DNA of 41,121 nucleotides, taken from Aequorivita sp. Its GTDB lineage: Bacteria; Bacteroidota; Bacteroidia; Flavobacteriales; Flavobacteriaceae. The translations under genes and the position numbers were made by a program. This document shows, piece by piece, positions 1-41,121 of the stretch; position 1 is the stretch's first letter, and each line of letters opens with the position of its first letter. Location: assembly GCA_026646335.1 (NCBI GenBank), contig JAPKFY010000011.1, positions 1-41,121 on the forward strand, given 5' to 3'. The notes beneath the pieces are model-generated. The model searched no databases, had not been told where the DNA came from, and saw only the letters and a list, made by a program, of their open reading frames with translations.

Positions 1-716
1 ATTCTATTGAGGGTGTGGTGGATATTTCGCTATATAAAAAGTTATTTAATGCTTTTCATATCGGCTCTTATTACTATTATATTTTCAATGTAAAAAAAAT
101 TGGTTTTGAATTTGTGAGTCCGGAAATATCCCAAGTACTGGGTTATGATTCAAAAGCGTTGGATGTGGCCTTCTTAATTGATAAAATTCATCCCGATGAC
201 AAACCGTGGTTCTTAAATTTTGAATATAAGGTCAACGATTTCTTTAAAGCCTTAAACAGCGATCAAATACCAAATTATAAGGTTAGCTACGATTATAGGA
301 TTAGAAGGAATAATGGTGAATACCTGAGAATACTTCAGCAAGTTCTAACAATAGATTATGATGATAGAGGTGCAATTGTCCGCACCCTTGGGGTGCATAC
401 CGATATTTCACATATAAAATCCCCAGACTCCTCTGCTTTAAAACCGTCTCTGTCTTTTATTGGGCTAAATGGTGAACCTTCCTATCATAATATAAATGTA
501 AAAGAAGTCTTTAGAATATCTAAATTGCAATTCACCAAACGCGAAAGCGAAATTCTATTAAGCTTATTAAACGGTAGAAATAGCACTGAAACAGCAAAGC
601 TTTTAAATATTAGCAAATTGACAGTTGATACCCATCGGAAAAATCTTTTGGCAAAAATGCAGGTTGGGAATACCGCTGAGTTAATAGCAAAATCCATTAA
701 ACTGGGAATGATTTGA
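1..716 (+). CDS. PAS domain / LuxR-type HTH transcriptional regulator (5' end outside window)
   Basis: The reading frame is open to the left edge (codons in frame from base 3), so the start lies upstream or is one of the GTG codons at 15 or 18. The protein is about 233 residues as seen. Residues ~20-135 look like a PAS_3 fold (SPEISQVLGYD, HPDDKPWF, then RIRRNNGEYLRI and a final GVHTDISHIK strand), a sensory module for a small ligand or protein contact. Residues ~175-230 form a LuxR/GerE helix-turn-helix (FTKRESEILLSLLNG, then ISKLTVDTHRKNLLAKM). No receiver domain is visible. The architecture, a cytoplasmic PAS sensor fused to a DNA-binding domain, is frequent in Flavobacteriaceae. The ligand and targets cannot be read from the sequence. 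The gene ends in a bidirectional terminator shared with purL. Confidence 0.85.
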   Translation, partial: SIEGVVDISLYKKLFNAFHIGSYYYYIFNVKKIGFEFVSPEISQVLGYDSKALDVAFLIDKIHPDDKPWFLNFEYKVNDFFKALNSDQIPNYKVSYDYRIRRNNGEYLRILQQVLTIDYDDRGAIVRTLGVHTDISHIKSPDSSALKPSLSFIGLNGEPSYHNINVKEVFRISKLQFTKRESEILLSLLNGRNSTETAKLLNISKLTVDTHRKNLLAKMQVGNTAELIAKSIKLGMI

Positions 717-788
717 TGAAATGGCTAATCCAACAGCCAAAAACTTCGCCTTAAAAAGATTTTGAAATTAAGAAAGCTATAAGCGCTG

Positions 789-837
789 AAAACAGAAAAA
801 GCGGAAAGCCATTAAAACTTTCCGCTTTTTCCGTTTT
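789..837. terminator. Bidirectional intrinsic terminator between the LuxR gene and purL
   Basis: A 13-bp perfect stem (796-808 with 818-830, core AAGCGGAAAG) with a 9-nt loop is flanked by A and T runs. An outer AAAAC/GTTTT pair extends it. Because the A and T tracts are symmetrical it can stop transcription of the rightward regulator and the leftward purL, which converge here. Confidence 0.85.
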
Positions 838-848
838 AAACCCAAACT

Positions 849-3800
849 CTATTGGCTTTCAATCCACTCCCGGGCATTGACCAAGGCTTGAACCCAAGGC
901 GAAACTTCGTCATTCATTCGGTCTTTTGGATAATACGCCCAGTTCCAGGGAAAGGTAGAGCGCTCCAAATGCGGCATCATCACCAAATGTCTTCCGGTTT
1001 TATCGGTCATCATTGCGGTGTTGAAATCACTGCCGTTTGGATTTGCGGGCAGGGCATCGTAGCCGTATTTTGCGACAATGTTATAATGGCTTTCCCCTTT
1101 TGGGAAACTGAATTTTCCTTCCCCGTGTGCAGACCAGATTCCCAACGTACTTCCCGCAAAAGAGGAAAGCATCACAGAATTGTTCTCCTGAATTTTTACG
1201 GAAGTAAAAGTACATTCAAACTTGCCAGTATCGTTGTGAAGCATTTTCGGCTTTTCTTCATCTTCTGGATTGAGCAATCCAAGTTCCACAAAAAGTTGGC
1301 AACCGTTACAAACCCCAAGTGAAAGCGTATCGTCTTTTGCAAAGAAATTCCTTAAAGCGGTGTTGGCTTTTTCGTTGTATAAAAACGCGCCGGCCCAACC
1401 TTTCGCACTGCCCAAAACGTCGCTATTACTGAAACCACCAACGGCAACAAGCAATTTAATGTCTTCTAAATCTTCACGACCTTCAATAAGATCGGTCATA
1501 TGCACATCTTTCACATCAAACCCTGCAAGGTGCATCATATAAGCCATTTCGCGCTCGCTGTTGCTTCCTTTTTCGCGGATAACTGCTGCTTTAGGTCGAG
1601 ACGAACCGTTCTCGACTGCGCTCGAACTGACAGGAAGTTTTCCAGTGAAATTTTTCGGAAACTCAAACTTTAACGGCTGATTTTTATAATTATCAAAACG
1701 CTCTTTTGCAAGCGTTGCTCCACTTTGGTTTCTATCTAACAAATACGAAGTTTTGTACCAAGCATCGCGCATTTCAGCAATGCTAAAACTAAGTTCTTCG
1801 GAATTATTCTTTATTGAAAGCGTTTCATTTTCTGAAACAGTTCCAATCTTTTTAAAATCTATATTTTTTGAAGCAAGTAATTTTTCAACCGAAACATCTT
1901 CCGACGCTTGAATTACAACCCCTGCATTTTCAGCAAATAATAATTTCACCAAATCCCTTTCACCTAAACCTGAAAGGTCTAAGTTGGCGCCCAAATTCAC
2001 ATCGGCAAAACACATTTCCAGCAAAGTGGTAATAAGTCCACCCGAAGCAACATCGTGCCCCGCGAGTATTTTGCCGTCTTTAATCAATTCCTGTAAAGTG
2101 TTGAAAACGGTTTTAACGTAAGCTGCACTTTTTACATCTGGCGCTTCGTTTCCGATGGCATTCAATATCTGCCCAAAAGAGGAACCGCCCAATTTAAAGT
2201 CGTCCTGCGAAATATTGATGTAATAAATACTTCCGCCGTTTTTCTGAAGAACTGGTTCTACCACTTTCTTAATATCATTACAGTTTCCAGCTGCAGAAAT
2301 AATCACGGTTCCGGGAGAAATAACTTCACCATCTTTGTATTTCTGCTTCATTGAAAGCGAATCTTTTCCGGTAGGAACGTTGATTCCCAGATCGATTGAA
2401 AAGTCTGAAACAGCTTTTACGGCTTCGTAAAGTCTGGCGTCTTCGCCTTCGTTGTTACAAGGCCACATCCAGTTTGCGGAAAGGGAAATACTCTTTAAAC
2501 CATCTTTTAGTGGGGCCCAAACAATATTGGTCAAAGATTCGGCAATTGCGTTTCGGGAACCTGCAGCGGGGTCAATTAAAGCCGTCAATGGAGAATGCCC
2601 GATACTCGTTGCAACGCCTTCCTTTCCGTGGTAATCCAGTGCCATTACACCGCAGTTATTTAGCGGCAGTTGCAACGGACCAGCAGTTTGTTGCTTGGCA
2701 ACGCGCCCCGTTACACAGCGGTCCACTTTATTGGTAAGCCAGTCTTTACAGGCTACCGCTTCCAGTTGAAGCACTTGCGTTAAGTATTCTTTTATTTTTG
2801 AAACCTCATAATCAGGATTTTTATAATTCCTGCGTATGGTTTTATCGACCATTACTGTTTTTGGGGAGCTGCCAAACATATCCTCCAAAGCGAAATCCAT
2901 AGGTTTCTCGCCATTTTTATTTTCAAAACAGAAACGTTGGTCGCCCGTTACTTGCCCCACTTCGTACATTGGGGAACGCTCACGGTCTGCAACTTTTCTC
3001 AGTTTTTGAATGTGTTCATCATTAATAACCAATCCCATGCGCTCTTGACTCTCGTTGCCCATTATTTCCTTTGCGGATAGGGTAGGGTCGCCAATGGGAA
3101 GTTTATCCAGTTCAATTCGTCCGCCGGTTTCTTCCACCAATTCGCTTAAGCAATTTAGATGTCCTCCAGCCCCGTGATCGTGAATGGAAACAATTGGGTT
3201 TTCATCGCTTTCAACCATTGCGCGAATGGCATTTGCAACTCGTTTTTGCATTTCGGGGTTGCTGCGTTGAATAGCGTTCAATTCAATTCCGCTGTGAAAT
3301 TCACCGGTATCTGCCGATGAAACTGCGGCGCCGCCCATGCCAATTCGGTAGTTATCGCCACCTAAAACAACTATTTTATCGCCTTCCTGTGGTTTGCCTT
3401 TTATGGCTTGGCTCGCTTTTCCGTAGCCAATTCCGCCTGCGAGCATAATTACTTTATCAAAACCTAAACGGCGAGCATCCTCTTCGTGTTCAAAGGTTAA
3501 AACAGAACCGGCAATCAAGGGTTGTCCAAATTTATTTCCAAAATCGGAAGCGCCATTACTTGCTTTTATCAAAATATCAAGCGGCGTTTGGTATAACCAA
3601 TCTCTTTCTTTCATCGCTTTTTCCCAGGGACGCTCTTCATTCAATCGAGAATAGGAAGTCATATAGACCGCAGTTCCCGCCAAAGGCAATGAGCCTTTTC
3701 CACCAGCCAAACGGTCGCGGATCTCACCACCGCTTCCAGTTGCGGCACCGTTGAAAGGCTCCACGGTTGTTGGGAAGTTGTGCGTTTCAGCTTTTAGTGA

Positions 3801-4538
3801 AATCACACTTTCAAAATCTTTTTCTACGTACCAATCGGGTTTGTCGCCACTTTTTGGTGCCCATTGTTTCACTTTTGGGCCTTTTACAAAAGCTACGTTG
3901 TCTTTATAAGCAGAAACAATATCGTTCGGGTTTTCTGCAGAGGTCTTTTTGATTAGTTTGAATAGGGAAGAGGGCATTTCTTTGCCGTCAATTTCAAAAA
4001 CCCCGTTAAAAATCTTGTGGCGGCAGTGCTCGCTGTTCACTTGGCTAAAGCCGAAAACTTCGCTGTCGGTAAGTTTTCTGCCCAGTTTTTCCGAAAGATT
4101 GTCCAGATATTCCACTTCTTCAGCATTGAGCGCCAAGCCTTCTTTTTGGTTGTACTCTGAAATATTTTCAATTTCTAAAATGGGTTCTGGCTGGATGTGG
4201 ATATCAAAAATATCTTGATCCAATTCCTTGAATTTTTGGGAGAGCATTGTGTCAAAAGTTCCCTTTTCAACAGTGCTATTGTGAAACTCCTCGATGCGGA
4301 TGATTCCATCGATGCCCATATTTTGGGTAATTTCCACAGCATTGGTGCTCCACGGAGTAACCATTACGGCGCGTGGGCCAATAAAAAAATCCACCGTGTT
4401 TGTGGACAGGGCGGATTGCGCTATTTTAGGTTGGTTGCCGAAAAGCCACTCCAACTTTTTAATGTTTTCTTCTGAAATATTTCCGTGGGTTTGGACTGCA
4501 AAGACAGTGTTTTCAACGTTCCCAAAAAAGTGAATCAT
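849..4538 (-). CDS. purL: Phosphoribosylformylglycinamidine synthase (FGAM synthase), large single-chain form
   Basis: This enzyme of de novo purine synthesis converts FGAR, glutamine and ATP to FGAM in the cytoplasm. At 1229 residues it is the long single-chain form (E. coli PurL is about 1295). In order it has a short N-terminal PurS-like region, the linker and synthetase part with SQVNSEHCRHKIFNG (~res 165-180) and KAETHNFPTTVEPFNGAATG, two AIRS-like halves, and a C-terminal class I glutamine amidotransferase. The glutaminase triad is visible: nucleophile Cys1077 in LGVCNGCQLF, and His1190 and Glu1192 in MMPHLERS. The ATG at 4538 is the first in-frame start and lies 64 bp downstream of a TACCTTTG -7 box. 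Oddity: residues 969-982, between synthetase and glutaminase domains, are encoded by a repeat-like palindrome (separate entry). Its leader carries a hairpin also found at fumC. Confidence 0.97.
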   Translation of the reverse strand: MIHFFGNVENTVFAVQTHGNISEENIKKLEWLFGNQPKIAQSALSTNTVDFFIGPRAVMVTPWSTNAVEITQNMGIDGIIRIEEFHNSTVEKGTFDTMLSQKFKELDQDIFDIHIQPEPILEIENISEYNQKEGLALNAEEVEYLDNLSEKLGRKLTDSEVFGFSQVNSEHCRHKIFNGVFEIDGKEMPSSLFKLIKKTSAENPNDIVSAYKDNVAFVKGPKVKQWAPKSGDKPDWYVEKDFESVISLKAETHNFPTTVEPFNGAATGSGGEIRDRLAGGKGSLPLAGTAVYMTSYSRLNEERPWEKAMKERDWLYQTPLDILIKASNGASDFGNKFGQPLIAGSVLTFEHEEDARRLGFDKVIMLAGGIGYGKASQAIKGKPQEGDKIVVLGGDNYRIGMGGAAVSSADTGEFHSGIELNAIQRSNPEMQKRVANAIRAMVESDENPIVSIHDHGAGGHLNCLSELVEETGGRIELDKLPIGDPTLSAKEIMGNESQERMGLVINDEHIQKLRKVADRERSPMYEVGQVTGDQRFCFENKNGEKPMDFALEDMFGSSPKTVMVDKTIRRNYKNPDYEVSKIKEYLTQVLQLEAVACKDWLTNKVDRCVTGRVAKQQTAGPLQLPLNNCGVMALDYHGKEGVATSIGHSPLTALIDPAAGSRNAIAESLTNIVWAPLKDGLKSISLSANWMWPCNNEGEDARLYEAVKAVSDFSIDLGINVPTGKDSLSMKQKYKDGEVISPGTVIISAAGNCNDIKKVVEPVLQKNGGSIYYINISQDDFKLGGSSFGQILNAIGNEAPDVKSAAYVKTVFNTLQELIKDGKILAGHDVASGGLITTLLEMCFADVNLGANLDLSGLGERDLVKLLFAENAGVVIQASEDVSVEKLLASKNIDFKKIGTVSENETLSIKNNSEELSFSIAEMRDAWYKTSYLLDRNQSGATLAKERFDNYKNQPLKFEFPKNFTGKLPVSSSAVENGSSRPKAAVIREKGSNSEREMAYMMHLAGFDVKDVHMTDLIEGREDLEDIKLLVAVGGFSNSDVLGSAKGWAGAFLYNEKANTALRNFFAKDDTLSLGVCNGCQLFVELGLLNPEDEEKPKMLHNDTGKFECTFTSVKIQENNSVMLSSFAGSTLGIWSAHGEGKFSFPKGESHYNIVAKYGYDALPANPNGSDFNTAMMTDKTGRHLVMMPHLERSTFPWNWAYYPKDRMNDEVSPWVQALVNAREWIESQ
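1595..1634. repeat. REP-like palindromic element translated inside purL
   Basis: An imperfect hairpin (arms 1595-1603 and 1607-1616, one bulged base) is followed by CTGCGCTCGAACTGACAG. On the purL strand it reads CTGTCAGTTCGAGCGCAG and then the hairpin. From memory, TCAGTTCGAGCGCAGTCGAG-type strings recur between genes in many flavobacterial genomes; no search was run. It encodes PurL residues 969-982 (PVSSSAVENGSSRP), a low-complexity linker just before the conserved start of the glutaminase domain (AAVIREKGSNSE). Confidence 0.6.
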
Positions 4539-4567
4539 TCTTTTGAATATTAGTTCATTATTGAAGT

Positions 4568-4594
4568 TTCACCTTCGCCAATAGCTTCGGTGAA
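4568..4594 (-). promoter_or_regulatory. 5'-leader hairpin of purL (same element as in fumC leader)
   Basis: On the purL strand the leader reads TTCACC, then GAAGCTATTGGCGAA, then GGTGAA. The outer arms form a perfect 6-bp stem. Inside are symmetrical GAA/GAA strands and a short apical GC..GC stem. The fumC leader at 29266-29293 has the same interior (GAAGCCTTGGCGAA) but different arms, which also pair perfectly. It starts 8 nt downstream of the -7 box, so it should be at or very near the 5' end of the mRNA, 29 nt before the purL start codon. Confidence 0.6.
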
Positions 4595-4602
4595 TAAAGG
4601 TG

Positions 4603-4633
4603 CAAAGGTAACCAAATTTAAAATATTTTAAAT
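4603..4633 (-). promoter_or_regulatory. purL promoter with 18-bp perfect palindrome
   Basis: The minus strand carries TACCTTTG at 4610-4603, a perfect match to the Bacteroidota -7 element TAnnTTTG. A TTG lies too far upstream (25-bp spacing) to be a normal -33 element. Instead, the AT-only 18-bp perfect palindrome ATTTAAAATATTTTAAAT (4616-4633) fills the space upstream of the -7 box and could be an operator or a UP-like tract. Confidence 0.6.
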
Positions 4634-4710
4634 CCCAACATCGCTATTTATAATAAATGGAGAAATATAGCTAAGTCTTTAATTTATAATTTCATAGAAA
4701 GAATTAATAT

Positions 4711-4731
4711 AGTACCTTGTCAAACTTTAAT
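4711..4731 (+). promoter_or_regulatory. Putative promoter block of the first T9SS protein gene
   Basis: AGTACCTT (4711-4718) followed by CTTTAAT (4725-4731) is conserved in order with AGTATCTT and CTTTAAT upstream of the paralogous gene at 7857. The TAnCTT part resembles a weak -7 element. Support is only this paralogue comparison. Confidence 0.35.
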
Positions 4732-4756
4732 CAGAAAAAACCTAAACAAAACCCAG

Positions 4757-7678
4757 ATGAAGCAAAAAAAATTACTTTCTGCAATTTTATTTTTTCTAAG
4801 TATTGGTCTCTTTGCCCAAACAAAATTTCCGCCTGAACAGATTATCGTTGGAACTTTTGTTGGACAGACAATCCCTTTACGGGATTATCCAACTATGCCA
4901 AATAATCTCAACTTAGACCCAAAAACATTAACGGTAGTGCCAAACGAATCTACCACACAGATTGAAATCAATGAGGTGCCGCCCACTATAATTGACAATC
5001 TTCAGACAACCCTTGGTAGAATTAACACAAGGGGGATAGAGCAGAATTTTATTGGCGCTTCTTCTTCAGAGTCTGGTTTTTATCCACCCGATCCAACAGG
5101 GGCGGTTGGGCCCAATCATTATGTTCATTCGGTAAATTCACTGGTGAAGATTTTCAGTAAAACCGGAACGCTATTGGTAGGACCAGTTTCCTTAGGCACT
5201 TTTTTAGGTTTTGGCGGCAACAGTGGAGACCCTATTGTTCTGTATGACCAATTGGCGGACAGATGGCTTGTGAGTGAGTTTGGAAGTATAAACGGAGGGA
5301 ATTCATTGGCAATTGGAGTATCGGCTACCAGTGATCCTACCGGCGCTTTCAATGTATATCAATTTTCCTTTAATGGTTTTCCAGACTATCCACATTATGC
5401 CGTATGGCCAGATGCTTATTATGGGACGGTAAATCTAGGTGGAGCTACAACCCGTGCGTTTGCAATGAACCGTGATAAAATATTAAATGGAAGTCCCAAT
5501 CCTGAAATCGTAATATTTACGCTTCCTGGAATTGTGGTGAATCCAAACCAGGTAAAGAGCCCTGAGGCCGCGAACCTTTTGGGAACTACCATTGCCCCGA
5601 ACACTCCAGGATATGTTACGTATCTTCAGGATGATGCTTGGAACGGAGTTGCCAATGACCATTTAAAAATATGGGAAATGGATATGGATTGGACAAATAC
5701 TGCAAACTCCACTATCTCCGCACCACTTCAAATTCCTACCGATCCTTTTGACGCGGGCGAAATATTTGGACAGGGTGCAATAAAACAGCCGGGAACAGGA
5801 CAAAAACTTGCTGGGCACGGAGGAATAATTTCCTTTGGTGCAAATTATAGAAGTTTTCCTGGCCATAATTCTTGGCTTATAACTTTCAATACTTTTATTG
5901 ATGCGAATGAAACAGGCGGGATTAGATGGATTGAGTTGAGAAACGACAGTTCAAATCCTTGGTCAATTTACCAAGAAGGCACTTATGCCCCAGCTGACGG
6001 CCATAGTAGATTTATGAGTAGCTCTGCAATGGATATTTATGGAAATATTGGGTTGGCATATAGCATTGGAAGCGCTACATTACCAGTCGGTATTCGATAT
6101 ACAGGTCGATTTGACGGGGATCCCTTAGGAACCATGACAGTAGCAGAAACTACAATTAAAAATGGAGTAGGTGTGCGAACCAATACATACAGATACGGAG
6201 ATTATAGCCATACAACTATGGATCCTGACAATATAACCTTTTGGCATACGGCAGATTTCTTTTCATCAAATAATGCTTGGAGAACCCAAATTGCTTCTTT
6301 TAAGATTTCAACTGGTTTTACTGCAGATGTAGGGATTAATGCAATTATCCAGCCTGAAAATGGCATGCTGACAAATGCAGAGACTGTTGAAGTGAGTATC
6401 CGAAATTACGGATCTGCTAATCAGGCAAACATTCCCTTGGAACTTCGCGTTGATGGTAATTTAATTGCCAGTGAAACCTATTCAGGAACTATTGCTTCAG
6501 GAAGTACTGCCACCTATACTTTTGCACAAACCGCAAATCTATCAACTCCGGGGCAAACCTATTCCATTGAAGTAAGAACCAATTTATCTGGCGACCAATT
6601 TCCCGCCAACGATCCATTGACCAAAGAAGTTACCAATCTGTTTATGAATGATGTTGGTGCTCTTGAAATTACAGCACCAGTAACCAGTCCAGGTTTGGGT
6701 AACAACGAAACCATAACCGCTACAATTAAAAACTTTGGAGGAACTACACAGTCAAACTTTAATGTGCAATATGTACTTGACAGCGGGACACCTGTGGTGG
6801 AAACATTTACGGGATCTATTCCCTCTGAACAAGAAGCGAGCTATAGCTTTGCGCAAACTGCAGATTTTTCTGCTTTGGGAACTTATAGCCTTACCGTTTC
6901 AACTTCCTTGACAGGAGATGGAAATCCTTCAAACGATGCGGTTACTTCTGAAATTGAAAATTTAATTTGTCAGCCCGCCGGGAACTGTTCCGCAGGTCAC
7001 GGATTCCGATTGTTCTCAATTGCTGAAATCAACAATCCTTCTAATTGTGAAGGATATGGAGACTTTACGAATTTAATCGCAAATTTAGCGCCAAATAGCA
7101 CCACCCCGTTAACCATAACAACAAACTTTGGAGGTCAATACATCAAAATTTGGATCGACTATAACGATGATTCCATTTTTACAGCAAACGAGGTTGTGGT
7201 GGACAATTACCAAATTGCCCCCGGCCAAGGACCTGGAACTTATACCGAAACTTTAGATTTGGTTGTTCCGGCAGGAGCGGCAATTGGCGAACACCGAATG
7301 AGGGCCAAAGCCAATTGGAACAACCCTGTGCCAACAAACGCTTGTGACGAAACAGCTTTTGGGGAAACAGAGGATTATACGGCTAATATAGGATTCTTGG
7401 GAATTGAGGATATGTCCATCAGAAATGGGGAATTGTTAATTACCAGTACAGACAATAAGCATTTTGATGTATCCTTGGTATCTGATTATGAAGGAATGGG
7501 TTATATTTCTGTCTATAACATGCTTGGTCAGGAATTGGGTATCAAGCCCATTGGGAAAGTGAATGGCGCCTACCATTTAAAATTGGATATGTCCTTCGCT
7601 GCAAGTGGAGTATATATTATCAAGGCAGGAGGGGAAACTACAACTGCAGTGAAAACCGCAAGAATTATTGTGAAATAA
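4757..7678 (+). CDS. Secreted T9SS protein with CARDB-like repeats and GEVED domain (copy 1)
   Basis: This is a 973-residue exported protein. It has a signal peptide ending FAQ (res 1-21), then a large beta-rich N-terminal region (~90-515) of a kind I cannot name, with NFIGASSSESGF and PDPTGAVGPNHYVHSV. Two CARDB-like Ig repeats follow (~523-625 and 630-735; both contain an ETxTATI/ETVEVSI strand and end in PxNDxxT). A GEVED-type domain is at ~740-880 (IKIWIDYNDD ... GETEDYTANI). The C-terminal sorting domain spans ~890-973 (VYNMLGQE, ASGVYIIKA, RIIVK), which directs export and anchoring through T9SS. The likely role is a cell-surface or released adhesin or hydrolase-like protein; no catalytic motif is evident. 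It is followed by a terminator and a paralogue of 972 residues. Confidence 0.85.
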   Translation: MKQKKLLSAILFFLSIGLFAQTKFPPEQIIVGTFVGQTIPLRDYPTMPNNLNLDPKTLTVVPNESTTQIEINEVPPTIIDNLQTTLGRINTRGIEQNFIGASSSESGFYPPDPTGAVGPNHYVHSVNSLVKIFSKTGTLLVGPVSLGTFLGFGGNSGDPIVLYDQLADRWLVSEFGSINGGNSLAIGVSATSDPTGAFNVYQFSFNGFPDYPHYAVWPDAYYGTVNLGGATTRAFAMNRDKILNGSPNPEIVIFTLPGIVVNPNQVKSPEAANLLGTTIAPNTPGYVTYLQDDAWNGVANDHLKIWEMDMDWTNTANSTISAPLQIPTDPFDAGEIFGQGAIKQPGTGQKLAGHGGIISFGANYRSFPGHNSWLITFNTFIDANETGGIRWIELRNDSSNPWSIYQEGTYAPADGHSRFMSSSAMDIYGNIGLAYSIGSATLPVGIRYTGRFDGDPLGTMTVAETTIKNGVGVRTNTYRYGDYSHTTMDPDNITFWHTADFFSSNNAWRTQIASFKISTGFTADVGINAIIQPENGMLTNAETVEVSIRNYGSANQANIPLELRVDGNLIASETYSGTIASGSTATYTFAQTANLSTPGQTYSIEVRTNLSGDQFPANDPLTKEVTNLFMNDVGALEITAPVTSPGLGNNETITATIKNFGGTTQSNFNVQYVLDSGTPVVETFTGSIPSEQEASYSFAQTADFSALGTYSLTVSTSLTGDGNPSNDAVTSEIENLICQPAGNCSAGHGFRLFSIAEINNPSNCEGYGDFTNLIANLAPNSTTPLTITTNFGGQYIKIWIDYNDDSIFTANEVVVDNYQIAPGQGPGTYTETLDLVVPAGAAIGEHRMRAKANWNNPVPTNACDETAFGETEDYTANIGFLGIEDMSIRNGELLITSTDNKHFDVSLVSDYEGMGYISVYNMLGQELGIKPIGKVNGAYHLKLDMSFAASGVYIIKAGGETTTAVKTARIIVK

Positions 7679-7705
7679 TTTTTAAAAAAAGTGATTTTTA
7701 GAAAG

Positions 7706-7741
7706 AACCGTCTCAAAATAAGTTTGAGGCGGTTTTTTTTT
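7706..7741 (+). terminator. Intrinsic terminator of the first T9SS protein gene
   Basis: A 12-bp stem (AACCGTCTCAAA with TTTGAGGCGGTT, one G-T pair) with a 5-nt loop is followed by a run of eight or more T. It separates the two paralogous genes into independent transcripts. Confidence 0.85.
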
Positions 7742-7821
7742 GAACTAAAAAGCTTGTCCAATTTTAAAGCCATTGTTAATTAAAAAAATGACCTACAGTT
7801 AAAATGTTTTAAAATATATGC

Positions 7822-7843
7822 AGTATCTTACATCTCCTTTAAT
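7822..7843 (+). promoter_or_regulatory. Putative promoter block of the second T9SS protein gene
   Basis: AGTATCTT (7822-7829) and CTTTAAT (7837-7843) match the blocks upstream of the paralogue. The distance to the ATG is 35 bases here and 46 in copy 1. No convincing -33 element was seen. Confidence 0.35.
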
Positions 7844-7856
7844 TTAAAAACAAACC

Positions 7857-10775
7857 ATGAAACTTAAAAAACTACTATTTGCAACCTTTCTGCTATTTGG
7901 GATTGGGGTTTATGCCCAACAAGCTTTCCCGCCAGATGAGGTTATCGTCGGAACTTTTATAGGAAAAACCATTCCTTTACGTGATTACGCAATTCAAGAA
8001 GCAGATCACGATCAGAGTATTAAAGATATCAAGGTGGTCTCCAATAGATCCCGCTACAACCCACAGGTAAATGCGAACGCATTGCCCATTGGGATAGACC
8101 AAAACGTTCAAAGAAATTTTGGCGGAATCGAAACCCGCGCCATTGAACAAAACTTTATTGGCGCTTCTTCATCAGAATCTGGGTTTACACCCCCAGATCC
8201 AACTGGGGCTGCAGGTCCGAACCACTATGTGCATTCGGTAAATTCACTTGTGAAAATTTTCAGTAAAACAGGTACTCTGTTAGTTGGTCCTGTTTCTTTG
8301 GGAACATTCCTCGGAATCGGTTCAAATTCGGGAGACCCGATTGTTATGTATGACCAACTTGCAGACCGCTGGTTTGTAAGTGAATTTGGCTCTTTGAACA
8401 ATTCATTGGCAATTGGCGTTTCTGAAACGGGCGACCCAACAGGAGCTTATAACGTATATCAATATACCTTCGGAAGTTTCCCAGATTATCCGCACTACAG
8501 CGTTTGGCACGATGCGTACTATTTAACAGCAAATATTGGAACCACCAATAAAGTTTATGCAGTGGAAAGAGATGTAATGCTTGCTGGTGGTGCAAGCCCA
8601 AAGATTGTTGGATTTCCACTTCCTGGAGGCACTCAAAACACAAACACTGTTTTGAGCCCTGAGCCCGCAAATCTTTTGGGAACAAACTATCCGGCAAATG
8701 CGCCTGGTTATGTTACCTATCTTCAGGATGACGGATGGTCTGGCGTAAGCTTTGACCATTTGAAAGTATGGGAAATAGACTTGGACTGGAACAATACAGG
8801 AAACTCAACAATTTCCGCACCTTTGGAAATCCCTACAGATCCCTTCAATTCCGTTTTTGCGCCATTTGGAACCGGTGATGTGCAACAACCTGGAACAGGT
8901 CAAAAAATAGATATGATAGGTGGTATAATATCTTATGCAGCCAACTACCGCAGTTTTGCAGGTCATAATAGTTGGGTCATTACTTTTAATACGGATATAG
9001 ACAATAACGATACCTCAGGGATCCGATGGATTGAATTGAGAAACGATGCCTCCAATCCGTGGTCCATATTTCAGGAAGGTACTTATGCGCCTGCTGATGG
9101 ACACAGCCGTTTTATGGGAAGTGCAGGTATAGATGCCGCAGGAAATATTGGCTTGGCTTTTAATATTGCCAGTGGATCACTTAAAGCATCCATTCGTTAT
9201 ACAGGAAGGTTTGATGGAGATCCTTTGGGCCAAATGACAGTTGCCGAAACTGAAATAATTCCCGGTGCAGGAGTGCAGACATTCACAAATAGATTTGGAG
9301 ATTATTCACATCTTACCATGGATCCTGATAACTTTACTTTCTGGTTTACCGCTGAATACTTTTCTTCAAATAACAATTGGCGAACACAGATTGCAGCTTT
9401 CACACTTTCCGGAGGTTTTGCTAAAGATGTTGGGGTTAACGCCTTAATTCAACCCGTGAATGGTCTGTTGACGAATGCCGAAACCGTTGAGGTGAGCATC
9501 CGGAACTTTGGAACCGACCCTCAGAGCAATATTCCTTTGGAACTTCGTGTGGACGGGAATTTAGTGGCTTCTGAAACTTTTGCAGGCACTGTTACAGCTG
9601 GCTCAACAGCAACTTATACATTTGTGCAAACGGTTGATTTATCTAATTCTGGACAAACCTATTCCATTGAAGTTAGAACAAATTTAGCTGGAGATGAATT
9701 TCCTGCAAACGATCCTTTCACAAAAGATATTACAAATCTTTTAGCGAACGACGTGGGCGCAATAGAAATTACGGCGCCTATTTCTGGCTCTGGTCTCGGC
9801 AACGAAACCATTACGGCTACAATTAAAAACTTTGGCGCTGCTTCACAATCGAATTTTAATGTTCAGTATGTAATTGATGGCGGAACACCTGTGGTTGAAA
9901 CATTCACTGGGCCAATAGCTTCCGAGCAGGAAATGACCTATAGTTTTACCCAGACCGCAGATTTTTCTGCTTTGGGAACTTACAATGTTACCGTTTCTAC
10001 TTCTTTAACGGGAGATGCCAATCCATCTAATGACTCAGTTTCAACCGTAATTGAAAATATTTTGTGTCAACCCAGTATGGATTGTTCTTTTGGAGATGGT
10101 TTCCGATTGTTTTCAATAGCAGAAATCAACAACCCATCTGCTTGCGAAGGATATGCCGATTTTACAAATCTTGTAGCGAATTTGGCTCCAGACAGTACGA
10201 ATGACCTTACCATTACCACTGGCTATGGAGATCAATTTGTAAAAGTTTGGATTGATTTTAACGACGACTCCACCTTCACGGCAAATGAAGTAGTTGTAAA
10301 TAACGTAGAGATTGCATCTGGACAAGGTTCAGGAACTTACACAGTGACCATGGATTTAGTAGTGCCAGCAGGCGCTGCTGTAGGGCCACACCGTATGCGA
10401 GCCAAAACCAATTGGAATGGCCCTGTGCCAAATGATGCCTGTGAAGAAACAACTTTTGGGGAAACTGAAGATTACACAGCAAACATCGGCACCCTTGGCG
10501 TTGATGATTTTTCTGTGAGGAATGGCAATTTGATTATCACGACCGAAGGAAACAAACAATTTGAAGTTAGCTTGACAACAGCTTATGGCGGCGAAACTTA
10601 TCTAGCAGTTTACAATATGTTAGGCCAACAACTTAAAGTGAAAATGATCAACAAGTCGGGCGATTCGTATAAGGCAAGACTAGACATGAGTGAAGCGGCA
10701 AGTGGCGTTTACATTGTAAAAGTTGGAGGGAAAGACACCAAATCATTCAAGACAGGAAGGATTATTGTTGAATAG
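7857..10775 (+). CDS. Secreted T9SS protein with CARDB-like repeats and GEVED domain (copy 2)
   Basis: This 972-residue paralogue of the preceding gene is colinear throughout: signal peptide ending YAQ, N-terminal beta-rich region, two CARDB-like repeats (~523-620 and 629-735), GEVED domain (~740-880, VKVWIDFNDD ... GETEDYTANI) and a T9SS type A sorting domain (VYNMLGQQ, ASGVYIVKVGG, RIIVE). The most conserved part is the N-terminal module (NFIGASSSESGF through the GDPIV.YDQLADRW region). The greatest divergence is at residues ~45-95, between the shared PLRDY motif and the conserved module, and in the sorting domain. DNA differs at many third codon positions, so the duplication is not recent. 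Function is unknown; surface location is inferred from the sorting domain. Confidence 0.85.
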   Translation: MKLKKLLFATFLLFGIGVYAQQAFPPDEVIVGTFIGKTIPLRDYAIQEADHDQSIKDIKVVSNRSRYNPQVNANALPIGIDQNVQRNFGGIETRAIEQNFIGASSSESGFTPPDPTGAAGPNHYVHSVNSLVKIFSKTGTLLVGPVSLGTFLGIGSNSGDPIVMYDQLADRWFVSEFGSLNNSLAIGVSETGDPTGAYNVYQYTFGSFPDYPHYSVWHDAYYLTANIGTTNKVYAVERDVMLAGGASPKIVGFPLPGGTQNTNTVLSPEPANLLGTNYPANAPGYVTYLQDDGWSGVSFDHLKVWEIDLDWNNTGNSTISAPLEIPTDPFNSVFAPFGTGDVQQPGTGQKIDMIGGIISYAANYRSFAGHNSWVITFNTDIDNNDTSGIRWIELRNDASNPWSIFQEGTYAPADGHSRFMGSAGIDAAGNIGLAFNIASGSLKASIRYTGRFDGDPLGQMTVAETEIIPGAGVQTFTNRFGDYSHLTMDPDNFTFWFTAEYFSSNNNWRTQIAAFTLSGGFAKDVGVNALIQPVNGLLTNAETVEVSIRNFGTDPQSNIPLELRVDGNLVASETFAGTVTAGSTATYTFVQTVDLSNSGQTYSIEVRTNLAGDEFPANDPFTKDITNLLANDVGAIEITAPISGSGLGNETITATIKNFGAASQSNFNVQYVIDGGTPVVETFTGPIASEQEMTYSFTQTADFSALGTYNVTVSTSLTGDANPSNDSVSTVIENILCQPSMDCSFGDGFRLFSIAEINNPSACEGYADFTNLVANLAPDSTNDLTITTGYGDQFVKVWIDFNDDSTFTANEVVVNNVEIASGQGSGTYTVTMDLVVPAGAAVGPHRMRAKTNWNGPVPNDACEETTFGETEDYTANIGTLGVDDFSVRNGNLIITTEGNKQFEVSLTTAYGGETYLAVYNMLGQQLKVKMINKSGDSYKARLDMSEAASGVYIVKVGGKDTKSFKTGRIIVE

Positions 10776-10804
10776 ATTCTTTAGTTGAATAAATTAAATT
10801 TAAA

Positions 10805-10832
10805 AAAGAGCGGGTGTTTGCCCGCTCTTTTC
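10805..10832. terminator. Bidirectional terminator between T9SS copy 2 and the RNA methyltransferase gene
   Basis: A perfect 10-bp stem (10805-10814 AAAGAGCGGG with 10821-10830 CCCGCTCTTT) has a 6-nt loop and A and T tracts on the two sides. It serves the convergent genes ending at 10775 and 10856. Confidence 0.85.
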
Positions 10833-10855
10833 AATTTTGAAGTATTCTGATAAAT

Positions 10856-12103
10856 TTATTGAGCTACAATTTTTTTAGTAATTTTTTTTCCTGTTTCTTT
10901 TTTCTGCAATAAAGAAATATAAAACCCATCAAATCCACTTTTACTGGGCATTATTTTTTCTTCACTTAACAAGGTGAAATCTTTTCCCTCTTCTCTACCT
11001 AAGAAAGCTTTCACCTGCAATTCGTTTTCGGAGGGAAGTATGGAGCAAGTGGCATAGACCAATTGGCCGCCCGGCTTTACCATTCGCGAATAACTATCCA
11101 GCAGCTCTTTTTGCGTGGCGCGAATCTTATCCATAAACTCAGGCTGCAGTTTCCATTTGGCGTCTGGGTTTCTTCTTAAAACCCCCAAACCTGAACAAGG
11201 CGCATCGATCAACACTTTATCTGCTTTATCGATTAATTTTTTTATCACTTTCGTGGAATCTATCACGCGGGTTTCAATATTGAAAATATCGTTTCTACGG
11301 GCGCGGCGTTTCAGCTCGTTCAGCTTGTTTTCGTAGATATCCATTGCAATCAATTGGCCTTTGTTTTCCATCATTGTAGCAATGTGGAGACTTTTGCCAC
11401 CTGCGCCTGCACAAGCATCTATTACGCGCATTCCAGGTTTGGCATCGAGTATTTCAGCCACTTTTTGTGAAGAAGCATCCTGCACTTCAAAATGTCCATT
11501 TTTAAAAGCATCCGTTGTGAAAACATTGCTGCGTTCTTTTAGCTTTAAAGCAGTGGGATAGCCTTTTAAGATTTCGGTTTCAACCTCGAGATCAGCCAAT
11601 TCATTTTGAAGTTTTTCAACGGTAGTTTTCAATGTGTTTACACGTAAAACCACATCGGCCTGTTGGTTCAATGCTGCAATTTCCTTATCCCATTTTTTGC
11701 CCAATTCCTTTTGTCCCAATTCATCCAACCAGTCTGGGATGGATTCGCGATACTTTCTGATTTTTGAAAGTTCGTCAAATTTTCCTTTTATACGGCGGGT
11801 TGGGGTGTCTTCAAACTGTTTCCATTCTGGGATGGTTATTCCGTTTAAAGTTGCCCAAACCGTAAACAATCTGAAAAGATTCGGACGGTCAAACGGCTCG
11901 CGTACTTCGGCAATTTCTGAATAAAGTCTTTTCCAGCGAACTATGTCGTAAGTAGTTTCAGCAATAAAGGCCCTATCGCGTGCGCCCCAACGCTTATCGA
12001 TTTTCAAAGTGTTCTTAAGTACTTTATCAGCTTGCTTGTTTTCGTTAAAAATCAAGTGAAGGGAATCTATGGTGGCGAATACTAAATTTCTGTGTAGTTT
12101 CAT
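10856..12103 (-). CDS. RsmB/NOP family class I SAM-dependent RNA (cytosine-5) methyltransferase
   Basis: The predicted enzyme methylates cytosine C5 in RNA, probably 16S rRNA, using S-adenosylmethionine. The protein has 415 residues from the chosen start. The N-terminal half is the NusB-like/RNA-recognition region typical of RsmB. The methyltransferase has the SAM loop DACAGAGGKSLHIATMM, the acidic AMDIYENK, and the two cysteines of the m5C family in DAPCSGLG and YATCSILPSEN. The ATG at 12103 (MKLHRNLVFATIDS) was chosen over a longer frame reaching 12214, because the extra 37 residues come from a simple repeat and a TACCTTTG -7 box lies at 12130-12123. The exact rRNA site (RsmB versus RsmF type) cannot be decided here. 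Confidence 0.9.
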   Translation of the reverse strand: MKLHRNLVFATIDSLHLIFNENKQADKVLKNTLKIDKRWGARDRAFIAETTYDIVRWKRLYSEIAEVREPFDRPNLFRLFTVWATLNGITIPEWKQFEDTPTRRIKGKFDELSKIRKYRESIPDWLDELGQKELGKKWDKEIAALNQQADVVLRVNTLKTTVEKLQNELADLEVETEILKGYPTALKLKERSNVFTTDAFKNGHFEVQDASSQKVAEILDAKPGMRVIDACAGAGGKSLHIATMMENKGQLIAMDIYENKLNELKRRARRNDIFNIETRVIDSTKVIKKLIDKADKVLIDAPCSGLGVLRRNPDAKWKLQPEFMDKIRATQKELLDSYSRMVKPGGQLVYATCSILPSENELQVKAFLGREEGKDFTLLSEEKIMPSKSGFDGFYISLLQKKETGKKITKKIVAQ

Positions 12104-12122
12104 TTTCTGCGTTTTGCGGTTG

Positions 12123-12130
12123 CAAAGGTA
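12123..12130 (-). promoter_or_regulatory. -7 promoter element of the RNA methyltransferase gene
   Basis: TACCTTTG on the minus strand matches the Bacteroidota consensus TAnnTTTG. The predicted leader is only about 14 nt, which supports the ATG at 12103 and rules out the longer N-terminus. Confidence 0.6.
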
Positions 12131-12152
12131 TCTTTTTAAAGTTAGATTTTTT

Positions 12153-12176
12153 GAAATCGAAATCGAAATTGAAAAA
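12153..12176. repeat. Degenerate GAAATC hexamer repeat
   Basis: About four tandem copies of GAAATC-like hexamers. A second block (GAAAAC, GAAATC, GAAACT, GAAAAC) lies at 12382-12405 in the same intergenic gap. In one frame the first block encodes a spurious SISISIS stretch. Confidence 0.7.
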
Positions 12177-12300
12177 AGAAGAAAGAGGCAAGAGGCAAGA
12201 CTTAAGTGAAACAAGACTCAGGACAATTCAGAACTTCAATATAAAGAACGGAACTGGGGCGACGAGTGAATTTTAGTTAACGAAGCTGATTGAAATTTGT

Positions 12301-12321
12301 CTGTGCTGAGCCTAGCCAAAG
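12301..12321. repeat. Decayed copy of a TGTGCTGAGC-type intergenic repeat
   Basis: CTGTGCTGAGCCTAGCCAAA resembles the CTGTGCTGAGCGTAGTCGAA string that I recall as a frequent intergenic repeat in Flavobacteriaceae. Several positions are changed and no second arm is intact. The surrounding 12104-12550 gap (447 bp) holds no gene that I can support. Confidence 0.4.
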
Positions 12322-12446
12322 AATATTTAGGTTACTGCGCTGAGAAGGCGAAATTGCTCCTTTGGGGTTGGGGGACTTTTTGAAAACGAAATCGAAACTG
12401 AAAACCAAAATCACTTATTCCCAAACCTGTTTGCCGAAAGCACTAT

Positions 12447-12506
12447 CCCTAATTAACGAATCTCTAATTAACGAATCACAAATAAACGAATCCCGAATTA
12501 TCGTCT
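12447..12506. repeat. 15-bp direct tandem repeat, about 3.7 copies
   Basis: Successive units are CCCTAATTAACGAAT, CTCTAATTAACGAAT, CACAAATAAACGAAT and a partial CCCGAATTATCG. The period is exactly 15 bp. It lies 21 bp upstream of the -7 box of the next gene, so it could also contain binding sites spaced near one and a half helical turns. Confidence 0.75.
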
Positions 12507-12526
12507 CCCAAAATTAAAGTTATTGT

Positions 12527-12534
12527 TACTTTTG
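12527..12534 (+). promoter_or_regulatory. -7 promoter element of the BNR-like lipoprotein gene
   Basis: TACTTTTG matches TAnnTTTG and lies 16 bp before the ATG at 12551. No clear -33 TTG lies at the expected spacing. Confidence 0.5.
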
Positions 12535-12550
12535 ACAAAAAATTAAACCT

Positions 12551-13594
12551 ATGCGTTTTATACTCTTACTGTTAGCCGCTTTATCACTTATTTCCTGCGA
12601 AGAGAAAAGTGAAATTCAATTCAATTCAGTTGACATCTCTCCGGTTTTTATTGATAGTTTGAGTATTCGCGCGATTCAGCCTTTGGATGAAAACAAGGTT
12701 TGGTTTGCGGCAGATAAAGGAAAGGTGGGGTTGATTGATGGCGATACACCAAAACTTGCAATTATAAAATACGGGGATTCGTTGCTTCACTTCAGATCTA
12801 TCGCAACAACAAAAGAGGCAGTTTTTGTATTGAGCATCGGCAATCCGGCGGTACTGTATAAAATAGGCTTCAACGGTTCTGAAGCCACTAATATTGAAGA
12901 GGTTTATAACGAAAAAGGCGATAATGTTTTCTATGATTCCATGAAATTTTGGAACGAAAACGAAGGCATAGCCATTGGCGATCCTGTTGAAAACTGCATG
13001 TCAATAATCACAACCCGCGATGGAGGAAATACTTGGGAAAAACTTTCCTGCGAAAATCTGCCGAAGGTTGAAAGGGGCGAGGCGGCCTTCGCAGCGAGCA
13101 ATAGTAACATCGCCATTTTTGGCGATAATGCTTGGGTAGCCACTGGCGGAAGAAAATCGCGTGTGATGCACACTGCCGACAAAGGCAAAACTTGGACTGT
13201 TTATGATACTCCAATAGTTCAAGGCAAAGCGATGACGGGTATTTTCAGCATTGATTTTTTAGATGAAAACAACGGAATCATCTTTGGCGGAAACTGGGAA
13301 GACAAACCCTTTAATGAAGGAAATAAAGCCATAACCAAAAACGGAGGAAAAACCTGGAAATTGATTGCAAATGGCAAGAAACCAGGGTATTGCTCTTCGG
13401 CAAAATATGTTCCGGGCACTCAAGGGCAGGGGATTGTAGCCGTTAGTTCACTGGGGATTTTATATAGCGGTGACGGCGGTAAAAACTGGAAAGAACTTTC
13501 AAAAGAAGGATTTTTCGCCATTGAGTTTGCGAATGACAGCATTGCTTTTGCTTCTGGGAATAATAGGATTTCGAAATTGGTTTTTAGGAAGTGA
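12551..13594 (+). CDS. BNR/YCF48-like beta-propeller lipoprotein
   Basis: This is a 347-residue exported lipoprotein. The signal peptide ends in a lipobox LISC (Cys16) followed by EEKSE, an acidic start that suits surface export in Bacteroidota. The body carries repeated BNR/Asp-box-like motifs: TTRDGGNTWEKL, TADKGKTWTVY, TKNGGKTWKLI and SGDGGKNWKEL. This pattern is found in sialidase-like propellers and in the photosystem II assembly factor YCF48 family. No sialidase catalytic residues are apparent, so a binding or scaffold role is more likely than hydrolysis. It has its own promoter and converges with the GNAT gene. The function is not known. Confidence 0.8.
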   Translation: MRFILLLLAALSLISCEEKSEIQFNSVDISPVFIDSLSIRAIQPLDENKVWFAADKGKVGLIDGDTPKLAIIKYGDSLLHFRSIATTKEAVFVLSIGNPAVLYKIGFNGSEATNIEEVYNEKGDNVFYDSMKFWNENEGIAIGDPVENCMSIITTRDGGNTWEKLSCENLPKVERGEAAFAASNSNIAIFGDNAWVATGGRKSRVMHTADKGKTWTVYDTPIVQGKAMTGIFSIDFLDENNGIIFGGNWEDKPFNEGNKAITKNGGKTWKLIANGKKPGYCSSAKYVPGTQGQGIVAVSSLGILYSGDGGKNWKELSKEGFFAIEFANDSIAFASGNNRISKLVFRK

Positions 13595-13646
13595 TTTCTC
13601 TTTACGAAGAATGCACGATTAGATTCACCCAATATTTCTTGTATTT

Positions 13647-14213
13647 CTATTGCAACACAGAGTTTTTCATGTCAAAAGCTAAACCGATATAGGTATTGTT
13701 GTTAAATTCAAATTCATCTATAATTTCCCAACCTAATTTTTTAGTGTGGGCTATTTCAGAAATCACATTGATTTTATTGATAAAAGTGACAGAGATTGGA
13801 TATTTTTTGTAGAATTCAATTCTCATTTCTTCAAAAATTTGGTTTAACAGCCCCTTTCCTCTATAATTTTTATCAATGCAAACTGGTCCGTATTGAAAAC
13901 TATTCTCTGTTGTAATTTTATTTCCATTAAAGTCCAATTTTGGAAAACGAGAAACCATATAGTTGAAAATTTCCCATTGTTCAAAATATTTCCAACTTCC
14001 GGCAAAGGCATAGGCAACAATTATTTGCTGCTCGTTTTCGGCTATAAATATTCCATTTTGAAGACGTATTTCTTCAATTTGATTTGCCGTAAATGGAGTG
14101 GTCACAAAACCACTTTTTCGCTCTATTTCATTTAAGTTTCGATATAGATATTTTTCTTGGAGAGATAAAATTCCGTCAATATCCGCCTTATTTCCTATTC
14201 TTGTCTTTACCAT
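13647..14213 (-). CDS. GNAT family N-acetyltransferase
   Basis: This 188-residue protein is predicted to move an acetyl group from acetyl-CoA to an amine. The acetyl-CoA loop motif is visible as CIDKNYRGKGLLNQIFEEM (~res 115-133), preceded by a beta strand that begins YGPV. The N-terminus (IGNKADIDGILSLQEKYL) is a typical GNAT start. The substrate is unknown. The gene starts 12 bp after the symporter stop codon and probably shares its operon with the PIG-L deacetylase, which might mean acetyl-group chemistry on a common substrate (inference). Confidence 0.85.
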   Translation of the reverse strand: MVKTRIGNKADIDGILSLQEKYLYRNLNEIERKSGFVTTPFTANQIEEIRLQNGIFIAENEQQIIVAYAFAGSWKYFEQWEIFNYMVSRFPKLDFNGNKITTENSFQYGPVCIDKNYRGKGLLNQIFEEMRIEFYKKYPISVTFINKINVISEIAHTKKLGWEIIDEFEFNNNTYIGLAFDMKNSVLQ

Positions 14214-14225
14214 AGCCTTGCTATT

Positions 14226-15929
14226 TTAAGCATCGGTTGAAACTAGTGCGTCAGGTTTATTTTTAGGCAACAAAACCTGTAACAATACCGCAATTCCCAT
14301 TACTATGGCGCAACCCACTAAATTCAGCCATAGATATGGCATTAGGTCTATATACCAAAAATAGATAATGATTACTTGCGTGATTAGCGCAGCGATAAAA
14401 ACTGCTTTGCTTCGCACATATTTTATAAAAAAAGCAAGTAGAAATATTCCCAAAACATTTCCGTAGAAGATGGAACCGATAATGTTTACAAGTTGAATGA
14501 GGTTGTCGAATAAATTTGCCGTACAGGCAACGCCAATTGCTATAACGCCCCATAAAAGAGTGAAGCCTCGTGAAGCCGCCACATAATGTTTTTCCCGTTT
14601 CCCCGGCACGTTTCGTTTGTAAAGGTCAATAGTTGTAGTACTGCCCAAAGCATTGAGCTCGGAAGCGGTGGAGGACATTGCAGCGCTTAGGATCACGGCT
14701 AATAGCAACCCAATCAAACCACGTGGCAGGTTAGTAAGGATAAAATGTATAAAAACGTAATCCTTATCGTTGGTTTCAACATTCGGACTTGCTTTTTTTA
14801 TTAGCGCAACAGATTGTTCGCGCAATTGGTTTTCAGATGTGTTAAGCTGTTTTATTTCTGCAATATAATTTTGCTTTTCCAATTCACTTTCGGCTTTTGA
14901 ATAGCTTATCTGGGTTGCGGCCAATTGCTTGTCAACACCTTCTTTTTTCACTTCCAAAGCTTTGTATTCACCGGCATATATAGATTTCCGGACCTCTTTT
15001 ACTGCTGAAGGGTTAAAGTGAAGTGGAGAGCTGTTAAACTGATAGAAAACAAACACCATCACCCCAACTAGCAAGATGAAAAATTGCATTGGTACTTTCA
15101 GCAAGCCGTTCATAATTAGTCCCATTTGGCTTTGTTTCACACTTCTTCCCGAAAGATAGCGCTGTACTTGACTTTGATCGGTTCCGAAGTAGGAGAGGGC
15201 CAAAAATGTTCCACCGATAATTCCGCTCCAAAAAGTGTAACGGTTATCAAAATCAAAGGAAAAATCGAGGATGTCCATTTTGCCATTGGCACCGGCGATT
15301 TCAAGGGCTTTGGTGAACGTAATGTCAAGGGGCAGATAATTCAGAATTAAAAGAAACGCAATCAACATTCCGAAGAAAATAACCGCCATTTGCTGTTTTT
15401 GGGTGACGCTCACCGCCTTTGTGCCGCCACTTACGGTGTAAATAATTACAAGTACGCCGATGATGATATTCAAATAAATTAAATTCCAACCAAGTACTGC
15501 GGAAAGGATGATGGAAGGTGCAAAAATGGTAATCCCACAAGCCAATCCGCGTTGGATTAAAAACAATATAGCCGTAAGCGTCCGAGTCTTTTTGTCAAAA
15601 CGACTTTCAAGATATTCGTAGGCAGTGTAAACATTGAGTTTATGATAGATCGGAATAAAAACCAAACAGATCACAACCATTGCAATAGGCAGTCCAAAAT
15701 AGAATTGCACAAAACCCATTCCATCGTGAAAGGCCTGTCCGGGCGTGGAGAGAAACGTAATGGCACTTGCCTGAGTGGCCATAACGCTCACCCCAATAGT
15801 CCACCAATGCGCCGTGTTTCCGCCTTTTAGATAATCGCCCACGTCTTTTTGCTGCCGCGATTTCCACGTGCCATAAAGCACGATAAAAACAAGGGTCCCG
15901 ATTAAAACAATCCAGTCAATCTGCTGCAT
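14226..15929 (-). CDS. Sodium:solute symporter (SSS family)
   Basis: This 567-residue inner-membrane transporter has about 13 hydrophobic segments and is predicted to use the sodium gradient to import a small solute. Family signatures include TDQSQVQRYLSGRSVKQSQMG and SAAMSSTASELNALGSTTTIDLY. An unusual feature is a charged, coiled-coil-like insert at residues ~305-388 (KKEGVDKQLAATQ ... ENQLREQSVALIKKA) between membrane segments; I recall similar inserts in flavobacterial members. The start ATG at 15929 directly abuts the stop of a 36-residue membrane protein gene (TAAATG), so the two are translationally linked. The substrate cannot be read from sequence; the PIG-L neighbour suggests a sugar, amino-sugar or acetate-type product. 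Confidence 0.9.
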   Translation of the reverse strand: MQQIDWIVLIGTLVFIVLYGTWKSRQQKDVGDYLKGGNTAHWWTIGVSVMATQASAITFLSTPGQAFHDGMGFVQFYFGLPIAMVVICLVFIPIYHKLNVYTAYEYLESRFDKKTRTLTAILFLIQRGLACGITIFAPSIILSAVLGWNLIYLNIIIGVLVIIYTVSGGTKAVSVTQKQQMAVIFFGMLIAFLLILNYLPLDITFTKALEIAGANGKMDILDFSFDFDNRYTFWSGIIGGTFLALSYFGTDQSQVQRYLSGRSVKQSQMGLIMNGLLKVPMQFFILLVGVMVFVFYQFNSSPLHFNPSAVKEVRKSIYAGEYKALEVKKEGVDKQLAATQISYSKAESELEKQNYIAEIKQLNTSENQLREQSVALIKKASPNVETNDKDYVFIHFILTNLPRGLIGLLLAVILSAAMSSTASELNALGSTTTIDLYKRNVPGKREKHYVAASRGFTLLWGVIAIGVACTANLFDNLIQLVNIIGSIFYGNVLGIFLLAFFIKYVRSKAVFIAALITQVIIIYFWYIDLMPYLWLNLVGCAIVMGIAVLLQVLLPKNKPDALVSTDA

Positions 15930-16040
15930 TTAGGCGTAGTTTTGCATTAGTAAATAAAACAGATAGATATAGCCAGCATTGAGCAGGAGCACTATTGTAT
16001 AGCTCCATTTCCAGACAAATTTTTGTTTTTCTTCGGTCAC
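15930..16040 (-). CDS. 36-residue single-helix membrane protein, candidate symporter subunit
   Basis: This short gene uses GTG at 16040 and stops with TAA at 15932-15930, immediately before the ATG of the symporter. The peptide starts MTEEKQKFVWKW and continues with one hydrophobic helix (SYTIVLLLNAGYIYLFYLLM), ending QNYA. It begins 11 bp after the PIG-L stop, so it fills the space between the two large genes exactly. The layout recalls small partner proteins encoded next to SSS transporters elsewhere (YjcH with ActP, YhdT with PanF, the DUF4212 small subunits), though no sequence similarity is claimed. A 67-residue ORF in another frame over the same DNA is less convincing. Confidence 0.65.
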   Translation of the reverse strand: MTEEKQKFVWKWSYTIVLLLNAGYIYLFYLLMQNYA

Positions 16041-16051
16041 GTTTATAAAAT

Positions 16052-18544
16052 TTATTTTCCGATTGACAGCATATTTGCAAACAATCTATAGGCTCCGGGA
16101 ACGCCGGCGGGAAGTTCACGGAAAAAGCTCAATCCCGTATAAATATAATACCCTTTTCCGTATTTGGCTACAAGAAGTGAGCCTTTTGTTTGGGCTTCAC
16201 CTTTGTCGCGCATTCCGAGTATTGGAGTGAACTCTTTTGCCCATTCATCGGGGAAATACAGACCGCGTTCCTGCACCCAACCTTCAAAGTCGATTGGGGT
16301 GATTTTATTGGGTGTATTCATTAGTGGGTTTTCAGGCGCGAGTATTTTTACTTCTGAAAATTCATCTGTAACGCGATCGCTAGAAAGTTTTAAGTTATAA
16401 GGAGCTAGATTTTCAGTAACCAAACCTCGGTTGGTGTTATACTGCACAATTATGTTTCCGCCGTTTTCAACGTATTTATTTAGGGTAGGTTGCGCAAAAG
16501 CGAGTTCTGAAACGGTATTGTAGGCCCGAATTCCAACAACGATTGCGTCAAAATCTTGAAGATTTTCTTGCGAAATCGCCGTAGGGTCAATCGTTGAAAC
16601 AGTATAGCCGATCTGCTTCAAACTTTCGGGAATTGCATCGCCCGCCCCGTTTATATAACCCACATTCTGTCCTTTTTTCTGAATGGCAATTTTGGCAACT
16701 TTCGCTTCCGAAGGCAATAAGATACTCTGATAGGGAATGTGCTCATAATCTATCGCAATCAATTCCTTATCAAAAATTTTTCCTTCAGCACTTATCATTG
16801 TTTTTAAATACCCTTCGCTTTGCCCGTTTGGTGGGGTTACCGTAAAATTGAAGGTTCTTGTCTCGCCGTTCCTTGTAAGCTGAAACGGCTGCTGCGCGGG
16901 TTCCACCTTCCAGCCCTCGGGATGATGCAAACTCACATTTCCGGAAATGTTATCTTTTCCGGCACGGACGATTACCGAAACACTTTCAGGAGCATCGCTG
17001 GCGAAAATCAAAACTTTTTCGGGTATGGAGGCAGTAACTTCAGGCAATACTTCCAGCGGGCGATACACTTCGCCTTTCACTGGGTCGTTGAATTTATAAA
17101 CTATGTTTTTTGTGAAAGGAATTGTTGTATTTCCAAATTGAAGTTCAAAAACTACTTTTTCTAAAACTGGGGTTTCAGGAAGACCGATCAATTCTTCGGG
17201 CGCAGCATACATTCCTTCCGTGCCTTTTTCAATTAACCAATAAGGTGAAGAGTAGGGCGGGTTGCTATTTGCGGCATCAACAGTTATTTCAATGTTTTTT
17301 TTAACATTAAAAGGAAGTGTTTCCGATGTATTCCAAATAATTTTTCCATCTGAATTTTTTACGGATTGTAAAACAACATCACTTTTTCCACGATTGATGG
17401 CTTCAATTTTTACTTTGAAGTTTTCGTTTGGATTAATTGAATTTGCTTCGGAAACGGCCTCAATAAAGATACCGCCGCAATCCAAAATCAGTTGCTTCAA
17501 TTGTTTGAGTTTGATATTTCGCCAGTGTCCATCTTTTAAATTTAAAACCAACGGATACGCTTTCAACAACTGAGGCAATACTTCCGAAGGATTTTTAAAG
17601 TTGAAGTTTTCTTCCAATGGATTTAAAATCGCACCGATTTCATTTCCGCCTTCAAGTCTGGACCAGTTTGTATTAATTCCTTCAAAAAGATTGTTGTCTG
17701 AAGGTTTGCTTCCTTTCAACAGCTCTAAATATTCAGTTTCCGTACCGCGCGAACCCGTACTGCCAAAACCTTGCGATTTGTGCATACTACGGCTTAAGGA
17801 AGCTATTTCGCCATTTGATAATCCGAGGTCAGGGAAGTAGTTGCCAGTTTCCACCGAAACGTGGTTGCTTTTATCGGCTTTTTCAAATTTCTCTTGGCTA
17901 CCATAAAACCACCACGAAGTATTGAAAAACAAACGCTGTGGATTCCAAACTCCATATTTCGCAGCAGATTTTGGAAATTTTGAGGCATTGCCAACCATAT
18001 CAAAAGCCTCCACGCTCAGCATGGCCGAAGCTGTATGATGACCGTGTGTGCTACCCGGACTGCGATGGTCAAAACGGTTTACGATAATATCTGGTTTGAA
18101 TTTGCGGATTGTCATTACAACATCGCTCATCACATCGTCTTTTGTCCAAAATTCAAAAGTCTCGTCTGGGTTTTTGCTGTAACCAAAATCATTGGCACGG
18201 GTGAAAAACTGTTGGCCCCCATCGGTTCTGCGCGCTGCAACTAATTCCTGGGTGCGAATCACGCCCAAAAGTTCACGTAATTCAGGGCCAATTAAGTTTT
18301 GCCCACCGTCACCACGTGTAATGGAGAGGTAAGCGGTATTTGCATGCACATCATTCACCAAATAGGATATGAGCCTTGTGTTTTCGTCATCTGGATGCGC
18401 AGCAATATATAGTGCCGAACCCACAAAATTAAGTTTTTGAAGGTCGTGGTGTATTTCGGAAGCGGTAGGTTTTTTGGGAGCTTGTGCGGTTGCTGCTATC
18501 GTGAAAAATAAAAATAGAAGTCTAAAAAAAAACGGTTTATGCAT
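16052..18544 (-). CDS. Secreted PIG-L/LmbE family N-deacetylase, large form
   Basis: This 830-residue exported protein has a signal peptide ending ATAQ (res 1-21). The N-terminal PIG-L/LmbE zinc deacetylase domain carries AAHPDDE (His50, Asp52, Asp53) and the second metal motif THGHHTAS (~res 168); this family removes acetyl groups from GlcNAc-type substrates. The middle (~380-590) looks like Ig/beta-sandwich modules, and the last ~200 residues form an alpha/beta region (VVGIRAYNTVSEL, NGGNIIVQYNTN) like a glutaminase-fold domain with no evident active cysteine. The length far exceeds simple LmbE proteins (~230), as seen in a Bacteroidota subfamily. It heads a probable operon with the 36-residue protein, the symporter and GNAT. 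A TATCTTTG -7 box lies upstream. Confidence 0.88.
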   Translation of the reverse strand: MHKPFFFRLLFLFFTIAATAQAPKKPTASEIHHDLQKLNFVGSALYIAAHPDDENTRLISYLVNDVHANTAYLSITRGDGGQNLIGPELRELLGVIRTQELVAARRTDGGQQFFTRANDFGYSKNPDETFEFWTKDDVMSDVVMTIRKFKPDIIVNRFDHRSPGSTHGHHTASAMLSVEAFDMVGNASKFPKSAAKYGVWNPQRLFFNTSWWFYGSQEKFEKADKSNHVSVETGNYFPDLGLSNGEIASLSRSMHKSQGFGSTGSRGTETEYLELLKGSKPSDNNLFEGINTNWSRLEGGNEIGAILNPLEENFNFKNPSEVLPQLLKAYPLVLNLKDGHWRNIKLKQLKQLILDCGGIFIEAVSEANSINPNENFKVKIEAINRGKSDVVLQSVKNSDGKIIWNTSETLPFNVKKNIEITVDAANSNPPYSSPYWLIEKGTEGMYAAPEELIGLPETPVLEKVVFELQFGNTTIPFTKNIVYKFNDPVKGEVYRPLEVLPEVTASIPEKVLIFASDAPESVSVIVRAGKDNISGNVSLHHPEGWKVEPAQQPFQLTRNGETRTFNFTVTPPNGQSEGYLKTMISAEGKIFDKELIAIDYEHIPYQSILLPSEAKVAKIAIQKKGQNVGYINGAGDAIPESLKQIGYTVSTIDPTAISQENLQDFDAIVVGIRAYNTVSELAFAQPTLNKYVENGGNIIVQYNTNRGLVTENLAPYNLKLSSDRVTDEFSEVKILAPENPLMNTPNKITPIDFEGWVQERGLYFPDEWAKEFTPILGMRDKGEAQTKGSLLVAKYGKGYYIYTGLSFFRELPAGVPGAYRLFANMLSIGK

Positions 18545-18576
18545 AAAATTATGGTGCTGGTTTATTCGAAACCCTT

Positions 18577-18584
18577 CAAAGATA
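18577..18584 (-). promoter_or_regulatory. -7 promoter element of the PIG-L operon
   Basis: TATCTTTG on the minus strand lies 32 bp before the ATG at 18544 and just after the stop of the MscS gene, so the PIG-L operon has its own start. No clear -33 TTG was found. Confidence 0.5.
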
Positions 18585-18598
18585 CTTATTTGTGAAAA

Positions 18599-19159
18599 TT
18601 AATCGTGATTGAGCTCTTCCTTATTTTTATCAAGCTCTTGTTGCTGTTCAAAATATTCTTCCGGTTTAATGATACTCACACCTTTTTGCAGCATCATACT
18701 GTTAGGGTACGTAATAATCTCATTGGTAGTGGTGTGAAGAATGATATGGAATGTTTTTATATCTTCAATAATGCCTTCGCAGGGCGCTTCTTTATCGTGG
18801 ATTTTTATGTAATCACCAATTTTATATGGAAAGGTGAAAAACATTATCACGCCGCTTGTAACATTGCTGAGAATAGACCATTGTGCAAAAAAAGCGATGC
18901 CAATAACTGCAAAAATGGAAGACATTACAAGTCCCAGATTCCTAAAATCTACGCCCCAAATAAGTATCATGCCCAAAACCATCAGAAAGAAAACTGCGAA
19001 ATCCACATGTTTCATAATCAATCCTGTGCGGTGTTCAAGCCTTTCTATTTTTTTCGCAAAGTTGCGCACGGTTTTTTTAAGCATCATTCTTATGAGGAGC
19101 AATACCAAAATCAATACACCAGATTCGATGAGTTGTAGGGAGTATTCTTGTATATTCAT
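18599..19159 (-). CDS. Small mechanosensitive ion channel (MscS family)
   Basis: This 186-residue inner-membrane protein has three hydrophobic segments (LIESGVLILVLLLIRMML, HVDFAVFFLMVLGMILIWGV, and the pore-lining GLVMSSIFAVIGIAFFAQWS), followed by the MscS beta domain (SNVTSGVIMFFTFPYKIGDYI, then GIIEDIKTFHIILHT and ITYPNSMM). It is shorter than E. coli MscS (286) because the C-terminal alpha/beta cage is reduced. The role is release of solutes during hypo-osmotic shock. It starts 5 bp after the upstream lipoprotein gene and is probably co-transcribed with it. Confidence 0.9.
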   Translation of the reverse strand: MNIQEYSLQLIESGVLILVLLLIRMMLKKTVRNFAKKIERLEHRTGLIMKHVDFAVFFLMVLGMILIWGVDFRNLGLVMSSIFAVIGIAFFAQWSILSNVTSGVIMFFTFPYKIGDYIKIHDKEAPCEGIIEDIKTFHIILHTTTNEIITYPNSMMLQKGVSIIKPEEYFEQQQELDKNKEELNHD

Positions 19160-19164
19160 GTTTT

Positions 19165-20100
19165 TTAATTCAGTTTAAGTGAATCACGCAGGTTTAGGTG
19201 TTCATTACTATTTTTGGTCCAATAATCGTTTTTTATTCTTTTCAGCTTTGTAGCAGTGGTTTTTAGTCGAAGCGTGTCGTTTTGGTCTGCTGCGTTTACT
19301 TCTTCCCATTTCTCAATTTCATAGGGAAAAGTACTGTTGAAAAAAAGAATCAACTGCCGCTGCAAGTCTGGATAATTTAAAGTGTAAATGGTTATGGAAT
19401 CGCCCTGTTTTAAACTGGCGAAAGCACTGTGTTCCTTGATTTCTTTGTGCCGAAGCCGCAAATATTCAAAGGAAGGGATAATCACAACATCGCCAGTGGG
19501 CAATTCTTCGGGATTGATCCGGACAAGACTCCAAAGCTCATTTTCCAACCAGGTTTTGGGCAACGAGTGTTTTTGGTCTGCTTCCCCTTGAAAATAGGAG
19601 TGCGACTCTATTTCAAAATCTTGACGATTGTTAAGTTGCATATATACCTGGCCACACCATTCCTGCACGCTGTTGGTGATTTTTAACGGATGCTCTTTTT
19701 CAGAAATCGGGCTGAAAGTACTAGTCATTATGGAATACGGATAAATGCCAGTGTTGAAATTCTTCATTTGGTTTAACTTCAAAACTGAAATATTTTCTTT
19801 GGAAGCACTGTTTGCTTTTACCTGTGCGTCTGGCAGAAAATCTTCGGTAACAAAGATGTTGACAGCCGTTCCTTCACGAATTTCGCCATAGCGTTCCTGC
19901 AATAAACTATAGGAAGTGATTTCAGCGGTTCCGTCGTACCAATACGCTTTAAATTCTTTTGAAACAGTTCTTTGCGGAGCAGATTTTGCATCTTCTTTTT
20001 TAGTTAGAATCTGAGGGGTCCCATTTTTTTCTTCGGAAGAATTGCAAGCGTTTATAGCGATTAAAAAAACGAGAAGTGGAAAAAGTTTGAAAAAGTTCAT
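19165..20100 (-). CDS. Lipoprotein of unknown function
   Basis: This is a 311-residue protein. The ATG at 20100 gives a clean lipoprotein signal peptide (LIAINAC, Cys19, then NSSEEK). A longer frame to 20148 adds 16 residues overlapping maf and hides the signal, so it was rejected. The mature part is soluble, with VSKEFKAYWYDGTAEITSYSL and EGTAVNIFVTEDFLP as recognisable strings; I do not know the domain. Homologues usually seem to sit between maf and an MscS gene in this family (recollection). Envelope location next to a tension-gated channel suggests a cell-envelope role, but this is inference. Confidence 0.82.
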   Translation of the reverse strand: MNFFKLFPLLVFLIAINACNSSEEKNGTPQILTKKEDAKSAPQRTVSKEFKAYWYDGTAEITSYSLLQERYGEIREGTAVNIFVTEDFLPDAQVKANSASKENISVLKLNQMKNFNTGIYPYSIMTSTFSPISEKEHPLKITNSVQEWCGQVYMQLNNRQDFEIESHSYFQGEADQKHSLPKTWLENELWSLVRINPEELPTGDVVIIPSFEYLRLRHKEIKEHSAFASLKQGDSITIYTLNYPDLQRQLILFFNSTFPYEIEKWEEVNAADQNDTLRLKTTATKLKRIKNDYWTKNSNEHLNLRDSLKLN

Positions 20101-20118
20101 TATTCGAGGAATTTTTCT

Positions 20119-20148
20119 CAAAAATAGCACAAATTCAACGGTTGGCAA
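20119..20148 (-). promoter_or_regulatory. Promoter of the lipoprotein-MscS gene pair
   Basis: TATTTTTG at 20126-20119 and TTG at 20148-20146 are separated by 19 bp, a good fit to the Bacteroidota -33/-7 promoter. The -33 part lies inside the end of maf, so the pair can be transcribed separately from the upstream genes. Confidence 0.6.
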
Positions 20149-20722
20149 TCTGGGTTAACGTTTTATAAACAAGTCGGGTGGGCAATCCCATCACATTAAA
20201 ATAACAACCCTCTATTTTTTCGATGCCAATATAACCGATCCATTCCTGAATGCCATAACTTCCGGCTTTGTCAAAAGGTTTGTAGTTTTTTAAGTAGAAA
20301 TCAATTTCATCTTCAGTAAGCGGTTTAAACCAGACCTTTGTTACGTCGTGGACTGTTTCCTGAAATTCTTTTGAAGTAAAACACACCGAAGTGATAACCT
20401 CGTGCATCGCACCGCTCAAATCTTGAAGCATCTCTTTGGCTTCTTTATAATCCTTTGGTTTTCCGAGGGCTTTTTCGTCTTTCCAAACTAGGGTGTCGCT
20501 GGTAATTAATATATCTTTTTCGCTTAAATCAACAAAAACAGATGCTTTAAGTTGAGAAAGGTAATTGGTTATTTCTGAGCGATTTAGACTTAAAGGATAA
20601 ATTTCTTCAATCTCTTTAACTTGAATTGTAAAATCCAAATCCAATTCCTTGAAAAATGCCTGTCTTCTCGGGGAGCCGGAAGCGAGGATGATCTTGTAGT
20701 TTTTAAGTTTTTCGCGAAGCAT
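20135..20722 (-). CDS. maf: Maf family nucleotide pyrophosphatase
   Basis: This 195-residue cytoplasmic house-cleaning enzyme hydrolyses non-canonical or modified nucleoside triphosphates to monophosphates. It shows the phosphate-binding ASGSPRR near the N-terminus, the catalytic acidic ITSDTLVW, the GKPKDYKEAKEML helix and a C-terminal DKAGSYGIQEW with FNVMGLP. The ATG at 20722 (MLREKLKNYKIILASG) was chosen over a 51-residue longer frame that overlaps the prenyltransferase gene. It lies 41 bp after that gene with no promoter seen between, so it is probably the end of the DUF2520-KdsC-UbiA operon. Confidence 0.95.
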   Translation of the reverse strand: MLREKLKNYKIILASGSPRRQAFFKELDLDFTIQVKEIEEIYPLSLNRSEITNYLSQLKASVFVDLSEKDILITSDTLVWKDEKALGKPKDYKEAKEMLQDLSGAMHEVITSVCFTSKEFQETVHDVTKVWFKPLTEDEIDFYLKNYKPFDKAGSYGIQEWIGYIGIEKIEGCYFNVMGLPTRLVYKTLTQIANR

Positions 20723-20763
20723 TTTTTTGTTTCTGTTTACTGGATTTGAGTTTGTTTTTTGTA

Positions 20764-21723
20764 TTATTTCAAAACTACAAACTGAAAAAGAAGAATGGAG
20801 CAAATTCCTAAAAACATTATAATTTTTAGGAGTTTTGAAAGAAATCCGTATTCTTTCGGCGTATCGGCATCCCAAGATTTTACGCAGAAATAAAGCAGCG
20901 GCGCAACAATGGCAAAAAGGAAATACAACAATAAAACTTGCTGGTCGTAGAGATGCTCATACATATAAAGCACCATTCCCAAAACCATAAAAACGCCTAA
21001 AACAAAAACTATTGTTATAGTTCTTTTTCTCCCTATCGCGATGGCCAAAGTGTTTATTCCGCCTCTTTTGTCGCCGTTTATGTCTTGCAAGTCTTTTACA
21101 ATTTCACGAATTAAATTTATGGAAAAGGCAAACAGGGCATAATGTAAAACAATTTTGAAAACCGCTGATTGTTCGGTTTGGTTTTGTGGCGCAATTGCTG
21201 GGAGTAAATCAAAAAGCGCCACAATTATCAAACTCATTGCCACCAAAGCGGAAACCGCGATATTTCCAATGAGCAATATTCCTTTTAAATAAGAGGCATA
21301 CAAATAGAGCAAGGCTGAAAAAACGATAAAAAGCGCTGCAAAGCTAGGCTTTCCGATGCTGTTGGCTAGATAAAAACCTATTGCCACGCCAATTACATTC
21401 AAAATTATATACAAGCGATTTGCATTTCTTTCTGAAATCTTTTTACCTATCAAAACCTTTGTTGGTTTGTTGATTTTGTCAATTTCCACATCATAAATAT
21501 CGTTGATGATATTTCCTGCGGCAGCTATGCAGAGGGTGGCTAAAACAAGTAGCGCGAAGCCGAAAGTAGTTAAAGCCGTATCAACACCAAAAGGGAGGAA
21601 GAGCCCGTATTTTATAAAAACCTGTGCCAATGCTATAAAGAATAGGTTTTGGTAGCGGATGAGGTTTAGGTAATTCAAGGTTTCAGGTTTCGGGTTACAA
21701 GATTTGTTTAGAGAACGGATCAA
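20764..21723 (-). CDS. UbiA-type prenyltransferase (geranylgeranylglycerol-phosphate geranylgeranyltransferase-like)
   Basis: This integral membrane prenyltransferase has about nine helices and up to 319 residues. The first Asp-rich motif is clear (AGNIINDIYDVEIDKINKP), and the second is IREIVKDLQDINGDKRGG; both bind the prenyl diphosphate through magnesium. Flavobacterial members are usually annotated as GGGP geranylgeranyltransferase-like, but the acceptor in bacteria is uncertain. The reading frame's first start is TTG at 21723, overlapping the stop of the phosphatase gene (TTGA). A second TTG about 45 bases downstream (before NYLNLIRYQN) fits better with the conserved N-terminus, so the start is uncertain. 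The tight overlap indicates one operon with the two genes upstream. Confidence 0.88.
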   Translation of the reverse strand: MIRSLNKSCNPKPETLNYLNLIRYQNLFFIALAQVFIKYGLFLPFGVDTALTTFGFALLVLATLCIAAAGNIINDIYDVEIDKINKPTKVLIGKKISERNANRLYIILNVIGVAIGFYLANSIGKPSFAALFIVFSALLYLYASYLKGILLIGNIAVSALVAMSLIIVALFDLLPAIAPQNQTEQSAVFKIVLHYALFAFSINLIREIVKDLQDINGDKRGGINTLAIAIGRKRTITIVFVLGVFMVLGMVLYMYEHLYDQQVLLLYFLFAIVAPLLYFCVKSWDADTPKEYGFLSKLLKIIMFLGICSILLFQFVVLK

Positions 21724-22253
21724 TCATATTTTGCACTTACGCCTTCGGTAGGCATCCACTTGCCCTGAACTTTCAGCACTTGTTCAATCACATCGCGAAC
21801 GCAGCCTTTGCCACCTTTTTTGTGGGAAACGTATTTTGAAATGGCTTTGATTTCCTGCACGGCATCCTGCGGACAAGTGGGAAGGCCAACTTCCTGCATA
21901 ATCTCAAAATCAGGTAGGTCGTCACCCATGAACAGTGTGTTTTCATGTTTTAGGTTGTTGGACTTTAAGTAATCTTCCAAGATTTTAGTTTTGTGGTGCA
22001 CGCCCAAAAAGATGTCTTTTACCCCCAAGTTTTGGAGTCGCACTCGCACACCTTCGTTCGTTCCACCAGAGATAACACAAACGTGAAAACCTTGCTCTAC
22101 TGCGGTTTTAAGGCCATAACCGTCTTTAATGTTCATGGTTCTGAACATTTCACCTTGGGTATTTACCTGTATAGTGCCATCGGTAAGCACGCCGTCCACG
22201 TCAAAAATGAAGGTTGTTATGTGTTTTAAATATTCTTTATAGCTCTTTTCCAT
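21720..22253 (-). CDS. KdsC-like HAD phosphatase (KDO 8-phosphate phosphatase)
   Basis: This 177-residue protein belongs to the HAD subfamily C0 (no cap domain). The nucleophile motif is FDVDGVLTDG (Asp18, Asp20), motif II is ISGGTNEG, motif IV is GDDLPD, and the C-terminal tail GGKGCVRDVIEQ is typical of KdsC. Family members dephosphorylate KDO 8-phosphate, giving KDO for the lipopolysaccharide core. The start overlaps the end of the DUF2520 gene by 17 bp and the stop overlaps the prenyltransferase start. Related HAD enzymes act on N-acylneuraminate 9-phosphate, so the substrate is likely but not certain. Confidence 0.88.
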   Translation of the reverse strand: MEKSYKEYLKHITTFIFDVDGVLTDGTIQVNTQGEMFRTMNIKDGYGLKTAVEQGFHVCVISGGTNEGVRVRLQNLGVKDIFLGVHHKTKILEDYLKSNNLKHENTLFMGDDLPDFEIMQEVGLPTCPQDAVQEIKAISKYVSHKKGGKGCVRDVIEQVLKVQGKWMPTEGVSAKYD

Positions 22254-23001
22254 GTCTTTGGTTTAATTGCTCCGTAAACAGCTCATAGAGTTTCCTGTAA
22301 GGACTGTCCGCCAACAAATGTAAATGTTTTTCAATGGTTTTTCTGTCATTTCGCCTTGCTGGTCCGGTTTGTGCTTCTTCGGGCGAAAGCGTTTCAATTT
22401 TTGAAGCGGTTTCAGCTATAAGTGGTTGCAGCAATTCAAACGGCAAATCTTCGTCTTTTAAAATTTCACTGCCAATTTCATATAAATGATTGACGAAATT
22501 ATTAACAAAAACCGCTGCAAGATGTAGTTTAGCTCTTTTTTCTGAAGAAATCTCAACCACATTTTCTGAAATGGCTTCACCTAAACTTCGCAACAGCTCC
22601 AAATCTTTTGAGTTTTCAGCTTCTATGCAAATTGGAATTTTTGTAAAATCAACTTTTCGCTGTTTCGAAAAGGTCTGCAGCGGATAAAATATACCGCGGC
22701 GGTTTTTTGAAGAAAGTGCGCTCATAGCTGCGCCACCAGAAGTGTGCACAACTAGTTTATTTTGGAGAACTAAGCTTTCGGAAAAGACGGCAATAGCATC
22801 GTCCGGAATTCCAATAATGTAAACATCGGCATCTGCAATTTTCGAAATATTATAAGTAAATGGAATATTCTCAAAAGGCGAGGTAAGCTTACTATAATTT
22901 CTGTTAAAAATTTGTACGATAGATGTTTCCCTACTTTTATGTAAAGCATCGAATATATGACTGTTTACGTTTCCGAAGCCCAAAAAGATCACCTTTATCA
23001 T
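22237..23001 (-). CDS. Rossmann-like and DUF2520 domain-containing protein
   Basis: This 254-residue cytoplasmic protein has a Rossmann nucleotide-binding start (IKVIFLGFGNVNSHIFDAL) and a following beta strand with IADADVYIIGIPDDAI, as in NADP-binding reductases. Residues ~125-245 form the helical DUF2520 region (HLAAVFVNNFVNHLYEIG, ETASKIETLSPEEAQTGPARRND). The fold resembles ketopantoate or pyrroline-5-carboxylate reductases, but the reaction is not established. It is the first gene of the probable DUF2520-KdsC-UbiA-Maf operon. The likely -7 element TAACTTCG (23013-23006) is very close to the ATG. Confidence 0.88.
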   Translation of the reverse strand: MIKVIFLGFGNVNSHIFDALHKSRETSIVQIFNRNYSKLTSPFENIPFTYNISKIADADVYIIGIPDDAIAVFSESLVLQNKLVVHTSGGAAMSALSSKNRRGIFYPLQTFSKQRKVDFTKIPICIEAENSKDLELLRSLGEAISENVVEISSEKRAKLHLAAVFVNNFVNHLYEIGSEILKDEDLPFELLQPLIAETASKIETLSPEEAQTGPARRNDRKTIEKHLHLLADSPYRKLYELFTEQLNQRHGKEL

Positions 23002-23121
23002 AGTGCGAAGTTAGCTTTTTTTAGAATAAAGAATAAAGGTGATAGCGAAAAGACAATCTGAATTACACAAAAAATCTCGTCTTTTTTCTTTACTCTATTC
23101 TCTTTAATCCTTTGCGATTTT

Positions 23122-23709
23122 TCAGCGAAATACTTTGTGTTTTATGAGCTTTAATTCACCGTCCTGCTCCAGTTGTTTAATGGCGCGGATTACTGTTTCA
23201 ACGCGTTGTCCGGTTAAATCTGCAATTTGCTGCCGGGTCAATTCCACCTGAAAAAGTTCTTCAGACCCATATTTGCTTTTCAAAAAATCTATCAATGCAA
23301 GGATGCGATGCTCGGGTGGATGCACAGAGATTTCCTTTAGAATAGTGGCTTTGTAATAAAGGCGTTTTGCAAGTGCTTTTGTAAATTTTAAGTTTACTTC
23401 GGGATTATCGGTGAGAAGTTTAAACAATTTTGTTTTGTTCAGTTTGTAGAGCGTTGTTGGTTTTACGGCAGACGCAGAGGCCGGATATTTAAAATCGCCC
23501 AAGAGTGGCGGCTCGCCGAAACTTTCGCCGTCGTAAAAAATTCCTTGCACAAATTCCTTTCCCTGTTCGTTCAAATTGAACATTTTCACTTCCCCAGTCT
23601 TTATCTGAAAATAGAAGTCCGCACGTTTTTTTTCTGAAAGAATAACTTCGGAAGCTTCCCTGTTTTCAAGGGTTGCACCGTACTCCAACAATAAATTTTC
23701 TGGAATCAT
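23122..23709 (-). CDS. Crp/Fnr family transcriptional regulator
   Basis: This 195-residue regulator has an N-terminal cyclic-nucleotide-binding-like beta roll (~res 10-115; GEVKMFNLNEQGKEF, GESFGEPPLLGDF), a dimer helix and a C-terminal HTH (~145-190; LTRQQIADLTGQRVETVIRAI). The recognition helix keeps the Glu and Arg of CRP/FNR (VETVIR), with Val where CRP has its first Arg. There are no cysteines at all, so an FNR-type iron-sulfur sensor is excluded. The CRP arginine that binds the cAMP phosphate is replaced (KYPASAS context), so cAMP is unlikely. It is divergent from a hemoglobin operon, with a CRP-like site between them, suggesting regulation by NO, CO, heme or redox (inference). Confidence 0.93.
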   Translation of the reverse strand: MIPENLLLEYGATLENREASEVILSEKKRADFYFQIKTGEVKMFNLNEQGKEFVQGIFYDGESFGEPPLLGDFKYPASASAVKPTTLYKLNKTKLFKLLTDNPEVNLKFTKALAKRLYYKATILKEISVHPPEHRILALIDFLKSKYGSEELFQVELTRQQIADLTGQRVETVIRAIKQLEQDGELKLIKHKVFR

Positions 23710-23714
23710 GGGTT

Positions 23715-23730
23715 TGTGATTTGCCTCATA
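23715..23730. promoter_or_regulatory. CRP-like operator between the Crp/Fnr gene and the hemoglobin operon
   Basis: TGTGATTTGCCTCATA matches the CRP pattern TGTGA-N6-TCACA at 9 of 10 fixed positions. It lies 6 bp upstream of the regulator's start codon and 60 bp upstream of the membrane-protein gene. A separate 10-bp palindrome, GTAAATTTAC, lies at 23752-23761. Binding by the adjacent regulator is inferred. Confidence 0.45.
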
Positions 23731-23789
23731 AAATAAGGTATGGTTCGGACAGTAAATTTACATCTTCTAAAAAACAAAACAATAGTATT

Positions 23790-24077
23790 ATGAAGTCATT
23801 ATCAATAAAAGCCTTGCAGCGCGAATATGAAAAAAATTATTATATGTACATTCCATTGACCATCATCTTGAACAGTTGTATCGGTTCAATTGCTGTCATG
23901 ACCATCTTGACACAGGGTACTTCCTTGATTTCTGGGATTGAACTTACACTTTGCGTTTCACTTTGTATGGGCTATAATGCAGTTTTGCTGGCTGGTTCAA
24001 ACAGAAAGTTTGCGTTTTGGCTATTGGCAGTTAGTTTATTGGCAAATATGTTATTGATTTTAATAACTTTGCTGTAA
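23790..24077 (+). CDS. Small membrane protein upstream of truncated hemoglobin
   Basis: This 95-residue protein starts at ATG 23790; a longer frame from 23673 overlaps the regulator and was rejected. It has a basic N-terminus (SLSIKALQREYEKNYYMY), then three hydrophobic segments (IPLTIILNSCIGSIAVMTIL, LISGIELTLCVSLCMGYNAV, FAFWLLAVSLLANMLLILITLL). I do not recognise a named domain. It ends 3 bp before the hemoglobin start, so the two are co-transcribed. Similar small membrane proteins next to hemoglobins are known to me only as hypothetical proteins in Flavobacteriaceae. A role in gas sensing or respiration is a guess from context. Confidence 0.8.
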   Translation: MKSLSIKALQREYEKNYYMYIPLTIILNSCIGSIAVMTILTQGTSLISGIELTLCVSLCMGYNAVLLAGSNRKFAFWLLAVSLLANMLLILITLL

Positions 24078-24080
24078 AAA

Positions 24081-24488
24081 ATGATCAAAAGGAAAATTGA
24101 ATCCCGCGAAGAAGTGTCTTTGCTCGTTAGGACATTCTATTCAAAAGTGAGGAAAGACACACTTCTTGGGCCTATTTTCAATGGAATTATAACCGATTGG
24201 GAAACCCACCTTGAACTGCTTACCGATTTCTGGGAAACCAATTTATTTTATGCGCGCAAATACTTCGGAAATCCTATGCATGCACACATTGAAGTAGACA
24301 AAAAAGTGGGCGGTACCATTAACGAACTTCATTTTGGCACGTGGATAAATCTATGGCACGAAACCATTGATGAACTTTTTGAAGGCGAAACAGCCAATAT
24401 TGCAAAAAATCGGGCCCGAAATATGGGAACCTTCATTCATCTGAACATTTTCAACGCCCGAACCCCAGGCGCGGAAAAGTTAGAATAG
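24081..24488 (+). CDS. Group III truncated hemoglobin
   Basis: This 135-residue heme protein belongs to the 2-on-2 globins of group III. The family pattern is clear: FYSKVRKDTLLGPIFN (B helix with the distal Tyr), FWETNLFYARKYFGNPMHAHI, then the proximal His in ELHFGTWINLW and the AKNRARNMGTFIH C-terminal helix. Such proteins bind O2 or CO and may detoxify NO or peroxide or serve electron transfer; the function in Bacteroidota is not settled. It is encoded 3 bp after a small membrane protein, divergent from a Crp/Fnr regulator and followed by a cytochrome c biogenesis gene with its own promoter. Confidence 0.95.
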   Translation: MIKRKIESREEVSLLVRTFYSKVRKDTLLGPIFNGIITDWETHLELLTDFWETNLFYARKYFGNPMHAHIEVDKKVGGTINELHFGTWINLWHETIDELFEGETANIAKNRARNMGTFIHLNIFNARTPGAEKLE

Positions 24489-24513
24489 TTAACAGATTTC
24501 AGTAGTCTAAATG

Positions 24514-24537
24514 GGCGCAATTCCTTATTTTTGCGCC
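24514..24537 (+). promoter_or_regulatory. ccsBA promoter overlapped by an inverted repeat
   Basis: TATTTTTG (24526-24533) is a match to the -7 consensus, 17 bp before the ATG at 24551. A perfect 7-bp inverted repeat, GGCGCAA (24514-24520) and TTGCGCC (24531-24537), has a 10-bp loop that contains most of the -7 box. It could be an operator, or a weak terminator for the hemoglobin gene, but there is no T tract after it. Confidence 0.5.
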
Positions 24538-24550
24538 AAAATTACCTATA

Positions 24551-27500
24551 ATGCAAAAAAAGATTGCTTCCGTTCTTTTCTCCACACGTTTAACAGCCGT
24601 TTTATTTATCGTTTTTGCAGTCGCTATGGCCGCGGGAACATTTATGGACGCCGATTCACAAAGTCCACCAACGCCATACACTAGAGAGCTTATATACAAC
24701 GCTTGGTGGTTTGAGGCTATAATGTTGCTTTTTGCAATCAACTTCGTTGGCAATATTTTTAGATATAACCTCCACAAACGCGAAATGTGGGCTTCGCTGA
24801 TGTTGCACTTGGCTTTTATCTTGGTAATTATAGGTGCTTTCGTTACGCGTTACATTGGTTTTGAAGGCGTAATGCACATTCGTGAAGGGCAGACCGAAAA
24901 TTCAATCCTTTCAGAACAAACTTATTTAGACGTCTTTATTGATGGCGACTATATGGTGGATGGCGTGGCGCAACGCAGAAAATTGAAGCCAAAGAAACTC
25001 AGGCTTTCCGAAAAACTGAACAATAATTTCAGTATAAACACAGATTACAACGGTCAACCCCTAACTATTAAATTTAAAGACTTTATCAGTGGCGCTAAGG
25101 AAGGATTAACAAAATCTGAAAATGGCGAAGAATACCTTAAAATAGTGGAATCTGGCGATGGGGAACGACACGACCACTGGGTGAAAGTTGGTGAGGTTTC
25201 CGATATTCACAACATTCTTTTCGCAATTAACAAGCCTACTGAAGGCGCAATAAATATCATCTATTCCGAAGATGGAAACTATACCATTTCCAGTCCTTTT
25301 GAAGGGGATTTTATGAGAATGGCAGACCAAATGCAGGGCGAGGTAGCTGCAGACAGTGTGCAAACATTTAATTTACGCTCGCTTTACAGAATGGGCGGTA
25401 TCTCTTTTGTTGTACCAGAACCAATCACCAAAGGAAAATTCGGCATTGTGAAAGCAGAGGCTGGCGAAGCTGCCAACCAAGATGCCCTGATTCTTGAGGT
25501 TTCTTCAAAGGACGAAACCAAAACCGTGGAACTCCTTGGAGGAAAGGGTACGGCAATCAATCCCACCGAAACCGAAATAGCAGGGCTGAAGGTGTATATG
25601 AGCTATGGTTCCGAAAGTATGGATTTGCCTTTCAGCATCACATTAAATGATTTTATTGCCGAAAAATACCCTGGAACCGAAAAAGGGTATTCTTCCTTCA
25701 AAAGTAAGGTCACGGTTATTAATCCAGACAAAACCCATTTTGATGCGGACATTTTTATGAACAACGTTTTGGACCATCAAGGCTACCGTTTTTTTCAATC
25801 GGGGTTTGACCCTGATGAGGGTGGAACCATTCTTTCGGTGAACCACGACTGGTGGGGAACTTGGATTACTTACATCGGTTATTTTTTCCTTTATATAGGA
25901 TTAATGGGAATACTATTCTTTAAGGGCAGCCGTTTTAAAAATTTAGAAAAAATTCTGAGCCGTATCAAGAAAAAGAAAGCTAAAATGACAATGCTGTTGG
26001 TGTTGTTCGTCTCTCTTTCGGGTATGGCGCAAGAGGCTAAAGAACCGGCACACACAGTGGTTCCAAAGCAACAGATAGATTCGTTGATAAAAGCCAATGC
26101 AGTCAGCAAAGAACACGCTGCAAAGTTTGGGCATTTGATAATTCAGGACAATGGGCGGATGAAGCCTATCAACACTTTTGCAAGTGAATTGTTGCGGAAA
26201 ATAAGCCGTAGCGGTAGCTACGAAGGTTTGGACGCCAATCAGGTTTTTATTTCGATGACAGAGTTCCCAAGACTTTGGGTAGAAGTACCGCTGATTGCTT
26301 TAAAACGCGGTAATGACAGTATCCGCCACGTTGCCGGCGTGCCCGAGGGACAAAAGGATATTGCGCTGCTCGACCTTTTTGACGAAAGAGGAAACTATAA
26401 GCTGGAGCCTTATTTGGAAGCAGCCACCCGCACTTCAAATCCCAACCAGTTTCAAAAAGATTTCATTAGGGCCCACGAAAACTTTTCACTTTTGAATGCC
26501 GCTTTAAGCGGAAGTATCCTAAAAATATTTCCTATTCCCGAAGATGAAGGCAACAAGTGGGTTTCATACCCAGAGTTGGGCGAAGCTAATTTGAAGGGAA
26601 TGGATTCGCTTTATGCCAAAAACATACTTCCGCTGTATTTCGATAGTTTGAAGAAGGCGCGTGAAAGTGGGGATTACACCCAGGCCAATGAGTTTTTGGA
26701 AAGTATCACCAATTTTCAGAAAAAATACGGAGCCGAAGTAATGCCTTCTGAAAACAGATTAAAAGCTGAGACAATTTACAACCAAGTTGATATCTTCAAC
26801 AGACTATACAAATATTTCGCAGTGTTCGGTATTTTGATGTTCGTGTTTATCATTGCGCAGCTTTTCAAGGATCGAAAAATTTTGCGAGTCCTCATAAAAA
26901 GTTCAAAAGCATTATTGTGGGTTTTCTTCGCATTAATGACACTTGGCTTGGCGCTGCGTTGGTATGTGAGTGGTCACGCACCTTGGAGTGATGCATATGA
27001 ATCTGTGATTTACGTGGCTTGGGCTACGGTTTTCTTTGGTCTTTCGTTTGGGCGTAAAAGTGATTTGACTGCGGCATCAACTGCCTTTGTGGGTGCAATC
27101 ATCCTTTGGGTGGCGCACGAAAACTGGTTGGATCCATCCATTGCGAACCTACAGCCTGTTTTGGACAGCTATTGGTTGATGATACACGTGGCTGTTATCG
27201 TTATGAGCTACGGACCTTTTACCCTCGGAATGATTTTAGCCGTAACATCGCTGTTTCTTATAATTTTTACAAACAAGAATAATTATAAAAACATGGAAAT
27301 CAACATCAGTGAGCTGACCGTCGTTACCGAAATGGCATTGACAGCGGGACTGGTATTGCTTACTATAGGAAACTTTTTGGGCGGACAGTGGGCCAATGAG
27401 AGTTGGGGCCGTTACTGGGGTTGGGACCCTAAGGAAACATGGGCGCTTATCAGTATTATGGTTTATGCTTTTGTAATTCACGCTAGATTGGTGCCGGGCC

Positions 27501-27742
27501 TACGCGGACGCTGGACATTCAATGTATTTGCGCTTTTTGCCTACGCATCCATTATGATGACCTACTTTGGAGTGAATTTTTACTTAAGCGGCTTGCATTC
27601 CTATGCAAGTGGTGATGCACCGGCAACACCAACCTTTGTTTGGTGGATAACCTTGTTCGCAGTAATTCTTAGTGTTGTATCGTATTTTAGGTATAAGAAG
27701 TTTTATGGGAAGAGGCCCCCTAACCCCCGAAGGGGGAATTAA
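24551..27742 (+). CDS. Fused cytochrome c biogenesis protein CcsBA (ResB-ResC)
   Basis: This 1063-residue inner-membrane protein carries heme to the outside and attaches it to apocytochrome c (System II). Residues 1-~470 are ResB/CcsB-like: three helices, a periplasmic region and a helix at ~433-458. Residues ~760-1055 are CcsA/ResC-like, with the tryptophan-rich WWD motif (WGRYWGWDPKETWALI, ~950-965) and histidines in MIHVAV and VIHARL. Between them is a periplasmic domain (~495-755). At residues 479-494 a signal-peptide-like segment (MTMLLVLFVSLSGMAQ) marks what looks like the old start of a second gene. The last eight residues come from a palindromic repeat. Fused CcsBA is usual in Bacteroidota. 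The -7 box sits just upstream. Confidence 0.93.
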   Translation: MQKKIASVLFSTRLTAVLFIVFAVAMAAGTFMDADSQSPPTPYTRELIYNAWWFEAIMLLFAINFVGNIFRYNLHKREMWASLMLHLAFILVIIGAFVTRYIGFEGVMHIREGQTENSILSEQTYLDVFIDGDYMVDGVAQRRKLKPKKLRLSEKLNNNFSINTDYNGQPLTIKFKDFISGAKEGLTKSENGEEYLKIVESGDGERHDHWVKVGEVSDIHNILFAINKPTEGAINIIYSEDGNYTISSPFEGDFMRMADQMQGEVAADSVQTFNLRSLYRMGGISFVVPEPITKGKFGIVKAEAGEAANQDALILEVSSKDETKTVELLGGKGTAINPTETEIAGLKVYMSYGSESMDLPFSITLNDFIAEKYPGTEKGYSSFKSKVTVINPDKTHFDADIFMNNVLDHQGYRFFQSGFDPDEGGTILSVNHDWWGTWITYIGYFFLYIGLMGILFFKGSRFKNLEKILSRIKKKKAKMTMLLVLFVSLSGMAQEAKEPAHTVVPKQQIDSLIKANAVSKEHAAKFGHLIIQDNGRMKPINTFASELLRKISRSGSYEGLDANQVFISMTEFPRLWVEVPLIALKRGNDSIRHVAGVPEGQKDIALLDLFDERGNYKLEPYLEAATRTSNPNQFQKDFIRAHENFSLLNAALSGSILKIFPIPEDEGNKWVSYPELGEANLKGMDSLYAKNILPLYFDSLKKARESGDYTQANEFLESITNFQKKYGAEVMPSENRLKAETIYNQVDIFNRLYKYFAVFGILMFVFIIAQLFKDRKILRVLIKSSKALLWVFFALMTLGLALRWYVSGHAPWSDAYESVIYVAWATVFFGLSFGRKSDLTAASTAFVGAIILWVAHENWLDPSIANLQPVLDSYWLMIHVAVIVMSYGPFTLGMILAVTSLFLIIFTNKNNYKNMEINISELTVVTEMALTAGLVLLTIGNFLGGQWANESWGRYWGWDPKETWALISIMVYAFVIHARLVPGLRGRWTFNVFALFAYASIMMTYFGVNFYLSGLHSYASGDAPATPTFVWWITLFAVILSVVSYFRYKKFYGKRPPNPRRGN
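27713..27742. repeat. CCCCC-GAA-GGGGG palindromic repeat forming the end of ccsBA
   Basis: GGCCCCCTAA leads into CCCCCGAAGGGGG (27724-27736) and AATTAA plus an A run. I recall this CCCCTAACCCCCGAAGGGGGAA type as a frequent intergenic repeat of Bacteroidota. Here it supplies the last residues (PPNPRRGN) and the stop codon of CcsBA. The stem with GAA loop may also slow or stop transcription. Confidence 0.7.
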
Positions 27743-27749
27743 AAAAAAA

Positions 27750-27786
27750 CCACGAAGACACAAATAATACATTCGTGAATTCGTGG
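27750..27786. repeat. CCACGAA...TTCGTGG imperfect palindrome between ccsBA and fumC
   Basis: The outer arms CCACGAA (27750-27756) and TTCGTGG (27780-27786) pair perfectly, and the inner CAC/GTG pairs continue the stem imperfectly. Similar CCACGAATTCACGAAT strings recur between flavobacterial genes (recollection). It lies between the ends of two converging genes and may serve as their terminator. Two near-copies of TCTAAAAAACTACCG follow at 27787-27815. Confidence 0.6.
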
Positions 27787-27819
27787 TCTAAAAAACTACC
27801 GTCTAAAAACTACCGACTA

Positions 27820-29205
27820 CTAAACCATATCCTCTGGCTTTACCCATTCGTCAAATTCTTTCGCAGTTACGTAGCCAAGGTTTACGGCTTCTTCTTTTAA
27901 TGTAGTTCCGTTTTTGTGGGCGGTGTTTGCAATTTCAGCAGCTTTGTAATACCCAATTTTTGGGTTCAAGGCAGTTACAAGCATCAAACTGTTGTTCAAC
28001 TGTTTTTTGATTACTTCGTAGTTTGGCTCGATACCTTGTGCGCAATGCACATCAAACGAAACACAGGCATCGCCAATCAATTGTGCAGACTGAAGGAAAT
28101 TAGCAGCCATTACAGGCTTGAAAACGTTCAGTTCAAACTGTCCCTGCATTCCACCAACAGCAATGGCCATATCGTTCCCGATAACTTGTGCACAAACCAT
28201 TGTTAAGGCTTCACACTGCGTTGGGTTTACTTTTCCGGGCATAATGGAGGAGCCAGGTTCGTTCGCGGGAATATTGATTTCTCCAATTCCACTTCTTGGG
28301 CCGCTGGCAAGCATTCGCACATCGTTTGCAATTTTGTTGAGCGAAACAGCCAATTGTTTCAATGCCCCGTGGCTTTCCACAAAAGCATCGTGTGCAGCTA
28401 ATGCCTCAAACTTGTTTTTTGCGGTTACGAAAGGCAGATTTGTGAATTTTGCAATGTATTCCGCAACTTTCACATCGTACCCTTTTGGAGTGTTTAAGCC
28501 AGTTCCAACTGCTGTTCCGCCCAAAGCGAGCTCTGCCAAATGTGGAAGTGTATTTTTTAAGGCTTTTATTCCGTGTTGAAGTTGTGCTGCATAACCGCTA
28601 AATTCCTGTCCAAGGGTTAGGGGAGTGGCGTCCATAAAATGGGTGCGGCCTATTTTTACTACATTTTTATATTCCTCAGCCTTTTTGGAAAGTGTTTTTT
28701 GAAGTTGCCCAACGCCGGGAAGCGTGGTTTCAATTAATTTTTTATAGGCCGCAATATGCATTCCCGTTGGGAAGGTATCGTTTGAGGATTGCGATTTGTT
28801 CACGTCATCATTTGGTTGAAGTGTTTTATCGCCTTCACCAATGGTTTTTCCGGCCAATTGCTGGGCGCGATTGGCAATCACTTCGTTCACGTTCATATTG
28901 CTTTGGGTGCCGCTTCCGGTTTGCCAGATTACCAATGGGAACTGATCGTCGTGCTTTCCTTCCAAAATTTCATCGCATACTTTTGCAATCAAATCTCTTT
29001 TTTCTTCAGGAAGAACACCGAGTTCACAATTGGTGTATGCCGCAGCTTTTTTCAAATAGGCAAAACCGTATATTATTTCCATCGGCATGGAAGCTCTTGG
29101 TCCGATTTTAAAATTTTCAAAAGAACGCTCTGTTTGTGCGCCCCACAGTTTGTCGGCAGGTACTTTTACCTCGCCCATGGTGTCTTTTTCTATTCTGTAT
29201 TGCAT
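27820..29205 (-). CDS. fumC: Class II fumarate hydratase (fumarase C)
   Basis: This 461-residue TCA-cycle enzyme interconverts fumarate and malate without an iron-sulfur cluster. The family signature is [16 protein letters not shown]; other conserved strings are [33 protein letters not shown] and [17 protein letters not shown] (the catalytic His-Thr region). The ATG at 29205 ([20 protein letters not shown]) matches the family N-terminus; a frame extending to 29301 would include the leader hairpin and was rejected. The leader of about 88 nt is rich in palindromes and starts with the hairpin also present upstream of purL. It converges with ccsBA and is divergent from a 55-residue membrane protein gene. 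Confidence 0.97.
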
Positions 29206-29244
29206 TGTTAAAGTGTTTATTTTTAAGTTATTTACGCTTCTTGA

Positions 29245-29256
29245 CCAAAGCTTTGG
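29245..29256. repeat. 12-bp perfect palindrome in the fumC leader
   Basis: CCAAAGCTTTGG is self-complementary over 12 bp. It lies in the untranslated leader of fumC, between the 5' hairpin and the start codon, 40 bp upstream of the ATG. Confidence 0.6.
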
Positions 29257-29265
29257 AACTTTTTG

Positions 29266-29293
29266 GAACTCCTTCGCCAAGGCTTCGGAGTTC
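29266..29293 (-). promoter_or_regulatory. 5'-leader hairpin of fumC (same element as in purL leader)
   Basis: On the fumC strand: GAACTCC, then GAAGCCTTGGCGAA, then GGAGTTC. The outer arms pair perfectly over 7 bp, GAA faces GAA, and GCC pairs with GGC around TT. It starts 5 nt after the -7 box, so it should form the first bases of the mRNA, 60 nt before the ATG. Confidence 0.6.
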
Positions 29294-29298
29294 GTAGG

Positions 29299-29329
29299 CA
29301 AAGGTACGGAAAAGCCAAAAGTTGTTCAA
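29299..29329 (-). promoter_or_regulatory. fumC promoter
   Basis: TACCTTTG at 29306-29299 and TTG at 29329-29327 are separated by 20 bp, a good Bacteroidota -33/-7 promoter. A 12-bp near-palindrome, AGCCGCACGGCT (29329-29340), touches the -33 element and could be an operator. Confidence 0.65.
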
Positions 29330-29373
29330 GCCGCACGGCTGTTTATTTGTTGTGAATAAATCAGATAGTTTTG

Positions 29374-29405
29374 TTGTTGTTTTACAAAAAAACTTTTTAT
29401 CTTTG
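29374..29405 (+). promoter_or_regulatory. Promoter of the 55-residue membrane protein gene
   Basis: TTG at 29374-29376 and TATCTTTG at 29398-29405 have 21-bp spacing, fitting the Bacteroidota promoter pattern. The predicted leader is about 20 nt. Confidence 0.6.
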
Positions 29406-29431
29406 GGGCATCAATTTAAAACCACCACACC

Positions 29432-29599
29432 ATGTTTACATTTGAACAATATTTAGGATTTATCGCAATAATGACTGTAGTTACCATGGGATTTTGGTTG
29501 ATGATATTCTTGGTAGGAATTCTTCCATATTGGATTGGAGGCTCACTTTACGAAAGTTGGAAAATGAAGCGTGATGAAAAGAAAAAATTGAAATCGTAA
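29432..29599 (+). CDS. 55-residue single-pass membrane protein
   Basis: This gene encodes MFTFEQYLGF followed by one long hydrophobic helix (IAIMTVVTMGFWLMIFLVG) and an ILPYWIGGSLYES amphipathic stretch, ending in a lysine-rich tail (KMKRDEKKKLKS). It has its own promoter (TTG-21-TATCTTTG) and a strong terminator immediately after, so it is a free-standing single-gene transcript and clearly real despite its size. I do not recognise a characterised family. The basic tail is expected to face the cytoplasm. Possible roles are a small regulator or stabiliser of a membrane complex, but nothing in the sequence decides. Confidence 0.75.
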   Translation: MFTFEQYLGFIAIMTVVTMGFWLMIFLVGILPYWIGGSLYESWKMKRDEKKKLKS

Positions 29600-29620
29600 T
29601 TTCAAACTGAAATATATTTA

Positions 29621-29648
29621 AAAAGGGAACCAAATTGGTTCCCTTTTT
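29621..29648. terminator. Intrinsic terminator after the 55-residue protein gene
   Basis: A perfect 12-bp stem (AAAAGGGAACCA with TGGTTCCCTTTT) with a 3-nt loop is followed by seven T in total. The A run on the other side may let it stop the converging outer-membrane protein gene as well. Confidence 0.88.
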
Positions 29649-29673
29649 TTATTCTGTGTTTTCTGCTAAATAA

Positions 29674-32169
29674 TTACCCTTCAAATCCACCTTCGTCTTC
29701 ACCATTCATACGTCCAGAACGCTGGCGTTGTTTTTTCTGGTTGAAACGATACGTAAATGTAAGTGTTACTTGGCGCTGTCTCCATTGGAATTCGCTTTCA
29801 CTGGTAAATGTATCTGTTGTAGTAAGACTGCTTCTTTTTCGCGAGTTGAACAAATCGCTTACGTTCAAAGCCAAAGTGCCATTATCGTTAATAATATCTT
29901 TGCTCATTGCCATATCTACGGAAAGGATGCCTTCATATTCGGTTTGCGAATTGTTTGAAGGACCTCTGTAGAATGCATTGGTCTGCCATTCAATTTTAGC
30001 GGGAAGTTTTATCTTACTGCTGAAACGCCCAAAATAGCTTGTGTTTTCTGCACCGTAATCTATATCATTGTAAAATCCTTCCGTTTTGAACTGGAAATAA
30101 TTGAAACTTCCGTTTAGATTAAGCCATTTTGTTGGATTGTAGAGTAAACCAGCCTCAAAACCATAGCGTTGGTTGGTAGAGAGATTGATGGGAAATGTAC
30201 GGATAACTGGAATTCCGTTGCTGGTTACTTCTCCAGTTTCTTCCTGAACTCTTTCAAAGGCATCTGTTTCGTATTGATAGTAGATAGAAGTAGTTAATGT
30301 TAGTTTTTTCCACCGTTTTAAATAACCCAAATCAAAAGCGCTTGCATAAGCAGGGTCTAAATCTGGGTTTCCTTGAAATACATTTGCTTCACTGGAACGA
30401 GAAGGGAAGGGATTGATATACCAGCTTCGCGGTCTATTGATCCGTTTGTTATAACCTAATGTGATGTTTTCGTTTTCTTTCAGTTCAAACGTAAGATTCA
30501 CGGTAGGGAAGAGGCCAGTGTAGTTTTTATCAAAGTTTAAATCGTAAGGCACATCTTCCGAAACATTTTCGGCATCAACTTTTCCTATCATCTGGGTGTT
30601 CTCAACACGAAGACCAAGCAGGAAGGAGAACTTTCCAAATTTGTTTCCGTATTGTGAATAAAAGGCATGAACGTTTTGATCATAAGTGAAGATATTTGAA
30701 AGACTGTCATTTCTCACAAATGCGCCCGTAATCCCTATTTCTTGAAATAAAGTATAATCTGTTTGGTTCTCTTCAAAATTACCTCGGTAACCTGCCTCAA
30801 ACTGTGCGTTTTCACCAATGGGAAGCACATAATCTACTTGTGCCAGATATTCCTTTTCGTTTTCTATTTGAATAATATCCTCCGAAGGAAGTACTGTAGT
30901 ACTGGGAAAAGTTCTTTGATCTGTAATGAGTGACCGCTGAGTATCCTCGCCGCGATCGTATTGAAGATCGGCAGTTAACTTATGGCCTTTGTCATTAAAG
31001 TTGTTTTGATAGTTTAACGAGAATTGATAGTTGAAGTCCTCTTCACTTTCATTTTCGATTCTTAGAGTGCTTTCCTCAACAATATTATCATTGTAATTTG
31101 AAGTATTGTTGGTGGTCTTGTCATCGCCGTCGCCTTTGCGGTAAAAGCCACTTGCAGTAACAGAAGATTTATCGTTTAAGAAATATTCAATTCCCAAATT
31201 TGTATTGAAACCTTTCCCCATCCTATCATATTTTCTGTTTTCAATAACCTGATCGAATTGCGGATCTGTCGTTACAGGATTTCCATCGCCATCCAGGAAG
31301 GTGCGTGGAAAATATCGGTTATCGAAATAGGCTTTACCTGGGCCACTTCTATAATAAACTCCGGTTGTATTAAAAATATTGAATTTGTCTGTGCGCAAGT
31401 TTATATTTCCTGAAGCACTGCTGTTCAGAGGAACCCCCATGCTGGTGCTAAGTGAGCCGTTAAGGCCGAGCGTTTTTTCTTTTTTAAGAATAATGTTCAA
31501 AATTCCGGCTGTTCCTTCGGCATCGTACCTAGCGGAAGGCGATGTGATTACTTCAACCCTTTCAATTGCTTCGGCAGGAAGCTGGCGCAGGGCATCAGTT
31601 GAACCAAATCCAGCAATTGCAGAAGGTTTTCCGTTGATTAGTATTTTAACGTTATCATTTCCACGTAGCGCAATGGTGCCATCCACATCTACTGTTACGG
31701 ATGGAACGTTATTTAATGCATCACTTACCGTGGCACCGCCTGCGGTAAGGTCCTTGCCAATATTATATATCTTTTTGTCGAGCCTAACTTGCACCTCTGT
31801 GGTTTCAGCTCGTACCACTACCTCGTCCAAACTGGCGGCATCCAATGCCAATTTTACGGTTGGAAGGGTTGTATTTTTGGTCAAGTTTTGGTTTGTGACC
31901 TCCTTGGTTTTATAGGAAATAAATTCATATTTAACAGTATAGACACCTGCTGGGACATCAATATTGAATTTGCCCTCTGTATCTGTAATTCCGCCAGTTA
32001 CAATCTTTCCTTGCTTGTTAATGAATGAGACTGTGGAGTATTCCAATGGGTAATTGGTGCCATCTTCAAGGATGAGTCCTTTAACAGTAATTTGTTTTTT
32101 TTCAGGGTTTTGCGCTAACAGAATTGTTGTGGCAAATAGGAACAGGAGTGAGAATGTAAACTTCATCAA
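29674..32169 (-). CDS. TonB-dependent receptor-like outer membrane beta-barrel protein (OMP_b-brl_3 type)
   Basis: This 831-residue outer-membrane protein has a signal peptide ending ILLAQ, then a carboxypeptidase-regulatory-like Ig domain (~25-110; VKGLILEDGTNYPLEYSTV). A plug-like domain follows (~115-230; AGGATVSDALNNVPSVTVDVDG, then IALRGNDNVKILINGKPSA and RVEVITSPSARYDAEGTAG). The rest is a 22-strand-like barrel ending VTLTFTYRF and a short Gly/Glu-rich tail (RMNGEDEGGFEG), which is typical of the outer-membrane beta-barrel family PF14905. Members resemble TonB receptors but usually lack a SusD partner, as here, and ligands are unknown. The ATG pair at 32169/32166 is ambiguous by one residue. 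Confidence 0.9.
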   Translation of the reverse strand: MMKFTFSLLFLFATTILLAQNPEKKQITVKGLILEDGTNYPLEYSTVSFINKQGKIVTGGITDTEGKFNIDVPAGVYTVKYEFISYKTKEVTNQNLTKNTTLPTVKLALDAASLDEVVVRAETTEVQVRLDKKIYNIGKDLTAGGATVSDALNNVPSVTVDVDGTIALRGNDNVKILINGKPSAIAGFGSTDALRQLPAEAIERVEVITSPSARYDAEGTAGILNIILKKEKTLGLNGSLSTSMGVPLNSSASGNINLRTDKFNIFNTTGVYYRSGPGKAYFDNRYFPRTFLDGDGNPVTTDPQFDQVIENRKYDRMGKGFNTNLGIEYFLNDKSSVTASGFYRKGDGDDKTTNNTSNYNDNIVEESTLRIENESEEDFNYQFSLNYQNNFNDKGHKLTADLQYDRGEDTQRSLITDQRTFPSTTVLPSEDIIQIENEKEYLAQVDYVLPIGENAQFEAGYRGNFEENQTDYTLFQEIGITGAFVRNDSLSNIFTYDQNVHAFYSQYGNKFGKFSFLLGLRVENTQMIGKVDAENVSEDVPYDLNFDKNYTGLFPTVNLTFELKENENITLGYNKRINRPRSWYINPFPSRSSEANVFQGNPDLDPAYASAFDLGYLKRWKKLTLTTSIYYQYETDAFERVQEETGEVTSNGIPVIRTFPINLSTNQRYGFEAGLLYNPTKWLNLNGSFNYFQFKTEGFYNDIDYGAENTSYFGRFSSKIKLPAKIEWQTNAFYRGPSNNSQTEYEGILSVDMAMSKDIINDNGTLALNVSDLFNSRKRSSLTTTDTFTSESEFQWRQRQVTLTFTYRFNQKKQRQRSGRMNGEDEGGFEG

Positions 32170-32283
32170 ATTTTTAATCTTTTTGACTTGCGAAAATAGC
32201 CGTGGTTTAATTGGGAATTGCTAATTTCTTGTTAAATCTATTCCTGTGGGGGCGTGAATCTGTTAATCTTTGAAAACCTAAGT

Positions 32284-32625
32284 CTATAAGATATCAAGTA
32301 CCTTTTTAGGTGGCCTGCCTATAACTGCGTGAGTGCCCTTTATCGCGATGGGACGCTCGATAAGTATAGGGTTTTCAATCATTGCGTCAATAATTTCTTC
32401 GTCTGTAAGATTTTTGCCTTTGTAGTTTTCTTTCCATTCGGTTTCTAGGGTACGAACGAGTTCTATGGGTTTAATGCCAAGCAGTTCAATAACCTGTCTG
32501 AGCTCTTGGTGCGTGGGTGGGTTTTCAAGATATCTTACAATTTCTATGGTTTCGCCTTCTTCTTCCAAAAGATGAAGGGCTTCGCGCGATTTGCTGCAGC
32601 GTGGATTGTGGTATAATGTTGTCAT
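32284..32625 (-). CDS. ArsC-family glutaredoxin-like reductase
   Basis: This 113-residue thioredoxin-fold protein has the single active cysteine in YHNPRCSKSREAL (Cys10) and the arginine region NPILIERPIAIKG, followed by GRPPKKVLDIL. This matches the ArsC/YffB family, whose arsenate reductases use glutathione or glutaredoxin to reduce arsenate. There is no arsenite exporter or ArsR regulator beside it, so a YfgD-like or general role is equally possible. It lies between the beta-barrel gene and a protein of unknown function, all on the minus strand. Confidence 0.9.
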   Translation of the reverse strand: MTTLYHNPRCSKSREALHLLEEEGETIEIVRYLENPPTHQELRQVIELLGIKPIELVRTLETEWKENYKGKNLTDEEIIDAMIENPILIERPIAIKGTHAVIGRPPKKVLDIL

Positions 32626-32705
32626 GGTTTTTAGTTTAAAGTTGAAGAATAGAGAACAAAGAATAAAGACAAAAGAATAAAGAAACTACTTAAGCCCTTC
32701 ACATG

Positions 32706-33185
32706 CTACTTTTGCGATAATTCTTCCAATTCTAATTTGTAGTCATATTGCAGATCTTCATGTAGGGTTTTCACTTTTTTTGAAATGTAATCAATTTGTC
32801 GGTTGTATAAATTGGTGAGGGTTGTGTTTCGTTTTATTGACGGTTTAAAATCTTTTAGCTTTTCACAAAAATAAAGCAAAAGTTCCACTTCAGTTTCTTT
32901 GTTTTGTGAATAGCGGATGAATTTTTTTAACTCCCGCAAAATCTTCCGAATGCTCTTTTTTATGTAGAAAAAGGTTTTGGTGTTTATCGTTTCAAAATCT
33001 GAGTCAACTTTGTCTTTAATACTTTGGATAAAAGCTTCTTCATCTGCAGACTCAAACAACAAATAAGTGAGCAACTCCTTATTTTCCTTTTTGAATTTTG
33101 AGAGACGAAGGCATAATTGCAGCAATTCCTGAGTGGAACGGTGGTTGAGCTCGGTTTTAATTTCTTTTAATGACGCGGCCTTCAT
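32706..33185 (-). CDS. Conserved hypothetical cytoplasmic helical protein
   Basis: This 159-residue protein has no signal peptide or membrane segment. It is lysine- and glutamate-rich, and nearly all predicted helix, including STQELLQLCLRLSKFKKENK, FYIKKSIRKILRELKKFIRY and YISKKVKTLHEDLQYDY. I do not recognise a domain; similar proteins are usually annotated as hypothetical in Flavobacteriaceae. A possible -7 element TATTTTTA lies upstream at about 33210. The simple-repeat spacer at 32640-32690 (AGAATAAAGA type) separates it from arsC, so the two may not be in one operon. Confidence 0.75.
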   Translation of the reverse strand: MKAASLKEIKTELNHRSTQELLQLCLRLSKFKKENKELLTYLLFESADEEAFIQSIKDKVDSDFETINTKTFFYIKKSIRKILRELKKFIRYSQNKETEVELLLYFCEKLKDFKPSIKRNTTLTNLYNRQIDYISKKVKTLHEDLQYDYKLELEELSQK

Positions 33186-33330
33186 AAAATTTTTGTTGGA
33201 AGTAAAAATACTATTGATATTTAATAATCGATTAAGAATTATTGATAAAAAAGATATTTAAAGGTTTAACACTTCAATTTTTATAAAAGAGAACCATTTT
33301 TATGTACTTTTAAATTCGCAAAATTTAAAA

Positions 33331-34065
33331 ATGAAATCCATTAAAACGCTTCTTACTTATTCGCTCTGTGTTTTCACTGGGATTAACGTTTTTTCCCAAA
33401 CCAATTCAGAAAATAAAATATATGAAACCTATGACCGTATCGTGGGTTTGGATAACACTGGATTGTTCAACGGAACAGAGTTTACAGATCTGTTCTTGAA
33501 CACGGACGGGACTTACAGATATTTCAATAGCTATGATTACTTTAAGGGTTCCGTGACTTACAACGGGCAGTATTATGTAAATGTATTTCTGAAATACGAC
33601 CTTCTGGAAGACAACTTGCTTACGCGTTCTGATGATAATCTGAGCATTTTCAATGTGAAATTGATTCCCGAATTTGTTGAATCGTTTTCCATTTACAGCC
33701 TCTACTTCGTTAGATTGACGAATACAAATTTGGCCCTTCCTGGCAATGGATATTTTGAAGCAGCCCACATTGGAAATGATCTGGACCTTTATATAAAGCA
33801 CACCAAAAAGAAAACGGACAAACCCTTAAAAAGCGGTATTCAATATAAGTTTTCCGAAACTGCTTTTTATGTATTGAAAAGTAATGGAAACTACACAATA
33901 ATTGGTTCTGAAAGAGAGCTCCGGAAATTGCTTCCCGAAAAAGAAGAGGAAATACGCAACTTTTACAAAACCTATAAAACCCTTTATAAAACGGACCCTG
34001 ACAGTTTTATGACAAAACTGGTGAAATATCTCGACGGTTACAATTCAGAAGGAGTCAAACAATAA
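33331..34065 (+). CDS. Secreted protein of unknown function, first gene of the TonB receptor operon
   Basis: This 244-residue exported protein has a signal peptide (SIKTLLTYSLCVFTGINVFS, cut near Gln23). The mature part is tyrosine- and aromatic-rich with beta-strand character (YRYFNSYDYFKGSVTYNGQY) and a helical, charged C-terminus (LPEKEEEIRNFYKTYKTLYK). I do not recognise the family. It has no lipobox. The TonB-dependent receptor starts 18 bp downstream, so the two are probably co-transcribed. It could be a periplasmic partner, but nothing proves it. Confidence 0.75.
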   Translation: MKSIKTLLTYSLCVFTGINVFSQTNSENKIYETYDRIVGLDNTGLFNGTEFTDLFLNTDGTYRYFNSYDYFKGSVTYNGQYYVNVFLKYDLLEDNLLTRSDDNLSIFNVKLIPEFVESFSIYSLYFVRLTNTNLALPGNGYFEAAHIGNDLDLYIKHTKKKTDKPLKSGIQYKFSETAFYVLKSNGNYTIIGSERELRKLLPEKEEEIRNFYKTYKTLYKTDPDSFMTKLVKYLDGYNSEGVKQ

Positions 34066-34083
34066 TTTGAAGCAATATTTTTT

Positions 34084-36846
34084 ATGCAAAATAGATTTTT
34101 TGCCATCGTTATTTTTTTATTGACATCTGTGGGTTCGTTTGGGCAAAACGAGCAAAACATAACGGCATCATTCAATAATGCTTCTTTAAAAGAAGCGGTT
34201 TTAAAGGTAGAAACACTTTCAGGCAAAACATTCTATTTTGATGATTCTTGGATGAAAGGTCATTTCGTGACCAAAACTTTTGAAAATGAATCACTTCGGA
34301 ATGTTTTGAACGGTCTTTTCAGCAATACAAACATCAATTTCATATTAAAAGACGGAAACGTAATTCTGTTGAACAATACCTATGTATATACGGAATTGCC
34401 CTCAGATTATTTCAACGAAGCAAAGCCAGACGAAAAGGGAATCGAGGAAAACAATAACGCTCCAATTTTTCAGGAAGAATACACCGAACGGCAAACGGTA
34501 CAAACTAGAAAATTGGTGACCGTTGGAAAGCAGAGGCCCAATGCTGCGAACAAAACTTACATACTTTCAGGCGTATTTAAAAATTCAAAAACGGGAGAGC
34601 CATTGCAAAACCTTTCCATTTCAACCATTGATAGAACAAAATATACCGTAACCGATTCTGATGGTCGCTTCAGCATTCGTCTTCCCTATGGGCTGAACAA
34701 GCTGGAGACCAATCTTTTGGGGTTTGAAAAAATCAGGCAAGACGTTATTATGTACGGAGACGGAACGCTAAATATTGAATTGCGGGAAAACACCGAATCT
34801 TTGGAAGAAGTGGTGGTTAAGTCCAAAAAAGACGCTAATGTGCGAGATGCCGTAGTGGGAGTAACCAATATTGACATTGAATCCATAAAAACCATCCCAT
34901 TGGTTTTGGGCGAGCGCGATATTTTGAAAGTTGCCACAACAATGCCTGGAATAAAAACAACGGGGGAGGGCTCCAGTGGTTTCAACGTGCGTGGTGGAAG
35001 GGCAGATCAAAACCTAATTTTGTTGGATGATGCCGTACTATACAATCCATCTCACTTTTTAGGATTCTTTTCGGCAGTAAACCCTTTTACCACGGGAAGT
35101 TTGGAAATCTATAAAGCCAGTATTCCCGCAGAATACGGCGGAAGGCTTTCCTCGGTTTTTGATATTGAAACCAAATCGGGCAGTATGGAAAAATTTAAAG
35201 GCGAAGGTTCCGTGGGGCCAATAACCGCCAATTTGGCCGTTGAAGTTCCCATAGTAAAGGAAAAAGCGTCCTTGATTGCAGGTTTCCGAGCCACCTATTC
35301 CGATTGGATTTTAAGAAGTTTGGACGAAGAGGAACTGAAAAACAGCGAGGCTTCGTTTTATGACGGTATTGTAAAATACAAACACAACATAGACAACAAC
35401 AATTCCATTCAAGGTACTTTTTATTACAGCAAAGACCGTTTCAGCATAACTTCCGATTCTATTTTTGATTATAACAACCGTTTGATTTCTTTGAAATACG
35501 GACACAATTTTAGTGAAAAGAGCAGGGCAGAGCTTATTTTGGTAAACAGCCAATACAAATATGGAATCAATTATGAAGCCGATGCCAATGAGGATTTTGA
35601 TTTTGGATATGAACTGAATGAATATCAAGCAAAGCTCAATTTCAATTACATACTGAGTAAAAAGCACAGACTGAGTTATGGACTCAGCAGCAAGTTGTAC
35701 TCCATAGACCCTGGAAATATTGAGCCAATCGGAACAAATTCTGATGTGCAAGCAAAAACTATCGATAGCGAAAAAGGACTGGAATCTGCAGTTTATCTCG
35801 CAGATTTATTTGAAGTGACTGACAAATTGCTTCTCGATCTAGGCTTGCGTTATTCTTTTTATTCGGCACTTGGGCCTGCAACTCAAAACGTTTATGAAGC
35901 TGGTGTTCCTAAAAGTGAAAGCTCCATTATTGAAGTAAAAGAGTACGGCAACAACGAATCCATCAAAACCTACGGCGGCCCGGAATACAGAATTTCCGGA
36001 CGTTATTTGTTGGGGAACGATTTTTCGGTGAAGGCTGGTTTTAACAGAACCATTCAATATTTACATCTACTATCATCAAACACCACGCAATCGCCAACGG
36101 ATATCTGGAAGCTTTCAGATTTAAACATTGCGCCCCAACGCGCCAATCAGTACAGTTTGGGGTTTTTCAAAAATCTTTCGGGGAAAGATGTGGAATTCAG
36201 TATTGAAGGATATTACAAAACAATGGCCGATCTTCTGGATTATAAAATTGGGGCACAGTTAGTTATGAATGATGACCTAGAAACGGAACTCCTTCAAGGT
36301 GAAGGAAAAGCCTATGGCGTGGAATTTCTTGTGAAAAAGAACAGCGGCAGATTCAATGGTTATCTTGGGTACAGCTATTCGCGTTCCTTAGTGAAATTGG
36401 ACAGCCAACTCATGCAGGAACGCGTGAACAATGGCGAATTTTTTCCCGCAAATTATGACAAGCCCCATGATTTTTCGATGGTTGCAAACTATAAGCTTAC
36501 CAAGCGTTTCAGCTTTTCGGGTAATTTTACATACCAGACTGGGCGGCCAATTACATACCCTATCGGCCGTTATGTGTTCGCGGGCGAAGAGCAGGTGCTT
36601 TACAGTGACCGCAACCAATTCCGCATTCCAGATTATTACAGGCTTGACTTGGGCGTAAATATTGAGGGCAACCACAAGCTGAATAAGTTGGGACATAGTT
36701 TTGTCAATATTTCGGTTTACAACGTTTTGGGAAGAAACAACCCTTATTCGGTATTTTTCGTAAACGAGGAAGGACAAATAAAAGCTTACCAAACCTCGAT
36801 ATTTTCAGTGCCAGTTCCAACTATAACCTATAACTTTAAGTTCTAA
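34084..36846 (+). CDS. TonB-dependent receptor with N-terminal STN domain
   Basis: This 920-residue outer-membrane receptor has a signal peptide (~1-20) and an STN (secretin/TonB short N-terminal) domain at ~21-105 (ASFNNASLKEAVLKVETLSG, NINFILKDGNVILLN). A carboxypeptidase-regulatory-like domain is at ~157-240 (LSGVFKNSKTGEPLQNLSIS). The plug is at ~245-370 (GFNVRGGRADQNLILLDDAV, IPAEYGGRLSSVFDIETKSG), and the barrel ends in TYNFKF. STN domains are found in FecA-like receptors that signal to anti-sigma factors, yet no sigma or anti-sigma gene is present here. The stop is 2 bp before the first DUF4249 gene. The ligand is unknown. Confidence 0.92.
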   Translation: MQNRFFAIVIFLLTSVGSFGQNEQNITASFNNASLKEAVLKVETLSGKTFYFDDSWMKGHFVTKTFENESLRNVLNGLFSNTNINFILKDGNVILLNNTYVYTELPSDYFNEAKPDEKGIEENNNAPIFQEEYTERQTVQTRKLVTVGKQRPNAANKTYILSGVFKNSKTGEPLQNLSISTIDRTKYTVTDSDGRFSIRLPYGLNKLETNLLGFEKIRQDVIMYGDGTLNIELRENTESLEEVVVKSKKDANVRDAVVGVTNIDIESIKTIPLVLGERDILKVATTMPGIKTTGEGSSGFNVRGGRADQNLILLDDAVLYNPSHFLGFFSAVNPFTTGSLEIYKASIPAEYGGRLSSVFDIETKSGSMEKFKGEGSVGPITANLAVEVPIVKEKASLIAGFRATYSDWILRSLDEEELKNSEASFYDGIVKYKHNIDNNNSIQGTFYYSKDRFSITSDSIFDYNNRLISLKYGHNFSEKSRAELILVNSQYKYGINYEADANEDFDFGYELNEYQAKLNFNYILSKKHRLSYGLSSKLYSIDPGNIEPIGTNSDVQAKTIDSEKGLESAVYLADLFEVTDKLLLDLGLRYSFYSALGPATQNVYEAGVPKSESSIIEVKEYGNNESIKTYGGPEYRISGRYLLGNDFSVKAGFNRTIQYLHLLSSNTTQSPTDIWKLSDLNIAPQRANQYSLGFFKNLSGKDVEFSIEGYYKTMADLLDYKIGAQLVMNDDLETELLQGEGKAYGVEFLVKKNSGRFNGYLGYSYSRSLVKLDSQLMQERVNNGEFFPANYDKPHDFSMVANYKLTKRFSFSGNFTYQTGRPITYPIGRYVFAGEEQVLYSDRNQFRIPDYYRLDLGVNIEGNHKLNKLGHSFVNISVYNVLGRNNPYSVFFVNEEGQIKAYQTSIFSVPVPTITYNFKF

Positions 36847-36848
36847 GA

Positions 36849-38048
36849 ATGACAAGGGTAAGGATTTTACATATGGCATTTTTTTCATTGTGGCTTTTTC
36901 CATTGGGCTGCACGGAATCCTTTGAAATAGAAACATTAAATTATGAAAACGTTTTGGTCGTGGAAAGCACTATTACCAACGAAATGAAACAGCAAATGGT
37001 AAAACTGAGCAGGACTTCAGCCCTTGAAAACCCCGGGATTTTAACCGAAAACAATGCCAGGGTAACCGTTTCGGGTAATAATGGAGATAGTTTCAGTTTT
37101 GCACAGGATGCTGAAACTGGTTTTTATATTTCCGACCAATCATTTAGTGCCCTGCCAAATGTAGCATATACCTTAAGCATCCACACACAAGATGGCAAGA
37201 GCTATAAATCATCTGCAGTTGTGTTACCCCCAACTGTTGAAATGGATCAGGTTTATGCGGAACGCATTGAGGATGCGACCAATGATAAAGACGGCGTTCA
37301 GGTTCTTGTAAATACAGAAGATCCAACTGGTAGCGCAAAATATTTCAGGTATGAATATGAGGAAACCAGCAAGATTGTAATTCCATCTCCTTCGCCTTAT
37401 TATGCCGAAATTGTAAACTACAACACCAACACGGGGGAATATGATATTCAACTAACACCACGTGTGCCAGACACAATATGTTATGCCACGGCCAATTCCA
37501 CGGGAATCATCCAGACATCAACCAATGAATTCAGTCAAGATAGAGTAGATCGTTTCCCCGTTCGGTATATTGATAAGGACAACAGTATCCTGCGCGAGCG
37601 TTACAGTATTTTGGTAAAGCAATACATTCAAAGTTTGGAGGCCTATACTTTCTACAAAATCATTGACGAATTGGGGAGTGTGGAAAGTCTATTATCTCAA
37701 GGCCAACCTGGTTATGTTGAAGGAAATTTGGTTTCCGAAGCAGACCCGGAAGAAAAGGTTTTAGGATTTTTTGAGGCATCATCAGTTTCATCAAAGCGCA
37801 TTTTTTTCAACTATGAAGATGTGAGCCTTGAAAAACCACCTTACATGGTGGATTGCAAGGTGGATCAATGGAACTATGACGTTACTGGCTATCCCATTGA
37901 CCATAGAGTTAATTTGTGGATAGCCATTAAATACAAAAACTATCAAGTGTTGAGTGCCTATCACCCCATATATAGAATTGTTCAGGCTGAATGCAGCACC
38001 TGTACTTCAATATCATCAAATATAAAACCCAATTTTTGGATAGATTGA
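36849..38048 (+). CDS. DUF4249 domain lipoprotein (copy 1)
   Basis: This 399-residue lipoprotein has a lipobox at FPLGC (Cys21) followed by TESFEIETLNYENVLVVES, the N-terminus of the DUF4249 family. The body is beta-rich, with VSGNNGDSFSFAQDAETGFY and YFRYEYEETSKIVIP. It ends in a conserved cysteine pair CSTCTSISSNIKPNFWID. DUF4249 genes usually accompany TonB-dependent receptors in Bacteroidota, as here, suggesting a surface partner comparable in position (not fold) to SusD. It follows the receptor by 2 bp and precedes a close paralogue by 2 bp. Confidence 0.88.
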   Translation: MTRVRILHMAFFSLWLFPLGCTESFEIETLNYENVLVVESTITNEMKQQMVKLSRTSALENPGILTENNARVTVSGNNGDSFSFAQDAETGFYISDQSFSALPNVAYTLSIHTQDGKSYKSSAVVLPPTVEMDQVYAERIEDATNDKDGVQVLVNTEDPTGSAKYFRYEYEETSKIVIPSPSPYYAEIVNYNTNTGEYDIQLTPRVPDTICYATANSTGIIQTSTNEFSQDRVDRFPVRYIDKDNSILRERYSILVKQYIQSLEAYTFYKIIDELGSVESLLSQGQPGYVEGNLVSEADPEEKVLGFFEASSVSSKRIFFNYEDVSLEKPPYMVDCKVDQWNYDVTGYPIDHRVNLWIAIKYKNYQVLSAYHPIYRIVQAECSTCTSISSNIKPNFWID

Positions 38049-38050
38049 TT

Positions 38051-39262
38051 ATGTTAAAAAAGATGAAAAAAATACTGATATTGTTTTTACTAATTGTGTT
38101 TCAGAACAGTTGTACCGAACCTTATGAAATAGAAACAGTTGGCTATGAAAACGTTTTGGTGGTGGAAAGCACCATTACCGATGAAGTGAAGCCACAAATT
38201 GTAAAACTAAGCAGAACTTCTTCCCTTGAAAATACTGATGTTTTAACAGAAAACGATGCAACTGTAACTGTTATGGGCACCAATGGCGACAATTTTAGTT
38301 TTTCGCAGGATAATGAAACAGGATTCTATGTTTCAGATCAACCTTTCAGCGCGCAACCCAACGTTTCCTATACTTTAAAAATAGTTGCCCAAGATGGGAA
38401 AAATTACTCATCTTCTGCAGTAACCCTGCCGCCTTCAGTGGAAATGGACGAAGTGTATGCCGAACGCATTGTCAGTCCCACCGATGATAAGGATGGCGTG
38501 CAGGTTTTGGTAAATACAGAAGACCCCACTGGAATTACAAAATACTTCCGGTACGAATATGAGGAAACCTATAAAATAATAGCCCCGTACCCTTCGCCAT
38601 ACACAGTAGAGGTTATCAATTTTGATGACGAATATTATACTTTTGATGTTATCCTTAAGCCACGCGAACCCGAGATAATTTGCTATTCCACTGAATACTC
38701 CACGGGCATCGACCAAACCGCTACCACAGAACTCAATGAAAATAGGGTAGTGCGGTTTCCTGTAAAATATCTGTCAAAATTGGACACAAAGATGCAGACC
38801 CGCTACAGTATATTGGTAAAACAATACGTGCAAAGTGTGGAAGCATACACTTTTTATAAAATTGTGAAAGAACTTGGAAGCGTGGGAAGCTTGCTGTCAC
38901 AGGGACAGCCAGGCTATGTTGCCGGAAATATGGTTTCGGAGGCAAATCCCGACGAAAAGGTGCTCGGTTTCTTTGAAGCTTCTTCCATGACATCAAAGAG
39001 GATTTATTTCAACTATGAAGATTTCGGACTGGAGAAACCTCCTTACTTTGTGGATTGCGATGTGCTTGTGCTGGATTATCGAGACAATACCACTTTAGAC
39101 AACGATCCAAACGATCGGGAAACAATTTTTGCCTATCTCAGTTATTTGGGATACCAAGTGGTCCAGCACGGCCCTTGGTTCCAATATACTATTGCCAAGC
39201 CAGAATGCAGTGTTTGCACTTCTTTTTCATCAAATGTAAGGCCCGATTTTTGGGTAGATTGA
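38051..39262 (+). CDS. DUF4249 domain lipoprotein (copy 2)
   Basis: This 403-residue paralogue of the preceding gene starts at ATG 38051 (MLKKMKKILILFLLIVFQNSC, Cys21); a frame extending to 37991 overlaps copy 1 and was rejected. It aligns along its whole length: YENVLVVESTITDEVKPQIV, the DKDGVQVLVNTEDPTG block, RYSILVKQYVQSVEAYTFYK, LLSQGQPGYVAGNMVSEA and the C-terminal CSVCTSFSSNVRPDFWVD. Duplication includes the junction: both copies end in GATTGATTATG. The most divergent segments lie between ~185-225 and near residues 355-385, possibly ligand-facing. Confidence 0.88.
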   Translation: MLKKMKKILILFLLIVFQNSCTEPYEIETVGYENVLVVESTITDEVKPQIVKLSRTSSLENTDVLTENDATVTVMGTNGDNFSFSQDNETGFYVSDQPFSAQPNVSYTLKIVAQDGKNYSSSAVTLPPSVEMDEVYAERIVSPTDDKDGVQVLVNTEDPTGITKYFRYEYEETYKIIAPYPSPYTVEVINFDDEYYTFDVILKPREPEIICYSTEYSTGIDQTATTELNENRVVRFPVKYLSKLDTKMQTRYSILVKQYVQSVEAYTFYKIVKELGSVGSLLSQGQPGYVAGNMVSEANPDEKVLGFFEASSMTSKRIYFNYEDFGLEKPPYFVDCDVLVLDYRDNTTLDNDPNDRETIFAYLSYLGYQVVQHGPWFQYTIAKPECSVCTSFSSNVRPDFWVD

Positions 39263-39264
39263 TT

Positions 39265-40995
39265 ATGACAAAAAAACTATTTTTCATATTGTTTATTTTT
39301 TTCGGATTTGTAGTGAAAGCACAAGTTCCGAAGCAGGAGGTATCAGCAGATACAACTGTTTTTCCAAAGGAAAAAGTTGTGCTTTCCATCAACTCAAACG
39401 TGTTGTTGGCAGGGGAGTTGCTTCAGTTTAAAGCCTTCAATCTTGATGTTTCCAATAAAGAAAGCAAACTCAGTAAAGTATTATATGTTTCCTTGCGAAA
39501 CGAAAACGATTCCGTGGTTTTCAGTCATAAACTAAAAGTTGAAAAAGGAACAGCGAATGGCGATTTCTTTATTCCTTCCACTTTAAAAACGGGAGTTTAC
39601 AGCCTTATCGGGTATACTAATTTTTCAAGAAACAGCACTCAGGATGCCTACTTTCAGAAGAATATCTACCTAATAAATACCTTCATAAAGCCTATTGAAA
39701 CAAAGAAAACAGCCGATTCCATAAAAGTTAACTTCACGCCAAAAGTTAATACAGATTTTTATGAAAAAGCGAGTAATCCTGAAACTATCCAAATCACTTC
39801 AAACAAACAATCTTTTGGCTTTCGCGAAAAAGTAAACCTGAAACTTGAAAACCGTTTGGGCAGTATTGGTGGAAATTATGTCCTTTCAGTGAGGAAAATA
39901 GATCCAGTTGAAATTTTGGGGAATGTATCAAAAAATATGAAAGATGTTTCTTCAGGAATATTTTATGTTCCTGAGCTTCGCGGCGAGTTAATTTCAGGTG
40001 TTGTGCTTTCCAAAGGAGGTGGTCTGCCCGTTGCAAACAAAGTAGTTTCGCTTACAATTCCTGGAAAGGATTTTGTATTCAAAATGGCGAAAACCGATGC
40101 CAATGGAAGGTTTTTCTTTTCAGTAACCGAAGGATATGATGCCGAAAAGAGTATCGTTCAATTAAATGATTCGGAAAAGGATGTAACCAGTTATACGCTG
40201 ATTTTGGACAAAAAAGATTTTGACTTGGGCGAAAGCGAAGCAAAAATACTGAAGTTGGATACTAATTTAAAAGACTGGCTGCAAGAGCGAAGCGTACAAG
40301 TGCAGGTTGAAAATGCCTATTTTGATATTAAAAAGGACAGTGTTTTAAGCAATAAAATTAATCCCGCATTTTACAATGGCTCTGGAAAGGTTTTTTTGTT
40401 GGACGATTACACCCGTTTTTCCACGGTTAGGGAAACATTTGTAGAGGTTGTTTCACTAGCTGCTGTTCGCGGTACAGGTGAAAACATTAAGTTTTCGGTC
40501 AACAATGCTTACGATCCAAACGGAGTTGCAAAATTTAATGATATCCCACCTTTGGTGCTTATGGATGGAATGCAAATTCAGAACAACGAAGACCTGATAA
40601 ACTACAACGCGCGTGAAATTAAAAGCATCCGCGTTATTGCCCAGCCTTATCGCTATGGTCCTAAAATATATAGCGGAATTATCTCTGTTGAAACCAAAAA
40701 GGGCGATTTTGTCCCTACGGTATCAAACTATGTTAAAGAACTAGATCTACCCCCCGCAATTAAGAAAAAAGCACGGTACCACATAGACTATAGCAAAAAT
40801 GCTGCACTTTCAAGAATTCCAGATTTTAGGGTGCAATTGCTATGGCAACCTGATGTAGTGTTTGCAGGAGAAGGGTATTCAACGTCCTTTTATACTTCGG
40901 ATGTTTCGGGAATTTTTGAAATAACCTTAGAAGGATTTACCTATGATGGAATATTTATTTCTGCCAAAAATTATTTCACAGTAGCTGATAATTAA
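39265..40995 (+). CDS. Secreted protein with MG2-like and plug-like domains, no barrel
   Basis: This 576-residue exported protein starts at ATG 39265; the longer frame to 39055 lies in the preceding gene and was rejected. A signal peptide ends VVKAQ (~res 20). An alpha-2-macroglobulin MG2-like region is at ~25-125 (LLAGELLQFKAFNLD, LKTGVYSLIGYTNFSRN). A regulatory Ig-like domain follows (~238-305; SGVVLSKGGGLPVANKVVSL, KTDANGRFFFSV). A plug-like segment is at ~425-490 (IPPLVLMDGMQIQNNEDLIN, EIKSIRVIAQPYRYGP, YSGIISVETKKGDF). No beta-barrel follows. Proteins of this layout exist in Bacteroidota near TonB receptors; the function is not known. Confidence 0.8.
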   Translation: MTKKLFFILFIFFGFVVKAQVPKQEVSADTTVFPKEKVVLSINSNVLLAGELLQFKAFNLDVSNKESKLSKVLYVSLRNENDSVVFSHKLKVEKGTANGDFFIPSTLKTGVYSLIGYTNFSRNSTQDAYFQKNIYLINTFIKPIETKKTADSIKVNFTPKVNTDFYEKASNPETIQITSNKQSFGFREKVNLKLENRLGSIGGNYVLSVRKIDPVEILGNVSKNMKDVSSGIFYVPELRGELISGVVLSKGGGLPVANKVVSLTIPGKDFVFKMAKTDANGRFFFSVTEGYDAEKSIVQLNDSEKDVTSYTLILDKKDFDLGESEAKILKLDTNLKDWLQERSVQVQVENAYFDIKKDSVLSNKINPAFYNGSGKVFLLDDYTRFSTVRETFVEVVSLAAVRGTGENIKFSVNNAYDPNGVAKFNDIPPLVLMDGMQIQNNEDLINYNAREIKSIRVIAQPYRYGPKIYSGIISVETKKGDFVPTVSNYVKELDLPPAIKKKARYHIDYSKNAALSRIPDFRVQLLWQPDVVFAGEGYSTSFYTSDVSGIFEITLEGFTYDGIFISAKNYFTVADN

Positions 40996-41094
40996 CATTT
41001 TGTATTGAAATTGTTCGTTTTTTTGTTAAAATTTAGAGAAAAATGTTTTAACTTTAGTTCGATTTATTCAACAACTGAAACCAAACTTGTTCTT

Positions 41095-41121
41095 ATGCTT
41101 CACTGGAAAGCAATATATATC
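41095..41121 (+). CDS. Possible start of a gene running out of the window
   Basis: An ATG at 41095 (MLHWKAIYI, nine codons) is open to the right edge. A -7-like TAACTTTA lies at 41049-41056, giving a leader of about 33 nt. Too little sequence is present to identify a family; the preceding ~100 bp hold no other feature that I can support. Confidence 0.25.

Follow-up and report, generated by a model that had tools for sequence, protein, structure and literature searches.

Hairpins at the predicted mRNA starts of purL and fumC in an Aequorivita genome appear to be copies of a dispersed REP-like repeat

Our results are best explained if the hairpins in the leaders of purL and fumC are copies of one dispersed short palindromic, REP-like repeat of Bacteroidota. 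In the reading that we favor, to which we assign a probability of roughly 0.7, this element settles on the 3' side of pyrimidine tracts, among them the one preceding the transcription start, and would thus become the 5' end of the mRNA. Both hairpins lie in the window analyzed here, a stretch of 41,121 nucleotides (contig JAPKFY010000011.1) from the 3.05-Mb draft genome of an Aequorivita sp. (GCA_026646335.1; 163 contigs), whose PurL has its closest named relatives in Aequorivita species (86-91% identity). The original prediction, made from the letters of this window alone, had taken the two hairpins for a conserved leader structure of several possible roles, an interpretation that is partly supported by the present analysis. 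The features concerned are the following:

849..4538, minus strand: purL, phosphoribosylformylglycinamidine synthase, the gene downstream of the first hairpin (open reading frame; NCBIfam NF003672 over cut-off)
4567..4595, minus strand: purL leader hairpin, arms TTCACC/GGTGAA around GAA-GC-TATTG-GC-GAA (sequence, fold, models R1 and R2)
4596..4602, minus strand: pyrimidine-rich 7-nt spacer CACCTTT between the -7 box and the purL hairpin (sequence)
4603..4610, minus strand: purL -7 promoter box TACCTTTG (sequence; consensus TAHHTTTG from PMC6847099)
27820..29205, minus strand: fumC, class II fumarate hydratase (NCBIfam TIGR00979, 774 bits, over cut-off)
29266..29293, minus strand: fumC leader hairpin, arms GAACTCC/GGAGTTC around GAA-GC-CTTG-GC-GAA (sequence, fold, models R1 and R2)
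29294..29298, minus strand: 5-nt spacer CCTAC between the -7 box and the fumC hairpin (sequence)
29299..29306, minus strand: fumC -7 promoter box TACCTTTG (sequence)

Both hairpins are present on the minus strand where they had been placed, as borne out by the sequence itself, by shuffling and by recovery with a model built only from copies outside Aequorivita (R2). They have one core, GAAGC-loop-GCGAA with a loop of 4-5 nt, and differ in their arms, each pair of which is complementary, confirming the predicted combination of a nearly identical interior with differing but pairing outer arms in purL as well as fumC. In the purL hairpin, ATTCACC-GAA-GC-TATTG-GC-GAA-GGTGAAA (4595-4567, minus strand), the outermost A/A is unpaired and pairing extends from 4594 to 4568; the interval 4568-4610 originally given is thus correct and spans the hairpin plus the box. 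The gap between TACCTTTG and the hairpin amounts to 7 nt in purL and 5 nt in fumC, in line with the proposed 5-8 nt. The purL hairpin has a minimum free energy of -10.8 kcal/mol (z -3.46), a value reached by none of 200 shuffles, and that of fumC one of -13.2 kcal/mol (z -2.62; 4 of 200 shuffles equally low). Model R2, built without either copy, scores fumC at 45.3 bits (E 3.5e-13) and purL at 28.3 bits (E 2.8e-7), with an E-value of only 0.39 for the third-ranked match in the window; the corresponding scores for model R1, which includes both as training copies, are 45.5 and 35.9 bits. A first core pattern, searched with up to 3 mismatches, returned the purL copy as its sole match in the window, but by itself it is weak evidence, because 26 of 100 shuffles also contained at least one match. 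A known RNA family was ruled out for the two hairpins, as Rfam produced no window match at gathering score and the E-value matches around the hairpins lay far below it.

Two further structures were noted in this region. The fumC leader contains, at 29236-29265, a second, decayed core-like hairpin after the first, an arrangement resembling a tandem duplication that is also seen in three gdh leaders (L346, L358 and L361). In addition, positions 29620-29648 of the window contain an inverted repeat, AAAAAGGGAACCAA/TTGGTTCCCTTTTT, whose 14-bp arms match perfectly across a gap of 1 nt and which is perhaps a two-way terminator.

The two hairpins belong to a larger family. Its members are about 28 nt long: complementary arms of 6-7 nt, which vary in sequence, enclose a symmetric internal loop (GAA/GAA), an inner stem of 2-3 bp and a short loop. 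The pattern CCGAAGN{2,8}GCGAAGG has 8 matches in the source genome, three of which are leader hairpins (purL, fumC and argS), as compared to a single match for the reversed pattern. Similarly, a stricter TCC-core-GGA pattern occurs at 18 places in 9 out of 149 genomes from the host's family, with only one match for its reversed version. Moving outward from TCC/GGA, where the pattern set no constraint, the first, second and third positions are paired at 18, 18 and 16 of these places and the fourth at only 6, as in a bounded stem whose letters are freely chosen. Model R1 was built from 23 copies, comprising 16 of the 18 pattern places (the other two being repeats) and seven leader copies, whereas R2 comprises 25 copies from outside Aequorivita, 12 contributed by the pattern and 13 by R1 itself, so that its letters are new although its route of discovery was not wholly independent of R1. 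R1 was applied to 150 candidates per genome, out of some 1300-2900 from a first look. All 28 Aequorivita genomes contained matches at E≤1, from 1 to 50 in each, against an expectation of about one by chance. The source genome has 25 of them, 15 with E<1e-3. Of the 296 Bacteroidota genomes sampled, 39, counting the source genome, have matches at E≤1e-4. R2 likewise recovers argS, leuS, lspA, gdh and further leaders. Searches of the open PMC literature, including searches for core words in both orientations, returned no description of this repeat family; the thousands of REP-like sequences that RepRanger tabulates in two Flavobacterium genomes (PMC12306157) may include relatives.

The position of these copies relative to promoters was analyzed for 82 Aequorivita loci (60 stretches around high-ranking R1 places and 22 others), from which 88 of 104 copies were retained at a threshold of at least 25 bits, a high-scoring sample that includes some of the training copies of R1. 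A sense TAHHTTTG box ends 4-7 nt before 34 of the 88 copies (5 nt in 28 cases, 7 nt in five and 4 nt in one); in three other copies the gap is 13-15 nt, and single copies have gaps of 17, 32 and 53 nt. Thus, 28 of the 37 boxes found within 15 nt lie at a gap of exactly 5 nt. No box on the opposite strand reads into any of these hairpins within 25 nt, the nearest being 26 nt away. Once merged across clusters, the 4-7 nt class represents nine sites, at eight of which a gene was identified: fumC, purL, argS, leuS, gdh (Glu/Leu/Phe/Val dehydrogenase), lspA, a gene for a cysteine-synthase-like PLP enzyme and an HD-domain protein gene that starts about 170-190 nt beyond its hairpin; at the ninth (L195), a downstream gene was not found. 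Since the last six of these genes carry like leader hairpins, the link through fumarate that had been proposed for purL and fumC is superfluous. Of the 15 source-genome matches with E<1e-3, seven stand 5 or 7 nt after a box, and another is located further down the ychF leader.

Clustering of the sites yielded 52 groups, 14 with a promoter box and 38 without one in reach. This grouping is rough: argS and the cysteine-synthase-like gene are each split over two clusters, one fumC copy is merged with another site and one in-gene match with a promoter cluster, and the gaps in three of the 14 promoter clusters are 13-15 nt. The condition that the original prediction had named as its refutation, copies spread without regard to promoters and orientation, thus had a mixed outcome: most clusters have no box in reach, but the boxes that stand just upstream of copies are in sense and at a near-fixed distance. 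Among the copies shown from outside Aequorivita, few follow a promoter box; isolated ones stand 7 nt after it before purL (L377, genome G475) and before another gene (L379, genome G476). The core of one gdh leader (L359) seems to be reversed (GGCGCTTCGCC), its spacing from TATATTTG being close to that of the other leaders.

REP-like repeats are mostly treated as intergenic elements. In Aequorivita, copies occupy intergenic DNA and terminator-like hairpins that have a T run behind them, and they also lie within long open reading frames, in sense as well as antisense (seven and six copies, respectively, in frames of at least 300 codons). The terminator-like members L175, L196 and L188 have the form ACCCTCC-core-GGAGGGT, followed by TTCTTTTTT or a similar sequence. 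This form is located upstream of a conserved MKLAL[IV]GATGMVG gene in several Aequorivita genomes (L196, L188, L220 and, for L175 and L294, G000:C112:1348-1376). The uvrA gene contains copies in frame, with the hairpin encoding a peptide such as SSEALAKEG. Among 26 displayed sequences (L407 and L415 left out), a stretch of the UvrA interaction domain comprises 20 residues in 14 cases and 27-30 residues in 12, an in-frame difference of 7-10 codons that may reflect either a gain or a loss. The hairpin is still visible in three of the 12 long forms, translated as PSPSEASAKEG or similar. Extra segments of about 7-10 codons are seen in L405, L406, L409 and L408; the last of these, from the source genome, is a long form lacking a recognizable core and may be a decayed copy. 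The LeuS protein of the source genome (L304) has a proline/glycine-rich stretch, NPSPSGGGQEGD, at residues of about 27-37, which is maybe another small in-frame repeat insertion.

Comparison of orthologous leaders shows that the hairpin is present in some and absent from others. In purL, 5 of the 16 leaders analyzed (source included; a 17th locus, L047, left out) are intact, one is disrupted and 10 have no hairpin; relatives of the latter kind have a short leader that contains a similar tract, for instance TTTGCACCTTCAAAAATG. For argS, 23 of 28 leaders were analyzed: 11 are short (17-21 nt) and all hairpin-less, while the other 12 measure 53-119 nt, some with the hairpin and others without. 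The fumC leaders (15 of 18 analyzed) include intact, decayed and absent forms. We count the absence of the purL, argS and fumC hairpins from many species against our preferred reading, as we do the lack of any observed transposition event; the boundaries at hairpin-less sites are too diverged to define a target duplication such as a MITE would have. Nevertheless, among the options that had been listed for the two hairpins, a mobile palindromic repeat near promoters fits best, given its dispersed copies, its presence or absence between orthologs and its in-frame copies in genes. Such differences between close species also allow paired comparisons of the same gene.

The sequence at the upstream edge of the copies suggests where they settle. 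In Aequorivita, at least four of the five upstream bases are pyrimidines in 33 of the 34 promoter copies and in 33 of 52 distinct contexts of non-promoter copies, as compared to 69 of 260 background 5-mers, and the 5' pyrimidine words CCTTC, CCTTT and CCCTC are common to both groups. Outside this genus, the preference is weak (9 of 28 versus 39 of 168), a point against our reading. As like tracts are present in purL and uvrA orthologs without the hairpin, the tract is more likely a target of the repeat than part of its cargo, judging from these sequences.

Taken together, these findings are consistent with a model in which the repeat would be inserted as a unit beside short pyrimidine tracts. 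One such tract would be available between the TAHHTTTG box and the start, so that sense copies may land or persist there, with the base of the hairpin at or next to +1. In Flavobacterium johnsoniae, many transcripts have their first nucleotide 4 or 5 nt beyond the -7 element (PMC6847099), and a hairpin at 5 nt would therefore leave only 0-1 free nucleotides. By this comparison, the purL and fumC transcripts are predicted to start at their hairpins, and the mRNAs of these genes, of argS, leuS, gdh and lspA and of others would begin with a hairpin and almost no free 5' nucleotides. The RppH enzyme of Bacillus subtilis requires at least two unpaired 5' nucleotides (PMC3997798), and stabilizing 5' stem-loops of papA and ompA mRNA are named in titles cited by the same paper; protection of the 5' end would therefore be the likeliest role of the hairpin, if it has one. 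By analogy with Escherichia coli and B. subtilis, a 5' hairpin would hinder attack by RppH, RNase E or RNase J and lengthen the life of the mRNA, which could explain the continued pairing of +1 copies at some genes.

A function in the leader cannot be read from covariation alone. The covariation originally noted between the two hairpins is real, but its use as the mark of a leader structure is not upheld: the score is 0.473 for the first set, 0.455 for 104 Aequorivita matches and 0.473 for the set from outside the genus, and the 18 pattern places, which are free of the partial selection for pairing that affects copies found with R1, covary equally well. Covariation thus characterizes the repeat as such, not its leader copies in particular, and by itself is no proof of leader function. 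More informative is the retention of pairing at individual genes. For gdh, at least five of seven fixed-register positions are still paired in 17 of the 26 leaders analyzed. With the leaders aligned by the promoter box alone, 4.65 of 7 positions are paired, as against 3.62 (sd 0.19) after arm swaps, and none of 2000 swaps reached as high a value, a result that was likewise obtained for 17 distinct leaders without an intact core (0 of 2000) and for 15 representatives under 70% identity (0 of 2000). A tree of 22 gdh genes has 9 paired double changes versus 1-5 for slid partners; its 17 broken pairs fall inside the 14-24 of slid partners and argue against strong retention. The swap test is weaker elsewhere (fumC, 31 of 2000; argS, 135 of 2000), and while the fumC and argS trees have five paired double changes each, versus 0-4 for slid versions, their 23 and 21 breaks exceed those of every slid version and speak against retention. 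Pairing retention across leaders is therefore modest. Template-switch repair acting on quasi-palindromes could likewise preserve the match between arms.

These data bear on a purely selfish origin, in which the open complex would expose single-stranded pyrimidine-rich DNA before +1 and the leader copies would have no function, an explanation that we consider a serious contender, if somewhat short of even odds. It would account for the copies in long reading frames in both orientations, the pyrimidine words common to promoter and non-promoter copies, the frequent absence or decay of the hairpin among orthologs, the equally strong covariation away from promoters and the many broken pairs on the gene trees. 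However, it does not readily explain that gdh leaders stay paired after the core has lost its intactness, or that the 5-nt gap recurs with a precision tighter than a variably placed tract would require. The gdh swap test makes a leader function of the hairpins plausible. It is thus tempting to speculate that a mobile repeat was delivered into promoter open complexes, on the non-template strand just before +1, and co-opted at Aequorivita housekeeping genes as a cap-like 5' hairpin setting mRNA stability, although we regard this full scenario as rather unlikely. If it were true, mobile DNA would serve as a movable RNA-stability part. The near-fixed box distance, found in one orientation at nine sites, offers a natural setting in which to test what guides short repeats to their sites and whether they are converted into RNA leaders.

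Less probable still is that the hairpins are a functional 5' leader element of Aequorivita, such as a stabilizing hairpin or protein site, which arose convergently in place, with the dispersed copies forming a separate, similar family. The near-fixed spacing, the sense orientation and the promoter-anchored pairing at gdh are compatible with this idea, as are two differences between the groups: position 3 of the outer arm is A/T in 13 of the 14 promoter clusters and C in 28 of the 38 others, and a YGTC start is absent from all 14 promoter clusters and present in 12 of the 38 others; counted over all 88 copies, YGTC is seen in 14. Yet the outside-genus model R2 recovers fumC with 45.3 bits, and the same core and 5' pyrimidine words occur in both groups, which suggests one origin for both. 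Ordinary intrinsic-terminator or attenuator hairpins, finally, are hardly tenable as an explanation, because the purL and fumC hairpins, unlike the terminator-like family members mentioned above (L175, L196 and L188), lack a following T run and begin 5-7 nt after a promoter box.

The means by which the proposed REP-like repeat might be mobilized were sought among Y1 transposases, and this search found no mobilizer. Two genomes rich in the repeat (G152, 31 matches; G181, 28 matches) have no Y1/RAYT (PF01797) match at all, and two others (G150 and G157) have seven Y1 matches and seven repeat copies each. Around Y1 genes, R1 gave three weak matches at 2 of 30 loci (best E 0.0028). A RAYT or IS200-type mobilizer was rejected, since copy number shows no link to Y1 genes and R1 matches near them are few and weak.

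Among known repeats, the CGTC-tagged REPs, which include Neisseria dRS3 and Rickettsia RPE-4/RPE-6 (Di Nocera et al., 2013; PMC3733652), come close: as described there, they are short imperfect palindromes in many copies, have Bacteroidetes among their phyla, lack a dedicated transposase and occur in ORFs, traits that match what is seen here. Their account gives them a CGTC, TGTC or CCTC end tag, an unpaired CCA tail, a stem of 8-9 bp that begins with a complementary A and T, and a loop of 4-5 nt (PMC3733652). By contrast, the repeat described here has an inconstant YGTC start, as counted above, arms of 6-7 bp, a GAA/GAA internal loop and an inner stem of 2-3 bp, a variable stem base without the constant A/T, and a clear class at predicted transcription starts. 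Base composition over the 4 nt that follow the hairpin shows no constant CCA. With GTAG REPs and their RAYTs, it has in common a palindrome of 20-40 bp, sometimes clustered, with variable arms, whereas GTAG occurs within -6 to +5 of the hairpin in only 2 of the 88 copies and copy number shows no link to Y1_Tnp genes; in L217/L233, GTAG lies inside a paired arm. Because tag and stem traits are lacking or inconstant and no link to Y1 transposases was found, the repeat fits neither the GTAG nor the CGTC group cleanly, but resembles REPs and Rickettsia palindromic elements. The latter are larger than the repeat of about 28-30 nt studied here. Like them (named in PMC3733652), it is present in frame in a conserved protein, in this case UvrA. 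In its predicted position at or next to the mRNA 5' end, the hairpin also recalls the stabilizing 5' stem-loops of ompA and papA in E. coli; those, however, belong to single genes and have measured effects, whereas here one repeat family occupies nine promoter sites with predicted starts.
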